Part shown: one piece after another, positions 1 to 64,000 of the stretch
How the letters are laid out: every line of letters begins with the position of its first letter
Numbering within the stretch: position 1 is the first letter of the stretch
Origin: Syntrophales bacterium
GTDB taxonomy: Bacteria > Desulfobacterota > Syntrophia > Syntrophales > UBA8958
DNA length: 64,000 nucleotides
Assembly (NCBI GenBank): GCA_026416455.1
Contig: JAOAFE010000001.1
Coordinates: 1 to 64,000 of the forward strand
Direction of reading: 5' to 3'
The notes under the pieces: model-generated
Databases searched by the model: none
Told to the model about the DNA's origin: nothing
What the model saw: only the letters and a program-made list of their open reading frames with translations
Made by a program: the position numbers and the translations under genes

Positions 1-254
1 TGCTTGGTGACGGAAAAGATTTTTTCGATATAGGGCTCTTCTTCCAGGATTTCCCCATTAGGTGCCCGTACGAGTAAAAATAGTAGGGATTTAGGGTAAA
101 AATCCTTAATTGCTTTCAGTGTTGGGATTGTAGCGACTACATCGCCGATATCACCCAATTGTATCACCAGTATCTTCTCTACATCTTTAGGCAAGGGCAA
201 CGAGCCTTTAACTAGCATGGGTTTGGTACCGAGAAGGGGTGATTTTTCGCTCAT
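1..254 (-). CDS. Glycosyltransferase family 9 (heptosyltransferase-like), N-terminal part only
   Basis: The reading frame starts at an ATG at 254 and runs off the left edge, so only about 84 residues are visible. After a short polar lead the protein reads ILVIQLGDIGDVVATIPTLK, the nucleotide-sugar glycosyltransferase signature of the ADP-heptose:LPS heptosyltransferase family (GT9). The same signature is present in the two complete GT9 genes further along this strand. It probably adds a heptose or related sugar to the LPS core. The acceptor cannot be told from this fragment. It lies just downstream of, and on the same strand as, a family-2 glycosyltransferase. Confidence 0.8.
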   Translation of the reverse strand, partial: MSEKSPLLGTKPMLVKGSLPLPKDVEKILVIQLGDIGDVVATIPTLKAIKDFYPKSLLFLLVRAPNGEILEEEPYIEKIFSVTK

Positions 255-261
255 ATTTTAA

Positions 262-1122
262 CTAATCAACTCTTTTTGCCAGCTCGAGGCTGTGACGGTA
301 ATAAATTCTTTTGTTTTCAATTTCTTCAGTTTTTCCCTTGAGGAGAGATTCGAGGGCCAAAGTGAAAAGACGCCAATGGGCTTTCATCCGATGGGCTCTT
401 TTAATCCGGCGAATAGTTTCCGGACGGTAGTGCTTTTTCCAGAAGAGATGTTCTGCTTCCAGTTTTTTTTTCTTGATTTCGGGCGGGGGAGTGTTTTTCT
501 CACTCATTCCGCCCCAATGGTACACCCGTGCCCCCGGTATAAAGCCGACCTCGAAACCCTGTTCGCGGATACGCCAGCAGAGATCTTCATCTTCTCCATA
601 GAGGAAAAAATCTTCATCAAAGCCCTTTATTTTTTTTAGCACGTCCCGGCGGGCAATCATGAAAGCGCCCAAAATACTGGCAATGTGACCGGCCAGGCCG
701 CATGTTTCGCCGGAGGCGTACTTTTCTCCTGGATAGCGGTACGAGACAGATTCTTGATCACTTCCGTCCGGGTTTAAGATATGCGCACCGGCAATGCCTA
801 TGTGCGGGTTTTCATCCATAAACTGAACGGCTTCTTCTATTGCTGCCGGATCCACCACCGTGTCAGGATTTAAAAAAATGATGTAATCTCCTTCCGTACA
901 GGCAAGGGCCTGGTTGTTGGCCGCTCCGAAGCCTATGTTTCTATTGTTAACGATAAGAGTTACTTCCGGAAAGAGGGTTTTTATCATCTCGACACTTCCG
1001 TCCGTGGATGCATTGTCAACAACACAAATCTCTTTTTCCCCATGGGCTAAGCGGAGAGATTCCAGACAGGCTTTCGTTAAATCGGCCGTGTTATAGGAGA
1101 CGATGATGATCGATACTTTCAT
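262..1122 (-). CDS. Family 2 glycosyltransferase (rhamnosyltransferase-like)
   Basis: About 286 residues. It opens with MKVSIIIVSYNTADLTKACL, the GT-A nucleotide-binding start of GT2 enzymes. A DNASTDGSVEM loop, a FLNPDTVVDP segment (DxD-like metal site) and a late EDEDLCWRIREQGF acceptor-side motif follow, a pattern typical of WbbL/RfbF-type rhamnosyl- and related transferases. I chose the ATG at 1122. The frame extends 37 codons further upstream, but the GT2 fold begins here and the extra residues look like untranslated leader. No membrane segments are seen. It is divergent from the next GT2 gene and probably acts at the cytoplasmic face on O-antigen or core sugar. The exact sugar is unknown. 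Confidence 0.85.
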   Translation of the reverse strand: MKVSIIIVSYNTADLTKACLESLRLAHGEKEICVVDNASTDGSVEMIKTLFPEVTLIVNNRNIGFGAANNQALACTEGDYIIFLNPDTVVDPAAIEEAVQFMDENPHIGIAGAHILNPDGSDQESVSYRYPGEKYASGETCGLAGHIASILGAFMIARRDVLKKIKGFDEDFFLYGEDEDLCWRIREQGFEVGFIPGARVYHWGGMSEKNTPPPEIKKKKLEAEHLFWKKHYRPETIRRIKRAHRMKAHWRLFTLALESLLKGKTEEIENKRIYYRHSLELAKRVD

Positions 1123-1132
1123 GCCTTTACCG

Positions 1133-1160
1133 TTGTCAGGTTCTTTTTTTCTGCTATAAA
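1133..1160 (+). promoter_or_regulatory. Candidate sigma-70 promoter for the GT2 pair
   Basis: TTGTCA (1133-1138), a 16-bp spacer and TATAAA (1155-1160) lie in the 79-bp divergent gap, about 40 bp ahead of the ATG at 1202. This is a by-eye match to the sigma-70 consensus. Confidence 0.5.
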
Positions 1161-1201
1161 AGCATAAAGGTTTGTGGCCTGCAAGATACGGAAGGGAATT
1201 T

Positions 1202-1966
1202 ATGGAAAAAATACCTCTCTCGGTTGCTATCATTACGTTTAATGAGGAAAAAAATCTGCCGCGGGCTTTGAAAAGTGTTACCTTTGCCTCTCAAGTGGTT
1301 GTGGTAGACTCGGGAAGCTGTGATAGGACACTACAAATTGCTGAGGAAGCGGGCTGTGAAATATACGTAAAAGAGTGGTCCGGTAGTTTTGGGGAGCAAA
1401 AACAATTTGCCCTGAACCAATGTCGTGAGCCGTGGATTCTCCTCCTCGACGCCGATGAATGTGTTCCGCCCGAGACGGCAGAAAGGATTAGGGAAATTTG
1501 CCTATCTCCTGAGCCACCGGCAGTCGGGTACAGTTTCCCACGGAAAAACTTTTTTCAAGGACGATGGATAAGGCATGCGGGTTGGTGGCCCGATCGGGTA
1601 GTGAGGTTGTTTAGAAGGGGAAAGGGGCGAATGTCACATGCGGCTGTGCATGAGGCAGTTCTCGTAGATGGTACAATTATAACTCTTTCTACCCCCCTTG
1701 AGCATTATACGGAAAGTGACCTCACGCTTATTTTAGAAAAGATAAATCGATATTCTACCTTAGGGGCCGAGATGGCCTTCAGGGAAGGTCGAACTTCAAC
1801 CGCCGCCGGGGCCTTCATGCGAGCGGCGGTAGTTTTTTTCCAAGATTACTTCATCCGTCTAGGTTTCTTAGATGGTTACCCGGGTCTGACCCTGGCGGTG
1901 ACGGATGCGGTTAACAAATTTTTTAAGTACGCAAAATTGGCTCAAATGACTCGCAAGGCGAGATAA
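1202..1966 (+). CDS. Family 2 glycosyltransferase, WaaE/KdtX-like (LPS core)
   Basis: About 254 residues, starting MEKIPLSVAIITFNEEKNLP. It carries the VVVDSGSCDRT loop, LLLDADEC (the DxD metal site) and a downstream GWWPDRVVRLFRRGKGR stretch with a SHAAVHEAV segment. This set is characteristic of the LPS core beta-glucosyltransferase family (WaaE/KdtX, COG0463). The ATG at 1202 has a GGAAGGG ribosome site. An in-frame start ten codons earlier lacks one. It would transfer glucose or a related sugar from a UDP-donor to the inner core. The donor is inferred from the family. One base separates its stop from the next GT2 gene, so the two are probably co-translated. Confidence 0.85.
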   Translation: MEKIPLSVAIITFNEEKNLPRALKSVTFASQVVVVDSGSCDRTLQIAEEAGCEIYVKEWSGSFGEQKQFALNQCREPWILLLDADECVPPETAERIREICLSPEPPAVGYSFPRKNFFQGRWIRHAGWWPDRVVRLFRRGKGRMSHAAVHEAVLVDGTIITLSTPLEHYTESDLTLILEKINRYSTLGAEMAFREGRTSTAAGAFMRAAVVFFQDYFIRLGFLDGYPGLTLAVTDAVNKFFKYAKLAQMTRKAR

Positions 1967-1967
1967 A

Positions 1968-2894
1968 ATGGATATCTCTTTTATCGTAGTAAATTGGAAT
2001 ACCAGGGATCTTTTAAGGTTGTGTCTTGCATCCATCTATTCAACTGTCGAAGGAATAGAATATGAGGTGTTTGTAGTGGATAACGGCTCTTCTGATGGCA
2101 GTGTGGAGATGGTAAAAAGAGAATTTCCCCTCGTTCGTCTCATAGAAAATAAGCAAAATAAAGGTTTTGCCGCCGCCAACAATCAGGCCCTTTGTCTGAT
2201 GAAGGGGCGCTATGCCTTTCTCCTTAACTCAGATGCTTGTTTAACTAAAGGGGCGGTAAAGGAACTCTTTCAGTTCATGGAAAGGCATAAGGAAGCAGCT
2301 ATGTGCTGTGGCCAGCTTTTAAACGAGGATGGGACCAAACAACGTTCCTTTGCCTCTTTTCCGAATTTGTTGACCCTTCTCACCAATGAATCGCTTCTCG
2401 AGTTTTTTTTCCCCAAAAAATTTCCCGGAAAGAGGCGTAATTATACACATCCAATCGAAGTTGATTCCTGCATCGGAGCGGCTATGTTGGTAAGAAAAAA
2501 GGCGATCGATGAGGTGGGTAAGCTGGACGAAAGATATTTCTTTTTCTTCGAAGAAACAGACTGGGCTTATGCTATGCGAAAGGCGGGGTGGAAGATATAT
2601 TTCTTACCCAGCGCCCTGGTTTACCACTTCCAAGGACAAAGTATCGGCGAACGTTTAACCCCCCGTCTTGAGTATTATCGTTCTCGTTACCGCTATTTTG
2701 AAAAGTGGTACCCGCCATTTTACTATCTCGTCATTAGGCTTGTGATAATCGGTCGCCTCATTGTCAACTGGTTAGGAACTGGCATTTACTGCCTTCTGAC
2801 CCTGTGTCTTCTACCCGGCGCCAGGCAGAAATTTCTCCTCTACTCCCGTCTGGTTGCATGGCATCTGAAAGGAGATAGGGGGAGAAAAAACTAA
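1968..2894 (+). CDS. Family 2 glycosyltransferase with C-terminal membrane segment
   Basis: 308 residues. The start MDISFIVVNWNTRDLLRLCL and the motifs DNGSSDGSVEM, GFAAANNQAL, LLNSDA and FFFFEETDWAYAMRKAGW define a WbbL/RfbF-type GT2 enzyme. The last ~60 residues are hydrophobic and look like one or two membrane or membrane-associated helices, unlike the shorter soluble GT2 gene at 262-1122. It is transcribed with the WaaE-like gene one base upstream and converges on the Trm112-like gene of the LPS operon. The likely role is O-antigen or outer-core sugar addition on the cytoplasmic face. The substrate is not deducible. Confidence 0.85.
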   Translation: MDISFIVVNWNTRDLLRLCLASIYSTVEGIEYEVFVVDNGSSDGSVEMVKREFPLVRLIENKQNKGFAAANNQALCLMKGRYAFLLNSDACLTKGAVKELFQFMERHKEAAMCCGQLLNEDGTKQRSFASFPNLLTLLTNESLLEFFFPKKFPGKRRNYTHPIEVDSCIGAAMLVRKKAIDEVGKLDERYFFFFEETDWAYAMRKAGWKIYFLPSALVYHFQGQSIGERLTPRLEYYRSRYRYFEKWYPPFYYLVIRLVIIGRLIVNWLGTGIYCLLTLCLLPGARQKFLLYSRLVAWHLKGDRGRKN

Positions 2895-2904
2895 CACATC
2901 TAAA

Positions 2905-3078
2905 TCATTCAAGAATCGGTTTTGCCTCTTCGACGAGCATGATGGGAATATCGTCTCTAATTTCGTATAAGAGGCGGCATGAGTGGCAGATTAAACCATC
3001 CCTTTTTTCTGTCAGCTCTAACTGCCCTTTGCACTGGGGGCAGACGAGGATCTCGAGTAAGTCTTTACTTATGGCCAT
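2905..3078 (-). CDS. Trm112/YcaR-family small zinc-ribbon-like protein
   Basis: 57 residues, too short for many gene finders. It begins [20 protein letters not shown], then has CHSC and ends near [12 protein letters not shown]. The two CxxC pairs and the IPIM(L)-E/D tail match the Trm112-like (YcaR, UPF0434) family, whose genes often sit beside lpxK and other LPS genes. An AGGAGG ribosome site precedes the ATG, and the start lies 4 bp after the stop of the upstream heptosyltransferase, so it closes the LPS operon. In other organisms Trm112 activates methyltransferases. The role of the short bacterial YcaR form is not settled. Confidence 0.85.
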
Positions 3079-3082
3079 GTCT

Positions 3083-4117
3083 TCATCTCCTCCTTTCGAA
3101 CATTTTTTTTGCCTCTAAGAATACGTCTTCTACCCTAATCCCTTCCATACATATTCGATGGGTGCATGATTTAAGGAAACACGGGCTACAAGAAATACCC
3201 GTCCGCACCACTACATGATCCGGACCGTATGGACCGGTGCGTCCTGGATCGGTGGGACCGAAGAGGGCGATGACCGGTGTGCCTACAGCGGCAGCAATGT
3301 GCATCGGACCCGAGTCGGTCGTCACGACGAAAAGGGCGTGACGGTAAATTTCCGCTAGTGTCCGAAGAGAAGTCTTGCCGGCGAGGTTGTGGGGAGTATT
3401 CTTCATATGCCTGGCTATTTTCAGAATGTAGGCGTTATCCCTTTTACTGCCGGTAAAGACGACGGGAAGCTTGAGGTTTTCTATTATCATATCTGAGAGG
3501 TAGGCAAATTTCTCTTGTCCCCATAGTTTTGTGGGCCAAAGGGCGACGGGATTCACGGCTACAAAAGGGGTCTCATCTATGGCTAACCCTTCGGATTCAA
3601 GGCAGTGGGCGGCCATTTTCTTTACATCTGCCGGGGCGGGGATGGAAAATTCAACCCGCGGATGCTGTTCGCCTAAATATCTAATAAAATCCAGATAACG
3701 GTCGACAGCATGTTTTTCCATATCTTCCGGAATACGTTCCCGATAGAAGAGGCCGCTTAGTTCTTGCATACTTCTGTAGCCAATACGCCTGCGGCTGGGG
3801 CTTAGGGCGCAGATGACGGCACTTTTAAAAAGGCCATGAAAATCTATGGTGATGTCATAGGTGCGGTCACGAAGAGCGGAGAGAAAATGCTTCATTTCGT
3901 GGATAGATTGTCGATTGAGAGGTTTTTTTAACCAGGTCTTCCGCCGGGAGATAAGTACCCGGTCTATGAGTGGGTGATCGAGGATAAGGTCACTAGCCTC
4001 TTCCTCGATGACCCAGGTTAAATGGGAAGAAGGGTATAGTTTTTTCAGGGCCGAAAGGGACGGCAGGGTGTGTACGACGTCGCCGATCGCGCTTAGTTTA
4101 ATCAGGCAGATATTCAT
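3083..4117 (-). CDS. waaC: LPS heptosyltransferase I-like (GT9)
   Basis: 344 residues. N-terminal [20 protein letters not shown] and C-terminal [20 protein letters not shown] followed by [14 protein letters not shown] are the two Rossmann-half signatures of ADP-heptose:LPS heptosyltransferases. The length fits WaaC/RfaC. It should add the first L,D-heptose to Kdo2-lipid A at the inner membrane. The assignment as type I rather than II rests on the SAIGDVVH motif and on a separate WaaF-like gene two genes upstream. Its 5' end overlaps gmhB by 20 bp, and the Trm112-like gene follows by 4 bp. A conserved Cys pair near the C-terminus (CSPCFLKSC) is also shared with the WaaF homologue. Confidence 0.85.
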
Positions 4118-4679
4118 GGGTCAGGTCTCTCTCGATCCACTTTACGGCCTCCAGGATGTCTCGCGCCCGAAAATCTGGTTTAATCAGCTCTCCGTCTACT
4201 TGACTGCCATACCCCGTATTCACTAAGATACCTTTGCCGCCCACTCGACGAATGAGTTCGATATCTTTGGCTTGGTCTCCAATCATGTAAGAAGATTTTA
4301 AATCTAAATTCCATTTTTTAGCTGCCGCAAGTAACATGCCGGGTTCTGGTTTACGACAGAGGCAACGGAGAAGATACTTTCCTTGTCCCTCCGTTGGATG
4401 GTGGGGACAGTAAAAAAAGTCGTCAATCACGGCGCCGTGTTTCAAAAAAAGGTCCTTCATATAACGATGAACGTGTTTTAAAAAAGTCTCGTCGAACATG
4501 CCACGGGCGACGCCCGATTGGTTCGTTACGACGATGGCTTTAAGGCTTAATCGATTGATTAGTTTAACCGCTTCAAAAGCACCGGGAATAATGACAAGTT
4601 TATCCATCGCGTTCAAGTATCCCACTTCTTCATTTATCGTACCATCACGGTCAAGGAAAACGGCGCGCCTTTGTTTCAT
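4098..4679 (-). CDS. gmhB: D-glycero-D-manno-heptose-1,7-bisphosphate 7-phosphatase
   Basis: 193 residues, HAD superfamily. FLDRDGTINEEVGYL gives the nucleophile Asp. VVTNQSGVARGM is motif II. CPHHP followed by CLCRKPEPGM gives the Cys/His zinc loop special to GmhB, and MIGDQAKDIELI is the acidic motif. It removes the 7-phosphate during ADP-heptose synthesis in the cytoplasm. It sits between waaF (6 bp upstream) and waaC (20-bp overlap), next to the enzymes that use its end product. Other heptose-pathway genes (gmhA, hldE) are not in the window. Confidence 0.93.
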   Translation of the reverse strand: MKQRRAVFLDRDGTINEEVGYLNAMDKLVIIPGAFEAVKLINRLSLKAIVVTNQSGVARGMFDETFLKHVHRYMKDLFLKHGAVIDDFFYCPHHPTEGQGKYLLRCLCRKPEPGMLLAAAKKWNLDLKSSYMIGDQAKDIELIRRVGGKGILVNTGYGSQVDGELIKPDFRARDILEAVKWIERDLTHEYLPD

Positions 4680-4685
4680 ATCCTC

Positions 4686-5741
4686 TTACTCCCAGAGGTC
4701 TTTTACGGCAGAAAAAACCTCTTCCACCTGGATTTGATCCATACAGCGAAAGTCAGTTGGACAGTGAGTCTTAAGGCAAGGACTACACGAAACGGGGTGA
4801 TGAATTATACGTACCCTATCTCCTACCGGACCGGTAGTTGTGGGATCGGTGGAGCCAAAGATGGCTACCACCGGAATTCCCAAGGCACAAGCTACGTGCA
4901 TAAGCCCGGAGTCGTTGGTTACAAAGACCCGTAGTTGGGCCATTATGGCCACAGCTTCTGCGAGGCTTGTCTCCCCGGCCAAATCGATCAAAGTGTGTCT
5001 CGATTGTTTTTTTATTTCCTTTGTCACGTCTCGGTCGGCTTTGGAGCCCAGAAGAATAATATGAGAGGCGAAAGTATCTAGTAACAAATCAGAAAGTGCG
5101 GCGAATCGGTCGGGAAACCACCTCTTGGCGGGGCCATACTGCGCTCCAGGTGCAATACCAATCAAATCTCCCACCGGTAGATTCAGGTTGACGGGTTCGG
5201 GTGGGAAAATTCTAGGTTGAGAGTACTCTGCCTCGATTCCCAGGGCCCGAACCATTTCTAGATAGTAGCGTGTCTGGTGGAGATGGAGAACGTAGCGCCT
5301 CCGGCGGACGGCATGCGTAAGAAGCAGCAGACGTCCATCCGTATCATATCCGGCGCGGATGGGAATGCGAGCAAAAAAGGCGATAAGAGCTGCTTCTATG
5401 GCATTTTGAAAGAGAAGAGCGAGATCGAATTTTTCTCTTTTTAGTCTTTTACAGAGTTTCAACCTTCCTCCTAATCCTCGGTGCTCGTGGCTGTCATCAT
5501 ACAAGATGACCTCGTCGATCAGATGAGATAAGAGGTAAATTTCTTTAACCCAGGGCTTCGCCAGGACTGTTAAATGACCTTGGGGAAAATTGTCCCGTAG
5601 GGCTTTTAAGGCGGGAAGAGTCATGACAGCATCACCGATCCAGTTTGTGCCTCGGATCAAGATCTTCTTTATTTTTGAAATGGGAAGGGTTTTTTTCCCC
5701 CAAACTGTCAGAGGGGTCGTTAAACCTCTAACTTGCTCCAT
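4686..5741 (-). CDS. waaF: LPS heptosyltransferase II
   Basis: 351 residues. ILIRGTNWIGDAVMTLPALK near residue 27 is the diagnostic WaaF N-terminal motif, and VTNDSGLMHVACALGIPVVA with FGSTDPTTTGP forms the donor-binding end. It adds the second heptose to the LPS inner core. The first ATG at 5741 overlaps the upstream acyltransferase by 14 bp and has no strong ribosome site. Translational coupling may explain that, or the true start may be a few codons further in. The C-terminal CSPCLKTHC cluster parallels the one in the waaC product, perhaps from an ancient duplication. Confidence 0.9.
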   Translation of the reverse strand: MEQVRGLTTPLTVWGKKTLPISKIKKILIRGTNWIGDAVMTLPALKALRDNFPQGHLTVLAKPWVKEIYLLSHLIDEVILYDDSHEHRGLGGRLKLCKRLKREKFDLALLFQNAIEAALIAFFARIPIRAGYDTDGRLLLLTHAVRRRRYVLHLHQTRYYLEMVRALGIEAEYSQPRIFPPEPVNLNLPVGDLIGIAPGAQYGPAKRWFPDRFAALSDLLLDTFASHIILLGSKADRDVTKEIKKQSRHTLIDLAGETSLAEAVAIMAQLRVFVTNDSGLMHVACALGIPVVAIFGSTDPTTTGPVGDRVRIIHHPVSCSPCLKTHCPTDFRCMDQIQVEEVFSAVKDLWE

Positions 5742-6624
5742 GATAATCGCCCTGTTGGCACTTCTTCGTTTTCCATCTTTGATGAAGCCATAGCCATTGG
5801 TCCGGATATTGAGTTATCTTGTCCTCTAGGATCTTCGTAATTCGTTGGGTGTTTACCTCTAGGTCTCTTTCGTAGTTGCCTGTATCCTCCGCTATGAAGG
5901 GGGGAAGGAAGATCATCCGGTACTTGCCGGAAGACAGACGGGGCATAAACACAGGGAGGATGGGAGCGCTGCTCAGCATGGCGAGGGTCGCAAGCCCCGT
6001 TCCCGTACAAGCGGGTCGGCCAAAAAAATCGACGAAAACCCCTTCCCTTACGTCCACGTTCTGATCGTTCAAAATACAAAGCACTTGTCCGTTGTATAGG
6101 GCTTTTAAGGCCTTTCTCATAGAGCCTTCTTTCGTGAGCAAGGTGTTTCCCGGTCGTGTTCGAACGAAGGTTACAATCTCGTTGAGATAAGGGTTGTCCA
6201 GAGGTCGGTATAAGATTGTGAGGGGCTCGACGGCAACGGCAAAGGTCACGGCCATCATCTCCCAGTTTCCGAAGTGAGAAACACTGGCGATCACACCTTT
6301 TCCGGCCGATTTAGCCTCATAAAAGTGTTCCAACCCTTCAAATTCTACCCAGTGACTAAAGTTTTCTTTTGTTATCGATGGGAGATCGAAGAATTCGGAC
6401 ACGATGATACCGAGATTTTTGAAAACCCGGCGGGCGAGTATTTCCAGATCTTGAATAGATTTGTCGGGGAAGGCGCGCACCAGATTGTGGAGGGTAATGA
6501 GGCGATGGCGGGGAAAGAGATAATAAAAAAGCAGCGCCAAGTAGCAGAATAGCTGTTTACGTATTCCGCGGGGGATAATTTTGCTCACGACGAGGAAAAC
6601 GTTTACGGCTTTTGTCTTGCGCAT
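5728..6624 (-). CDS. lpxL: Lipid A late acyltransferase (LpxL/HtrB family)
   Basis: 298 residues. Near the middle it has SHFGNWEMM, the HxxxxE/D catalytic box of lysophospholipid/lipid A acyltransferases, followed by LYRPLDNPYLNE, NDQNVDVREGVFVDFFG and, at the end, WLWLHQRWK. An N-terminal hydrophobic helix anchors it in the inner membrane. It transfers a secondary acyl chain from acyl-ACP to the lipid A precursor. Only one such gene is present here, so a second secondary acylation would need an LpxM elsewhere. It overlaps lpxK by 22 bp upstream and waaF by 14 bp downstream. Confidence 0.9.
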   Translation of the reverse strand: MRKTKAVNVFLVVSKIIPRGIRKQLFCYLALLFYYLFPRHRLITLHNLVRAFPDKSIQDLEILARRVFKNLGIIVSEFFDLPSITKENFSHWVEFEGLEHFYEAKSAGKGVIASVSHFGNWEMMAVTFAVAVEPLTILYRPLDNPYLNEIVTFVRTRPGNTLLTKEGSMRKALKALYNGQVLCILNDQNVDVREGVFVDFFGRPACTGTGLATLAMLSSAPILPVFMPRLSSGKYRMIFLPPFIAEDTGNYERDLEVNTQRITKILEDKITQYPDQWLWLHQRWKTKKCQQGDYHGAS

Positions 6625-7679
6625 TTTTCAATTAGAGTCAGTACATGCTTCCTAAAGGTTTCAAAATTCTCTTCTATCTCTATCTCCACTTGCAAGACGG
6701 CGAGGTTGGGGATAACGGATGTGAGATGTGCTATTTTTACCGCGTCTTTTTCTGTGGTGCATGTGAATTCACAACGCTCACTAAGAGCAGTTTCTCTTAA
6801 TTGCTCTACATCCTTTTTCGTATATCCATAATGATCGGGAAAGGCAAGGAAGCGTACCACTTCGGCTTCCTCTTCTTTTAGAAGATGAAGAAAGTGTTCC
6901 GGATCCGCAATACCTGCAAAAGCGAAGACTCTTTTACCTCGAAGGATCTTGGGTAACCGCTTTTCTTCCGTGGTCGGCAAGAAAAGGGCTGTTTTCACCA
7001 TTCGAGCGGTAAACGCAGGACAGATATCGGGGGCGGTAGTATCGGCCCCTTTTTTGATGGCCCCGATCAGGTGAGCTCGACTTACGGATGTCTTTGGTTC
7101 TCTCAGAGGACCAGCGGGAAGAAGCCTTCCGTTTCCAAAGGGGCGATGAGCGTTGAGAAGGAGAATGTCTAAATCTCGGTGCAAGCGTCGGTGCTGAAAT
7201 GCATCGTCGCATACGATGCAATCCGGGTAAAATCTGCGCCACGCCTGCCGACCAGCCTGCACCCGATCTTTTCCGGTAATAACGGGTATCCCTCTCAGTT
7301 TCTTTGCCATCATCACCGGCTCATCACCGGCGATCTCGGGGGGGAGAAGCACCTCTTTTTCTGTTGATACGATTTTTACTTTTTCTCCGCCCTTTCCCTT
7401 GTAGCCTCGACTGACAACCGCTGGTCGAAATCCAGCTTCTTTTATTATTCTCGAAATTAAGATTGTCATAGGCGTTTTGCCCGTTCCCCCGACTGTAAGG
7501 TTTCCGACGCTAATTACCGGGCACGGTAATTGGTAAATGGGGAGGCATTTTTTATCATAAAGGTAGTTCCTCAGCCGAACGATAAACCCGTAAATGGCCG
7601 AGAGGGGAGAGAGGAGAATGCCCGCGAATCCGGGAGTATTGCGCTTCCAGATATCGAGGAAAAAGACATCGCCTCTCAT
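6603..7679 (-). CDS. lpxK: Tetraacyldisaccharide 4'-kinase
   Basis: 358 residues. SVGNLTVGGTGKTPM around residue 57 is the P-loop of LpxK. The DDAFQHRRLHRDLDILLLNA block and the late FPDHYGYTKKDVEQL and TTEKDAVK motifs are also diagnostic. It phosphorylates the 4' position of the lipid A disaccharide at the inner membrane, with the membrane-associating N-terminus in the first ~40 residues. ATGA overlap with msbA upstream and a 22-bp overlap with lpxL downstream imply coupled translation, in the order in which the pathway acts. Confidence 0.95.
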   Translation of the reverse strand: MRGDVFFLDIWKRNTPGFAGILLSPLSAIYGFIVRLRNYLYDKKCLPIYQLPCPVISVGNLTVGGTGKTPMTILISRIIKEAGFRPAVVSRGYKGKGGEKVKIVSTEKEVLLPPEIAGDEPVMMAKKLRGIPVITGKDRVQAGRQAWRRFYPDCIVCDDAFQHRRLHRDLDILLLNAHRPFGNGRLLPAGPLREPKTSVSRAHLIGAIKKGADTTAPDICPAFTARMVKTALFLPTTEEKRLPKILRGKRVFAFAGIADPEHFLHLLKEEEAEVVRFLAFPDHYGYTKKDVEQLRETALSERCEFTCTTEKDAVKIAHLTSVIPNLAVLQVEIEIEENFETFRKHVLTLIEKCARQKP

Positions 7680-9418
7680 AATACCTCATGGGGAATTTCA
7701 TCGCCCGCAAATTGGAGCAGGTAGAGGCGATAATACTCTCCTCTTTTCTCGATCAGGGATTCGTGTGTGCCCTCCTCGACAATGCGGCCGTCGGAGATAA
7801 CAATGATGCGGTCGGCATTTCTGACGGTGGATAATCGATGGGCGATGAGTATCGTCGTTCTCCCTTCCATGAGTTTCTCCAGGGCGCTTTGAACCTCCGC
7901 CTCTGCCTCCGTGTCCAAAGACGAAGTCGCTTCGTCTAAAATTAAAATCGGGGGGTTTTTGATCAGGGCGCGGGCGATGGAAATTCTTTGCCTTTCTCCA
8001 CCGGAGAGTTTAGCGCCCTGTTCCCCGATGACCGTGTCGTATCCCTCTGGAAGTTGCATGATGAAATCGTGGGCATTGGCCGCCTTGGCGGCGTTTATAA
8101 TTTCTTCCTCCGACCGGGTAATGTCACCATATGCGATGTTGTTTCGTACCGTGTCGTTGAACAGGATTGTCTGCTGGGTTACCATCCCTATTTGGGCGCG
8201 CAATGACTCCACCGTCACATCGCGGATATCGTGACCGTCGATTAAAATGCGACCTTCCGTGACATCGTAAAAACGGGGAATGAGATTGGCCAGAGTCGTT
8301 TTCCCACCGCCACTCGCACCTACGAAGGCAATGATTTCGCCTGCCTGGATAGAGAGATTTATCCCTTTGAGGACCGGTTGATCCTCATATGCAAAGGAGA
8401 CGTTTTCTATCTCGATGCTGTGAGAAATAGGGGGAAGATCGATGGCCCCGGGTTTGTTTTTAATCTCCGGTTCCTGATCGATGATCTCAAATACCCTTTG
8501 GGCTCCCGCAATGCCTTGCTGTATGGTGTTGTTCACATTGGTTAGACGTTTGATCGGTTCGTATAACATGATGAGGGCGGTAAGAAAGGAGAAGAGATTT
8601 CCCGGTGTCGTGGCTCCGCTTATGACCTGGTACCCACCGTATAACACGATGGCTGCGATACCGATTCCACCCAAGAATTCCATCAGTGGGCTGGAGAGGG
8701 CACTGACGGATACGGCTTTGATATAAAGATTAAACAACCTTTCATTCTCGGCTCTGAAGCGGCGGTTTTCGTATTCTTCCATACCGAAGGCTTTCACGAT
8801 CCGGGTACCCGAGATGGTTTCGTGGAGAAGTGTATTCAAAGTACCCATGGTAATCTGAGAGCGTCGGGCAATGTTGCGCATCTTGCGTCCGAAAGTGGCA
8901 ATAGGATAGGCCACAATGGGAAATATAACCATGCCCAAAAGGGCAAGTTTCCAATCTCGGTAAAAAATAACAAAGATGAGGCCCAAGATGGTGAAAGAAT
9001 CTTTGAAAAGGCTTGTTACTGCTTCCGATACAGCACCTTGTATCGTTCCGACATCGTTTGTGATGCGAGACATGAGAACACCGGTCGGATAGCGCGAAAA
9101 AAATGAGAGGGATTGCATCTGAATCCTACGATAGAGCTCGTTTCTTAAGTCGGTGATAATGCGCAAACCGATGTATTGCATGAGCCTAGCTTGCATATAC
9201 GAGGCGGAGCCTTTAAGAAGGTAAAGTGTTACAATAGCAACGGGTATCCAGATGAGCATATGGACATTTTTCTTTAGGAATATTTCATCCAAAGCAGGCT
9301 TCACCAGATAAGCGAGGGCTGAGGTCGTTATTCCGACAACAAGCATGCATAGTAAAGCGATGATGAATCGCTTGAAATGAGGTTTTGCAAGTTTCAAGAG
9401 CCTTTTAAAAGTTTCCAT
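7676..9418 (-). CDS. msbA: Lipid A export ABC transporter (MsbA)
   Basis: 580 residues, a half-transporter with six predicted membrane helices (about residues 1-320) and a C-terminal ATPase domain. GASGGGKTTLANLIPRFYD is Walker A, LSGGERQRISIARALI the signature and ILILDEATSSLD Walker B, followed by the IAHRLST H-loop. The order and length fit MsbA, which flips core-lipid A across the inner membrane as a homodimer. Its place between lpxB and lpxK supports that over a drug-exporter role. The stop codon overlaps the start of lpxK. Confidence 0.92.
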   Translation of the reverse strand: METFKRLLKLAKPHFKRFIIALLCMLVVGITTSALAYLVKPALDEIFLKKNVHMLIWIPVAIVTLYLLKGSASYMQARLMQYIGLRIITDLRNELYRRIQMQSLSFFSRYPTGVLMSRITNDVGTIQGAVSEAVTSLFKDSFTILGLIFVIFYRDWKLALLGMVIFPIVAYPIATFGRKMRNIARRSQITMGTLNTLLHETISGTRIVKAFGMEEYENRRFRAENERLFNLYIKAVSVSALSSPLMEFLGGIGIAAIVLYGGYQVISGATTPGNLFSFLTALIMLYEPIKRLTNVNNTIQQGIAGAQRVFEIIDQEPEIKNKPGAIDLPPISHSIEIENVSFAYEDQPVLKGINLSIQAGEIIAFVGASGGGKTTLANLIPRFYDVTEGRILIDGHDIRDVTVESLRAQIGMVTQQTILFNDTVRNNIAYGDITRSEEEIINAAKAANAHDFIMQLPEGYDTVIGEQGAKLSGGERQRISIARALIKNPPILILDEATSSLDTEAEAEVQSALEKLMEGRTTILIAHRLSTVRNADRIIVISDGRIVEEGTHESLIEKRGEYYRLYLLQFAGDEIPHEVL

Positions 9419-10565
9419 ATCCGACCATCTTTAGGGCAATTAAGGCCGTTTTTCGAGCCGCCCCAGGAGTTCCCAACTTTTCCTTCACCTCTTTTAATCC
9501 TTCTCTTATTTCCGATACTTTTACCGGGTCGTCAAGGATAGTTTTGGCCGTGATTGCGATACGCTCCGGTGTACAATCTTTCTGAATAAGTTCTGGCACC
9601 AGTGTTTTTCCGGCTATAATGTTGACTAGTCCTATGTTTTTGACTCGAATAGCCAGACGTCCGAGGAGATAGGTAAAAAAGGAGAGACGATAAACGATGC
9701 ACATGGGGACACCCATCAAGGCTGTCTCCAAAGTAGCTGTTCCCGAGGCAACGATGGCAAAATCGGAAGCTGCGAGGGCCTGGTGAATCATATGCCCTGG
9801 GACGAGAGTCACTTTTGTTTCATAAGATGCGACGATCGATTCGATCCAGGATGGATCTAGCGTGTCCGCATAAGGCAGGATGAAAAAAGCATCCAAGTAT
9901 GATTTTTTTAATAGGGTCGCGGCTTCCAACATCACAGGCAAAAGTCTGGTCACTTCTTTTTTTCGGCTTCCAGGGAGGATAGCGATGATCCGGGCATGTA
10001 CCGGAAAGCCGAGGGTATTTTTTGCGTCTTCTTGCTTTAAGTTCCCTTCCGTTATGTCCAAGAGGGGATGTCCTACAAAAGTACATTTTACTCCGGCGTC
10101 CCGATAGATCTTCTCCTCAAAAGGCAAAATCACCACCATGTGGTCAATAAACTTTTTTATCGTTTTGACTCTACCCTTTCGCCAGGCCCAGATCTGCGGA
10201 CTTATGTAGTACATTATTTTTAGCCCTTCTCGTTTGGCAAATCTGGCGAGAGGGAGATGAAAGTCTGGGTAATCTATGAGAATGACAAGGTCTGGACGAT
10301 GCTCTTTAATTGCCCTTTTAAGTCGTTGCATGGTGAAGAGGATGACCTTTAGGTGGGACATTACCTCGGTGAATCCGACGACGGACATCTCCGAAATATG
10401 GGCAACCAGTTCGACTCCCGCTTCTGCCATTTTTTTTCCCCCCATGCCCAAAAAACGGGCATGAGGAGCCATTTCCTTCACGGCTTTAACCAAGTGAGCG
10501 CCGTGAAGGTCACCAGAAGCCTCTCCGGCAGAGATAAAGAAAAGGGGAGATAATTTATTTTTCAT
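9405..10565 (-). CDS. lpxB: Lipid-A-disaccharide synthase
   Basis: 386 residues. It begins with FFISAGEASGDLHGAHLVKA, then has GFTEVMSHLK, ISPQIWAWRKGRVKTIKKF, LPFEEKIYRDAGV and a C-terminal ASGTATLETALMGVPM block, all LpxB hallmarks (GT19). It joins UDP-2,3-diacylglucosamine to lipid X to form the lipid A disaccharide on the cytoplasmic face of the inner membrane. It overlaps the Gfo/Idh/MocA oxidoreductase by 4 bp upstream and msbA by 14 bp downstream. No LpxH or LpxI, which would supply lipid X, is encoded in this window. Confidence 0.95.
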   Translation of the reverse strand: MKNKLSPLFFISAGEASGDLHGAHLVKAVKEMAPHARFLGMGGKKMAEAGVELVAHISEMSVVGFTEVMSHLKVILFTMQRLKRAIKEHRPDLVILIDYPDFHLPLARFAKREGLKIMYYISPQIWAWRKGRVKTIKKFIDHMVVILPFEEKIYRDAGVKCTFVGHPLLDITEGNLKQEDAKNTLGFPVHARIIAILPGSRKKEVTRLLPVMLEAATLLKKSYLDAFFILPYADTLDPSWIESIVASYETKVTLVPGHMIHQALAASDFAIVASGTATLETALMGVPMCIVYRLSFFTYLLGRLAIRVKNIGLVNIIAGKTLVPELIQKDCTPERIAITAKTILDDPVKVSEIREGLKEVKEKLGTPGAARKTALIALKMVGYGNF

Positions 10566-11503
10566 AGAGACGGTTTTTTTATAGCTTCAAGGATGGTCAG
10601 GGCCAGGGCGAGGGCCTTTCTTCCCTCATCTCCACTGACAGGTGGGGAAGAACGACTAAGGCACGCTTTTACAAAGGCCCTAATCTCTTGCTCTAACGGG
10701 TCAGTTCGTGCCACCTCTATGTCATTATTCACAATTAGATATCGCCCCTCGTCGTTCTGCTCCCTTCTTAACGAAGTTAATTCTCTTTTTCCGTAGTCTA
10801 CGGCGTAGTAGCCCTCTTCTCCGAAAAAACGAATTTTTTGCATGGTTTTACCTGTCACCCGGCTTGCCGTCAGATTGGCAACACACCCCCCTGCAAAGAC
10901 GAGACGCACGTTGGCTATGTCTATCTTGTCAGTAAGTACGGGAACTCCCACGGCTTCCACCCTAACGACCTTCTCCTTAATTAAATGAAGCAGTATGTCG
11001 AGGTCGTGGATCATGAGGTCTAAAATAACATCTACGTCTGTGCCTCGTTCAAAAAAGGGATGCAGGCGATGAGCCTCAACGAAGAGAGGTTTTTTGAGCG
11101 CTCCTTTAAGTGCCGAGATCGCTGGATTGAACCTTTCTATATGGCCAATCTGAAATATGCAGTTGTTCTGGCGGGCAATCTCAATCAATTCATCCGCTTC
11201 TTCTAAGGTGCGGGCGATAGGTTTTTCCAACAGACAGTCTGTCCCCGCCGAGAGAAACTCTTTTGCCACCTCATAGTGAACGGCCGTTGGCACAGCAATG
11301 CTTACGGCATCTACTTTTCCTACAAGTTGGCGAAAGTCACCGTAAGCAGTTACGGAGTAATGATTTGCCGCCTTAATAGCTTTTTCGTAAACGCAATCGG
11401 CCACGCCTATGATTTCGCACTCTTCTATGCCCGCATATTTGGTTAGGTGATATGTTCCTAAATGGCCTATCCCGACTACGCCTACCCGCAATTTTCGCGT
11501 CAA
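10562..11503 (-). CDS. Gfo/Idh/MocA-family NAD(P)-dependent oxidoreductase in the lipid A operon (GnnA-like candidate)
   Basis: 313 residues. [15 protein letters not shown] is an N-terminal Rossmann nucleotide-binding motif. [10 protein letters not shown] carries the EKP catalytic Lys, and [17 protein letters not shown] and [11 protein letters not shown] are family motifs that line the sugar site. It sits between lpxA and lpxB with 4-bp overlaps on both sides. In Acidithiobacillus the oxidoreductase GnnA occupies this slot and, with the aminotransferase GnnB, makes UDP-GlcNAc3N for an amide-linked lipid A. No GnnB is next to this gene, so a GnnA role is an inference. It could instead modify another sugar nucleotide. 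Confidence 0.8.
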
Positions 11504-12273
11504 CGGCAGACCCCTCGATTGGAATTTTTGATGAAAGAGATGAAATGCCTAACTTCTGGAAAGTCTGGCACGTCATTTTTTACCCGCAAAAGGGCGTCTT
11601 CGAGAATGAGGTTGGATCGAAAAACAATACGGTAGGCGGCCTTCAAAGCTTGAATGACTTCAGAAGGAAAATGTCTTCTCTTGAGACCGATTAAATTGAG
11701 ACCATAAAGGTGGGCATGGTTGCCCGAGGCTAAGCAATAAGGGGGGACATCTTTCGTCACCGCCGAGCAGCCGCCAATCATACAGTGCGCTCCGATTTTC
11801 GTGAACTGATGGATGCCCGTCAATCCCCCGATGGTGGCGTAATCTTCCACTTCGATATGTCCGGCCAAATTAACACCGTTGGACATGACGATGTTATTTC
11901 CCAGTTTGCAGTTGTGGGCGATGTGACAGTAAGCCATGATCAAGTTGTTGTCTCCTACAATTGTTACCCCAATATCGGCCTGGGTGGAGCGATGGATGGT
12001 GACAAACTCCCTGATGGTGTTATTATTACCTATGATTACTTTCGTTTCTTCCCCTCTGAATTTGAGGTCTTGAGGTGGTGCACCGATCGCAGCGAATTGC
12101 ATGATACGACAGTTTTCCCCTATTTCTGTAAGGCTTTCAATAACAACGTGAGGACCGATTTTCGTTCCCCGGCCGATAGAAACGCGAGGACCGATTACGG
12201 TGTAAGGTCCTATTTCAACATCTTCGCCTATTAAGGCATCGGATGCGATTATGGCCGTCGGATGAATGCTCAT
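11500..12273 (-). CDS. lpxA: Acyl-ACP--UDP-N-acetylglucosamine O-acyltransferase
   Basis: 257 residues. The N-terminal two thirds are a left-handed beta-helix of isoleucine-rich hexapeptide repeats, starting [20 protein letters not shown]. The catalytic His lies in [14 protein letters not shown], followed by [15 protein letters not shown] and a helical C-terminus. It carries out the first step of lipid A synthesis as a cytoplasmic trimer. If the neighbouring oxidoreductase makes an amino-sugar donor, the true acceptor here could be UDP-GlcNAc3N instead of UDP-GlcNAc. The sequence does not settle that by eye. The stop overlaps the oxidoreductase and the start overlaps lpxD, with no fabZ in between. 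Confidence 0.94.
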
Positions 12274-13310
12274 TTTTTCCTATCCTCTAAAAATTTTTCT
12301 ACCTGCGTTAGGCGATTCGTAAGATCGGTAATTTTTTTCATCCAATCGGGGAGGCGGGACAAGGCACCGGTCACACGCAGCCATTTTTTGTAAGGCATAT
12401 GAGGTGCTCCGGCAATTATCTGTCCCGCTGGGACATCGTTATGTACGGCACTCCGCGCAGCAACTATACAACCATCACCGATCTCTATGTGACCAACTAT
12501 CCCTACTTGTCCCCCTAGTATTACGCCGTTGCCGAGGCGAGTACTGCCCGAGATTCCCACTTGTGATACAATGATCGCCCTTTCACCGACGGTGACGTTA
12601 TGGCCTATCTGGACGAGGTTATCGATCTTCGTTCCTCGCTTGATCCAGGTTCGCCCTAGGGTTGCCCGGTCGATCGTGGTGTTGGCACCGATTTCTACAT
12701 CATCATCAATCTGAACGATCCCTGCCTGTGGTATTTTGATATTCTCCCGCCCGGGATGGGCGAAACCAAACCCGTCCGCGCCGATCACCGCCCCAGCATG
12801 GATGATTACTCGGTTGCCGATTATGCACTGCGGATAGATGACGACGTTGGGATGTAATATGGTATCTTCACCTATTTTTGCCCCTTTTCCGATCGAGACT
12901 CCCGCGTAGATGACGGCTCCTCTGCCCACTTCTACTTCGGCATCGATAAATACTCCCGGGAACACGGTCGCCTCCGGTGACACCATAGCGCTTGGATCGA
13001 TATAGGCTTGAGGGCTTATAAAAGGTTTTTCCTTTTCCATGGGGTAAAACCAAGAGATGAGACGTCCAAAAGCGGTATAGGGGTCGTCGACTTGGACAAG
13101 ATTTAGGTTCGCCTGTTCTATCTCCGGTGATACAACAACAGCCGAAGCTCGGGTAGAAGCAAGATATTTAAGGTAGCGACGATTCGCTATGAAGGTGAGA
13201 TCGCCGGGTTCCGCCTCGGTGATGCCTTTTAGCCCCTTAATGACCACATGGGGATCACCTAATAGACGCCCCCCAATAAAATCGGCAATTTCTTTTAATG
13301 TTTTTTCCAC
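12270..13310 (-). CDS. lpxD: UDP-3-O-acylglucosamine N-acyltransferase
   Basis: 346 residues. The N-terminal uridine-binding domain ([15 protein letters not shown], then [13 protein letters not shown]) is followed by a long hexapeptide beta-helix with GADGFGFAH and the catalytic [14 protein letters not shown] His. The C-terminal helix (residues ~315-346) is the ACP-recognition element. It performs the third lipid A step, adding the N-linked acyl chain. It starts 4 bp after the ompH/skp stop and overlaps lpxA. In many proteobacteria fabZ separates lpxD and lpxA. Here it is absent. Confidence 0.95.
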
Positions 13311-13314
13311 CGTC

Positions 13315-13839
13315 CTACTTCTTCTTTACTATCTTGTTGAACTCTTCGATTATCTTTGGCGTTAAATCGTTTTCCTTATTGTAGTAGGCAATGGGTACAG
13401 AAGCAATATCGATGATAGCATTGTAACCCTCTTTTTTGCCTATGGATTCAACGATTTTCATAACATCAGGTACAAACCTATTGACCAGTTCCTGTCTTTT
13501 GGCGTTCATCTCATCGTTTGCATCCTTGACTAGGTCTTGATAGTCGCGAAATTTCTTGTTGTATGCAGTTTCCTTGTCCCTAAGCGCCTTTTCGGTAAGG
13601 ACAGATTTTTGCTTCTCCAATTCTTCCTTCAGGCGATAAAGTTCTTTCTCCCTTTCTTGGATCTTTTTCTTGTTTTCTTCGAAAATTTTTTTCAATTCTT
13701 CGTTTGCCTGTTTGCCCGCTTCTGAATTGTTCAGAATCTCTTCCATATTGAAGAAGCCAATCTTACCTGTTTGAGCAAAAAGCGGGTGTCCAATCAAAAC
13801 CATGACGGATAGAAATAAAATGATGCATCTTTTTTTCAT
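13315..13839 (-). CDS. skp: OmpH/Skp-family periplasmic chaperone
   Basis: 174 residues. A Sec signal peptide (MKKRCIILFLSVMVLIGHPL then FAQ) precedes GKIGFFNMEEILNNSEAGK and a long charged coiled-coil (about residues 45-130), the tentacle arms of Skp. The C-terminus, with YNAIIDIASVPIAYYN, returns to the trimerisation base. The start at 13839 has an AAGGGGG ribosome site and gives the signal peptide. A longer in-frame extension would remove it. It guards unfolded outer-membrane proteins on the way to BamA, encoded 23 bp upstream in the same operon. Confidence 0.9.
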   Translation of the reverse strand: MKKRCIILFLSVMVLIGHPLFAQTGKIGFFNMEEILNNSEAGKQANEELKKIFEENKKKIQEREKELYRLKEELEKQKSVLTEKALRDKETAYNKKFRDYQDLVKDANDEMNAKRQELVNRFVPDVMKIVESIGKKEGYNAIIDIASVPIAYYNKENDLTPKIIEEFNKIVKKK

Positions 13840-13862
13840 TATTTTTTCCCCCTTGTTCTTTG

Positions 13863-16526
13863 TTACATGAAAGTTCCCATTGTAAATTCGAATCGACTCG
13901 CCGATTCTCCTACCTTGCGATCGAGAACGTAGCCCCATTCTAATCTAAGGGGACCGACAGGTGAATACCAGCGAATACCCAACCCGGCCGTTTTCCTCAT
14001 ATCGTCTAAATGATAGCCTTTATCCCAGGCGTTACCCGTATCGAAGAAGATGACTCCCCTAATGCCGGCATCCTTCACGAGGGGAAAAACGAGGTCGAAG
14101 TTGAGGGTGAGCATGGTCCTACCACCAATGAGATCACCCGTCACTGGATCCTTTGGTCCCACGTAACGCAATCCCCGGATGCTATTTATTCCTCCTACGT
14201 AGTATAGTTCGTAGATAGGAATAGAATGGCCTCCGATGGATTGAAGATTCCCGATACGTCCCTTGATGTCGAATACGGCATCGAAGAAAGGCAAGGATTT
14301 GTACCACGCACCGTGGGCTCCATGACGTAGAAAGTGAGTATTCCCCCCCAACGGGCCACCTACCAGGGTCGTATAAACGCTCATAACGCTCCCTTTGGTG
14401 GGGAAGTAGGCGTCATCGGTTGTGTCACGGGTGAGGGTGGGTGTAAGAGAGCTCATGGTGTGAGTGCCTTCCTGTTCCTTAATGATCGGTGAGGCCGTGC
14501 GCGATATATTCTTCACACGGGAGATGGAATAACCGTATTGGAGGTAGCCGTAAATGCTGTACTTAGGCCAGATAGGGTATCCCAGGGTGGGGCTTATACC
14601 CTTTGTATCCAAATCGTAGGAATCGTAATAACGGATGGTATTCCAGAGTTCGAAACGACTCCAAATATTGGTGTCGAAAAGCCAAGGGTCGATGAACGTG
14701 AGGTCATAATATTGAGCCTTCTGTCCGACCGTGGCCTTAAGGGAAAGGGATTGGGCTCGGCCGAATAGATTCTGCTGAGAGATAGAGGCCATAGCCATGG
14801 CCCCGTCGAGGGCGCTGTAAGCTACACCAACGCTGAACATACCCGTTTGCTTTTCCTTAACTCGAATGCCGATATCGGTGAGAGTTTCATCCGGGCCCCT
14901 TTCCGCTTGAAAATCTATTTCTTCGAAAAATCTCGTTCGCTCCAGATTCTTGAAACTATCTTTAAGTTTGGAGCTCCCGTAGAGGTCTCCTTCGGCAAAC
15001 ATAAGGAGACGCCTTATTACTTTGTCCCTCGTCTTTGTATTTCCCGTAATATTGATTCGGTTAAAGTAAACGAGGGGCCCCTTCGTGATTTTGTAAGTAA
15101 TATCTACCTTTTGCTCTTTATCATGGGCCTGGGTTATGGGATTTACGTCCGCATAGGCGTAGCCTTCATCGTTACAGGCGCCCGTCAGATATTCTACGTC
15201 TTTGATTACCGCTCCGCGATCGAAGAAAACCCCTTTTACGATGGTGAGATTTTTGAATAATTCGTCTCGAGAGATCTTTAAGGTGTCTCCTTCAATGGCC
15301 ACCTTTCCTACTTTGAATCGCGTCCCCTCGACGATTTTTATCTTGATATAAATACCTTTCTCATCGAACGTGATGTCTGGTTCGCCCACTTGGGCATAAA
15401 TAAAGCCGTTGTTGAAGTAGTGGACGTTGATTTTGTTCACGTCTTGGAGGAGCTGATCTCTCTTTAAAATTCCCGCATCCGTAAACCAGGAAAAAAGACC
15501 GCGTTCCTCTGTTTTCATTAGTTTCTTTAACTCTTTTTCTTTAAAAGTATGATTGCCTTCGAAGGAAATCTTTTTTATGTACAACCGCTCTTTTTCCTGG
15601 ATATCAAAGGTCACACGTACTTCCTTTGGGCGTACCGGATCGATGCGATATTTGATTTCCGCATTATAGTAGCCTTTGCTGTCATACAATTCTTTCAGTT
15701 TCTCCAAGGAGTTTGTAATAGCTCCAATATTAAGAACTTGTTTGGTTTTGAAGGTGATCGTTGCTTCTAAATCGTCTTTTTTTATGGCTTTATTGCCGTT
15801 GAAGACGATGTCTGAGATTACGCCCCTTTCTTTGACTTGGTAAGTGACGACCTTTCCTTCCGGCGTGTCCGAGACATCCACTACGACGTCCTCGAAGTAG
15901 CCCAGTTTGTAAATTTCTCTTATGTCCTTTGCAATCAAGGATTCTGAATAAAGACCACCTTGCGTGCTTTTTATGGCCTGATTGAGCACGGCCGATTCTA
16001 TCTTTTCGTTTCCTTTGAATTCTATCTTGGCAATTCTCAATCGCGCCGAGAGGCGGATGAGGATCTCGCTTTTCAGTCGAGATGCAATGATGGATAAGCT
16101 CTCCATCCCGCGCCCTTGGGCGGAGACGGGGAGGAGAAATCTCCGTGCCTTAACGTCATAGATGCGTACGTCCACGTTCAATTCATTGCCGATTTCCGTT
16201 ATCCCCCCGGTTAGGATGTGGGTGGCGGAAACGGCATGGCCGATTTCTTCCAGTTTTCCTTCATCCGGCGGTTTTTGCCGGAATGGCTCCGGTAAGTTAT
16301 TCTTTTCTATTATTTCCACTTCTTTGGCAGAGCTCAGTTCCCGCACTAGGGCGTCATGGAAGGCCTGGAAGAGAAATTCCTTACTTCCCTTTGTATGAAC
16401 ATGAAAAGGTACAACGGCAATTTTCGTTTTCTCTTGTGACCATGCAGATTCATTTGTTAATAGCCAGGGAGTCGACAAAAAGAAGAAAAGTATGAATATT
16501 ACAATAACTTTACGCAATTTTTCCAT
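13863..16526 (-). CDS. bamA: Outer-membrane assembly factor BamA with extra TolB-like N-terminal domain
   Basis: 887 residues, longer than the ~810 of E. coli BamA. It has a signal peptide (1-31) and then an extra domain (about 35-160) that starts KIAVVPFHVHTKGS and contains THILTGGITEIGNELNVDVR, resembling TolB-N/FlgO/CsgG-type domains. POTRA repeats follow (from RIAKIEFKGNEKIESAVL), then a 16-strand barrel with the late FDTGNAWDKG and GLGIRWYSPVGPLRLEWGY motifs. It folds and inserts outer-membrane proteins. The ATG at 16526 was chosen because the signal peptide starts there. Its first bases overlap the end of lolD. Confidence 0.93.
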   Translation of the reverse strand: MEKLRKVIVIFILFFFLSTPWLLTNESAWSQEKTKIAVVPFHVHTKGSKEFLFQAFHDALVRELSSAKEVEIIEKNNLPEPFRQKPPDEGKLEEIGHAVSATHILTGGITEIGNELNVDVRIYDVKARRFLLPVSAQGRGMESLSIIASRLKSEILIRLSARLRIAKIEFKGNEKIESAVLNQAIKSTQGGLYSESLIAKDIREIYKLGYFEDVVVDVSDTPEGKVVTYQVKERGVISDIVFNGNKAIKKDDLEATITFKTKQVLNIGAITNSLEKLKELYDSKGYYNAEIKYRIDPVRPKEVRVTFDIQEKERLYIKKISFEGNHTFKEKELKKLMKTEERGLFSWFTDAGILKRDQLLQDVNKINVHYFNNGFIYAQVGEPDITFDEKGIYIKIKIVEGTRFKVGKVAIEGDTLKISRDELFKNLTIVKGVFFDRGAVIKDVEYLTGACNDEGYAYADVNPITQAHDKEQKVDITYKITKGPLVYFNRINITGNTKTRDKVIRRLLMFAEGDLYGSSKLKDSFKNLERTRFFEEIDFQAERGPDETLTDIGIRVKEKQTGMFSVGVAYSALDGAMAMASISQQNLFGRAQSLSLKATVGQKAQYYDLTFIDPWLFDTNIWSRFELWNTIRYYDSYDLDTKGISPTLGYPIWPKYSIYGYLQYGYSISRVKNISRTASPIIKEQEGTHTMSSLTPTLTRDTTDDAYFPTKGSVMSVYTTLVGGPLGGNTHFLRHGAHGAWYKSLPFFDAVFDIKGRIGNLQSIGGHSIPIYELYYVGGINSIRGLRYVGPKDPVTGDLIGGRTMLTLNFDLVFPLVKDAGIRGVIFFDTGNAWDKGYHLDDMRKTAGLGIRWYSPVGPLRLEWGYVLDRKVGESASRFEFTMGTFM

Positions 16527-17187
16527 CTTGCAGGCCCACCGTTCTTGACATGAGATCCGCCAGCCTTGGATTATGGGTGACAAGGATCAGTGTAATTTTT
16601 TTTTCACGGTTAAGATTGAGTAAAACGTCCTCTATCTTTTTTCCTGTCTCGGTGTCAAGATTTCCCGTCGGTTCGTCGGCCAGTATTATTTCCGGCTCCA
16701 TGACAATGGCTCGGGCGATGGCTACTCTCTGCTGCTCTCCCCCTGATAATTCACCTGGTTGGTGACGAAGTCTTGTTTCAAGTCCAAATGCGACCAACAA
16801 TTCTTCGGCTTTTTCCCTTGCCTCTTTTTTGTTCATCCCTCCTATCAGAGCGGGGAGCATGACATTTTCGAGGGTAGTGAACTCTGGCATAAGATTGTGA
16901 AACTGAAAGACAAAGCCGATGGTTCGGTTACGGAAACGGGCTAGTTGCATTTCGTTCCATTTAAATACATCCATTCCTTTTACCAACACTTGCCCGGCTG
17001 ATGGTCGATCGAGAGTTCCCATGATATGGAGAAGGGTGCTTTTACCAGCTCCAGAAGCCCCGACGATGGCCAATGACTCACCCCGTTCAATTATGAGATC
17101 GATGTCTTTCAATACCTCAATGCGGTTTCCGTCTTTTACGAACGTTTTTCTGAGGGATTTTATTTCTATGATCACTTCGCCCATCAC
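16510..17187 (-). CDS. lolD: Lipoprotein-releasing ABC transporter ATPase
   Basis: 225 residues. Walker A is GASGAGKSTLLHIMGTLDRP, the signature LSGGEQQRVAIARAIV and Walker B ILADEPTGNLDT, with the MacB/LolD-type Q-loop VFQFHNLMPEFTTLEN. It powers extraction of lipoproteins from the inner membrane with the adjacent LolC/E permease, whose gene it overlaps by 4 bp. It ends 17 bp inside bamA. It is a closer match to LolD than the second MacB-type ATPase in the window (40365-41051) because of this permease partner. Confidence 0.92.
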   Translation of the reverse strand: MMGEVIIEIKSLRKTFVKDGNRIEVLKDIDLIIERGESLAIVGASGAGKSTLLHIMGTLDRPSAGQVLVKGMDVFKWNEMQLARFRNRTIGFVFQFHNLMPEFTTLENVMLPALIGGMNKKEAREKAEELLVAFGLETRLRHQPGELSGGEQQRVAIARAIVMEPEIILADEPTGNLDTETGKKIEDVLLNLNREKKITLILVTHNPRLADLMSRTVGLQDGKIA

Positions 17188-18440
17188 TCGTACCTCAAAG
17201 CCTCGGCTGGATCAATTTTGGCTGCCCGTCGGGAGGGATAGATGGTGGCAATGAGGCATAAAAAGATGGAACCGGCCACGATCATGGCGACATCCCCATA
17301 GTTCACCCGGGACGGAAGTTCCGTCAAATAATACACATCGCCAGGAAATATTTGTATCCCTAAGAATCGTTCCAAGAATCGGGCAATGGAGGTAACGTTG
17401 TGGGCGACGAGAAGTCCCACGATAACTCCCAGGGTTGTCCCAAGTATACCGATGATCGTACCCTGATAGATAAAAATTTTCATAATGTCCTTCGATGTTG
17501 CACCCATTGATTTCAGAATGGCTATATCTCTAGTTTTTTCCATGACGATCATGATGAGGGCCGTAATTATATTGAAGGCGGCAACGAGTACGATGAGACT
17601 CAAAATTATGAACATAGCTATTTTTTCCATTTTCAAGGCGGAAAAAAGGTTTTTGTTCATCTCCATCCAGTGGCGTGCCCAATAGGGAAGCCCCAAACGG
17701 TTCTCTATTTCCCTTGCCATCTTATCAGCGCGGTAAATATCCGAAACGCGTACTTCAAGTCCCGTCACCTTTTTCCCTAGATGGAGAAAGGCTTGAGCCT
17801 CATGGAGGGGAACGTAGGCTACAGAAGAGTCGTATTCATAAAATCCAGAATCGAAAATACCGGCTACGATAAATTTCTTCAACGTAGGCACCATACCCAT
17901 GGGCGTGGTTTCACCGAACGGTGAGACAAGGGCTACTTCTTCAAATTGTCCCACTCCGATATGCTTCGCTAATTCTTTCCCGATGACTATGGGCGGGAGG
18001 TTAAAACCCGTTTTCCTCCATTCGACTAGGTATTTCATGTCGCCGGATATGAATTTGCCTAATTTCATTACCCGATGCGCACTGGGTGGGTCGACTCCCC
18101 TTACCACCAATCCACTTATGCCATCGTTTCTTCTTATTATGGCTTGGGTATAGATAAATGGGGAACACATGGTCACTCCTGGCATCTTTTCTATCTTTTG
18201 GGCCAGAAGTTCATAGTTCTCCATGGGACCTTCTAGACTAAGAACGATGATATGGGCATTGAAGCCAAGAATCTTTTCTTTCATGTCCGATTCAAATCCA
18301 TTCATGACGGCCAGGACGATGATGAGGGCTGCGACCCCAAGCAGAATGCCCAGAATAGAAATCAGGCTAATCACAGAGACGAAAATCTGTTTTCGCTTTG
18401 CCTTAAGGTAGCGCAAGCTTATGAAAAATCTGAAACTCAT
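17184..18440 (-). CDS. Lipoprotein-releasing ABC transporter permease (LolC/LolE)
   Basis: 418 residues. An N-terminal FISLRYLKAKRKQIF motif and first membrane helix precede a large periplasmic domain (about 45-265). Three C-terminal membrane helices form the FtsX domain, including KSMGATSKDIMKIFIYQG, the LolC/E coupling region. Only one permease gene is present, so the complex may use a LolC/E homodimer (often called LolF in such organisms). It overlaps lysS and lolD by 4 bp each. Confidence 0.9.
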   Translation of the reverse strand: MSFRFFISLRYLKAKRKQIFVSVISLISILGILLGVAALIIVLAVMNGFESDMKEKILGFNAHIIVLSLEGPMENYELLAQKIEKMPGVTMCSPFIYTQAIIRRNDGISGLVVRGVDPPSAHRVMKLGKFISGDMKYLVEWRKTGFNLPPIVIGKELAKHIGVGQFEEVALVSPFGETTPMGMVPTLKKFIVAGIFDSGFYEYDSSVAYVPLHEAQAFLHLGKKVTGLEVRVSDIYRADKMAREIENRLGLPYWARHWMEMNKNLFSALKMEKIAMFIILSLIVLVAAFNIITALIMIVMEKTRDIAILKSMGATSKDIMKIFIYQGTIIGILGTTLGVIVGLLVAHNVTSIARFLERFLGIQIFPGDVYYLTELPSRVNYGDVAMIVAGSIFLCLIATIYPSRRAAKIDPAEALRYE

Positions 18441-19924
18441 GATTCCTCTTCTTTGGAACGCATGTGGGGAAACAAAATGACGTCCCTGATTGAGGGTGAA
18501 TCAGTAAACAGCATGACAAGCCGGTCGATACCTATTCCTTCTCCTGCCGTGGGAGGCATACCATACTCAAGGCAGCGAATAAAATCCTTGTCCATAACAT
18601 GGGCCTCTTCATCACCCTTTTCCCTTTCCTTCAGCTGCGCTAGGAATCGCTCTTTCTGCTCTCGTGGATCGTTTAATTCTGAAAAGGCGTTGGCAATTTC
18701 CCTTCCCGCGATATATAGTTCGAATCTATCTACGAATCGAGGATCATAACTGTTTTTTCTGGCCAAAGGTGATACTTCCACTGGATATTGGGTAATAAAA
18801 GTGGGTTGCCATAGATGGGGCTCCACGATTAGCTCAAAAATCTGTACCAGCATTTTGCCGTAACTCTGAGTATCATCGATTGCCAGACCTTTTTCTCTTG
18901 CCCATTTCACCATTTCTCTCACGTCTTCTAACACACCCGGATTCGTCTGGCCGTACATGCGGATGGCTTCTTTCATCGTTAGACGGGGCCAGGGAGGAGA
19001 GAGATCTATTTCCTTGCCTTGATAAGTAAATTTCAATTGCCCAAAAACCTGCTGGGCAAGAAAGGTGAACAGCTCTTCTGTCAGGGTCATGAGATCTTCG
19101 TAGGTAGCGTAAGCTTGGTAGAATTCCATCATGGTGAATTCTGGATTATGGAGGGTAGAAACTCCTTCATTTCGAAAGTTGCGGTTGATTTCGAATACCC
19201 GTTCTAAACCTCCGGTGACGAGTCTTTTTAAATATAGTTCTGGCGCGATGCGAAGGTAGAGTTCCATACCTAAGGCGTTGTGATATGTTTTGAAAGGACG
19301 GGCAGCCGCTCCCCCCGCCTGGGGTTGCATCATCGGGGTTTCTACTTCAAGGAAGTCTCGGGCTTCCATGAATTGGCGAATGAGGCTGATGATACGACTA
19401 CGCCTGATAAACACCTCTCTTACTTGGGGGTTGACGATGAGGTCAAGATGGCGCTGACGATACCGAATTTCAACATCCGTAAGCCCGTGCCATTTCTCTG
19501 GTAAAGGCAGGATTGCCTTCGACAGGAGCTGGATCTCTTTTGCTTCGACCGTTAACTCGCCCGTTTTGGTTCGAAAGACTCGGCCAGCGAGAAAAACAAT
19601 GTCGCCGATGTCAAATTTTTTGAAAAGACGGTACGATTCTTCTCCTACATTTTGTTTCCCGATGTAACCCTGAATCCGACCATGCCGGTCTTGAAGACTT
19701 ATAAAGCAGGCCTTCCCAAAATCCCGGATCGCCATCATTCTGCCGGCTATCGTAACCTGGGGTTTTTTTTCTTCCAGCTCTTCGGCCGTCATATGGCCAA
19801 AGAGGTGGCGGATTTCACCCGTCGTGTTATCGATCCGCCTGCTCGATGGATACAATTCAACTCCTTCTGCCTCAAGGAGGGCCAATTTCTCTCTTCTCTT
19901 CTTCAAAAGATCACTTTCTTCCAT
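18437..19924 (-). CDS. lysS: Lysyl-tRNA synthetase, class II
   Basis: 495 residues. It has an N-terminal OB-fold anticodon domain (about 55-160) followed by the class II core. FLEVETPMMQPQAGGAAARP, FEINRNFRNEGVSTLHNPEF (motif 2) and GEGIGIDRLVMLFTDSPSIR (motif 3) are intact. It charges tRNA-Lys in the cytoplasm. It is the first gene of the minus-strand envelope operon and overlaps lolC/E by 4 bp. Its promoter must lie in the 150-bp gap before ssb, where TTGACT and TATAGT with a 15-bp spacer are a weak candidate. Confidence 0.96.
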   Translation of the reverse strand: MEESDLLKKRREKLALLEAEGVELYPSSRRIDNTTGEIRHLFGHMTAEELEEKKPQVTIAGRMMAIRDFGKACFISLQDRHGRIQGYIGKQNVGEESYRLFKKFDIGDIVFLAGRVFRTKTGELTVEAKEIQLLSKAILPLPEKWHGLTDVEIRYRQRHLDLIVNPQVREVFIRRSRIISLIRQFMEARDFLEVETPMMQPQAGGAAARPFKTYHNALGMELYLRIAPELYLKRLVTGGLERVFEINRNFRNEGVSTLHNPEFTMMEFYQAYATYEDLMTLTEELFTFLAQQVFGQLKFTYQGKEIDLSPPWPRLTMKEAIRMYGQTNPGVLEDVREMVKWAREKGLAIDDTQSYGKMLVQIFELIVEPHLWQPTFITQYPVEVSPLARKNSYDPRFVDRFELYIAGREIANAFSELNDPREQKERFLAQLKEREKGDEEAHVMDKDFIRCLEYGMPPTAGEGIGIDRLVMLFTDSPSIRDVILFPHMRSKEEES

Positions 19925-20001
19925 CGTTCGTCACATATATAATTTTGATTTTAAAGGCTATCTCACTATACGTTTTGTCAAGGCGAGTCAAGAGTGTTTT
20001 G

Positions 20002-20037
20002 GCCTTTAGGAATTACTATTGCCTTTCAGGAATTACT
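20002..20037 (+). repeat. Two-copy tandem repeat upstream of ssb
   Basis: GCCTTTAGGAATTACT (20002-20017) is repeated as GCCTTTCAGGAATTACT (20021-20037), a period of about 19-20 bp. It lies 39 bp before the ssb start, in the lysS/ssb divergent gap. Possible roles are paired binding sites for a regulator or a small duplication. No function is known. Confidence 0.6.
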
Positions 20038-20075
20038 CCATTAGTATTACCCCCATTAATCTTAGGGAGGGTGCT

Positions 20076-20483
20076 ATGCTGAACAAGGTATTTCTCATTG
20101 GTCGGTTAGGGGCTGACCCGGAGGTTCGCTATACTCAGGATGGTTTAATGGTGGTTAACTTCAATCTAGCTACGGACGAAGTGAGGAGAGACAAAAGTGG
20201 TGAAAAGATTCAAAAAACAGAATGGCATCGTATAGTTACCTTTGGGAAACTGGCAGAAATCTGTGGCAATTATCTAGCCAAAGGAAAATTGGTTTATATT
20301 GAGGGTAAGATTCAGAGCCGTTCATGGAAAGATGACGAGGGTAACAAGCATACTACCACCGAAATCGTAGCGTCCGATATGAGGATGCTGGATAGTAAGG
20401 GGCAGGGTAAAGTTACCCCCGAAACAGAGCCTAGCACTCCCGTTGATCTTGATACCTTGCCAGAGGACGACGTTCCTTTTTGA
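20076..20483 (+). CDS. ssb: Single-stranded DNA-binding protein
   Basis: 135 residues. The OB-fold begins MLNKVFLIGRLGADPEVRYT and includes TEWHRIVTFGKLAEICGNYL and VYIEGKIQSRSWKDDEG. A flexible linker leads to the acidic DTLPEDDVPF tip that recruits repair and replication partners. The ATG at 20076 follows an AGGGAGG ribosome site. An in-frame upstream start lacks one. It is divergent from lysS and its end lies 6 bp from the end of tatA, with no room for a strong terminator between them. Confidence 0.96.
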   Translation: MLNKVFLIGRLGADPEVRYTQDGLMVVNFNLATDEVRRDKSGEKIQKTEWHRIVTFGKLAEICGNYLAKGKLVYIEGKIQSRSWKDDEGNKHTTTEIVASDMRMLDSKGQGKVTPETEPSTPVDLDTLPEDDVPF

Positions 20484-20489
20484 AGCCCA

Positions 20490-20678
20490 TCACTGGGGGG
20501 TCGTTTTTTTGTTCTCTGTCGTGGTTTCCAGTTCGTCCGTTTCCCGCGTGGCCTTTTTAAAATTGCGGATCCCTTTGCCAATCGCACTCCCTATTTCCGG
20601 TAATTTTCCCGCGCCGAAAATAATTAACACGATCACGAGTATCACGAGAAGCTCCGGCATGCCTATGGATCCTAACAT
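20490..20678 (-). CDS. tatA: Twin-arginine translocase subunit TatA/E
   Basis: 62 residues. One N-terminal membrane helix ([21 protein letters not shown]) ends in the FGxxKLPE hinge, followed by an amphipathic helix with [15 protein letters not shown] and a short charged tail. This is the canonical TatA/E layout, forming the protein-conducting assembly for folded twin-arginine substrates. A GGGAGGT ribosome site precedes the ATG. No tatB or tatC is in the window. It lies 88 bp after the RodZ-like gene and may have its own weak promoter. Confidence 0.93.
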
Positions 20679-20766
20679 CTTGACCTCCCTTTCTTCCGCC
20701 GAGGCGGCCGATTGAATTTATGTTACTCTAATTCATGGGAAAAAATTTTTCAATTACTATCATGTT

Positions 20767-21465
20767 TCAGGGAAATTTAAGGCGGACTACTTCACCACTT
20801 TTGCCTAATTTCCCTAGCGATTTGTCCTGGAATTTTACGTCAACACCACCGGCGTTGCCGATATCGAGACTAATAGAGATGGAGGCTGTCCTTTCAATGG
20901 CTTCTCCCGGTCGGAGCATGACTTCTGTAGGTGGTTCGTCGTCCGCTTTAATTCTGATCCAGGTTGGCTCGTGGGCATCTATTCTCAGTTTCATATCTTT
21001 TTTTTTCTCTAGGATTGGTTCCGAGGTATTCGTAGTTGAGGCCAGATGCTGGGGGGAGGGAACCATTGATGCGGGCGGCACTTGTGGTGTCCGTTCCGTG
21101 AAGATGTAAAAGAGAACAACAGAAAAGAGGGTGACAAAGACCAGGGTGCCCATTACCCATAATGAAAGGGAGCTTTTCGCCTCTTCGTAAGAGTGGTCAT
21201 TTTCAATCTTAGATTTTTCCTCCTTACGATAGAGAGTTAAGTATTGGTTATAAAGCTCTAAAATTGGTGCGGGTTCGATGCCCGTATATTTACAGTAGGA
21301 TTTGATCAAATTCTTTGTAAAGGGAGGTTCGGGAAGTTCGTCAAACTTTAACTCTTCAATCGCCTTGAGGAGTCGTATAGGTATTTTGCTCTCCGCATGG
21401 ATTTCCTGTAAGGTGATTCCCTTTTCTTCTCGACCTTGCTTTAAGTTAAGCTCCCTTTCCGGCAT
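20767..21465 (-). CDS. RodZ-like helix-turn-helix membrane protein
   Basis: 232 residues. An N-terminal HTH_25 domain (GREEKGITLQEIHAESKIPI, then LKAIEELKFDELPEPPFTKN) is followed by one membrane helix at about 105-125 and a periplasmic beta-rich domain of the DUF4115 type (WIRIKADDEPPTEVMLRPGE). This is the RodZ layout. In E. coli RodZ links MreB to the cell-wall synthesis machinery. No mreB is nearby, so the cytoskeletal role is a family inference. It starts about 100 bp from the divergent inositol-monophosphatase gene. Confidence 0.82.
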   Translation of the reverse strand: MPERELNLKQGREEKGITLQEIHAESKIPIRLLKAIEELKFDELPEPPFTKNLIKSYCKYTGIEPAPILELYNQYLTLYRKEEKSKIENDHSYEEAKSSLSLWVMGTLVFVTLFSVVLFYIFTERTPQVPPASMVPSPQHLASTTNTSEPILEKKKDMKLRIDAHEPTWIRIKADDEPPTEVMLRPGEAIERTASISISLDIGNAGGVDVKFQDKSLGKLGKSGEVVRLKFP

Positions 21466-21567
21466 GGGTTGCTATTTTCGTCTTTATTTTTTCCAAATTG
21501 TTGATAAAGGTACCACAAAGTGTCCGATCGTGACAAATAAAATTGCTCATTTAGGGAGGAAAGTTTT

Positions 21568-22365
21568 GTGCCGCAGAGAGAAGAGTTATTGGCTTTCGCT
21601 CTTGCTGTAGCCAATCGGGCCGGTCAACTATTGAAAGAGAGGTTTGGCCTTCGACATCAGGTGGAATTTAAAGGCGAAGTAAATCTCGTTACCGAGACCG
21701 ATCGCATGTCAGAAGATTTGATTATATCTGCCATTAAGGAAAAATGGCCGGATCATGATGTTATGGCAGAAGAGAGGCCCTATCGAGCGCAGGGTGCCCC
21801 GTGGCGCTGGATTGTGGACCCTTTGGATGGGACGACAAATTATGCCCACGGATTCCCTTTTTTTTGTGTTTCTATCGCCTGGGAATTTGAGCAGGAGGTG
21901 ATAGGGGGGGTCGTTTACAACCCTTTATTGGAAGAGGTGTTCGTAGTTGAAAAAGGTAGGGGAGTCTTCCTTAACGGAAGACGTCTTATGGTATCTACGG
22001 TCGATGATCTGTCCCATGCCCTTTTGGCCACGGGATTTCCCTATGACATTCGAGAGACATCCGAGGATAATATAAAAGAATTTTCGTTGATGGCTAAAAA
22101 GGCCCAGGCCATCCGGCGCGCCGGGTCGGCGGCCTTAGATTTGGCATACGTAGCTGCTGGAAGATTAGATGGCTTCTGGGAGTTAAAATTGTCGCCTTGG
22201 GATACGGCCGCAGGTGCTTTAATGGTTAAAGAGGCCGGAGGTATAGTTACGGACTTGGAAGGACATGAACACACCCTTTCTACTCCCCACATAGTAGCTT
22301 CTAACGGTAGAATCCATGCTCAGATGTTGAAATGGTTAAAGCTCGCTAAAAAATCCCAGACCTAA
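21568..22365 (+). CDS. suhB: Inositol-1-monophosphatase family protein (SuhB-like)
   Basis: 265 residues from a GTG start with an AGGGAGGA ribosome site. The metal-binding motifs are ETDRMSEDLI, AEERP, WIVDPLDGTTNYAHGFPFFC and WDTAAGALMVKEAGG, all in the expected order for the Mg2+-dependent, Li+-sensitive phosphatase family. It may hydrolyse inositol phosphates or related sugar phosphates. SuhB in E. coli also acts with the antitermination complex. The last 20 bp overlap the 3' end of the convergent ubiB gene. Confidence 0.9.
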   Translation: MPQREELLAFALAVANRAGQLLKERFGLRHQVEFKGEVNLVTETDRMSEDLIISAIKEKWPDHDVMAEERPYRAQGAPWRWIVDPLDGTTNYAHGFPFFCVSIAWEFEQEVIGGVVYNPLLEEVFVVEKGRGVFLNGRRLMVSTVDDLSHALLATGFPYDIRETSEDNIKEFSLMAKKAQAIRRAGSAALDLAYVAAGRLDGFWELKLSPWDTAAGALMVKEAGGIVTDLEGHEHTLSTPHIVASNGRIHAQMLKWLKLAKKSQT

Positions 22366-23989
22366 AAATGGAGATGAGGAGACCGAGCCCTAAAATGGCA
22401 GCGACAACGAATCCAATTGAACCGATTAAGGATTGACCGCTGACGGCTAGAATTATGGAGGAGCTTATTATAATGGCTGCGAGGATCAAGGATATAACTA
22501 ACCGATTTGTGGCTCGATTTAACTCTTGTATCGTTTCTTCAAGACCTTTTGGGATGACGGTTACACCTGCCTTTCCCCGGCTTATCAGCTTTAAGGTTTG
22601 TTTTAGTTCGAAGGGGAGGGTAGTTAAAGTTGAAAAGATGTTAGCGGCATCTTGAATCAACTTCCCCTTCCATTTGCTTTTGGCTAAGCGTGCCACGTGG
22701 GGTTGAAGGCGCGTGAAGAGGTCATAGTCGGGATCGAGATTGAGACCGATCGATTCAAGTTGGCTTAAGGCCTTGAGCATAAAGAAGTAGTTGGGGCGAA
22801 GGCGAATATGATGGCGGTAACTTATGTTCAGTAAATCCCTCATAATTTCCGACATTCTGATGTGTTTAAGAGGCTTATAGAGATGAGCATTTATAAATGA
22901 CTGGATGTCGCGCTCTAGCAGGCGTTCATCAGGTTCGTCTTCATAATCTACCGTAGATAAAAGAGCGCGGGTTAGGGTTTTAGAGTCTCTTTGTGAATAG
23001 GCGATCAGGGCCTCCATGAGGGTGTCTTTGTCTTCATCCATCAATGAACCCATCATGCCAAAATCAAGAAAACAGATTACATGATTGGGTAAGACGAGCA
23101 GATTTCCCGGGTGGGGATCAGCATGAAAGAAACCGTGGACAAATATTTGCTCTAAGATTATTTCCGTTCCCCGATCGGCTATCAATTTCCGATCTAATCC
23201 ATTGCGGGCCAAAGCTTCTAGATCGTTTATTTTACACCCTTCTAGGTATTCTAAGGTAAGTATGCGCTCTGTTGTGGCTTGTCGGAATATACGAGGCACG
23301 CGAATTTCTTTGCGTCCGTAAAACATTTGCGAGAAACGTTCTGCGTGAGCAGCCTCGATGGTGAAGGTGAGTTCCTCCCTTATCGTATGAGCAAATTCAT
23401 CTATGATCTTGGTGGGGTGGGAGATGTTTGCCTCTTCCACATGGCGTTCCATCAGTTGGGCCAATTCATAGAGAATACGGAGATCTTCTTCTATTGTCTG
23501 CTTTATGCCGGGTCGCTGAATTTTAACGGCAACTTCCTCTCCTGTCACAAGTCGTGCCCGGTGAACTTGGGCTATGGAGGCGGCGGCGAAAGGTTGTTCT
23601 GAAAACGAAGTGAAGATGTTGACGATGGGGCCTAAATCGGTCTCTAGTATCTTTTTTGCCTCTTCAAAGGGAAAAGGGGGTGCGGTATCTAGGAGCTTCG
23701 ACAATTCTTGGGCCATGTCTAGAGGAACAAAGTCCGGCCGGGTGGAAAGTATTTGACCAAGTTTTATGAAAGTCGGTCCCAGTTCTTCGCAGGCGAGTCT
23801 AATTCTTTCGTAACGGTTCAAAGGGGTAAGAATCGGAGACGGCTTTGGGGTGAAAAGCCCTAGACCTAACGCCAGGTAGGGTCTCAACTTGAGGCGATCG
23901 ACAATATCTCCGAAGCCGTATTTGATTAGGACGGTGAGGATTTCTCGTAAGCGAGAGCGTAAAGCTCTTTCATGCCTGAGGAGGCGCAT
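22346..23989 (-). CDS. UbiB/ABC1-family atypical kinase
   Basis: 547 residues. It contains ELGPTFIKLGQILSTRPDFV (the KxGQ motif), AAASIAQVHRARLVTGEEVA (A-rich loop and catalytic-type Lys in VAVKIQRPG), and FVHGFFHADPHPGNLLVLPN with the metal-binding DFG. It ends with two membrane helices. UbiB/COQ8 proteins support quinone biosynthesis as ATPases. In anaerobes they occur without most ubi genes and may serve menaquinone or lipid transport. It is co-transcribed with the phasin-like gene, overlapping it by 20 bp. Confidence 0.9.
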   Translation of the reverse strand: MRLLRHERALRSRLREILTVLIKYGFGDIVDRLKLRPYLALGLGLFTPKPSPILTPLNRYERIRLACEELGPTFIKLGQILSTRPDFVPLDMAQELSKLLDTAPPFPFEEAKKILETDLGPIVNIFTSFSEQPFAAASIAQVHRARLVTGEEVAVKIQRPGIKQTIEEDLRILYELAQLMERHVEEANISHPTKIIDEFAHTIREELTFTIEAAHAERFSQMFYGRKEIRVPRIFRQATTERILTLEYLEGCKINDLEALARNGLDRKLIADRGTEIILEQIFVHGFFHADPHPGNLLVLPNHVICFLDFGMMGSLMDEDKDTLMEALIAYSQRDSKTLTRALLSTVDYEDEPDERLLERDIQSFINAHLYKPLKHIRMSEIMRDLLNISYRHHIRLRPNYFFMLKALSQLESIGLNLDPDYDLFTRLQPHVARLAKSKWKGKLIQDAANIFSTLTTLPFELKQTLKLISRGKAGVTVIPKGLEETIQELNRATNRLVISLILAAIIISSSIILAVSGQSLIGSIGFVVAAILGLGLLISIFRSGIF

Positions 23990-24269
23990 CGGTCGTTTTT
24001 GCCAGAGAGTGTTCCAGGTTCTTCACCCTCTCTTTTAGCTCCTCCAGCTCTTTTCGGGACGGAAGGTTTAAACGTGTCAATATTTTACTAATCAGCTCCT
24101 CCATCTTGGCTTCCCAGTTTCGACTTATTTCTTCGATGGTCTCTCTGGCTTCCTGTTCCGTCAATTCACCTCTCTTTACCAGCTCATCGATCGTTTCACG
24201 CATTTTATCCGCCGTAAAGAAAACGAGACCGGCCCCCGCCAGTAACAGCCTTTTTGCCAGGTCGGGCAT
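23970..24269 (-). CDS. Phasin-like coiled-coil protein
   Basis: 99 residues. After a hydrophobic start (MPDLAKRLLLAGAGLVFFTA) it is highly charged and helical, including MRETIDELVKRGELTEQEAR, typical of the phasin-like (PhaF/PhaI-type, poly(3-hydroxyalkanoate) granule-associated) superfamily. The ATG at 24269 sits 8 bases after AGGAGG. A GTG three codons earlier overlaps the ribosome site. It is the first gene of an operon with UbiB, a pairing that suggests a membrane role for both. A true granule function is unproven. No phaC is nearby. Confidence 0.7.
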   Translation of the reverse strand: MPDLAKRLLLAGAGLVFFTADKMRETIDELVKRGELTEQEARETIEEISRNWEAKMEELISKILTRLNLPSRKELEELKERVKNLEHSLAKTTDAPPQA

Positions 24270-24297
24270 AAGGGTCACCTCCTTTGTTTTTGCAGGA

Positions 24298-24327
24298 ATA
24301 ATAACCCTTAGATATTTGCCCTGTCAA
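24298..24327 (-). promoter_or_regulatory. Strong candidate sigma-70 promoter for the phasin-ubiB operon
   Basis: On the minus strand a perfect TTGACA (24322-24327) and TATTAT (24298-24303) are separated by 18 bp, about 30 bp before the phasin ATG. The -35 box abuts the end of macA. Confidence 0.65.
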
Positions 24328-24329
24328 CG

Positions 24330-25535
24330 TTACCTTATGAAACGTGGCGACGGTGGTTGACTAGTGGTTGTCGTTTTTTTCTCGCCCCCCAAATATTCTA
24401 CGATCACATCCTGCCCTTCTTGTAGATTGCCTGATATGATTTCTGTATAGTTGCCGTCGCTGAGACCCGGTTTGACAGGGTAACGTTTAGGTTTGCCGTT
24501 TTCCAAAACCCAAACGGCGGGCCCGATCTTTTTCCCCGCTTTTTCTAATTTCTGCCTGATTTCTCGCGCCCTGGGCGTATCAAAGCGGAAACGTAAGGCG
24601 GCGTTAGGTACCCGAAGGCAGTTTTTGCGTTCTTCGTAGGTGATGGTCACGTTGGCTGTCATACCGGGTTTTAATTTTAAATCATCATTGTTTACTTCGA
24701 TGACGACATCGTACGTAACAACGTTTGAAATGGTAATGGGGGCATTTCGAACTTCTTTTACGATTCCATGAAAAGTTGTATCTGGGTAAGCGTCAACGGT
24801 AAAGCTGGCCGGCTGCCCCACTTTTATCTTTCCGATGTCCGCTTCGTCAATGTTGGTATCGATCTGCATTCTTCGTAAATCTTGAGCGATAGTGAATAAT
24901 GTAGGCGTCTGAAAACTGGCAGCCACCGTTTGCCCCACATCTATATTGCGGGAGATGACGATGCCGTTTACGGGGGAGACGATGCGTGTGTTTTTCAAAT
25001 TTGTTTCCGCATAAGAAAGGTTGGCTTTACTCTGCTGAACTTGAGCCCGGGCAAGCTCAAGCTGGGCCAAAGCCGATAGATAACTCGTTTCGGAGGCGTC
25101 TAATTCACTTTGGGCAATAAACCCTTTTTCCAATAGAACTTTATTTCTCTCATATGTCTTTTTTGCGTCCAGCAGTGTCACCTCAGCTCTTTTGACGGCC
25201 GCTTCAGCTTGAGCCAGATTGGCTCTAGCCTGTTCGACCTGCGCCTGAAAGAGAGAGGGATCGATCTGGGCAAGAAGCTGCCCTTTTTTCACGGGAGAAT
25301 TATAATCAGCGTAAATTTGACTGATCGTACCTGAGACCTGAGTTCCTACCAGGACTGTAACCACGGCGTTTATCGTACCTGTCGCTGTGACCTGAGCTAC
25401 AATATCCCCCCGTGTTACCTTCTCGGTGCGAAATAGATTTTTACTTTTGCCCGTCCGCAGGAAGTATAATCCTACACCGGCAGCTATAAAGACGATTAAC
25501 AAAATGATTGATATTTTGATCAGTTTTTTCTTCAT
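24330..25535 (-). CDS. macA: Membrane-fusion protein, MacA-type periplasmic adaptor
   Basis: 401 residues. An N-terminal membrane anchor (about 5-28) is followed by a lipoyl half-domain (GDIVAQVTATGTINAVVTVL), a long coiled-coil hairpin (about 85-180), the second lipoyl half with VNGIVISRNIDVGQTVAASF, a beta-barrel and a membrane-proximal domain. It bridges an inner-membrane MacB-type ABC transporter and TolC. It overlaps tolC by 4 bp. No macB is in this operon. The nearest MacB-type genes are at 40365-42284. Confidence 0.88.
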   Translation of the reverse strand: MKKKLIKISIILLIVFIAAGVGLYFLRTGKSKNLFRTEKVTRGDIVAQVTATGTINAVVTVLVGTQVSGTISQIYADYNSPVKKGQLLAQIDPSLFQAQVEQARANLAQAEAAVKRAEVTLLDAKKTYERNKVLLEKGFIAQSELDASETSYLSALAQLELARAQVQQSKANLSYAETNLKNTRIVSPVNGIVISRNIDVGQTVAASFQTPTLFTIAQDLRRMQIDTNIDEADIGKIKVGQPASFTVDAYPDTTFHGIVKEVRNAPITISNVVTYDVVIEVNNDDLKLKPGMTANVTITYEERKNCLRVPNAALRFRFDTPRAREIRQKLEKAGKKIGPAVWVLENGKPKRYPVKPGLSDGNYTEIISGNLQEGQDVIVEYLGGEKKTTTTSQPPSPRFIR

Positions 25536-26803
25536 TTTCTTCCCATTGCCTTCTCGAGGCTGGCCTCAGCCTGTTTAAAATCGACGAGGGCCGAGATATA
25601 ATTTGTCTCTGCATTAGCTAATGCCACTAGGGCATCGGTTACTTCAATGTAGTTTCCCACGCCGACATTATACCTGCCTTTGGCGAGCTCGGCATTTTCT
25701 TTTGCATACTGCAACCCTCTCTCTGCCGTATTTATTCTCTGACGTGCTTCAATGAGGTTGGAATATGCCTGCTCTACCTCTTTCCGGATTTCGTTTTTCA
25801 AATTTTCTATTTGCGCAGTTACCACTTCCGAATTAAATTTTGCTTCCTCGACTTGGTACTTGGTAAGAAAACCGCTGAAGATGGGTATATTTACATTGGC
25901 TCCCACATTCCAGCCTCGGTTGAGAGGGAATTCGTTACCTCCGAAACCGTAACTAACATTACCGGTAATCGTTGGAAAATGATTCCTATATGCCAGCTCA
26001 ATTGACTTATTGACTGCTTCTTGTTTCAATAAAAGAGCGTTTAGGTCTGGTCTGTTTTTATAAGCCTCCGATATGGCTTCGGAAAATGATATCGGTTCTT
26101 TCGGGATAGTTATCTCTTCAGAGACGGAATAGCAAGGGGCATCGGGTATCCCCATGGCGTTGTTTAAGATGATCCTCGTAAGACGGATGGTATTCTCGGC
26201 CCGGATAAGGTTGAGGCGAGCATTATAAAGATCTACTTCTGCCTTTGTGACATCGATCTTCGGTTTTGTGCCGGCTTCGTAGAATCCTTTCGCCCTTTTC
26301 AAGTGGAGCTCGAATTGTTTAACCGCTTCTTCTGCAACGTCTCGATTCTTTTGTGCTTGAAGGAGATTAAAAAAAGCCTGTTTAACAGAAAAGGCAACCT
26401 CAGTTCGGACCTTCTCCAGGTCGCTGAATACAGATTGGGTATTTATTTTCGCAATTTGAACCTTTAGGGGTGTTCGGTAGAAGTCGAAGATATTCTGAGA
26501 TAATCCAAGATTAGTTGCATATTCGTTGTATTGTTTGAGTCTTTCTGAGTAAGGACCAACGCGGCTTAAGCTTGTCTGCCAATTTAATTGAGGGTAATAG
26601 CCTGATTTCGCCTGTCCAACTTTGGTTTCTGAGAGCCGCCAATTGGCGGCCGCACTTACAATAGAAGGGTTTCTTTTAAAAGCAATTTCCAAGCATCGCA
26701 GTAGGGATAGACATTCTCCTTCCTTAATCTCGCTTGCTGCGAGAGGGGAAAAAAGAAAAAAAACGAACAATACGCATAAGATGAAGGAAAGGAAATTTCT
26801 CAT
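25532..26803 (-). CDS. tolC: TolC-family outer-membrane efflux protein
   Basis: 423 residues. A signal peptide (MRNFLSFILCVLFVFFLFSP then LAAS) precedes two OEP repeats. The first runs from LLRCLEIAFKRNPSIVSAAA and the second, starting near ISFSEAISEAYKNRPDLNAL, repeats the same helical hairpin pattern, as in TolC. It forms the outer-membrane exit duct of a tripartite pump. I started at the ATG at 26803 to begin with the signal peptide. An upstream TTG in frame would add eight residues. It is coupled to macA and lies 37 bp after cysS. Confidence 0.88.
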   Translation of the reverse strand: MRNFLSFILCVLFVFFLFSPLAASEIKEGECLSLLRCLEIAFKRNPSIVSAAANWRLSETKVGQAKSGYYPQLNWQTSLSRVGPYSERLKQYNEYATNLGLSQNIFDFYRTPLKVQIAKINTQSVFSDLEKVRTEVAFSVKQAFFNLLQAQKNRDVAEEAVKQFELHLKRAKGFYEAGTKPKIDVTKAEVDLYNARLNLIRAENTIRLTRIILNNAMGIPDAPCYSVSEEITIPKEPISFSEAISEAYKNRPDLNALLLKQEAVNKSIELAYRNHFPTITGNVSYGFGGNEFPLNRGWNVGANVNIPIFSGFLTKYQVEEAKFNSEVVTAQIENLKNEIRKEVEQAYSNLIEARQRINTAERGLQYAKENAELAKGRYNVGVGNYIEVTDALVALANAETNYISALVDFKQAEASLEKAMGRK

Positions 26804-26840
26804 CGGTCTTGCTATCTCATAGCCCAAATAAGAGATTCAG

Positions 26841-28286
26841 TCAATCGACTGACCATTCTGTGCCCGTTGGTGTATCTTTAAGCGTTATTCTCATAGAGCT
26901 GAGTATTTTTCTTATTTCGTCCGCTCGAGACCAGTTTTTTTCACTTCTGGCTTCGTTCCTTTCGGCAATTAATTGCTCAATTAACCCTCTATCTAGCTCG
27001 TACCTGCGAAGTGCCCTTTCTCTATCTGCGCCCAGAAAAGTTTGGGGTTCTTCTTGGAAGAGACCGAGGACATTTCCCATTTCATTTATTGTTTCAATGG
27101 CTTTGATGATTACCTTTTTGCTGGGATTTCTTAAAAGATAGTTATTGAAAGCCCTCACAAAATCGAACACGTAACCTATCGCCCGGGCCGTATTGAAATC
27201 ATCGTCCATGGCGTCTATGAATTTGGACTTCGTTCTCTCCAGTGCGGCAAGCATTTCGGGATCTTCTTCATTATTGCCTTTACTCAAATGAGCGAGCATG
27301 GCTTGCTTTGCTGTATAGAACCTTCGAAGGGCTGTTCGTGCCTCCGATAAGGATACCTCCGATATATCGATGGGACTTCGATAGTGGCTTTGAAGGACAA
27401 AAAAGCGAATTATTTCTGGATGCCATAGCTCTAAAATGTCCTTTATCGTCGTAACGTTGCCTAGGGATTTGGACATTTTTTCGCCGGAGACACGAATGAA
27501 ACCATTGTGCAGCCAGTAGCGGGCCAGGGGCTTGTTTGATACCCCTTCGGCCTGAGCAATTTCGTTTTCATGATGGGGGAAGATAAGGTCTTCACCGCCT
27601 CCATGAATATCGAATGTCTCACCCAGGAAGTGGCGACTCATTACTATGCATTCCGTGTGCCATCCCGGGCGACCCTTGCCCCACGGGCTTTCCCACGCCG
27701 GCTCTCCTTCTTTCGAGCATTTCCAAAGGGCGAAATCCAACGGATGCCTTTTTCTCTTCGTTGGTTCCACCCTTGCGCCAGCCTCCATTTCCTCCAGGTT
27801 GCGATGGGATAGTTTCCCGTAATTGGGGTATTTATTCACGGCAAAATAAACATCCCCCTCCGGTGTCTCATAGGCGAGGCCTCGGGCTACGAGACGGGAA
27901 ATAAGTTCTATCATGTCATTAATATGATCCGTGGCTCGGGGTGTGAAATCAGGGGGTAATACCCTGAGATGTTCCATATCTCGGTCATGGGCCTCGATGA
28001 AGCGGTGGGCTATTTCGTAGATTGTTTTGCCTTCCCGGGAGGCTCGGGCGATGATTTTGTCGTCTATATCGGTAAAATTCTTAACGAACGTAACTTTGAA
28101 GCCTCGGTAACGTAAGTATCGAACGATCACATCGAAGACTATAGCCGAACGAGCGTGACCTAAATGGCAGTAATCGTAGGCGGTAATACCGCACACGTAA
28201 ATCCCGACCCTATTCGTGTTAATTGGTTCGAATACTTCTTTTTTTTTGCTTAAGGTATTGTAAATGACGATGGACATGTCCCTCAT
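26841..28286 (-). CDS. cysS: Cysteinyl-tRNA synthetase
   Basis: 481 residues. CGITAYDYCHLGHARSAIVF gives the HIGH-type motif (HLGH) and the zinc-binding Cys, with SGEKMSKSLGN as the KMSKS loop and HGGEDLIFPHHENE as another CysRS hallmark. It charges tRNA-Cys. The stop of argC overlaps its ATG by 4 bp. A second ATG three codons in has a GAGG just upstream and could be the true start. The operon runs argC-cysS-tolC-macA. Confidence 0.97.
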   Translation of the reverse strand: MRDMSIVIYNTLSKKKEVFEPINTNRVGIYVCGITAYDYCHLGHARSAIVFDVIVRYLRYRGFKVTFVKNFTDIDDKIIARASREGKTIYEIAHRFIEAHDRDMEHLRVLPPDFTPRATDHINDMIELISRLVARGLAYETPEGDVYFAVNKYPNYGKLSHRNLEEMEAGARVEPTKRKRHPLDFALWKCSKEGEPAWESPWGKGRPGWHTECIVMSRHFLGETFDIHGGGEDLIFPHHENEIAQAEGVSNKPLARYWLHNGFIRVSGEKMSKSLGNVTTIKDILELWHPEIIRFFVLQSHYRSPIDISEVSLSEARTALRRFYTAKQAMLAHLSKGNNEEDPEMLAALERTKSKFIDAMDDDFNTARAIGYVFDFVRAFNNYLLRNPSKKVIIKAIETINEMGNVLGLFQEEPQTFLGADRERALRRYELDRGLIEQLIAERNEARSEKNWSRADEIRKILSSMRITLKDTPTGTEWSVD

Positions 28287-29323
28287 GGGTACAGGGGTAC
28301 GAGGTCAAGCCCTGTTTTTTCTTCCAGATCGAACATGAGATTCATGTTCTGCACGGCCTGACCGGAGGCACCTTTAATAAGATTGTCAATAGCGGCAAAT
28401 ACGATTAGCCGGTTCAACCGACGATCCAATGAAAAACCTACGTCGCAAAAGTTAGATCCCCTGACTGCCGATATGTTCGGCCATCGGTTAGAAGGACAGA
28501 TTCTTATGAAGGGGGCGTTTTGATAAAATTCTCTGTAAAGACTTACGATGTCCTCGGTGGATATTTTTTTGGCCGGCTGTAAATATATAGTGCTCAAAAT
28601 CCCGCGAGACACGGGTAGTAGGTGGGGCGTAAAGGTTACACGAACTACCTCGCCAGCGAGGGCGGATAGTTCTTGCTCAATCTCCGGTATATGTCGATGA
28701 GTCCCTCCTGCTTTATAAGCCTTGAAGGCCTCTCCCACCTCGCAAAAGAGAGAAGAAACAATTGGCTCCCGGCCCGCTCCACTCACCCCTGATTTGGAAT
28801 CGATAATAATGGAATGGGGGTCTACCCATTTTCCCTTCAGTAGAGGGGCGAGACCCAGAATAATGCTCGTGGGATAGCATCCCGGGTTAGCCACGAGTCT
28901 CGATGATTTTATTTGTTCACGGTAAATTTCGGGGAGTCCGTATACAGCCTGTGGGAGAAGGTCAGTCGCCTGGTGGACTTGATACCATGCCTCGTAAATG
29001 TCGGCTCTCTGAATGCGAAAATCGGCACTTAAGTCTATTACTTTAACCCCCCGTTCTAGAAAAATCCCCGCCACCGTCATAGAGATGCCGTGCGGTACGG
29101 CGAGGAAGGCGACGTCACAAAGGCAAGCAAGTTCATCCGGCGTTGCGTGGACAAAGGACAGATTACATTGCCCCTGCAAATGGGGAAAAAGGTCTGCCAC
29201 CTTTTGCCCCTCGTATCGGCGTGATGTTACGGCTATAATTTCGCAGGCCGGATGACGGGAAAGGAGCCTGATGAGTTCTTGTCCCGTATATCCGCTTGCT
29301 CCATAAATGACAGCCTTGATCAA
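28283..29323 (-). CDS. argC: N-acetyl-gamma-glutamyl-phosphate reductase
   Basis: 346 residues. The N-terminal Rossmann motif is VIYGASGYTGQELIRLLSRH, the catalytic Cys lies in LVANPGCYPTSIILGLAPLL, and GGTHRHIPEIEQE and HLLPVSRGILSTIY are also typical ArgC blocks. It makes N-acetylglutamate semialdehyde in arginine synthesis. It lies just after the rpsI terminator, so its transcription should start at an unseen promoter or by read-through. No other arg gene is in the window. Confidence 0.96.
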   Translation of the reverse strand: MIKAVIYGASGYTGQELIRLLSRHPACEIIAVTSRRYEGQKVADLFPHLQGQCNLSFVHATPDELACLCDVAFLAVPHGISMTVAGIFLERGVKVIDLSADFRIQRADIYEAWYQVHQATDLLPQAVYGLPEIYREQIKSSRLVANPGCYPTSIILGLAPLLKGKWVDPHSIIIDSKSGVSGAGREPIVSSLFCEVGEAFKAYKAGGTHRHIPEIEQELSALAGEVVRVTFTPHLLPVSRGILSTIYLQPAKKISTEDIVSLYREFYQNAPFIRICPSNRWPNISAVRGSNFCDVGFSLDRRLNRLIVFAAIDNLIKGASGQAVQNMNLMFDLEEKTGLDLVPLYP

Positions 29324-29334
29324 CCTTCACCTCG

Positions 29335-29362
29335 ATAAAAAAGGGGGCGAAATGCCCCCTTC
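29335..29362 (-). terminator. Rho-independent terminator after rpsI
   Basis: On the minus strand AAGGGGGC pairs with GCCCCCTT around a short loop, followed directly by a T run. It lies 3 bp past the rpsI stop and before argC. Confidence 0.85.
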
Positions 29363-29364
29363 TT

Positions 29365-29763
29365 TTAGCGTTTGGAGTATTGGAACCTTTTCCTCGCTCC
29401 GGGTTGACCGTATTTCTTTCGCTCCTTCACTCGCGAGTCCCGGGTAAGAAAACCGGCTTTTTTCAATATCGGTCTAAGCTCTTCATTGTAATCGACTAGG
29501 GCTTTGGCGATGCCATGTTTGATCGCTCCTGCCTGTCCCGAAATCCCCCCTCCGCGCACGTTGATGTAAAAATCAAATTGATCCTTTTTCCCAACCAGCT
29601 CTAACGGTTGTTGGATCATCATTTTCAAACTGTCCCGCGTGAAATAATCATCAAAACTCCTTTTGTTAACTGTGATCACCCCAGAACCGGGTTTCATATA
29701 AACGCGGGCAACGGCCGTTTTTCTTTTTCCCGTAGAGTAGTATCTCTTATCTGATTCGCCCAT
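29365..29763 (-). CDS. rpsI: 30S ribosomal protein S9
   Basis: 132 residues. It begins [20 protein letters not shown] and ends [11 protein letters not shown], with [20 protein letters not shown] in the middle, all S9 signatures. It is a component of the small-subunit head, whose C-terminal tail reaches the P-site tRNA. It forms the usual rplM-rpsI operon, 30 bp after rplM, and ends at a strong terminator. Confidence 0.98.
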
Positions 29764-29793
29764 GCTTGCTTATGCGTTCTCCCTCTCTGAGTT

Positions 29794-30228
29794 TTATTTT
29801 TTGTATAGGGGTTTAGGACACTGGGCCTCGTGTGGATGGACACCACCTCGATATATTTTAAGTTTTCTCAGCATCGCCCTTCCTAAAGAGTTCTTGGGAA
29901 GCATTCCCTTAACCGCTCGTCTTAAGACTTCTTCTGGGTGTTCTTTTAGCAGCTGACCAGCAGTTTTACAGGCTAAACCTCCAGGGTAAAGGGAATGGTG
30001 GTAGTAAATTTTGTCTGTCAGTTTACGCCCCGTGAGCCTTATTTTCTCTGCGTTAACGACAATCACAAAGTCGCCTGTGTCTACATGGGGAGTGTAAACT
30101 GGCTTGTGTTTTCCCTTAAGGACAGAAGCTATGTCACTCGCCAGGCGGCCGAGGACTTGTCCTTCCGCATCAACTACAAACCAAGCTCGTTCAATCTCTC
30201 CCTTTTTAGCGAAATGCGTCGTTTTCAT
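29794..30228 (-). CDS. rplM: 50S ribosomal protein L13
   Basis: 144 residues from the ATG at 30228, behind a GGTGGA ribosome site. It starts [20 protein letters not shown] and contains [20 protein letters not shown] and [20 protein letters not shown], diagnostic of L13. An in-frame extension of 18 codons upstream lacks a ribosome site and overlaps the likely promoter. First gene of the rplM-rpsI operon. Confidence 0.98.
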
Positions 30229-30263
30229 TTTTGTTTTTCCACCATTAAAAAAATCAGACGGGA

Positions 30264-30292
30264 ACCGTATGCGATTTTCCATCGTTTGTCAA
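30264..30292 (-). promoter_or_regulatory. Candidate promoter for rplM-rpsI
   Basis: On the minus strand a perfect TTGACA (30287-30292) is 17 bp from TACGGT (30264-30269), 36 bp before the rplM ATG. The -10 box is a partial match. Confidence 0.5.
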
Positions 30293-30346
30293 GGGGAAAC
30301 CTTTTTGTCGAAGAAGGATAAATTTTGTGCTACGACATAAGGTACT

Positions 30347-31162
30347 ATGGACGATCTCAAGAAGAAATATGAAAAGCTAAAAGAAGAGCTTTTGCGTCTC
30401 GGAAAAGTTTTAGTCGCCTTTTCTGGAGGAGTGGATAGTACTTTTCTCCTTGAGACGGCCAGCCGACTGCTGGGTGAAAAATGCCTGGCGATAACGGTAG
30501 ACTCTCCGTTGATGAAAAGGGAAGCCATTAAGTACAGTCGTACTTACACCAAACAGAGAGGTATCAGGCATGAGATCATAAATTGGAATGCCTTAAGCTG
30601 TGATAGCATTGTTTTTAATCAGCCAGATAGATGTTACTATTGTAAAAGGGAAGTATTTAGTAGAATCAGCCAGATTTCAAAAGATTTCGGTTATCCTCAT
30701 GTCATCGAGGGAACGAATAAAGACGACGAAAATGATTACCGGCCAGGCCTTAAGGCCATTCGGGAACTTAACGTCTTGAGCCCCTTGCTCCACTGTAATT
30801 TGAGTAAAGAGGATATTCGAGAGCTTTCGCGTCGGGAGGGTATTCCCGGTTGGAGCCGGCCAGCGGAATCTTGTTTAGCCACCCGCTTTCCTTTAGGTGC
30901 CTCCATTTCTTACGAGAGATTAAAGCAGGTAGAGATGGCGGAGTCTTACTTGAATTCTTTGGGTTACCATGAGGTACGGGTGCGGCATCACGGTGAAGTT
31001 GCAAGGATAGAACTTCCGGAGTGGCAGATGGAAGATTTCTTGGAAACGGTCCGGCGGGAGGGTGTATATGATAGATTGATGGAGTTTGGCTTTTCCTACG
31101 TGGCAATGGATTTAAGAGGCTATCGACGGGGTAGTATGAATATAGTCCTGGGTAATGAGTAA
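30347..31162 (+). CDS. larE: ATP-dependent sacrificial sulfur transferase LarE
   Basis: 271 residues. The PP-loop VLVAFSGGVDSTFLLE (about 21-36) activates the substrate, DRCYYCKREVF is a LarE-typical Cys pair, and RPAESCLATRFPLGASI carries a Cys at position 176, the residue that gives up its sulfur in Lactiplantibacillus LarE. LarE adds thiols to the pyridinium dicarboxylate of the nickel-pincer cofactor of lactate racemase and relatives. No larB, larC or larA is in the window, so the partners must be elsewhere or this copy has another sulfur role. It is followed 69 bp later by an MBL-fold gene with no terminator in between. Confidence 0.92.
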   Translation: MDDLKKKYEKLKEELLRLGKVLVAFSGGVDSTFLLETASRLLGEKCLAITVDSPLMKREAIKYSRTYTKQRGIRHEIINWNALSCDSIVFNQPDRCYYCKREVFSRISQISKDFGYPHVIEGTNKDDENDYRPGLKAIRELNVLSPLLHCNLSKEDIRELSRREGIPGWSRPAESCLATRFPLGASISYERLKQVEMAESYLNSLGYHEVRVRHHGEVARIELPEWQMEDFLETVRREGVYDRLMEFGFSYVAMDLRGYRRGSMNIVLGNE

Positions 31163-31231
31163 CGCAGCTGGCAAAAATTATTCGCCCCGCGTTATGAAAA
31201 ATACATTCTTTTTGAAGAGGAGGCATGAAAA

Positions 31232-32212
31232 GTGAGAATTGAGGTTGTAGAAGAGATTAAGCCAGATTTATTCAGAATTAAAGTGCCTTTGCCTAATAAT
31301 CCACTCAAGGAACTCAATTCCTATGTCATTCGATCAAGGGAGAGGAACTTGATAATCGATACAGGTTTCAATCGACCACAATGTTTAGAAGTGATGGAAG
31401 AAGGTGTTTTCAATTTGGGGTTGGATTTGACCAGGACGGACTTTTTCCTCACCCATCTGCACGCTGATCATACCGGATTAGTAGTGAGATTGGCCTCGAA
31501 GACGAGTGCGGTCTACTTCAGCCGTGTAGATGCCCAGATGTTTAAACGGGAAGAACCATGGAAAGCTATGATCGATTACGCAAAAATTAATGGATTCCCA
31601 GAGGAAGAACTCCTTCGAGCAATTAGCAACCATCCAGGATTTAAGTATAGCCCTCAATCGATCCCCGAGTTTGACTTGGTCGACGATGGAAGAGAAATAG
31701 AGGTGGGTCGTTACCGCTTGAAGTGCTTGTGGACCCCGGGACATACGCCAGGACATATGTGTTTGTATGACGAAAAAGAAAAGCTTTTGTTTTCCGGAGA
31801 TCATGTACTGTTCGATATTACCCCACACATTGAGTCCTGGTCTTACCAGGTTAACGCTCTTCACGATTATCTTAGCAGTCTGGACCGAATCCGTGATTTG
31901 CCTGTGGCAATGGTACTGCCAGGTCACCGAAGTTTTTTTACCGACCTTAAAGGGAGAATTGATGCGTTGAAGAAGCATCACTATCTAAGAGCTGAGGAAG
32001 TACTAGAAGTTTTAAATGGTAAAAGAAAGACTGCCTATGAAATTGCAAGCCAAATGACGTGGGATATTGATTATGAGCGGTGGGAAGATTTTCCAATTGC
32101 CCAAAAGTGGTTTGCTACAGGGGAGGCCATTGCCCATCTACGATTTCTAGAAGAAGAGGGTAAGGTAGAAAGAAATATAGAATCCGGTCTTTTTTGGTTC
32201 TCTCGGAAGTAA
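31232..32212 (+). CDS. MBL-fold metallo-hydrolase
   Basis: 326 residues from a GTG start, 8 bases after an AGGAGG ribosome site. An ATG seven bases earlier is out of frame and quickly stops. DFFLTHLHADHTGLVVRLA is the HxHxDH metal site. GHTPGHMCLYDEKEKLLFSG then DHVL gives the second-shell His and Asp, and a later VLPGHRSFFTD supplies the last His. The last ~90 residues form a separate helical, winged-helix-like domain of the kind found in LACTB2-like hydrolases. The substrate is unknown. Thioester or RNA cleavage is possible. It ends at a strong terminator. Confidence 0.85.
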   Translation: MRIEVVEEIKPDLFRIKVPLPNNPLKELNSYVIRSRERNLIIDTGFNRPQCLEVMEEGVFNLGLDLTRTDFFLTHLHADHTGLVVRLASKTSAVYFSRVDAQMFKREEPWKAMIDYAKINGFPEEELLRAISNHPGFKYSPQSIPEFDLVDDGREIEVGRYRLKCLWTPGHTPGHMCLYDEKEKLLFSGDHVLFDITPHIESWSYQVNALHDYLSSLDRIRDLPVAMVLPGHRSFFTDLKGRIDALKKHHYLRAEEVLEVLNGKRKTAYEIASQMTWDIDYERWEDFPIAQKWFATGEAIAHLRFLEEEGKVERNIESGLFWFSRK

Positions 32213-32217
32213 ACCTC

Positions 32218-32246
32218 CCCCGGCGATCTAAATCGCCGGGGTTTTT
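32218..32246 (+). terminator. Rho-independent terminator after the MBL-fold gene
   Basis: CCCCGGCGAT pairs with ATCGCCGGGG around a 4-nt loop, followed by TTTTT. It begins 5 bp after the stop codon. Confidence 0.9.
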
Positions 32247-32265
32247 GTCACTGCCGGAGGAATTT

Positions 32266-32724
32266 TTAGTAAACGATCAGGCCTAAAGTTTCGGCTACAC
32301 AGGCGGGGGTTTCCTGTCCCTCGATTTCTATGGTATGAGTCGTTGTCATGAGTATGCGGTTGGCTCCCTTTTCTTCCAAAGATTTCAGGGTGATTCGATC
32401 TCTTATCTTCGACCCGACCGGCACGGGATTTAAAAATCTTACTCGGTTGAGACCATAATTGATGGTCATTTTCGCCCCTTCAAAACGGAGAGGCATTTGA
32501 TAACTGAAGTAGGGAATGTGAGAGAGGGTGAGGAAACCATGCGCGATAGTAGTTCCAAAAGGACCTTGTTTAGCCTTCTCGACGTCGACGTGGATCCACT
32601 GATGATCGCCGGTGCAATCAGCGAATTGATTAATCTGTTCTTGAGTGATTTCCTTCCAGTCTGAAACGAACAACTCTTTGCCTATGAAGGGTTTCATTTT
32701 TTCCAATGCTTCTGCCGCCTGCAT
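32266..32724 (-). CDS. MaoC-family (R)-hydratase
   Basis: 152 residues from the ATG at 32724, spaced 6 bases from an AAAGGAG ribosome site. Upstream in-frame codons are probably untranslated. A single hot-dog fold carries FADCTGDHQWIHVDVEKA and GTTIAHGFLTLS, the Asp/His catalytic pair of MaoC-type (R)-enoyl-CoA hydratases. It probably hydrates a 2-enoyl-CoA. It is the last gene after two tandem nitronate-monooxygenase-like genes, hinting at a joint acyl-CoA or nitro-acid pathway. Confidence 0.87.
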   Translation of the reverse strand: MQAAEALEKMKPFIGKELFVSDWKEITQEQINQFADCTGDHQWIHVDVEKAKQGPFGTTIAHGFLTLSHIPYFSYQMPLRFEGAKMTINYGLNRVRFLNPVPVGSKIRDRITLKSLEEKGANRILMTTTHTIEIEGQETPACVAETLGLIVY

Positions 32725-32807
32725 GTCCATCTCCTTTCTTTTTTCTATTATACCATTTGATGGGATATGGCGCTCATATACCACGGGTCGATTAAATTGC
32801 AACCTTC

Positions 32808-33851
32808 TTACGGAGACGAAAAAATGGTGGTCAGTCTTTGGTTCGCCTCTCCAGCCTCTTTGACGATACGTTCTATAAGCTCGGCCACCGTGGGTATATC
32901 ATGAATGAGGCCCTGGACTTGACCTACCGGTAGAACGCCGATCTTGGTGTTCCCTTCCTCGGTAGCCACTTTTATCATCTTAAAAGCGTTTGCCATATAT
33001 GCTAGCTGGCGGGCTGTTGACCAGCCAGAAGCCAGAACACCGATGAACATTTTCCAGTAGGGAACGTTCATTTGTTTTGCAATATCTCTTGAGTTAAAGA
33101 AGGCGGCGGGCAGGTTCAGCCCTCTTTTGACGGCCCTCTTTGCTGCCTCCGTTTTCATAATGCGACACAGCAACCCGTCAAAGCGATCGGAAAAAATGGT
33201 GTCGTATACATCCTTTTCCACTGTGAGCTGCTTGTAGTTTTCGTGCAGGGGACTCTCCTTTGTGGTCATAAACCTAGTACCCATTGCGATGCCTTCTGCT
33301 CCCAAAGCGAGGGCGGCGGCAAGTCCCCGACCATCGGCAAATCCCCCGGCGGCAATAACGGGAATTTTCAGATTTTCGGCCAAGTGAGGAATGAGAACAA
33401 GGGAAGTTACTTCCTCGCCATGCGCGGCGGCTTCGTTTCCTGTCGCAATTACGGCATCGCAGCCATAATCTTGGGCCCTTCTCGCGTGACGTAGATTCAC
33501 GACCGTGGCAATAACTTTGCCGCCGTATTTGTGGGCTTCTTCAACAATCCAATCACCTTTCCCCAAAGCAAAGTTGATGACCGGTACCTGTTCTTCTAAA
33601 AGGACCTTTGCATTCTCTCGCGCGGCGGCAAAGAGCAAAGAAGCGTTAGCTCCAAAAGGCTTGTCCGTGAGACGTCTTACCTCTCTAATTGCCTCTCTCG
33701 TTTGTTGAGGATTAAGCGGCCCAGTGGCCAGAATTCCAAGCCCACCCGCATTAGACACGGCAGCAACCATTTTGGGTACGCTTATCCAGCTCATACCGGA
33801 AAGCAAAATGGGATATTTTATGCCCATCATTTCCGTAATTTTTGTCTTCAT
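32808..33851 (-). CDS. Nitronate monooxygenase-like flavoprotein (second copy)
   Basis: 347 residues. It starts MKTKITEMMGIKYPILLSGM, and VSNAGGLGILATGPL and GGFADGRGLAAALALGAEGI with IAMGTRFMTT form the FMN-binding TIM barrel of the 2-nitropropane dioxygenase/FabK family. Either nitronate oxidation or enoyl-ACP reduction is possible. In an anaerobe a reductase or an unknown acyl-CoA reaction is more plausible than an oxygen-using enzyme. It overlaps the upstream paralogue by 4 bp and lies 83 bp before the MaoC gene. Confidence 0.85.
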   Translation of the reverse strand: MKTKITEMMGIKYPILLSGMSWISVPKMVAAVSNAGGLGILATGPLNPQQTREAIREVRRLTDKPFGANASLLFAAARENAKVLLEEQVPVINFALGKGDWIVEEAHKYGGKVIATVVNLRHARRAQDYGCDAVIATGNEAAAHGEEVTSLVLIPHLAENLKIPVIAAGGFADGRGLAAALALGAEGIAMGTRFMTTKESPLHENYKQLTVEKDVYDTIFSDRFDGLLCRIMKTEAAKRAVKRGLNLPAAFFNSRDIAKQMNVPYWKMFIGVLASGWSTARQLAYMANAFKMIKVATEEGNTKIGVLPVGQVQGLIHDIPTVAELIERIVKEAGEANQRLTTIFSSP

Positions 33852-34849
33852 GACAAACTACCTCCAGAGGCTTGGTAGGCTTGGGCAAGATAGATGCGTG
33901 CTTCAGACGCCATTCTCTCTATTAGCTCTCCGCAAGAGGGAATATCATTGATCAGCCCGATGGATTGACCCACCATGAGGGGTGCATAATCGACATCTCC
34001 TGTCTCCCAAGCTTCTTTGACTCTCAGGCCTGACATAAGAGGGATCAGCTCTTCGAAGCCACCGCCTCTAGATTCGATAGAGAGGATTTCCTCGATGATT
34101 TTCGACTTTAAGCCTCGCCCTTGGAGACCAAGGGTTTTTCCATAGAGAACGGTTTCGTATTCCTGGCGTTTCACCAATTCTTGTTTTATCCTCTCATGGA
34201 CCTCACATTCTTTGGTCGCGATGAAACGGCTGGCCATCATTACACCTTGGGCACCGAGAGCCAAAGCAGCTGCCATCGTGCGTCCATCCCCGATTCCACC
34301 AACGGCTACTACGGGAATTTTAAGAGTGGAGACCATCTTAGCTGTAAGAACCAAAGTGGTTACATCGTCATTTAAAGGATGTCCCCCTTCCTCAATTCCC
34401 GCCGCATAAATACCGTCGTATCCAATTTTTTCCGCATGTAAGGCATGACGGACAGCACCGACTTTGTGAAAAATTTTTACCCCCGCCTTCTTCAAAATTT
34501 CAACGGCTTCCATACCGAGGGCCTTATCCAGAGGTGTGCCGGAAAACTCAATTCCCGCTACTTGTTCTTCCGCACATACGCGCACGTACATACGATGGTG
34601 TTCCAGGGTGATGCGCACCGAAGGGAGAAGAGTAATATTGACCATAAACGGTTTATCCGTAAGACGGCGTGTTTCCCAGATGGCAGTCCGGAATTCTTCC
34701 TCCGTTTCGTAGTTGCCCGCTGTTAAGTTGCCCATTCCACCGGCATTAGAAATGGCCGCACACAGCCTCGGTTTACATAACCACATCATTCCTCCACAGA
34801 TGATGGGATACTTGATGCCGAACATTTCGGTAATAGCTGTTTTATACAT
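33848..34849 (-). CDS. Nitronate monooxygenase-like flavoprotein (first copy)
   Basis: 333 residues from the ATG at 34849, behind GGGAGGAG. The earlier in-frame start has no ribosome site. MYKTAITEMFGIKYPIICGG, AISNAGGMGNLTAGNY and GGIGDGRTMAAALALGAQGV mirror the neighbouring copy, so the pair arose by tandem duplication and has since diverged. It has the same FMN barrel. It may form a heteromer with, or act in sequence with, its neighbour. The substrate is unknown. Confidence 0.85.
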   Translation of the reverse strand: MYKTAITEMFGIKYPIICGGMMWLCKPRLCAAISNAGGMGNLTAGNYETEEEFRTAIWETRRLTDKPFMVNITLLPSVRITLEHHRMYVRVCAEEQVAGIEFSGTPLDKALGMEAVEILKKAGVKIFHKVGAVRHALHAEKIGYDGIYAAGIEEGGHPLNDDVTTLVLTAKMVSTLKIPVVAVGGIGDGRTMAAALALGAQGVMMASRFIATKECEVHERIKQELVKRQEYETVLYGKTLGLQGRGLKSKIIEEILSIESRGGGFEELIPLMSGLRVKEAWETGDVDYAPLMVGQSIGLINDIPSCGELIERMASEARIYLAQAYQASGGSLS

Positions 34850-34892
34850 AAATGTGCTCCTCCCTTCGCCTAGAGGCAATTAAACTTGTGCC

Positions 34893-34921
34893 TGAATAAC
34901 TGCTGGGGGATGGGCTGTCAA
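34893..34921 (-). promoter_or_regulatory. Candidate sigma-70 promoter for the flavoprotein-maoC operon
   Basis: On the minus strand TTGACA (34916-34921) is 17 bp from TATTCA (34893-34898), 43 bp before the ATG at 34849. Confidence 0.5.
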
Positions 34922-34978
34922 GAAAAATAAAGTATTCTATTTATACATACATATAATTTAACAATTGAAAAATTGAAT

Positions 34979-35006
34979 TTGACTTACCCTGCGAATAAGA
35001 TATTAG
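34979..35006 (+). promoter_or_regulatory. Candidate sigma-70 promoter for the yedE cluster
   Basis: TTGACT (34979-34984), a 16-bp spacer and TATTAG (35001-35006) lie 28 bp before the yedE ATG. The ~60 bp just upstream are very AT-rich. Confidence 0.5.
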
Positions 35007-35034
35007 AAATGCATTTTCGAGCGAGGGGGATGAG

Positions 35035-36117
35035 ATGAGGGAAAACTTTTTTGCATCGCGATCAGGGATCGTTGTAGTCGGTGTAATAATAGGAATTTCA
35101 GCAGCTTGGTTGCAATATTTAGGGAATCCTGCCAATATGGGGATCTGTGTGGCCTGTATGGAAAGGGATATTGTGGGGGCCTTGGGTTTTCATCGAGCGT
35201 CGGTCGCCCAGTACTTGCGACCGGAGATAATGGGTTTCGTGTTAGGCTCTTTTTTTGTCTCTCTTCTGGCTGGTGATTACCGTCCTCGAGGTGGCTCTGG
35301 CACCCTAATTCGTTTCTTTCTGGGCATGTTTGCCATGATTGGGGCTTTAGTGTTTTTGGGATGTCCTTGGCGAGCACTACTTAGACTCGCTGGAGGTGAT
35401 GGCAATGCTATCTTTGGGCTTCTCGGATTGATTGCAGGGGTTTTTTTGGGGGTGCAATTCTTGAAAAGAGGCTACAATCTGGGGCGTTCCTATCCTCAAC
35501 ATCGAGCAAGTGGATGGGTTTTCCCAGCCCTCATGGTAGTTCTTCTATTTCTCCTCGTCTTTCGCGTGTCCTTTAGCCCAGGAGGCCCGATCTTCTTCAG
35601 TGAGAAAGGCCCCGGCTCTCAGCATGCACCGCTTTTAGTGAGTTTGGCTGCGGGGGTTATCATCGGTGGTCTGGCGCAGCGGAGCCGTTTTTGTACGATG
35701 GGGGCTATTCGAGATGTGATATTGATACGCGATTTTCACCTGCTCAGCGGCGTGGGGGCCTTGGTTGCGGGAGCTTTGATAATGAACATTGTTTTGGGAC
35801 AGTTTAAACCAGGCTTCACTGGTCAGCCGGTGGCTCACGATAACCAGCTGTGGAATTTTTTAGGGATGGCTTTAGCGGGACTTGCCTTTGTTTTGGCGGG
35901 GGGATGTCCCGGCCGTCAGCTGTTCCTTTCAGGTGAAGGAGATATGGATGCGGCCATCTTTGTTTTGGGGATGATGGTTGGAGCGGCGGTGGCTCATAAT
36001 TTGAACTTTGCCAGCTCTCCGGTAGGGATTGCGCCTTTTGCGCCTATTGCTGTTTTGGCGGGTTTTGTATTCTGTTTCGTCGTAGGTCTAACCCAGCGAG
36101 AAAGGCTTAATTTATGA
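35035..36117 (+). CDS. yedE: YedE-like (YeeE/YedE family) membrane transporter, selenium-type
   Basis: 360 residues with about nine to ten membrane helices in two YeeE/YedE halves. Conserved Cys sites are GICVACMERDI, VFLGCPWRALLRLAGGDGNA, RSRFCTMGAIRD and LAGGCPGRQLFLSGEGD, which in this family pass a thiolated or selenium-containing anion. It starts a tight cluster with a TusA-like protein, a class V desulfurase and DUF3343, the set known from selenium-metabolism loci (YedE/YedF). Transport of selenium rather than thiosulfate is inferred from that context. No selA or selD is in the window. Confidence 0.85.
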   Translation: MRENFFASRSGIVVVGVIIGISAAWLQYLGNPANMGICVACMERDIVGALGFHRASVAQYLRPEIMGFVLGSFFVSLLAGDYRPRGGSGTLIRFFLGMFAMIGALVFLGCPWRALLRLAGGDGNAIFGLLGLIAGVFLGVQFLKRGYNLGRSYPQHRASGWVFPALMVVLLFLLVFRVSFSPGGPIFFSEKGPGSQHAPLLVSLAAGVIIGGLAQRSRFCTMGAIRDVILIRDFHLLSGVGALVAGALIMNIVLGQFKPGFTGQPVAHDNQLWNFLGMALAGLAFVLAGGCPGRQLFLSGEGDMDAAIFVLGMMVGAAVAHNLNFASSPVGIAPFAPIAVLAGFVFCFVVGLTQRERLNL

Positions 36118-36132
36118 GAAAGGGGCTATAAA

Positions 36133-36345
36133 ATGGGAGCACGCCGAGTGGATGCGCGGGGGCTTTCTTGCCCGCAGCCAGTTATCATGGTTGATCGAGC
36201 GCTGAAGGAGGGAAATGGGCATTTAGAAGTATTGGTGGATAATGAGGTATCGAAAGAAAACGTGCTACGGTTCTTGAATAAACGAGGATTTCACACTGAA
36301 GTCGAAGAAGAGGTTGGTTCAATAGTAATCAAGGCGATGAAATGA
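36133..36345 (+). CDS. TusA/SirA-like sulfur (selenium) carrier, YedF-type N domain
   Basis: 70 residues. ARRVDARGLSCPQPVIMVDR carries the CPxP motif whose Cys holds a persulfide or perselenide, and the sequence ends in the usual beta-strand region (VEEEVGSIVIKAM). It is shorter than YedF, which has an extra C-terminal DsrE-like domain. Likely it relays sulfur or selenium between the desulfurase (4-bp overlap downstream) and the YedE-like transporter (16 bp upstream). Confidence 0.9.
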   Translation: MGARRVDARGLSCPQPVIMVDRALKEGNGHLEVLVDNEVSKENVLRFLNKRGFHTEVEEEVGSIVIKAMK

Positions 36346-37508
36346 TTTATTTCGATCACGGCGCCACCTCTTTCCCGAAACCGACCGTAACCGTAGAAGC
36401 AATGGTTCGTTATCTCACGGAGATAGGAGGATCGCCTGGTCGGTCGGGTCACAGCATGTCCATTGAAGCGGCGAGGATTGTTAACGAAGGAAGAGAAGTA
36501 TTGGCCCGACTTTTCAACATCAAAGATCCCTTTTGCATAGTATTTACAAAAAATGCGACGGAAGCTATTAACATGGCCTTGTTCGGGATTCTACGCCCAG
36601 GGGATCACGTGGTTACGTCCAGCATGGAACATAATAGCCTCATGCGGCCCCTTAGGTACTTGGTCAAGCAGGGAGTAGAATTAAGTGTGGTGCCCTGTGC
36701 GAGGGATGGATCTTTGGACCCACTTCGCTTAAAAGAGGCTATGCGGTCATCGACAAGGTTGGTAGCCGTCACTCATGCCTCCAACGTGACGGGCACGGTG
36801 ATGCCAATCGCAGAAATAGGCCATATTCTCAGATCTTATCCCCACACCCTCTTTCTCGTTGATGCCGCACAGACGGCTGGCGTTCTTTCCATTGACGTGG
36901 AAGCCATGGCCATAGATTTTCTTGCCTTCACGGGTCACAAATCTCTTTTCGGACCCCCCGGAACGGGTGGGCTGTACATCAGGGCGGGATTGGAAGCGGA
37001 GATGAAACCATTGATGATGGGTGGGACGGGAAGCCGATCAGAATTTGAAGAACAACCGGAGGTGATGCCGGATAAATTTGAGTCAGGTACCCCTAATACA
37101 GTAGGAATCGCCGGTCTGGCAGCTGGTGTCGGGTATGTCTTAGCGGAAGGGGTAGAAAAAATAAGAAAAAAAGAAGAGTCGTTGACAGAAAAGTTTTTAA
37201 GTGCTCTGAAAGACATGGGACGCCACATTGAGGTCTATGGTCAAAAGAGAGGAAAAGACAACATTGCAGTCATTTCCTTCAATGTACGGGGCTTGACTCC
37301 GTCTTATGTCGCCCAGGTTCTCGATGAAAACTGGGGTATTATGTGTCGTCCAGGTCTTCACTGCGCACCATCCGCCCACCATACAATAGGTACCTTTCCT
37401 CAGGGAACGGTGCGCTTCAGTTTCGGTTATTTCAATACCGATGAAGAGATAGAGACGGCGATAAGAGCTTTGAGCACTTTGATTGGAGAAAAGGGGAAGC
37501 AAGGTTGA
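36342..37508 (+). CDS. Class V aminotransferase, cysteine desulfurase/selenocysteine lyase-like
   Basis: 388 residues. It starts MIYFDHGATSFPKPTVTVEA. TGHKSLFGPPGTGGLYI contains the PLP-binding Lys, and MCRPGLHCAPSAHHTIGTFP holds the catalytic Cys in the loop seen in the TIGR01977-type desulfurase family. VDAAQTAGVLSIDVEAMAID carries the PLP Asp. It releases sulfur from cysteine, or selenium from selenocysteine, to a carrier. The overlaps with TusA-like and DUF3343 genes (4 bp each) suggest these are its partners. Confidence 0.9.
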   Translation: MIYFDHGATSFPKPTVTVEAMVRYLTEIGGSPGRSGHSMSIEAARIVNEGREVLARLFNIKDPFCIVFTKNATEAINMALFGILRPGDHVVTSSMEHNSLMRPLRYLVKQGVELSVVPCARDGSLDPLRLKEAMRSSTRLVAVTHASNVTGTVMPIAEIGHILRSYPHTLFLVDAAQTAGVLSIDVEAMAIDFLAFTGHKSLFGPPGTGGLYIRAGLEAEMKPLMMGGTGSRSEFEEQPEVMPDKFESGTPNTVGIAGLAAGVGYVLAEGVEKIRKKEESLTEKFLSALKDMGRHIEVYGQKRGKDNIAVISFNVRGLTPSYVAQVLDENWGIMCRPGLHCAPSAHHTIGTFPQGTVRFSFGYFNTDEEIETAIRALSTLIGEKGKQG

Positions 37509-37729
37509 CTTCCGATTCATACGCGGTCGTTCTCTTTGAGTCCGTAAGCCACGCTATTAGAGCAGAAAAGCTAGTAAAAGAGGCGGGTTTGCCCTGTAAA
37601 TTGGTGCCTGTGCCTCGCCAGTTGAGCTCAGATTGCGGAATTTGTCTTCGGTTTTCTGCCGGACAAGAAGAGGAAGTAAACCGTATCTTAAAAGGCAAGC
37701 TACCGGGGTTTGTTATTGCTCGCTTGTGA
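37505..37729 (+). CDS. DUF3343 small protein
   Basis: 74 residues from a TTG that overlaps the desulfurase stop (TTGA). It reads SYAVVLFESVSHAIRAEKLV then GLPCKLVPVPRQLSSDCGIC, the DUF3343 pattern with conserved Cys residues near the middle. Function unproven. It follows class V desulfurases in selenium-type clusters, and the Cys residues suggest a sulfur/selenium acceptor or a desulfurase activator. Confidence 0.85.
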   Translation: MTSDSYAVVLFESVSHAIRAEKLVKEAGLPCKLVPVPRQLSSDCGICLRFSAGQEEEVNRILKGKLPGFVIARL

Positions 37730-37735
37730 ACTTAA

Positions 37736-37764
37736 TTGACAGGTGGGCCTTTCTGTTTTATAAG
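37736..37764 (+). promoter_or_regulatory. Near-consensus sigma-70 promoter for the B12-controlled TonB gene
   Basis: A perfect TTGACA (37736-37741) is 17 bp from TATAAG (37759-37764). The predicted start near 37771 falls right at the 5' end of the first riboswitch. The promoter begins 7 bp after the DUF3343 stop. Confidence 0.7.
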
Positions 37765-37770
37765 AAAAAA

Positions 37771-37930
37771 ACACGGCCGCCTGATGATTGGGAAGAGGGG
37801 TGCAAATCCCCCGCTGCCCCGCAGCCGTGAAGGGAACGAAAGCCCGTTAAAGCCACTGCCGTAAAAGAGACGGTGGGAAGGTGGGCAAGTAGGTGTTGGG
37901 CCCGGAGCCGGAAGACCGATCAGGCGGATG
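37771..37930 (+). promoter_or_regulatory. Cobalamin riboswitch, copy 1
   Basis: It carries the B12 riboswitch core in order: GGGAAGAGGGGTGC, the CCCCGCAGCCGTGA element, AAAGCCACTGCC, GGTGGGAAGGTGGGC, then GGAGCCGGAAGACC (B12 box). A closing P1 helix pairs CCGCCTGAT (37777-37785) with ATCAGGCGG (37919-37927). The 5' side is compact, with little room for the usual P3 hairpin. Together with copy 2 it should sense adenosyl- or other cobalamin to control the TonB receptor. No strong terminator follows it. Confidence 0.88.
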
Positions 37931-38014
37931 ACCTCGCGGGAGGGAAGAGGTGATCGACACCAAGTCCTATCAAAGACCAGAGTATATCCCCGGTCGAAGT
38001 GTAATCGATTTTTA

Positions 38015-38170
38015 TCCGTCGCAGATGGAAGCCGGTGAGAGGCCGGCACTGCCCCGCAACTGTATGCGGAACGAAATCCCGCAAATGAGCCACTCGGGTT
38101 TTAATATCCCGGGGAAGGGAGGGAGAGTAGGTAACTTATGCCGCAAGTCAGGATACATCTGCCTCGGAGA
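38015..38170 (+). promoter_or_regulatory. Cobalamin riboswitch, copy 2
   Basis: A second full core follows 85 nt after the first: ATGGAAGCCGGTGAGAG, CCCCGCAACTGTATGCGG, GAGCCACTCGG, CCGGGGAAGG and AGTCAGGATACATCTGCC (B12 box). GCAGATG (38021-38027) pairs with CATCTGC (38156-38162) as an outer helix. Between it and the receptor ATG, CCTCGG (38162-38167) can pair with CCGAGG (38187-38192), 7 nt before the AAGGAGG ribosome site, so translational control is likely. Confidence 0.88.
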
Positions 38171-38212
38171 GTAAATACCAATATCCCCGAGGGGGGAGAA
38201 GGAGGTTATCGC

Positions 38213-40258
38213 ATGGGTTTCAGGTTAAGTTTTTGGTGCGTATTGATGTCTTTAATCTTTTTTGTCGTGCCCAGTTGGGGAAGTAAAACTATTTCTGCAG
38301 ACACGGAAGCAGTCTTGGGAGAGATCGTCGTTACGGCGACTCGAGAAAAAGAGGAAGTAAGACGCATACCAGCTCATATTACGGTAATAACGGAGGAACA
38401 AATCAAGGCGTCCGGGTCTTCAACCTTAATTGAGGTCCTCAATCGGGTAGAAGGTATTCATTTTCGAGATTACAGTGGTAATTCCCCTCAGGCGCTCATA
38501 GATATGCGCGGATTTGGTGGCGATAACCCATTCGGAAAGACGGTTGTCTTGCTGAACGGCCGCCGTCTGAACCGCCCGGATATGAGCTCTATTAACTGGT
38601 TAGAAATCCCCATAAGTCAAGTAGAGCGAATTGAAGTGATGCGAGGTACTGGCAGTGTCCTTTACGGTGATGGTGCCGTTGCAGGAGTGATCAACATCAT
38701 CACGCGAGAGGGGCGGGGGAAACCTTCGGGCGGGGTATCGGCCCTATTAGGTAGTTACGGACTTCATGACGAGAGGCTTTGGGTTAGTGGGGCCAAAGGC
38801 CGTCTCTCTTATGCCGTCTCAGGTACTAATCGCTTCAGTTTTGGTTATCGGGAGCGTTCTAAATCTTCATTTCAAAGCGGCGCTTTAGATTTAGGTTTCC
38901 AATTTTCGGAACGAAATCGGTTATCCTTTGGCGTAGATTTTTCTCAAAACAGATACGAGTTGCCGGGTGCCTTAACGAAGGCCCAGATGGCTATAAATCG
39001 GCGCCAGTATCAACCCGGTCATGATAACGATGAAGGCAAGGATAGGGACGGGGGTATAAACGTAAGTTGGGAGAGCGACTTCGGCTCTATGGGCCGCTTT
39101 ACTCTCCAATTTACCGAGGCTTATAGGGATCAGGAAACTAATATGGATTCTTGGTGGCAATGGACGAACGTTCATATGAGAAATAGAGAGCTTAAACCCC
39201 ATTACGTGTGGGATAAGCAATTTTCACCACACCTGAAGAACAAAATAGCCTTTGGCCTTGATTGGAGAAAAGAGCCTTATAAAAAAGATATCTACAACTC
39301 CCGAGAGAGGAAGAAAAAGACTGCGTGGGCGGAGATGGAAAAGGAAAGTCTAGGATTTTACATTCGCGATGAAGTGACAGTTCTGGATCGATTGATTTTT
39401 GCGGCTGGATATCGGAAAGAGAGGGCGGGTATCGAAGGGTCTTATACTGATATTTTCAGCCCTCCCGATTGTTTTTACGATCGCGAGAAAATATACCATG
39501 CTGAGGCATGGGAGGTGGGCATTACCTACCTATTAGGGAAAAAGTCAAAAATCTACAGTCGCTATTCGACCGTCTATCGCTTTCCTTTTTTGGATGAAGT
39601 GGCATCTATTTCTGGTTTTCCAGGGACAGGATTTCTCACCAGTTTAGAGAAGGAAAAAGGAAAATCTTGGGAAGCGGGTTTTGAGGTGTCTCCGATTAAA
39701 GACCTAAAGTTGAGTGCGGCTCTGTACAGAATAGATATGAGTGATGAGATAACGTATGTGGGCATTTTCCCAGTCGGTTTTAATCAAAATATCGGTAAGA
39801 GCCGCCATGAAGGGATAGAGTTTAATTTCTCTTGGCAACCCATAAAATACTTTGGTCTATATGGTAATACCACTTATCAGAAGGCGACTTTTGAAGACGG
39901 GCAGTTCAACAAGAAAGAGCTGCCTCTCGTACCCAATCGGAAGGCCAATCTCGGTCTCAAACTCATTCTCCCATACGAGATCACTTTAAAACCGGAAATC
40001 CAGTATGTAGGAAGTGCTTTTCTTTCTCAGGACAATGCCAATACGGGAGAGAAGCTTGGTTCCTATACGTTGATCAATGCCTATCTCGAATATAAGCCAA
40101 AAATAAAGAATTTCACGGCCAACATCTTTTTGGGAGTGGAAAACATAACAGGTGTGGAATACGAATCCTTCGGCATCGATATGAGGCCCTGGTCGGCTAA
40201 CGCCTATTATCCTATGCCCAAAACCACATTTAAAGCTGGGTTATCTTTCAATTTCTAA
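38213..40258 (+). CDS. TonB-dependent outer-membrane receptor, BtuB-like (probable cobalamin/corrinoid uptake)
   Basis: 681 residues from the ATG at 38213 (AAGGAGG site). A signal peptide (about 1-23) is followed by a TonB-box-like EIVVTATREKEEV and a plug domain with VNIITREG-type (GVINIITREG) and VERIEVMRGTGSVLYGDGAV motifs. A 22-strand barrel ends in an aromatic (LSFNF). The tandem cobalamin riboswitches make a corrinoid the likely substrate. No BtuCDF transporter is in the window. A strong terminator follows. Confidence 0.9.
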   Translation: MGFRLSFWCVLMSLIFFVVPSWGSKTISADTEAVLGEIVVTATREKEEVRRIPAHITVITEEQIKASGSSTLIEVLNRVEGIHFRDYSGNSPQALIDMRGFGGDNPFGKTVVLLNGRRLNRPDMSSINWLEIPISQVERIEVMRGTGSVLYGDGAVAGVINIITREGRGKPSGGVSALLGSYGLHDERLWVSGAKGRLSYAVSGTNRFSFGYRERSKSSFQSGALDLGFQFSERNRLSFGVDFSQNRYELPGALTKAQMAINRRQYQPGHDNDEGKDRDGGINVSWESDFGSMGRFTLQFTEAYRDQETNMDSWWQWTNVHMRNRELKPHYVWDKQFSPHLKNKIAFGLDWRKEPYKKDIYNSRERKKKTAWAEMEKESLGFYIRDEVTVLDRLIFAAGYRKERAGIEGSYTDIFSPPDCFYDREKIYHAEAWEVGITYLLGKKSKIYSRYSTVYRFPFLDEVASISGFPGTGFLTSLEKEKGKSWEAGFEVSPIKDLKLSAALYRIDMSDEITYVGIFPVGFNQNIGKSRHEGIEFNFSWQPIKYFGLYGNTTYQKATFEDGQFNKKELPLVPNRKANLGLKLILPYEITLKPEIQYVGSAFLSQDNANTGEKLGSYTLINAYLEYKPKIKNFTANIFLGVENITGVEYESFGIDMRPWSANAYYPMPKTTFKAGLSFNF

Positions 40259-40278
40259 CTCTCTTCGGATCTCAGGAA

Positions 40279-40309
40279 GGGGCGTGAGGTCTATCACGCC
40301 CCCTTTTTA
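40279..40309 (+). terminator. Rho-independent terminator after the TonB receptor
   Basis: GGGGCGTGA pairs with TCACGCCCC around a 6-nt loop, followed by CTTTTT. It separates the receptor from the MacB-type genes. Confidence 0.88.
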
Positions 40310-40364
40310 TTTCTCTTTTTTTCTGTTACATAATCAAAGAGCTCGGTGTCGGATGTGAAAAATT

Positions 40365-41051
40365 ATGGCCCTTATCGAAACGCAGGACATCCATAAAATC
40401 TATGCGATGGATGAAAATCCTGTCTACGCCCTAAATGGGGTTACTCTGTCGATCGACAAGGGGGAATTTGTGGCTATAATGGGACCTTCTGGTTCAGGTA
40501 AGTCAACGTTCATGAGTATATTAGGTTGCTTAGACAAACCGACCCGAGGCACATATAAATTGGACGGCATTGAAGTGGACCGGATGACTCGGGATGAACT
40601 GGCGCGGGTGCGAAATGAGAAAATCGGTTTTGTTTTCCAGGGATATAATCTCCTCTCCCGAGCCAATGCCTTAGAAAATGTAGAATTACCTATGATTTAC
40701 CGAGGTGTTCCGGCTTCGGAGAGAAGAAAACGGGCTTTGGAAGCTTTAAAGATAATGGGTTTGGCCGACCGAGCCCATCATCTTCCATCTCAACTTTCAG
40801 GAGGTCAACAACAGAGGGTGGCTATCGCCCGCTCTCTGGTTAACAATGCGCCGCTTCTTATGGCTGATGAGCCGACAGGGAACTTGGATACGAAAACTAG
40901 TATTGAAATTATGGAGCTTCTGGTGCGTTTAAACGAGGAAAGTGGGATTACCATTGTGCTCGTTACTCATGAGTCAGACATCGCTGCTTTTAGTCATCGC
41001 ATAGTTCGCTTCCTTGATGGGCGAGTGGTGAGTGATGAAAGAAAGGGATAA
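40365..41051 (+). CDS. ABC transporter ATPase, MacB-type
   Basis: 228 residues. Walker A is GPSGSGKSTFMSILGCLDKP, signature LSGGQQQRVAIARSLV, Walker B PLLMADEPTGNLDT, with FQGYNLLSRANALENVELPM as the Q-loop typical of MacB/FtsE/LolD ATPases. It pairs with the FtsX-type permease 3 bp downstream, so MacB is split into two polypeptides here. Candidate partner adaptor and duct are the macA-tolC pair at 24330-26803. It could also serve another macrolide/lipid/peptide export. Confidence 0.88.
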   Translation: MALIETQDIHKIYAMDENPVYALNGVTLSIDKGEFVAIMGPSGSGKSTFMSILGCLDKPTRGTYKLDGIEVDRMTRDELARVRNEKIGFVFQGYNLLSRANALENVELPMIYRGVPASERRKRALEALKIMGLADRAHHLPSQLSGGQQQRVAIARSLVNNAPLLMADEPTGNLDTKTSIEIMELLVRLNEESGITIVLVTHESDIAAFSHRIVRFLDGRVVSDERKG

Positions 41052-41054
41052 TCT

Positions 41055-42284
41055 ATGATCGGGATAGGAGAAACGGTGAAAATTTCTCTCCGAGCATTGC
41101 GCTCCAATAAAATGCGTTCTTTCCTTACTATGTTAGGTATGATTATTGGGGTCGGTGCGGTGGTTGCCATGCTTGCCATCGGCCAGGGGGCCAGCCGTAA
41201 AATATCGGAACAGATTGCCAGCATGGGTAGCAACATGCTTCTCGTTCTGCCTGGTGCTCAGACTTCTGGAGGATTGCGGATGGGTATGGGTACCCAGATG
41301 ACTCTGACGTACGATGATGCCCTGGCCATCGAGCGTGAATGCTCGGCTGTCAGTGCCGTAGCTCCATCGGTGCAGGGGGTAGTTCAGCTTGTTTACGGCA
41401 ACCAGAACTGGTCAACCGTCGTTTATGGTACAACCCCTGGTATCTTTGAGGTAAGGGACCTGACGATGAAAAGCGGGCGACCGCTCTTAGATCAAGATGT
41501 GCGAAATTCGACAAAAGTTTGCGTATTAGGACAGACGGTGGTCGATAACCTGTTCGGTGACACAGATCCGGTGGGGCAGATTATTAGAATTAAAAAGGTA
41601 CCCTTTGTGGTCGTGGGGGTAGTGGATGAAAGAGGACCCAACGCCTTTGGCCATGATCAGGACGATGTCGCCTATATCCCCCTAACCACGGCACAGAAGA
41701 AAATATTGGGAACTAAATTTTCCGGTACCGTAAGGTCGATTGGGGTAAAGGCAAAAAGCGCCGATCTTTTGGATAAAGCAGAGGAACAGATCACAGAGCT
41801 CCTCAAGCAGCGTCATCGCATCGGTCCACGGGGTGAGGCAGATTTTACCGTTCGCAACCTAACCCAACTTATGCAAACGGCTCAAGAATCTAGCCGAGTC
41901 ATGACTCTCCTTCTAGGGGCTATCGCTTCTGTTTCCCTGTTGGTCGGGGGGATTGGCATTATGAACATCATGCTTGTATCCGTCACAGAAAGAACGAGGG
42001 AGATAGGAATTCGCATGGCCGTAGGGGCCAGGACGTGGGATATAAGGTTTCAATTCTTAATGGAAGCCTTGACCCTGGCCCTCATTGGAGGCATAATCGG
42101 TATCTTAGTCGGATGGTTGACCTCTATCTGGATTGGACGCATGGCGGGTTGGAGCATATTTGTTTCGCCTTTGGCCATAGTCCTCGCTTTTAGTTTTTCT
42201 GCCCTGGTAGGGATATTCTTTGGTTTCTACCCCGCCTATAAGGCATCTCTTATGCAGCCTGTTGATGCCCTGCGTTACGAATAA
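41055..42284 (+). CDS. ABC transporter permease, MacB-type (FtsX domain)
   Basis: 409 residues. One N-terminal helix (LRSNKMRSFLTMLGMIIGVG) precedes a MacB periplasmic core domain (about 45-275). Three C-terminal helices follow, with SVTERTREIGIRMAVGART as the coupling helix and a FYPAYKASLMQPVDALRYE end, the usual FtsX-family closing motif. Works as a mechanotransmission permease with the preceding ATPase. It directly abuts the convergent small membrane gene. Confidence 0.88.
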   Translation: MIGIGETVKISLRALRSNKMRSFLTMLGMIIGVGAVVAMLAIGQGASRKISEQIASMGSNMLLVLPGAQTSGGLRMGMGTQMTLTYDDALAIERECSAVSAVAPSVQGVVQLVYGNQNWSTVVYGTTPGIFEVRDLTMKSGRPLLDQDVRNSTKVCVLGQTVVDNLFGDTDPVGQIIRIKKVPFVVVGVVDERGPNAFGHDQDDVAYIPLTTAQKKILGTKFSGTVRSIGVKAKSADLLDKAEEQITELLKQRHRIGPRGEADFTVRNLTQLMQTAQESSRVMTLLLGAIASVSLLVGGIGIMNIMLVSVTERTREIGIRMAVGARTWDIRFQFLMEALTLALIGGIIGILVGWLTSIWIGRMAGWSIFVSPLAIVLAFSFSALVGIFFGFYPAYKASLMQPVDALRYE

Positions 42285-42446
42285 TTAAGTACCCGCCGCC
42301 CGTTTGATGAGAATATAGGCTACCACCCCAAAAACGATAATAATCCCAACGAAAAGAACCCCCATCTGTTCGAGAAACGTCAGATCATGGTACCAGGTAA
42401 CGATACGGTCATAGTATTCAAGTAATAGAGCCTTTATTTTTTCCAT
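42285..42446 (-). CDS. Small single-span membrane protein of unknown function in the metal-uptake operon
   Basis: 53 residues from the ATG at 42446, behind AAAGGAG. An in-frame extension runs into znuB and is unlikely. An amphipathic N-terminus (MEKIKALLLEYYDRIVTWYH) is followed by a hydrophobic span (MGVLFVGIIIVFGVVAYILI) and a KRAAGT tail, so the N-terminus probably faces the periplasm or membrane surface and the short basic end the cytoplasm. I do not recognise it. It is the last gene of the Zn/Mn importer operon, 13 bp after the permease, and may be an accessory or stability subunit. Confidence 0.65.
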   Translation of the reverse strand: MEKIKALLLEYYDRIVTWYHDLTFLEQMGVLFVGIIIVFGVVAYILIKRAAGT

Positions 42447-42459
42447 AGCTCTTCTCCTT

Positions 42460-43311
42460 TCATCGTGAGGTATTACGGCCACTCCAGGTCGACCAGGAGA
42501 GGGCTAAGAAATAGGCGATGCCTGTAAGAATTATTGTTACAGCACCCGCTGGCAGATCGGGCCCATAACTTAAGATTATTCCGCCGATGGTGAAGGCGGT
42601 GGTCAGAAAAGCAGACATCAACATGAGTTGCCACATACGCCTGGTGAATATGCCGGAGATCGCAACGGGCAAAGTAAGGAGGGCAATGGCCATTACAATG
42701 CCTACGACGGTAACGAGAAGAACGACGGTCAACGCTGTAAGACCGATAAAAATTAAATGGTAAGAATCTACTTTTACTCCTCGCAGGCGGGCAAACTCCT
42801 CATCAAAAGAAAGGGCAAAAAATTGATGGTAGAGAACGAAGCTACATACGATTATCACGGCATCCAGAACAGCAATTAATATTAAATCTTTTTCCGATAC
42901 CATAAGGATGCTGCCGAAGAGATAGCTCATGAGATCTTCGCTAGAACCCGGCGTTCGAGCGATGAAGATAATTCCTATGGCCATACCTATAGCCCAAATG
43001 GCGCTAATTACTGTATCTTCCCTTTCTCTAGCTTTAATGCTGGTCCAGCCAATAACGAAAGCGGCCAGAAGGGCAGCTCCTATGGCACCGTAGATTGGAT
43101 GAAGCCATTCGAGATGGTAGACTCGCTCAAAGTATCTCGCAATCCCCAATCCACCTAAAACGGTGTGAGCAATGCCACCGGCCACATATGAGATACGTCT
43201 CGTTACGATGTAACTACCCACTATGCCACAAGGGATACTAACGAGAATGGCTGTCCAAATAGCGTGTTGAAGGAATGCGTGCATCTTAAGATCGATAAAG
43301 AATTGGGTCAT
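42460..43311 (-). CDS. znuB: Zinc/manganese-type ABC transporter permease (ZnuB family)
   Basis: 283 residues with about eight to nine membrane helices. HAIWTAILVSIPCGIVGSYI, RRISYVAGGIAHTVLGGLGI and ALLTLPVAISGIFTRRMWQL are ABC-3 family motifs. It forms the inner-membrane channel for a divalent metal imported from the periplasm, with the ATPase 4 bp upstream. Zinc over manganese is favoured by the upstream regulator but is not proved. Confidence 0.9.
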   Translation of the reverse strand: MTQFFIDLKMHAFLQHAIWTAILVSIPCGIVGSYIVTRRISYVAGGIAHTVLGGLGIARYFERVYHLEWLHPIYGAIGAALLAAFVIGWTSIKAREREDTVISAIWAIGMAIGIIFIARTPGSSEDLMSYLFGSILMVSEKDLILIAVLDAVIIVCSFVLYHQFFALSFDEEFARLRGVKVDSYHLIFIGLTALTVVLLVTVVGIVMAIALLTLPVAISGIFTRRMWQLMLMSAFLTTAFTIGGIILSYGPDLPAGAVTIILTGIAYFLALSWSTWSGRNTSR

Positions 43312-43315
43312 AGAC

Positions 43316-44053
43316 TTACCCTCCGTGTCGATGCTGGACCATTCTTACACTGCCACCGTATAGTTTGGTGACTACGTCCCCTGTCAGGTGGGCCGTATCG
43401 TGAACCATAACCTCCCGGTTAACGCAGATTACTTCTTTGACATATTGGGAGACGAAACCGAGGTCGTGCGTTACCACTACGCAAGTCATCCGCTCGCTCA
43501 TTTCGGACAAAAGATCGAAAAGGTCTATTTCTGCCACCGTGTCTACATTGGTCGTAGGTTCATCAAGCAGGAGAAGCTCTGGATCGGTGACTAGGGCTCT
43601 GGCAATGAGGACACGCTGGCGCTGCCCCCCGGAAAGACTGGCAAAGTGCCGGTGAGCGAATTTTTCCATCCCTAATCGGGTTAGGGCTTCCATGGCTTTC
43701 TCCCTTGTTTTTTTCCCGAAAGGTCCAATGGGGCGGTTATTTTTCAGCAAACCCATAAGGACGATATCCATCACCGTTGCTGGGAAGTGGGGATCGAAGT
43801 GCAGGTGCTGAGGCATGTAGCCGATGAAAGGCCTCGCATTTTCTGGAGTAGTGCCTAGAACTTCTATGCTTCCCCTCGTGGGCTTAAGCAGTCCTAAGAT
43901 GAGTTTGATGATAGTTGTTTTACCTCCACCGTTAGGCCCGACGATCGTGGTGAAGGTATGATGCGGAATAGAAAAGGTGGCGTTCACAATCACTGGAGAG
44001 CCGGTATAGGTGAAGTTTACCCGATGAAAAGAAACGGCGATCTCTTCCGTCAT
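43316..44053 (-). CDS. znuC: Zinc/manganese-type ABC transporter ATPase (ZnuC family)
   Basis: 245 residues. Walker A GPNGGGKTTIIKLILGLLKP, signature LSGGQRQRVLIARALV, Walker B LLLLDEPTTNVD, followed by VVTHDLGFVSQYVKEVICVN. The C-terminus keeps the short His-containing end (MVQHRHGG) seen in some ZnuC proteins. It overlaps the substrate-binding-protein gene by 4 bp and drives metal uptake with the ZnuB-type permease. Confidence 0.92.
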   Translation of the reverse strand: MTEEIAVSFHRVNFTYTGSPVIVNATFSIPHHTFTTIVGPNGGGKTTIIKLILGLLKPTRGSIEVLGTTPENARPFIGYMPQHLHFDPHFPATVMDIVLMGLLKNNRPIGPFGKKTREKAMEALTRLGMEKFAHRHFASLSGGQRQRVLIARALVTDPELLLLDEPTTNVDTVAEIDLFDLLSEMSERMTCVVVTHDLGFVSQYVKEVICVNREVMVHDTAHLTGDVVTKLYGGSVRMVQHRHGG

Positions 44054-44913
44054 TTTAAATGCTCCCGAATCGAAATGGCTATTTTTGTCAAGTTATTGGT
44101 ATAATCAAAAGCTAGAGGGTCAAGAAAAACGACTTGTGCCTTAACGGCGTGAGCAATAGCTTGAACACCTTTAGGTGAGAACTGAGGCTGCGTAAAGATG
44201 GCCCTTATTCCATCTTTTTCCGCTTCTGAGATTATACGCGCCAGGTAGCGGGGAGATGGCTCTTTACCCTCCACTTCTATTGGAACCTGCTTCAGTCCGT
44301 AAGCGTCGGCAAAATAGCCGAAAGCAGGGTGAAATACGTATATCTTTTTCCCTTTTAAGGGATTTAAGAGGCGCTTTATCTGCCCATCCAAACGATCCAA
44401 TTCCTCTAAAAATACCTTTAGTTGGTGGGAAAATCGCTCAGCCGAATCAGGAGCCAGGCGGACTAAAGCCCATTGAATGTTTTGGGCGATGATTTTTACC
44501 CGTTGGGGATCAAGCCAGATGTGTGGATCTGGTCCCGAGTGATGACCAGCAGACTCCATCTTTCTCATCTCTACGCCCGCCTGGGTTGGGATGATGAACA
44601 AATTTTTATTGATCTTCTTTACCCTAGGTAAAATTGCATCTTCCACCGCGACCCCGATCGTAAAATATGCCTGAGCTTCACTCAGAAGGGCGATTTGTCT
44701 AGGAGTGGGTTCATAGACGTGTGGTGACATGTGGGCGGGGATTAGCACATGAACGGAGCAACGCTCACCGCAAATCTTGCTAACAAAGTAGGCCTGAGGT
44801 GCTATGGTAACAAACACGGAAAGCTTCTTTTGTCCTTGAGACCAAGCAGATTGAGGTGAAAGCAGGAAAAAAAGAACTATGATAATCGATACTATCCCTA
44901 TTTTTTTAATCAT
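44050..44913 (-). CDS. znuA: Metal ABC transporter substrate-binding protein (ZnuA family)
   Basis: 287 residues. A signal peptide (about 1-26) is followed by the cluster A-I fold with metal ligands in PAHMSPHVYEPTPRQ (His), DPHIWLDPQRVK (His), VFHPAFGYFADAYG (His) and a late FLDPLAFDY (Asp). The His-rich loop between the first and second ligand is short (GHHSGPDPH). Captures zinc or manganese in the periplasm. Gene order regulator-A-C-B-small protein implies one operon. Confidence 0.9.
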   Translation of the reverse strand: MIKKIGIVSIIIVLFFLLSPQSAWSQGQKKLSVFVTIAPQAYFVSKICGERCSVHVLIPAHMSPHVYEPTPRQIALLSEAQAYFTIGVAVEDAILPRVKKINKNLFIIPTQAGVEMRKMESAGHHSGPDPHIWLDPQRVKIIAQNIQWALVRLAPDSAERFSHQLKVFLEELDRLDGQIKRLLNPLKGKKIYVFHPAFGYFADAYGLKQVPIEVEGKEPSPRYLARIISEAEKDGIRAIFTQPQFSPKGVQAIAHAVKAQVVFLDPLAFDYTNNLTKIAISIREHLK

Positions 44914-44916
44914 CGT

Positions 44917-45186
44917 TCAAGACAAATTTCTATTGCCTTGGCATTTAATGATAATGCCTTCGCCGTTGGTACAACGTTCCAGGGTGTGAAACTTAGTGAA
45001 CTCTTGCCAGTGTTCTTTTTGTTTTTCCGTTAACGTTCCGCGTCCTTCACACAGAGGACACACATTTTCCAAGGCTGAATAAATAGCACATCGAATGAAC
45101 TCAGACCGATTGGGCATATCTTTCAGCCGCGCCCAAAGATCTTCCGGTACTTTAAAGGAAATTATCTCTTCTTTCTTTCTTGTCAT
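44917..45186 (-). CDS. Ribbon-helix-helix regulator with Cys/His metal-binding tail
   Basis: 89 residues from the ATG at 45186. A start six codons earlier coincides with the -10 box and would precede the transcript. Residues ~6-40 (EEIISFKVPEDLWARLKDM, RSEFIRCAIYSAL) form a CopG/NikR-like ribbon-helix-helix DNA-binding domain. The tail has CPLCEGRG (Cys43, Cys46), His59, His67, Cys72 and Cys82, likely a zinc site. It heads the metal-uptake operon, 3 bp before znuA, and is likely its metal-sensing repressor, in place of Zur. This role is inferred from its context. Confidence 0.8.
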   Translation of the reverse strand: MTRKKEEIISFKVPEDLWARLKDMPNRSEFIRCAIYSALENVCPLCEGRGTLTEKQKEHWQEFTKFHTLERCTNGEGIIIKCQGNRNLS

Positions 45187-45202
45187 GACTGTGTGATGCT
45201 TC

Positions 45203-45230
45203 ATATTACTCTTTAATACAAATTTGTCAA
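45203..45230 (-). promoter_or_regulatory. Promoter of the metal-uptake operon with overlapping palindromic operator
   Basis: On the minus strand a perfect TTGACA (45225-45230) is 16 bp from TAATAT (45203-45208). The 10-bp palindrome ACAAATTTGT (45218-45227) covers the spacer and -35 box, a good position for repression by the dimeric ribbon-helix-helix protein encoded directly downstream. Confidence 0.65.
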
Positions 45231-45244
45231 GCTGTGGGACTGCC

Positions 45245-45273
45245 TTGACAGTTTGAACCTCATTATTTATAGC
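45245..45273 (+). promoter_or_regulatory. Sigma-70 promoter for the acyl-CoA synthetase cassette
   Basis: TTGACA (45245-45250), 17-bp spacer, TATAGC (45268-45273); the predicted start near 45280 is 35 bp before the ATG at 45315. Confidence 0.6.
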
Positions 45274-45314
45274 ACAGACGGCTATTAGTCCACTATTTTG
45301 AGGTGTTATTTCTT

Positions 45315-47396
45315 ATGCATACGTTTTTTTATCCCGAAAGCATGGTCGTTTTTGGAGTTTCTATCTCTAAGGTGAATTTAGGAACCATCGTGATTTTAAA
45401 CAATCTCCAGAATGGGTACAAAGGGCGTCTCTACGGCGTGGGGAGCCAAGCCGGCGAAATTAAAGGGGTGAAGGTCTATCAGTCAGTTTTAGAATTGCCG
45501 GAAACGCCGGACGTGGCTATATTTCTTACGCCAGCCAGGACCGTTCCTTCCCTCATGGAGGAATGCGGTAAAAAAGGAATCAAGTATATCGTGATCGAAT
45601 CGGGAGGTTTTAGCGAGTTTTCTCACGGCAATACGACTCTCGAGGACGAAGTCTTATCCGTAGCCCGTCGATACGACATGAAGGTTATGGGGCCCAACTG
45701 TGTGGGGACTATCAATTTCGATATAAATATGATGATGCCCTTTGGCTTTTTCCGAGATTTCAAACCTGGCGGCAGAGTGGGATTGATTTCTCAAAGCGGT
45801 GGCATCGGGGGGTCATATTTAAGATTTATAGCCGGAAGTGGTATCAGACCAGGTAAATTCGCTGCCATCGGTAACAAATTAATGTTAGATGAAGCCGATT
45901 TTCTGGCCTACATGCTGCAGGATGAAAAAACCGATATGGTTGCCGTCTATCTGGAGGGGTTCAAGCGTGGTCGTGCCTTTCACGACCTTGCCATGTCTTC
46001 TCATAAGCCGATAATTATCCAAAAGGCCAATAGAAGCCCCGATAGTGCCCGTATAGCTCAGTCCCATACGGCTGCCCTAACCACGGATGATAGGGTGTGC
46101 GATGCCTCCTTCAAACAGTCGGCGGTGATTAGGGTAGGGGACGAAAGAGAGCTTTCTTCCGCAGTCAAAATATTGCGTCTTCCGCCTATGAAAGGGAGGA
46201 GGGTCGCCGTTTTATCCCGTTCGGGAGGCCATGCTGTTCTCTCAGCCGATGCGTGTGCCGAATTCGGGTTCAAGATGGTACCCTTTCCCGCTAGCTTTAT
46301 AGAAAAATTAAAAACTATGTATAACACCCGGGTAATAGCCCACCAAAATCCCCTGGATTTAGGGGAAATATTTGATTATACGATTTTTATCGACATTCTC
46401 GAGGAAGTGTTAAAGTTAGATGAAATCGATGGTGTTCTGTTCAATCACCTCTACAGCGCCCATTACGAAGCCGAGTCATCTCGAACTTTTCTTTCGGGTG
46501 TCGAAAGGCTGGTAAAAAGGTATGACAAGCCGGTGGCCGTGGCCGTGATATCTGAGAGGAGGGAAATCCTGGACCTCATAGAACATCATCCCTATCCCAT
46601 ATTTGAAAATCCGCGCGAAGCGGCCGTCGCCCTTAACATTGCGGCGACGTATTACGAACGAAAGAAATTTCGCGATGAAAGGGGGCCAGAGGTAATCTTT
46701 GATTATGACCACGAAGCCGTTTCTTCCCTCTTTCGACTCTGTAGGGCAGAGGGGAGGATGCCCCTCGCCCATGAGGCTTTTTTCATCTGTGAGGCGTCGG
46801 GAATAAAAATAGTTCCCTGGCAGGTCGTCCGGACTAAAGATGAAATAGGCCATTTGGCCGTAAAATTCCCTGTCGCTTTAAAACTCATTTCAAAAAAGGC
46901 CTCTCATAAGAGTGATATAGGGGGAGTGAGTCTGGGATTAAAGACCATCTCTCAAGTTAAAAAAGAGTTTGACCGCATGGAGAGGGCATTTCACCGGTTG
47001 GATCGGGAGGGATATCTGCTTCAAGAAATGGCACCGGCCGGTCTCGAGTTTATCGTCGGGGCTAAAAGGGATCCCTCTTTTGGCCCCATGGTTATGGTCG
47101 GTCTTGGGGGTATTTACGTCGAGGTCTTTCAAGACACTTCTTTACGCCTCGCCCCTATTACCAGAAGAGAAGCGGAGGAAATGGTGACGGAGTTGAAGTC
47201 CTATGCCCTGCTTAAAGGAACTAGGGGGCAGGGGCCTTTTGATCAGGAGGCCTTAATTGATGTCATTTGTCGCGTTTCTTCCCTGATAACGAAGTGTGAT
47301 GATATTTTGGAAATCGATTTAAATCCAGTCATCTGTCATCCCGCGGGGAGGGGTGTCTCGGTGGTAGACGCCCGTCTTGGAATTTCGATGGCCTAA
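45315..47396 (+). CDS. ADP-forming acyl-CoA synthetase (acetate--CoA ligase family)
   Basis: 693 residues from the ATG at 45315, 9 bases after GAGGTG. An in-frame GTG four codons earlier lies in the ribosome site. Domains in order: CoA-binding (GYKGRLYGVGSQAGEIKGVK, MGPNCVGTINFD), a succinyl-CoA-ligase-like catalytic domain with the likely phospho-His in SHTAALTTDDRVCDASF, and a C-terminal ATP-grasp domain (AVKFPVALKLISKKASHKSD, then IVGAKRDPSFGPMVMVGLGG). It interconverts an acyl-CoA and acid with ADP/ATP. The next gene starts 20 bp inside its end. First gene of the cassette, so it probably activates that pathway's acid or recovers energy from its product. Confidence 0.9.
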   Translation: MHTFFYPESMVVFGVSISKVNLGTIVILNNLQNGYKGRLYGVGSQAGEIKGVKVYQSVLELPETPDVAIFLTPARTVPSLMEECGKKGIKYIVIESGGFSEFSHGNTTLEDEVLSVARRYDMKVMGPNCVGTINFDINMMMPFGFFRDFKPGGRVGLISQSGGIGGSYLRFIAGSGIRPGKFAAIGNKLMLDEADFLAYMLQDEKTDMVAVYLEGFKRGRAFHDLAMSSHKPIIIQKANRSPDSARIAQSHTAALTTDDRVCDASFKQSAVIRVGDERELSSAVKILRLPPMKGRRVAVLSRSGGHAVLSADACAEFGFKMVPFPASFIEKLKTMYNTRVIAHQNPLDLGEIFDYTIFIDILEEVLKLDEIDGVLFNHLYSAHYEAESSRTFLSGVERLVKRYDKPVAVAVISERREILDLIEHHPYPIFENPREAAVALNIAATYYERKKFRDERGPEVIFDYDHEAVSSLFRLCRAEGRMPLAHEAFFICEASGIKIVPWQVVRTKDEIGHLAVKFPVALKLISKKASHKSDIGGVSLGLKTISQVKKEFDRMERAFHRLDREGYLLQEMAPAGLEFIVGAKRDPSFGPMVMVGLGGIYVEVFQDTSLRLAPITRREAEEMVTELKSYALLKGTRGQGPFDQEALIDVICRVSSLITKCDDILEIDLNPVICHPAGRGVSVVDARLGISMA

Positions 47397-48204
47397 AAGT
47401 AAAGAGACGGTGAGAAGAAAAGTTTCAGAACATTACGTCCGAGGCGAGTTAGAGGATCGCATCAGAGAAGTATTCAATACAATTCCTTTGCCAGAAGATA
47501 CGGCATCTCTCGATGAGTTTCACGTTCGGGGAAGAGAAGCGACGAAGAGTCTGGCCTCACACCTCGCGCTCTCTCCATCGGACGTGCTCTTGGATTGCGG
47601 GTGTGGTCCCGGTGGGGCCTTGAGGTGGATAGCTGGTAAATACGGCTGTCGCGTGATTGGTGTTGACATAACCATACCTTTTCTAAAAGTGGCACGGTAT
47701 ATATCCCTTTGTTATGGAAAGGAGGAGGTCACATCATTCGTGGCGGCCGATGCCTTAAGATTACCCTTTCGCGATGACACCTTCAGTGTTATTATAAGCC
47801 AGCATGTGATGATGAACCTTCCGGACAAAGAATTGCTCTTGCTTGAGTGGGGTCGTATACTGAAAGATGGGGGGAAAGTAGGTTTAAACGAAATTGTATT
47901 GGCCGGTTCTGAACCTGAATACCCTCTACCGTGGGCCGAAGATAGAACCATGAGTTACCTCCTTAGTGCCGAAGAAATGAAAGGTCTTTTTTTGAATAAT
48001 GGTTTTTATATAGACCACTACGAGGATACAACCGATCTGGCTCTGCAATGGTTCTCTCAAGTTTCTAAAAGAAATGAGAAAATAAACCTCAGGCTCCTGA
48101 TGGGAGAGGAGATGAGAATAATGGCAGGCAATTTAAGACGTGCCTTGGAAGATAGAAGGTTGAAAATAGTGGAGATGGTGGCAAGAAAAAAGGTAGGTAA
48201 GTAG
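47377..48204 (+). CDS. Class I SAM-dependent methyltransferase
   Basis: 275 residues if the TTG at 47377 is the start. A GTG at 47410 (264 residues) with AAAGAG just upstream is equally possible. DVLLDCGCGPGGALRWIAG is the SAM-binding glycine loop, VIGVDITIPFL the acidic loop, VAADALRLPFRDDTFSVII motif II, and ISQHVMMNLPDKELLLLEWG the post-motif region. The type resembles UbiE or sarcosine/glycine-type N- or C-methyltransferases. Substrate unknown. It is coupled to the acyl-CoA synthetase upstream and the CrtC/AttH-like gene downstream (no gap). Confidence 0.85.
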   Translation: MEFRWPKSKETVRRKVSEHYVRGELEDRIREVFNTIPLPEDTASLDEFHVRGREATKSLASHLALSPSDVLLDCGCGPGGALRWIAGKYGCRVIGVDITIPFLKVARYISLCYGKEEVTSFVAADALRLPFRDDTFSVIISQHVMMNLPDKELLLLEWGRILKDGGKVGLNEIVLAGSEPEYPLPWAEDRTMSYLLSAEEMKGLFLNNGFYIDHYEDTTDLALQWFSQVSKRNEKINLRLLMGEEMRIMAGNLRRALEDRRLKIVEMVARKKVGK

Positions 48205-49218
48205 ATGATGGGAGGGGCAAGTCAGACCCGCTATGGACCAGGTGTTCATGGAGGGTTTTTCGAAAGTTACTTTCTCCGAGCGAATCACCCCGAGTTGCCC
48301 TATGCCTTTTGGTTTCGTTACACTTTAACCAAACCGAGATCGAAGGAGTCACGGTTGGTGGGTGAGATAGCCGGTGTATTCTTCGACGGAGTGAGTGGTG
48401 GGCACACGGTCGTAAAAAAAACAATGCCGGAGGAGAAAATTCAGTTCGTACCCGGTGATTTCAACATCACTTTAGAAGATGCCGTGCTGAATGCAACCCA
48501 CACTAGGGGAGAAATTCGCTTAAAAGAGAAGGAGATAAAATGGGAGCTTAGTATTGAAGGCCAGGTAAAACCAGTTTTTTTGCTTCCCGAAGCGTGGTAC
48601 GAAAAAGCCTTTCCTCGGGCTAAGAGTTTGGTCATATTACCCATGGCTCGATTTGACGGTCACGTTTCTGTGAATGGAAATCGTTTTTCTATCCAAGGCT
48701 GGAAGGGATCGGTAAATCATAACTGGGGAACAAAATATACGGACGAATACGCGTGGGGTCAGGTGGCAGGTTTCGATACCCACACCGACAGCTTTCTCGA
48801 AGTTGCGACGGCTTGCCTAAAGTTTGGACCATGGAGGACGCCGAAAGTAACTCCTCTCATCTTTCGACACCGAGGGGAAGAGTTTGCCTTCAACAGTTTT
48901 TTTCATCTGTGCGACTCCCGGGGGGCTTTTTCTGATTATGTGTGGGTTTTTCGTGCTGAGACGAGGGGCATCTTGATTGAGGGGACGATTTCGGCGCCAA
49001 GAGACCTGTTCGTCGGTCTCATTTACAAGAATCCCGCAAAAGGAGTCAAATATTCTCTTAACACCCAAATAGCTGCCTGTGAGCTTAAATTTGAGGATGT
49101 AAGGAAAGGAAGCCGTCGGCGCGAGACCCTCTTCACGCGTCATCGGGCGGCCTTTGAAATAGTCTCGGATGGGCGGGATTTATCCATTCCCATTTCGGAT
49201 GAAGACAATTACCTGTAG
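48205..49218 (+). CDS. CrtC/AttH-like (lipocalin-type barrel) protein of unknown function
   Basis: 337 residues, beta-rich, no signal peptide or membrane span. GSVNHNWGTKYTDEYAWGQV contains the HNWG motif that, with a mid-protein Trp/Gly-rich stretch, recalls the hydroxyneurosporene synthase (CrtC)/AttH family of two lipocalin-like barrels. CrtC hydrates carotenoids, so a hydratase or a lipid-binding role is possible. The start ATG directly follows the methyltransferase stop. The second ATG could also be used. Identification of the family is tentative. Confidence 0.6.
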   Translation: MMGGASQTRYGPGVHGGFFESYFLRANHPELPYAFWFRYTLTKPRSKESRLVGEIAGVFFDGVSGGHTVVKKTMPEEKIQFVPGDFNITLEDAVLNATHTRGEIRLKEKEIKWELSIEGQVKPVFLLPEAWYEKAFPRAKSLVILPMARFDGHVSVNGNRFSIQGWKGSVNHNWGTKYTDEYAWGQVAGFDTHTDSFLEVATACLKFGPWRTPKVTPLIFRHRGEEFAFNSFFHLCDSRGAFSDYVWVFRAETRGILIEGTISAPRDLFVGLIYKNPAKGVKYSLNTQIAACELKFEDVRKGSRRRETLFTRHRAAFEIVSDGRDLSIPISDEDNYL

Positions 49219-50757
49219 ATGATCCTTTTAATTAATCCCCCGGTAACAAAACCCTGCGAACCTCCCGGTGGGCTGGTGCAGATTGCTGGCGCTTTAGAGG
49301 AAGCGGGTGTATCTTTTAGAGTGTGGGATGCCTCACTAGAGGGACTTTTCTATCTTATACAATGGGCTGTCATTGATGATAAAGATGATACGTGGGCAAG
49401 GCGAGCCCTTTCTCATCGTTTTTCACATTTGACCTCCTTCCGTGATTTTGACCTCTATAAAAATCTTGCCCGCTACCGAAGGGCCGTATCCGACCTGACG
49501 AGAATATTGAAGGTGGGGGCTCAACGAAAAGGAGTGAAGGTAGGCCTGGCCGATTATCGGGATCCTTCTTGTCTTCCCATATCAACGACGGACCTGTTAA
49601 GGGCAGCGGAACATCCAGAAATCACCCCTTTCTATCCCTTTTATCTCACGCGGTTGATTGACATTTTAGAAGAAAAAGAGCCTCGTCTGGTGGGCATTTC
49701 CTTAAATTTTCTCAGTCAAGCCGTAAACTCATTTGCTCTTGCTGGCTTGTTGAGGAAACTCATTCCGTCAGCACGCTTGGTTCTTGGTGGGAGCTTGGTG
49801 ACAACATGGTCTTCAAGGCTAAAGGGAAACAATCCATTTCAAGGACTAATCGATGATCTCGTGGCCGGTCCGGGGGAAGGGCCGCTTTTGAGTATGGTGG
49901 GAAAGGAGGGGTCAAAAGAGGCCACCCATCTTACCCTGCAAGGATTCCCTCTTAGTTATTATTTATCTCCTCTGCCGGTGTTACCGATCGCCCTTTCGCG
50001 AGGCTGCTATTACCGACAATGTCGGTTTTGCCCCGAACGCTCGGAAGGACACGTATATCGGGCATTGAATGGACAAGATATGGAAAAGAGGATCATGTCC
50101 CTATTGAAAAAATATCCTTCCAGTTTCATCCACCTTTTGGATACAGCATTAAGTCCGCACCATCTCAAAGAAATGGTAAAACTCTCTCCACCAGTTAAAT
50201 GGTATGCGTTTGCCCGCATTACTGAGGAGATTGCAGACGTAGACTTTACTCGAGCACTAAAAAAAAGCGGTTGCCTTATGCTCAAGTTAGGGGTGGAATC
50301 GGGTTCCCAAAAGGTGCTCGATAGCCTCGAAAAAGGAATTTCTCTGTCCACAGTATCCCGAACCTTGTTTGCTCTGAAGGAAGCAGGCATAGCCACATAC
50401 GTCTATCTTCTCTTTGGTACACCTGAAGAGGGAGAATCGGAGGCAAGAGAAACGATGCACTTCGTTTTGGAACATGCCGATGCCATCTCGTATCTGAACG
50501 CGTCGATTTTCAATCTCCCCGTAGGTTCTCGACCAGATCTGAAATGTCAGCCTTTTTATCCTGGTGACCTGTCATTATACGAGGATTTTGCCCATCCCCT
50601 CGGATGGCATCGGCGGAAGGTGCGTCTTTTTCTTTCTCAGGAATTCAAATCGGCCAAGCCTATCGGTAATATTCTTTTGCGTACGCCCCCGGTTTTTACT
50701 TCTAATCATGCCCCATTTTTTGGTTATGCATCAGATGATGCATTAGATCAGAAGTAG
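49219..50757 (+). CDS. B12-binding-type radical SAM protein
   Basis: 512 residues. The N-terminal part (ILLINPPVTKPCEPPGGLVQ and, at about 155-215, VGISLNFLSQAVNS to RLVLGGSLVTT) is a Rossmann domain of the kind that binds cobalamin. The usual DxHxxG motif is not evident, so binding could be base-off or lost. GCYYRQCRFCPE is a CX4CX2C radical SAM cluster site. LKLGVESGSQKVLDSLEKG and YVYLLFGTPEEG are family motifs. It has no gap to the gene before it. It may methylate or rearrange the same substrate as its operon mates. The last 56 bp overlap the convergent YihY gene. Confidence 0.85.
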   Translation: MILLINPPVTKPCEPPGGLVQIAGALEEAGVSFRVWDASLEGLFYLIQWAVIDDKDDTWARRALSHRFSHLTSFRDFDLYKNLARYRRAVSDLTRILKVGAQRKGVKVGLADYRDPSCLPISTTDLLRAAEHPEITPFYPFYLTRLIDILEEKEPRLVGISLNFLSQAVNSFALAGLLRKLIPSARLVLGGSLVTTWSSRLKGNNPFQGLIDDLVAGPGEGPLLSMVGKEGSKEATHLTLQGFPLSYYLSPLPVLPIALSRGCYYRQCRFCPERSEGHVYRALNGQDMEKRIMSLLKKYPSSFIHLLDTALSPHHLKEMVKLSPPVKWYAFARITEEIADVDFTRALKKSGCLMLKLGVESGSQKVLDSLEKGISLSTVSRTLFALKEAGIATYVYLLFGTPEEGESEARETMHFVLEHADAISYLNASIFNLPVGSRPDLKCQPFYPGDLSLYEDFAHPLGWHRRKVRLFLSQEFKSAKPIGNILLRTPPVFTSNHAPFFGYASDDALDQK

Positions 50758-52204
50758 AAGGCAAGAGAAGATCACCTTCACGTCTTATCATTCCTCTCGC
50801 TATCAAATCGGTTATAATGATTTCGACTTCTCTTTCCTCTCGTCCCGTAAGGGAGGCTATGTCACTAGTGATGGTGGTAGAGGAGACCCCGTTACGTCCT
50901 CGACAAATAAGATAGAGAAGCAGATAGAGGACTAAAGTTGTCCTCGCTTCTCGCTCTAAGGATTCGGTCGTTGATTTTAGGCGTCTTGAGAATTCTTGAA
51001 GCATGAGGAGGGAGACAGACTCACTTCTTTTTAGGAGTTCGGAGAAAGTTTGACGGTCGATCACGGCCAGAGTGCTATCATTTAACGTGTAGGCCGAGGC
51101 ACTCCGGGGTGCATCGATGAGGGCAGCCATTTCTCCGAAATATTGTCCCGCCTCCATTTCGCCCAATATCTTTCTCACCGACTCTTTTGTTTTTTCCATC
51201 CTAACGCGGCCATTTATAATGTAGTACATTTCTTTGCCCAGGTCCCCTTCAAAGAAGATGTAAGTGCCTTTGGGAAAGAAACGGCCAAACCTTTTAACCA
51301 CCCGTTCGTCCAAGATGGCCGTGTTCTTACTTTTTCGAGAAAACATCTTTTCGAGAAGAATTAAGTCGCGCCTTAAATACGAGGCCATCATCTCGGCACA
51401 AAAAAGGAAGATGATCGAAATATAAAAAATCCAGAAGATAAGAATCGTCAAAGTTCCAAGAGAACCGTAAATAATGTTGTATTTCGCATAGTGGGTTACA
51501 TACCAAGGGAAAAGGTATTTCGTCGGCTCCACTAAAGTTGCAAAAACTAAGGCCACAGCAAGGGACAGGGCCCAAGGAATTTTTACGCGAGGGATAATTT
51601 TATACAAGAAGGCCGAAAAAAAGACAGTAATCGTATAGGGGATAACTAATCTAAGCCAATTACTCTTAAGAAGGCTGGAAGATGATTGATGTGTTAGGGT
51701 GCCAAGAAGACCCGGTAGGGCGGTTAACACAAAACTCATCATACCCAGTACCCAAGCGAGAGGGATCATTGAGACGGCCAGGGCCTTGGAAGTAATGTAG
51801 GATCGAGATCCCCCATTGGGGAAAACCATATTGAAGGCCGTTTCTACGGATCCAAAGACCATGGACGAAAACCAAAGCAAAGTGATGAGCCCCAACCCTC
51901 CAAAGACCCTCTCCTTTTCTTCTAGTACGTTTAGCTGATCGCTAAGGGCAGAAGCGACGGTAGGGCTGAGAAATTGAAGGCCCTTGGTCAACTGAATCTT
52001 GATTTCTGGATGGGCTCCGAAGACATATCCGGCCACGAGAAAAGTGAGAATAAGAAAGGGAATGAGAGAGAGGATGGCGTAAAGAGAAATGGCTGCCGCC
52101 TGATTCGTCTGGCCGTTATTTCGGAAATTGGTTATGGCGTCTACAGCTATATCCCAAATAAACTGAAGAAATGATTTGAAAGGCACAGGAAGGGCTGCTG
52201 TCAT
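50702..52204 (-). CDS. YihY/BrkB (UPF0761) membrane protein fused to cyclic-nucleotide-binding and winged-helix domains
   Basis: 500 residues. Residues ~1-285 are a six-helix YihY/virulence-factor-BrkB-type membrane domain (AAAISLYAILSLIPFLIL, GLGLITLLWFSSMVFGSVE). Then comes a cNMP-binding domain, about 305-410, with the phosphate-binding cassette YFGEMAALIDAPRSASA (Glu and Arg present). A Crp-type winged helix (about 415-490, SLTGREEREVEIIITDLIAR) follows. The fusion suggests a membrane transporter or channel gated or reported by a nucleotide signal. It might be a membrane-tethered transcription factor. Family YihY function is itself debated. Confidence 0.88.
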   Translation of the reverse strand: MTAALPVPFKSFLQFIWDIAVDAITNFRNNGQTNQAAAISLYAILSLIPFLILTFLVAGYVFGAHPEIKIQLTKGLQFLSPTVASALSDQLNVLEEKERVFGGLGLITLLWFSSMVFGSVETAFNMVFPNGGSRSYITSKALAVSMIPLAWVLGMMSFVLTALPGLLGTLTHQSSSSLLKSNWLRLVIPYTITVFFSAFLYKIIPRVKIPWALSLAVALVFATLVEPTKYLFPWYVTHYAKYNIIYGSLGTLTILIFWIFYISIIFLFCAEMMASYLRRDLILLEKMFSRKSKNTAILDERVVKRFGRFFPKGTYIFFEGDLGKEMYYIINGRVRMEKTKESVRKILGEMEAGQYFGEMAALIDAPRSASAYTLNDSTLAVIDRQTFSELLKRSESVSLLMLQEFSRRLKSTTESLEREARTTLVLYLLLYLICRGRNGVSSTTITSDIASLTGREEREVEIIITDLIARGMIRREGDLLLPSTSDLMHHLMHNQKMGHD

Positions 52205-52227
52205 GCCTTTACGTTAAGCTAAAAGTT

Positions 52228-53442
52228 ATGATAAATCAACTATCAATGACGATGGCTCCGAAGTTAAGAACCCTGGAGATGATACCCCTCCTCCGGGAGG
52301 GGAAGAATATGATCCTCGTGCGAGATCCTGAAGGGGTGTGCGAAGAAGAGCTTCTTATCTCACGAGAGGTGGCTTACGTGCTCCTGCTTCTCGACGGTTC
52401 TCGTTCTTTAAGAGATATTCAGGTCGAGTACATGAGGGCTTTTGGGGAACTTATATACATGGAAAGGTTAGATGAGTTAGTGTCTTATTTGGATGAGCGT
52501 TTCCTTTTGTTTTCTCCGCGTTATGAAAAGAGGAGAGAAGAGCTAAAAGGAGAATACGAAAAAAAAACGGAAAGACCGCCGGCTCTTGCGGGAAAGAGCT
52601 ATCCCGCAGATCCGAGAGAACTCATGTCGTTTCTTACTCACCTCTTTGCTCGATCGGCAGAAACGAAATGTGGCTCAACAAATATTCGGGGCATTCTCTC
52701 CCCTCATATTGACTACGGCAGGGGGGCAGAGGTATACAGCACCACTTACCCCCATTTGAGAGATATAGCGGCAAAACTTGTGGTTGTCTTCGGTACGTCT
52801 CATCGACCTCTGAAGAGGCTCTGGGCTGTTTCTTTAAAGGATTTCGTCTCCCCTTTAGGACGTGTCTTAGTACCTCGGCAGCTAAAGGAAATAATAAACC
52901 GATCAAGCCTTTCTCGATACATCGACGAGTGGCCACACCGATTAGAGCATTCTATTGAATTGCAGATACCTTTGCTTCAATTTTTTTTAAATGACGATTT
53001 TACGGTTTTTCCCGTATTGATGGGTGGTATGGAGGATTTCGTAACGGGAAGAAGGAGTGGGAACGATCAAGAGGTTGAAGATCTATTAGCTTCTCTCACC
53101 TCGTGTTTGGAAAAGTTTGGAAGACCTTATATATTGCTTTCTGCCGCCGATTTAGCCCATATTGGATTCCAATTTGGTGATATGGGCCCTTTAGGGGCAA
53201 ATGTACTGGAAAAATCAAGGAGAAGGGATGAAATGCTCCTCGAGTGCATAAGAAAGTGTGATGCTGATGGTTTTTTGGAATTGATCAAAGAAGAGAGAGA
53301 TAGCCGCCGGATCTGTGGACTTGCTCCTATCTATTTCCAGCTGCGTCTGTTGAGGGGCTCAAGGGGTGAGATAGTGTCTTATAAACAATGGACGGATGGT
53401 CTTTCGTCCGTCAGTTTCGCCGGTGGCGTATTTTACGGTTGA
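52228..53442 (+). CDS. MEMO-family protein (AmmeMemoRadiSam system protein B) with PqqD-like N-terminal region
   Basis: 404 residues. Residues ~1-105 (KLRTLEMIPLLREGKNMILV, ILSREVAYVLLLL-type helix, then RSLRDIQVEYMRAFGELIYM) look like a PqqD/RRE-type winged helix. The rest, from PPALAGKSYPADPRELM, is a MEMO fold with GILSPHIDYGRGAEVYSTTY, LEHSIELQIPLLQFFL and LSAADLAHIGFQFG, the His/Asp metal-site pattern. The family is usually genetically linked to AMMECR1 and a radical SAM enzyme. Only the B protein is here. It starts 23 bp from the divergent YihY gene and is followed by queF. Confidence 0.8.
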   Translation: MINQLSMTMAPKLRTLEMIPLLREGKNMILVRDPEGVCEEELLISREVAYVLLLLDGSRSLRDIQVEYMRAFGELIYMERLDELVSYLDERFLLFSPRYEKRREELKGEYEKKTERPPALAGKSYPADPRELMSFLTHLFARSAETKCGSTNIRGILSPHIDYGRGAEVYSTTYPHLRDIAAKLVVVFGTSHRPLKRLWAVSLKDFVSPLGRVLVPRQLKEIINRSSLSRYIDEWPHRLEHSIELQIPLLQFFLNDDFTVFPVLMGGMEDFVTGRRSGNDQEVEDLLASLTSCLEKFGRPYILLSAADLAHIGFQFGDMGPLGANVLEKSRRRDEMLLECIRKCDADGFLELIKEERDSRRICGLAPIYFQLRLLRGSRGEIVSYKQWTDGLSSVSFAGGVFYG

Positions 53443-53463
53443 ATAAGAGAAGAGAGGGAGGCG

Positions 53464-53871
53464 ATGAAAAAGAAGATTACGACCCAAGAAGATCTCAAAC
53501 ATTTAACGATCCTGGGGAAGTCGGGGATAAAGGAAGGAAGGTTAGAAACCTTTCCCAACCATCATCCAGAGAGGGATTATACAGTCACCCTACAGACGAA
53601 TGAATTTACCTGTGTCTGTCCCATGACGGGACAACCGGATTTTGCGCGCTTGGAGATTAGTTATGTACCAGACAAGAAGATTTTAGAATCGAAATCTTTG
53701 AAGCTGTATCTCCAATCATTCAGAAATCAAGGGGTATTTCACGAGCACGTAGTTAACGTCATCCTAGATGAGATCGTGAAGGTTTTGTCTCCCCGCAGGT
53801 GCCAGATCAAGGCGCATTTTGCCGTGCGTGGCGGCATAGGTATTTCGGTCGAGGTCGAATGGAAGAAATGA
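53464..53871 (+). CDS. queF: NADPH-dependent 7-cyano-7-deazaguanine reductase
   Basis: 135 residues, the short (YkvM) form. NEFTCVCPMTGQPDFARLEI has the catalytic Cys and Asp, and ESKSLKLYLQSFRNQGVFHE binds NADPH. It reduces preQ0 to preQ1 in queuosine synthesis, the only nitrile-to-amine reductase known. GGGAGG precedes the ATG. It lies 21 bp after the MEMO gene. No queC, queD or queE is in the window. Confidence 0.95.
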   Translation: MKKKITTQEDLKHLTILGKSGIKEGRLETFPNHHPERDYTVTLQTNEFTCVCPMTGQPDFARLEISYVPDKKILESKSLKLYLQSFRNQGVFHEHVVNVILDEIVKVLSPRRCQIKAHFAVRGGIGISVEVEWKK

Positions 53872-53902
53872 TTTTTTCTTTCCACCAAGGGGAAATTCAT
53901 TC

Positions 53903-53931
53903 TTGACAAAGCTTTTTCATAGTGCTTTAGG
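53903..53931 (+). promoter_or_regulatory. Weak candidate promoter for the mgtA leader
   Basis: A perfect TTGACA (53903-53908) is 17 bp from TTTAGG (53926-53931), a poor -10 box, 32 bp after queF. A transcript from here would start near 53938 and carry a ~250-nt leader. Confidence 0.35.
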
Positions 53932-53962
53932 AAGACATTCCCGATCAAAAGGGTAACTTTGT

Positions 53963-54073
53963 ATGATGCAGCAGGAGAAGGATAGCAGTTATAAATGTGA
54001 ACCTGACGATCCTGGATCGTGGTGTCCTGGTGGCCAGGCTGGATATGTGACTGTTCCGCAACCCTTCTTTTGA
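53963..54073 (+). CDS. Possible 36-codon leader peptide upstream of mgtA
   Basis: A short ORF starts ATG ATG behind AAAGGG (8-base spacing) and encodes 36 residues, beginning MMQQEKDSSYKCEPDDPGSW. It is rich in Pro, Gly and Cys and ends with PQPFF just 7 nt before the leader hairpin. In enterobacteria mgtA and mgtCBR are controlled by Pro-rich leader peptides. A similar mechanism here is inference from position and composition. Conservation would be the test. Confidence 0.4.
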   Translation: MMQQEKDSSYKCEPDDPGSWCPGGQAGYVTVPQPFF

Positions 54074-54079
54074 TGGTGC

Positions 54080-54129
54080 GGTTCTCTTCCGGCCGTGGCC
54101 ATTAGACCGCGGTCGAGAGGAAGTGAACC
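54080..54129 (+). promoter_or_regulatory. Strong leader RNA hairpin before mgtA
   Basis: GGTTCTCTTCC (54080-54090) pairs with GGAAGTGAACC (54119-54129) with one T-T mismatch. Inside, GGCCGTGG (54091-54098) pairs with CCGCGGTC (54107-54114), including two G-U pairs, around an 8-nt loop. There is no T run after it, so it is not a standard terminator. It could control ribosome access or Rho use. No known Mg2+ riboswitch (M-box) motif was recognised. The rest of the 317-bp gap holds only AT-rich sequence and the ribosome site GGAGGT. Confidence 0.55.
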
Positions 54130-54188
54130 GTGAAGAAAGTAGATTCCCCAAATAATTGTATCTCATCCCCCATGCGGAGGTCTTTCCC

Positions 54189-56819
54189 ATGAAGGTACCT
54201 CCCATCCCTACCGTTTTTTCTGCCACGAATGAGAGCGAGAAGCGCCTCCGTGATATATGCCAGCTTTCCATTCCCGAAGCATTGAAGGCGCTGGGCACAA
54301 CCGTGTACGGATTGACCGAAGAAGAGGCCAGCGAGAGGCTCGAAAGGTTCGGCCCCAATGAATTAAAAAAGGCAAAAAGGCTTACCTTTTGGGAAGATAT
54401 ATACGAACGGATGAAGAGCCCTCTGGTCATACAGCTCCTCATCATTGCCTTGGTTTCGGGCTTAATTGGTGAGCTAAAATCGACTGTGATCGTGGGGGCG
54501 ATGATTTTATTGAGTGTCGGCTTATCCCATGTGCTGGACAAACGTTCTTCCCAGGCCGTCGAGGCATTAGGGAAAAGGGTCCAGTCCAGAACGGTTGTGA
54601 TTAGAGATGGCAAAGAGGTTGAAGTAAAGATCTCCGAAATAGTACCGGGAGATATCGTTTCTCTTTTTGCCGGTTCCATCGTGCCAGCGGATATAAGATT
54701 GATTGCCGCCAAAGATCTCTTCGTAAGCCAGGCGGCTCTTTCCGGCGAATCAATGGCCGTAGAAAAGTTTGCCGAGCCCATCTTTTTCCAAGAACAGGTC
54801 ATATGGGATCTCCCCAATGCCTGCTTCATGGGTAGCAATGTCACCAGCGGGACTGCTCAGGGGCTGGTGGTGAATACGGGTAATGAGACGATTTTTGGGA
54901 AGATTGCGGAAAAGCTAACGGAGCGCCGGACAGAGACAAGCTTCGATGTGGGGATAAAATCATTCACCTGGTTAATGATCCGCTTCATGGTGGTCATGGT
55001 GGGGATCATCTTTTTCCTTGTGGGTGTGACGAAAGGAGACTGGATTGAAGCCCTCCTTTTTGGCCTGGCGGTAGCGGTCGGCCTTACGCCAGAAATGCTC
55101 CCTATGATTATAACCGTGAATCTGTCCAAGGGCGCCCTTTCGATGGCCAAGAGAAAAGTCATCGTCAAGAGATTGCCGGCGATCCAAAATTTGGGGGCGG
55201 TGGATATCCTATGTACGGATAAAACAGGGACACTGACGGAGGACAGAGTTGTTTTAGAGCGCCATGTCGATATTACGGGTAATACCAGTGAAGATGTCCT
55301 TACCTATGCTTTCCTGAATAGCTATTACCAAACGGGTCTTCGCAATCTTATTGATCGGGCAATCATCGACGCGGCGGAAATCATGCAGGAACATGAACAT
55401 TTGGATTTGGTAGATGAGCTTCCCTTTGATTTTCAACGTCGGCGCATGTCTGTGGTGGTGAATTACGAGGGGGCTCACGTACTTATATGTAAAGGGGCGG
55501 TCGAGGAAATCTACTCTTGTTGCTCCCAGTATCAGATTGGCGATGAGGTCTATCCCTTAATCGACATGATTAGGGCAGATTTGTTTGAAGAGGTTGAGAA
55601 ATTAAATAAGGACGGGTTCCGAGTCCTCGGGATCGCCTACCGAGAATTCCCACAGAGCAAACGCATCTTCACTACTGCCGACGAGAGTGATTTAATCCTC
55701 CTCGGATATATGGCCTTTTTCGATCCCCCCAAAGTATCGGCTACGAGCGTTATCCGCTCTTTGAAGGAGGCAGGCGTCAAAATCAAGGTACTTACGGGAG
55801 ATAACGGGTTGGTGACGAAAAAGGTATGCGAGGAGGTAGAGCTGCCTTGTGACAAGATGATGTCGGGTGCAGAGTTGGCAAACCTCTCGAAAGAGGAAAT
55901 GCTTCGAGTAGTGGAAGATATAGATGTATTTGTAAAACTAACTCCCGCCCAAAAAGAAGAAATTGTTCGGTGCCTGAGACAAAATGGTCATGTTGTTGGA
56001 TTTCTTGGGGATGGAATAAACGATGCACCAGCCCTGCGTGCCGCCGATGTGGGTATTTCCGTTGATTCTGGAGTAGATGTGGCAAAGGAGGCATCAGATA
56101 TAGTGCTTCTTGAAAAGAGTCTGCTGGTTCTGGAAGAGGGTATAAAAGAGGGGCGTAGGGTTTTTGCCAATATTGTCAAGTATATAAGGATGGGAGCGAG
56201 CTCAAATTTTGGCAATATGTTCAGTGTTCTCGGGGCCAGTTATCTCCTTCCGTTTTTACCCATGCAACCAGTTCAGATTTTGGCCAACAACCTACTTTAC
56301 GATTTTTCCCAAACAGGCATACCCACCGATCGGGTAGATGAAGAAATTACGGCTCGCCCCCTGAAATGGAATATAGAAAACATAAAAAGGTTCATGGTGT
56401 GCATAGGCCCCATAAGCTCGATCTTCGATTATGCGACTTTCGCCCTCCTTTGGTTTTTCTTTGGATGCAGTTCTTATCTCAATCCGGAACTGGGGGCGGC
56501 AGAGAAAAATGAGTTGGTCAAGCTGTTCAACACAGGCTGGTTTGTTGAGTCACTGCTTACACAGACTTTGATCGTCCATATCATAAGGACGCGTAAGATT
56601 CCTTTTTTCGAAAGCCGGCCTTCCCTCGCAATGGCCATGACGACTCTCACAGTTATGGCCGTCGGAGTTTGGCTTCCCTATTCTCCGCTCGCAGGTGTTT
56701 TAGGTTTGGTTCCCTTGCCTCCAATTTATTGGTTGTGGATCGCCGGTTTCTTAATTGCTTATGGTGTAATCACTCACAAGGTAAAGATGTGGTTTTTTAC
56801 ACGGTATGGAGGTGATTAA
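54189..56819 (+). CDS. mgtA: Magnesium-importing P-type ATPase, MgtA-type
   Basis: 876 residues from the ATG at 54189 (GGAGGT, 8-base spacing). An in-frame TTG further upstream lacks a site. Cation-ATPase N domain (about 20-90), actuator with LSGESMAVEK, phospho-Asp in CTDKTGTLTEDRVVLE, and hinge GDGINDAPALRAADVGISV. Ten membrane helices; PLVIQLLIIALVSGLIGELK is helix 1-2 and AVAVGLTPEMLPMIITVNLS the Mg2+-selective P-IIIB helix 4. Imports Mg2+ down its gradient using ATP. Followed 2 bp later by the EIIA protein gene. Confidence 0.94.
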   Translation: MKVPPIPTVFSATNESEKRLRDICQLSIPEALKALGTTVYGLTEEEASERLERFGPNELKKAKRLTFWEDIYERMKSPLVIQLLIIALVSGLIGELKSTVIVGAMILLSVGLSHVLDKRSSQAVEALGKRVQSRTVVIRDGKEVEVKISEIVPGDIVSLFAGSIVPADIRLIAAKDLFVSQAALSGESMAVEKFAEPIFFQEQVIWDLPNACFMGSNVTSGTAQGLVVNTGNETIFGKIAEKLTERRTETSFDVGIKSFTWLMIRFMVVMVGIIFFLVGVTKGDWIEALLFGLAVAVGLTPEMLPMIITVNLSKGALSMAKRKVIVKRLPAIQNLGAVDILCTDKTGTLTEDRVVLERHVDITGNTSEDVLTYAFLNSYYQTGLRNLIDRAIIDAAEIMQEHEHLDLVDELPFDFQRRRMSVVVNYEGAHVLICKGAVEEIYSCCSQYQIGDEVYPLIDMIRADLFEEVEKLNKDGFRVLGIAYREFPQSKRIFTTADESDLILLGYMAFFDPPKVSATSVIRSLKEAGVKIKVLTGDNGLVTKKVCEEVELPCDKMMSGAELANLSKEEMLRVVEDIDVFVKLTPAQKEEIVRCLRQNGHVVGFLGDGINDAPALRAADVGISVDSGVDVAKEASDIVLLEKSLLVLEEGIKEGRRVFANIVKYIRMGASSNFGNMFSVLGASYLLPFLPMQPVQILANNLLYDFSQTGIPTDRVDEEITARPLKWNIENIKRFMVCIGPISSIFDYATFALLWFFFGCSSYLNPELGAAEKNELVKLFNTGWFVESLLTQTLIVHIIRTRKIPFFESRPSLAMAMTTLTVMAVGVWLPYSPLAGVLGLVPLPPIYWLWIAGFLIAYGVITHKVKMWFFTRYGGD

Positions 56820-56821
56820 AA

Positions 56822-57613
56822 ATGGATACATTACTCGATGCCCTCCAGGAAGGGAGATTGATTGAGCTTCCCGATAACAACAAGGAGCACGCTTTGCAAT
56901 TTTTGGCCCATATTCTAGAAGCCATTCCATCCGTTCCCATCAACACAGATGTTGTGGGTTTGGTCATGGAGAGGGAGGCATCGACAAATACGGCCCTGGG
57001 TCGGGGCTGGGCTTCCCCTCATGCGCGGGTGAATTTCGAAGAAGACCTTATGTGTGTTATCGGTTGGAGTCCCCAAGGAATAGAATACGGAGCACCCGAT
57101 GGTGTTCCCGTATCAGTCATTGCCATGTATTTGGTTCCCTCCAATCAGAGGAATCATTATTTAAGGGAAATTTCTCTCCTCGCTAAAGCCCTTCGTGCTC
57201 ATCCTGAATTGGATAAAATCAGGGTCGCCCATGATTTGAACGAAGTTAGAAACTATTTATTAGACTTAATCAGTACCGCCAAGGAAACGATAGGGCCGGA
57301 TGCACGGGCGCGTATGATACGCCTGCAGGCCCGCCCGATTTTAGAAGAGATCCCCCCTCACGACCTCTCCCATTTGATCATCGAACCGATTACTTTGATT
57401 GTTGCTCCTGGTATGAAACCGATAGTCCTTACCCAGAACCTTGAGCTCTTGGAGGCAGTAGAAACCAAAGCTGGCGGATGGATCGATCAATTGGAGACAG
57501 AAGGAGTCGTGCAAAATAATGGTTGGCGTATTGTTAAGCGAGCAACCACTGTCTATCAAGGAAGCCGGTTTGTCTTTGATTGTCTCGCCATTAAAAGTGT
57601 GATGAAAAGATAG
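56822..57613 (+). CDS. PtsN-like EIIA(Ntr)-type protein with extra C-terminal domain
   Basis: 263 residues. The N-terminal half (about 1-140) matches PTS EIIA type 2: GLVMEREASTNTALGRGWAS then PHARV holds the phospho-accepting His67 (GxAxPHxR). The C-terminal half (about 150-263; PILEEIPPHDLSHLIIEPIT, then GGWIDQLETEGVVQNNGWRI) is not recognised and lengthens the usual ~150-residue EIIA. It starts 2 bp after mgtA and shares its transcript, ending in a strong terminator. EIIA(Ntr) is a regulator of K+ and other transporters elsewhere, so control of MgtA activity is a fair guess. Confidence 0.78.
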   Translation: MDTLLDALQEGRLIELPDNNKEHALQFLAHILEAIPSVPINTDVVGLVMEREASTNTALGRGWASPHARVNFEEDLMCVIGWSPQGIEYGAPDGVPVSVIAMYLVPSNQRNHYLREISLLAKALRAHPELDKIRVAHDLNEVRNYLLDLISTAKETIGPDARARMIRLQARPILEEIPPHDLSHLIIEPITLIVAPGMKPIVLTQNLELLEAVETKAGGWIDQLETEGVVQNNGWRIVKRATTVYQGSRFVFDCLAIKSVMKR

Positions 57614-57662
57614 GAGGCCAGACTTTCTTTATAATTAAAGGTCTGGCCTCCCTTTTTCTTTT
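57613..57662 (+). terminator. Rho-independent terminator, likely bidirectional
   Basis: GGAGGCCAGAC (57613-57623) pairs perfectly with GTCTGGCCTCC (57641-57651), followed by CTTTTTCTTTT. Read on the other strand, the same stem ends in TATCTTTT, so it also serves the convergent substrate-binding-protein gene. Confidence 0.92.
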
Positions 57663-57695
57663 GACCTCTTTTCTCCCTAGGAAGAAAAAGAGATG

Positions 57696-58937
57696 TTACG
57701 GAACCGTTGGGAACAGGATAATGGGAACGCTCTTGTCCGTTTTCGTTATCTTCTTTAGGTCTTCGAATTCCTTTTTAGATTTCGTCCACCAGACATAGAG
57801 AGATGAAGGATCCGATTTTCCGCCCGTTACCGTTTGTACTGATGCCATGATCAACGTGTTACCCTTTTCCGTTATACCGTATGCTTCATTGGGAAACTTG
57901 TCCGCCAGGACGGGAAAGGCCTTGGGGAAGGCCGCTCTGATTTTGTATACGTCGGTCGTCGTACCGGCGGCTTGAATGGCCCGTGCCAGATAATGGACGG
58001 CAGTGAAATTTAGAGCACATTCCCACGTCACCATTCTTTTGTAGGCCTTCGTATAGCGGACATCAAAGTTCTGACCGGGATACGGGGGTAGACTTGAGAC
58101 TCCTGCTGTTCCGATCAGGTCACCCATGAGCTGCGTGCCCTTAAGCAACATGGCGATATAATCCTGTTTTGCCTGATCGACGAGTACAAAACCCCCTTTA
58201 AATCCCATGTTACGCGCCTGCTCTATGAAGAGAGCGGTGGTGGCGGAAGGTCCACCGATCAGCATGAAATCCGGTTTTGTCGCTAGGGCGGCCGTAAGGG
58301 GCGCGGAGAAATCCGTCTCCCAGTAGTAATTGGCGGGTTTCTGAATGGTTATAACCCCGCCTTTCCTTTCCCAGGCCTCTTTGAAGATGTGACGCCATTC
58401 ATCTCCGTAAGCGCCGAGCGTACACGCAATGGCACATTTCTTCCAGCCTTTTTTCTTCGCCCAATCGGTGAAAACTTCTACGTAGACGGTGAAAGGTAGG
58501 GTCACGTTTACTAAAAGTTTATTATTCATTTCCGTGACCTTGGGTGTGCTGGTATACGCCATCATTATAAATTCATTACCCTTCTCCTCGTTGATTTTCA
58601 TCATCGGGGCGATAGTCGTAAAGACACCGTTGAAGACGGCAATGGCCCCATTGGCCCGAAAGCGGCGGGCGTTGTTTACAGCCTGGGTCGGATCGATCCG
58701 GTCGTCCAGTTTTTCCAATCGAAACAAATACTTCTTTCCACCCACCATGATACCGCCGGCCGCATTTATTTCTTTGACGGCCATATCAATGCCATTGAAG
58801 ATGTCCTGGCCGTATTCCGCCGCCGGTCCGCTTAAAGGTCCCGTATAGCCGATCACAATCTCGTCGGCCCTACATGGTGTGACCCAGGAAAAAACGATCA
58901 CCGTCAGCAACGAAAAAAGCAGAAACCCTCTCTTCAT
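57696..58937 (-). CDS. Branched-chain amino acid-type ABC substrate-binding protein (orphan)
   Basis: 413 residues. A signal peptide (MKRGFLLFSLLTVIVFSWVT then PCRA) precedes a type I periplasmic-binding fold starting EIVIGYTGPLSGPAAEYGQD, with NGIDMAVKEINAAGGIMVGG, RANGAIAVFNGVFTTIAPMM and GFKGGFVLVDQAKQDYIAML. Such LivK/HAAT-family proteins bind branched-chain or other amino acids, amides or aromatics. No permease or ATPase gene is near, so the partners are elsewhere, or it acts as a sensor. Its own promoter and terminator frame it as a single-gene unit. Confidence 0.88.
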   Translation of the reverse strand: MKRGFLLFSLLTVIVFSWVTPCRADEIVIGYTGPLSGPAAEYGQDIFNGIDMAVKEINAAGGIMVGGKKYLFRLEKLDDRIDPTQAVNNARRFRANGAIAVFNGVFTTIAPMMKINEEKGNEFIMMAYTSTPKVTEMNNKLLVNVTLPFTVYVEVFTDWAKKKGWKKCAIACTLGAYGDEWRHIFKEAWERKGGVITIQKPANYYWETDFSAPLTAALATKPDFMLIGGPSATTALFIEQARNMGFKGGFVLVDQAKQDYIAMLLKGTQLMGDLIGTAGVSSLPPYPGQNFDVRYTKAYKRMVTWECALNFTAVHYLARAIQAAGTTTDVYKIRAAFPKAFPVLADKFPNEAYGITEKGNTLIMASVQTVTGGKSDPSSLYVWWTKSKKEFEDLKKITKTDKSVPIILFPTVP

Positions 58938-58972
58938 AATTTTCTTCCTCCCCTTTTTTGAAGTGTGTCTTC

Positions 58973-59001
58973 CTTATAATACTTCTTGTGGTTAGATTCA
59001 A
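58973..59001 (-). promoter_or_regulatory. Candidate promoter for the substrate-binding protein
   Basis: On the minus strand TTGAAT (58996-59001) is 17 bp from TATAAG (58973-58978), 35 bp before the ATG and its GGGGAGG ribosome site. Confidence 0.5.
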
Positions 59002-59046
59002 ATAATTTTATGGGTAGCAGGAGACGATACATGCTAAAGATGTGAT

Positions 59047-64000
<4,954 letters not shown>

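Follow-up and report, generated by a model that had tools for sequence, protein, structure and literature searches.

Two cobalamin riboswitches in series before a btuB-like gene of a Syntrophales bacterium, probably joined by loss of btuC and btuD

Background

Tandem cobalamin riboswitches account for less than 1% of such leaders (PMC2258182), and 26 AdoCbl riboswitch doublets are recorded in a 2022 survey (PMC9481103); a preliminary description of the present locus called same-class cobalamin tandems uncommon, which agrees with both figures, yet such tandems are documented. The documented doublets (PMC9481103, PMC2258182) consist, like the pair described here, of two complete RF00174 elements that share a leader and are not separated by a gene; their members are treated as independent riboswitches, each with a platform of its own, with terminators in the Desulfobacca case. 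Another described system with a resemblance to ours is M. tuberculosis ppe2 (PMC11260477), in which translation of a short ORF in the leader is likewise gated by a B12 riboswitch; ppe2 has one riboswitch, a proposed class IIb variant, whereas the present locus has two RF00174 elements whose coupling is hypothetical only.

The pair lies in the first 64,000 nucleotides of contig JAOAFE010000001.1 (assembly GCA_026416455.1), a stretch here called the window (Table 1). Compared with the documented doublets, both of its platforms look translational, no terminator separates the elements, and the two differ in ancestry. The pair joins the known tandem AdoCbl riboswitches, and its origin is unusual.

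Table 1. Features of the locus (window coordinates) and other close RF00174 tandems of the phylum (coordinates of their own loci)
Feature	Position	Strand	Basis or remark
Promoter-like site, TTGACA-17 nt-TATAAG	37736..37764	+	Read from sequence; 11/12 consensus positions
RS1, A-type cobalamin riboswitch (leads btuC-btuD in relatives)	37765..37938	+	RF00174, A clade
RS1 L5, CCCGC	37818..37822	+	Exact complement of L13 GCGGG 37936-37940; putative kissing loop
RS1 expression platform, hairpin GAUGACCUC-GCGGGAGGGAA-GAGGUGAUC	37927..37955	+	Local fold
74-codon open frame, GTG start	37950..38174	+	Through nearly all of RS2 to TAA 38172-38174
RS2, B-type cobalamin riboswitch (leads btuB in relatives)	37980..38180	+	RF00174, B clade
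RS2 expression platform, UCCCCGAGGGGGGAGAAGGAGG	38181..38209	+	Sequence; same pattern in relatives
btuB-like TonB-dependent receptor, 681 aa, intact	38213..40258	+	Plug and TonB_dep_Rec_b-barrel domains
Tandem cobalamin riboswitches, L041	3908-4397		
Tandem cobalamin riboswitches, L042	4610-4106	-	
Tandem cobalamin riboswitches, L142	1014-1597		
Tandem cobalamin riboswitches, L143	613-1206		
Tandem cobalamin riboswitches, L144	1884-2348		
Tandem cobalamin riboswitches, L145	3760-3251	-	
Tandem cobalamin riboswitches, L146	3441-2833	-	

Two complete cobalamin riboswitches in one leader

Both elements are full-length matches to the RF00174 covariance model (model positions 1-189), RS1 at 78.6 bits (E 1.1e-17) and RS2 at 79.8 bits (E 5e-18) against a gathering score of 31.5, and an Rfam search of the whole genome returned these two elements only. 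The preliminary description was right that two complete cobalamin riboswitches stand in series before a single TonB-receptor gene, and both of them, not just one, clear the threshold of the model it had proposed as a check. The two same-class elements share one leader with no ORF between them, their matched domains lying 41 nt apart; the spacing of 85 nt first reported does not hold for these domains and would be the core-to-core distance. The RS2 match ends 32 nt before the btuB-like start, and the stretch originally singled out ends on that start codon, at 38213. A permissive scan of 37500-38500, from which lower clan matches were dropped, gave RF00174 as the best of its clan at both places, and both elements fit this standard model end to end, which argues against the suggested variant class, whether RF01689 or new; the compact 5' side that had been taken as a sign of such a variant is, for RS1, also seen in the riboswitches that lead btuCD in relatives. 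Folded whole by minimum energy, the elements did not clearly outperform shuffled sequences, and these folds were left out as evidence.

In relatives, a riboswitch here called RS_A heads btuC (FecCD) and btuD (ABC ATPase, ABC_tran), and a second, RS_B, follows btuD and heads btuB. Of the ten same-family genomes examined, five (G001, G002, G003, G008 and G010) have the arrangement RS_A-btuC-btuD-RS_B-btuB, which also occurs in other families of the order, and a sixth has btuD-RS_B-btuB at a contig edge. Variant orders are found in named Syntrophaceae genomes: L061 carries tonB and btuF between RS_A and btuC, and RS_A was not detected in L062. RS1 and RS2 are direct counterparts of RS_A and RS_B in these Syntrophales-type operons, from which the present locus differs in having neither btuC nor btuD, and it is because those genes are absent that RS1 and RS2 are neighbours. 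A separate observation concerns the relatives themselves: in 6 of 14 (L046, L048, L050, L052, L061 and L062) the btuD frame ends 27-96 nt inside RS_B, with several ends falling at its conserved CAACTGTAG/CAACTGTGA core, so that these bases belong to a coding sequence and to an aptamer at once, and translating ribosomes would run into the latter.

A maximum-likelihood tree of 40 riboswitches places RS1 inside the A (btuCD-leader) group (100/100) and RS2 inside the B (btuB-leader) group (100/99), each along with the second element of one other tandem. The two are 53% identical, and a tree constrained to make them sisters is 38 log units worse and is rejected by the AU test (p 0.007). RS1 has in common with RS_A the features GAAGAGGGGTG...CCCCCGCTGCCCCGCAGCCGT, GAGCCGGAAGACC and CCTCG.GGGAGG; those common to RS2 and RS_B are GGAAGCCGGT, CAACTGT and CCCGAGGGGG..GGAGG. 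Since the clades differ and sisterhood is rejected, the tandem is best regarded as a fusion of two old leaders and not as a duplication, an origin that the tree and AU test reject. RS1 keeps 89 of the 92 A-invariant positions (97%) and is therefore not visibly decaying; RS2 keeps 66 of the 74 B-invariant positions (89%), and at least one of its losses, in P3, is apparently compensated.

Expression platforms, leader frame and receptor gene

Contact between L5 and L13 is a known mechanism of translational cobalamin riboswitches. A pseudoknot of the C-rich loop has been described for cobalamin riboswitches (PMC2258182). By eye, RS1 has a C-rich L5 and an exactly complementary L13, and its platform forms a local hairpin (-11.5 kcal/mol, z -2.3) with a Shine-Dalgarno sequence, GGGAGG (37938-37943), in the loop and a GTG start codon in the 3' arm; the CCUC..GGGAGG core is common to nearly all RS_A of relatives. 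RS1 thus retains the A-type platform together with a start codon at btuC spacing, and it keeps in this Shine-Dalgarno the former btuC ribosome site, now an orphan. The local fold of the RS2 platform is weak; its G-run at 38191-38196 can pair, again by eye, with L5 CCCC at 38052-38055 (CCCC/GGGGGG), the btuB Shine-Dalgarno AGGAGG follows at 38200-38205, and relatives share the pattern CCCG.GGGGG..GGAG. Both elements have platforms; that of RS1 guards the orphan ribosome site and not that of btuB, which only RS2 directly overlooks. A plus-strand scan found no intrinsic terminator after RS1 or RS2, the only T5 run, at 38009, lying inside RS2; with no terminator between the elements, RS1 lacks a direct route to btuB.

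The GTG at 37950 lies 6 nt after the RS1 Shine-Dalgarno and opens a 74-codon frame whose stop is 38 nt before the btuB ATG. Its peptide has no protein family match. In most RS_B of relatives, one frame or more contains no stop or a single one, and because such frames are common there, the openness of this one was dropped as evidence of selection. That the 74-codon frame derives from the BtuD tail was considered and rejected, since 231 of 500 shuffles score as high as its best score, which is therefore not significant. The linker holds no clear btuC or btuD remnant; one linker frame resembles the BtuD tail, with 5 of 500 shuffles reaching the mean score and three frames tried, which is suggestive only.

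A near-consensus promoter had been proposed ahead of the first riboswitch, and we find the same site (Table 1), with transcription predicted to start at about 37771; a consensus scan missed it for the sole reason that the scan requires the second hexamer, here TATAAG, to end in T. TTGACA is also present upstream of RS_A in several relatives. The receptor is 47-52% identical to several receptors behind btuCD in relatives and scores below the cut-off of the NCBIfam BtuB model TIGR01779 (138 bits vs 600), and its assignment as btuB rests on the riboswitch and on the synteny of relatives.

Other tandems in the phylum

Seven further close RF00174 tandems were found in the phylum, with gaps of about 91-221 nt (Table 1). 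Each of the seven has a strong terminator hairpin with a T-run after its first element (placed, in L145, where the second match begins) and a ribosome-site-type leader after its second; about five (L041, L042, L143, L144 and L145) stand before a TonB-receptor-like gene, judged by position and sequence. RS1, unlike these first elements, does not end in a strong intrinsic terminator, and the linker is 41 nt. The cobalamin tandems of the phylum thus split into two types, a common one in which a terminator precedes a ribosome-site leader, and the one described here. The terminator after the first aptamer that marks a bi-mechanism tandem is absent from the plus strand between RS1 and RS2. In its accessible part, the published list of bi-mechanism tandems names only SAM classes and not AdoCbl (PMC9481103), so the seven terminator-plus-ribosome-site tandems may merit a study of their own.

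Origin of the pair

We hypothesize that the ancestor had the order RS_A-btuC-btuD-RS_B-btuB, in which either riboswitch masked the ribosome site of the gene or genes behind it, and that btuC and btuD were deleted in this lineage, which would have left RS_A (now RS1) and RS_B (now RS2) in a single leader, RS_A first and 41 nt away. In our view it is probable that the two leaders came together ahead of the remaining btuB when btuCD was lost. The junction is known from one genome, and we infer the deletion event itself, the directly established facts being the presence and separate ancestry of two riboswitches, the order in relatives, the absence of BtuC and BtuF from the assembly and the lack of an intervening terminator. 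Our literature search brought up no relevant account of tandem riboswitches arising by gene loss. Loss of intervening genes between separately regulated parts of a cluster would be a route by which tandem riboswitches are born, and in this case relatives still show the ancestral order.

Two other origins deserve consideration. Duplication of one riboswitch, with the copy kept for a steeper, pseudo-cooperative response as in TPP and other tandems, would fit the existence of tandem AdoCbl doublets (PMC9481103) and the expectation that two aptamers for one ligand steepen control, but the low identity of RS1 and RS2, their different clades and the rejected sisterhood, together with the lack of a terminator after RS1 when the seven other tandems have one, make it extremely unlikely. 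It is also very unlikely that the pair is an assembly artefact that lost whatever stood between RS_A and RS_B: metagenome-assembled genomes can lose sequence between repeats, and RS1 and RS2 do have short exact words in common, but a join at a common word would have left one chimeric riboswitch, where the contig has two complete elements and a linker, the site is well inside a contig of more than 114 kb (match at 113.7 kb), and BtuC and BtuF are absent from the entire assembly. Loss of btuC and btuD remains our preferred reading.

The B12 genes of the genome, which is 95.8% complete, bear on this reading in both directions. Within it BtuC was not found, the only match to FecCD being a weak one to the ABC-3 permease at 42460-43311, and neither was a BtuF-type binding protein; CbiG and CobS were likewise not found in the genome. 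A BtuR adenosyltransferase, MetH-like proteins and methylmalonyl-CoA mutase proteins are present, as are two TonB C-terminal domains. Taken together, the presence of MetH-like, methylmalonyl-CoA mutase and BtuR proteins and the non-detection of CbiG, CobS, BtuC and BtuF point to a B12 user that seemingly makes none and apparently does without the usual inner-membrane importer. The lack of BtuC and BtuF and the continued use of B12 speak for the deletion; such an organism would be odd, and this counts against it, as does the chance that btuCDF sits in the roughly 4% of the genome that the assembly lacks.

Possible coupling of RS1 and RS2

Ligand binding and translational control, which we infer for both elements, would make RS2 a direct OFF switch of btuB, the AdoCbl-bound L5-L13 contact keeping the btuB Shine-Dalgarno closed. 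RS1 would be an intact OFF switch that now gates only the orphan ribosome site, and any effect it has on btuB would be a mild one, exerted by ribosomes that pass over RS2; it may have none. The steeper response or the combination of two corrinoid forms suggested in the preliminary description would be speculative for this leader, in which neither element is followed by a terminator and RS2 alone directly overlooks the btuB ribosome site. It is quite possible, if somewhat short of an even chance, that RS2 alone regulates btuB and that RS1 is a fossil left in the leader by a recent deletion: its platform guards no real gene, and the lack of a terminator between the elements leaves it without a direct route to btuB. 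RS1 is, on the other hand, better conserved at its clade-invariant positions than RS2, the supposed working switch, for which a recent deletion would equally account.

Alternatively, following the same gene loss and as a functional refinement of it, not another origin, the two elements may act as a serial switch through translation. The frame is open through RS2, so ribosomes let in by an empty RS1 would disrupt RS2: they would translate the frame, melt RS2 and keep btuB open, whereas a bound RS1 would prevent translation and allow RS2 to fold, bind and shut btuB. The receptor gene would then be off only with both elements bound, giving a steeper response or a higher threshold. This arrangement is consistent with the good Shine-Dalgarno and its GTG at 6-nt spacing, with an RS1 that shows no decay and has a strong local hairpin, with the entry of btuD itself into RS_B in the six relatives mentioned above, and with the precedent of a translated leader under B12-riboswitch control in M. 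tuberculosis ppe2 (PMC11260477); against it, an open frame is often expected by chance, as the RS_B of relatives indicate, the peptide matches no family, and the frame is known from one genome. We consider the serial switch unlikely, though not far-fetched. A same-ligand, two-aptamer gate that lacks a terminator, was created by gene loss and is wired in series by ribosome traffic, with RS1 setting the translation of a leader frame that disarms RS2, is a quite unlikely outcome when claimed in full. If RS1 does still act, the locus offers a test case for coupling of riboswitches through translation.

Neighbouring genes

Elsewhere in the window, a ZnuABC-like metal ABC transporter (ABC-3 permease, ATPase and ZnuA-like binding protein) is encoded on the minus strand at 42460-44913. 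Upstream of the promoter, the cluster at 35035-37729 encodes a YedE-type putative selenium transporter, a protein resembling cysteine desulfurase/selenocysteine lyase, and a 74-aa protein that has no family match and that we take to resemble DUF3343. Together they point to a unit for the trafficking of selenium or sulfur.
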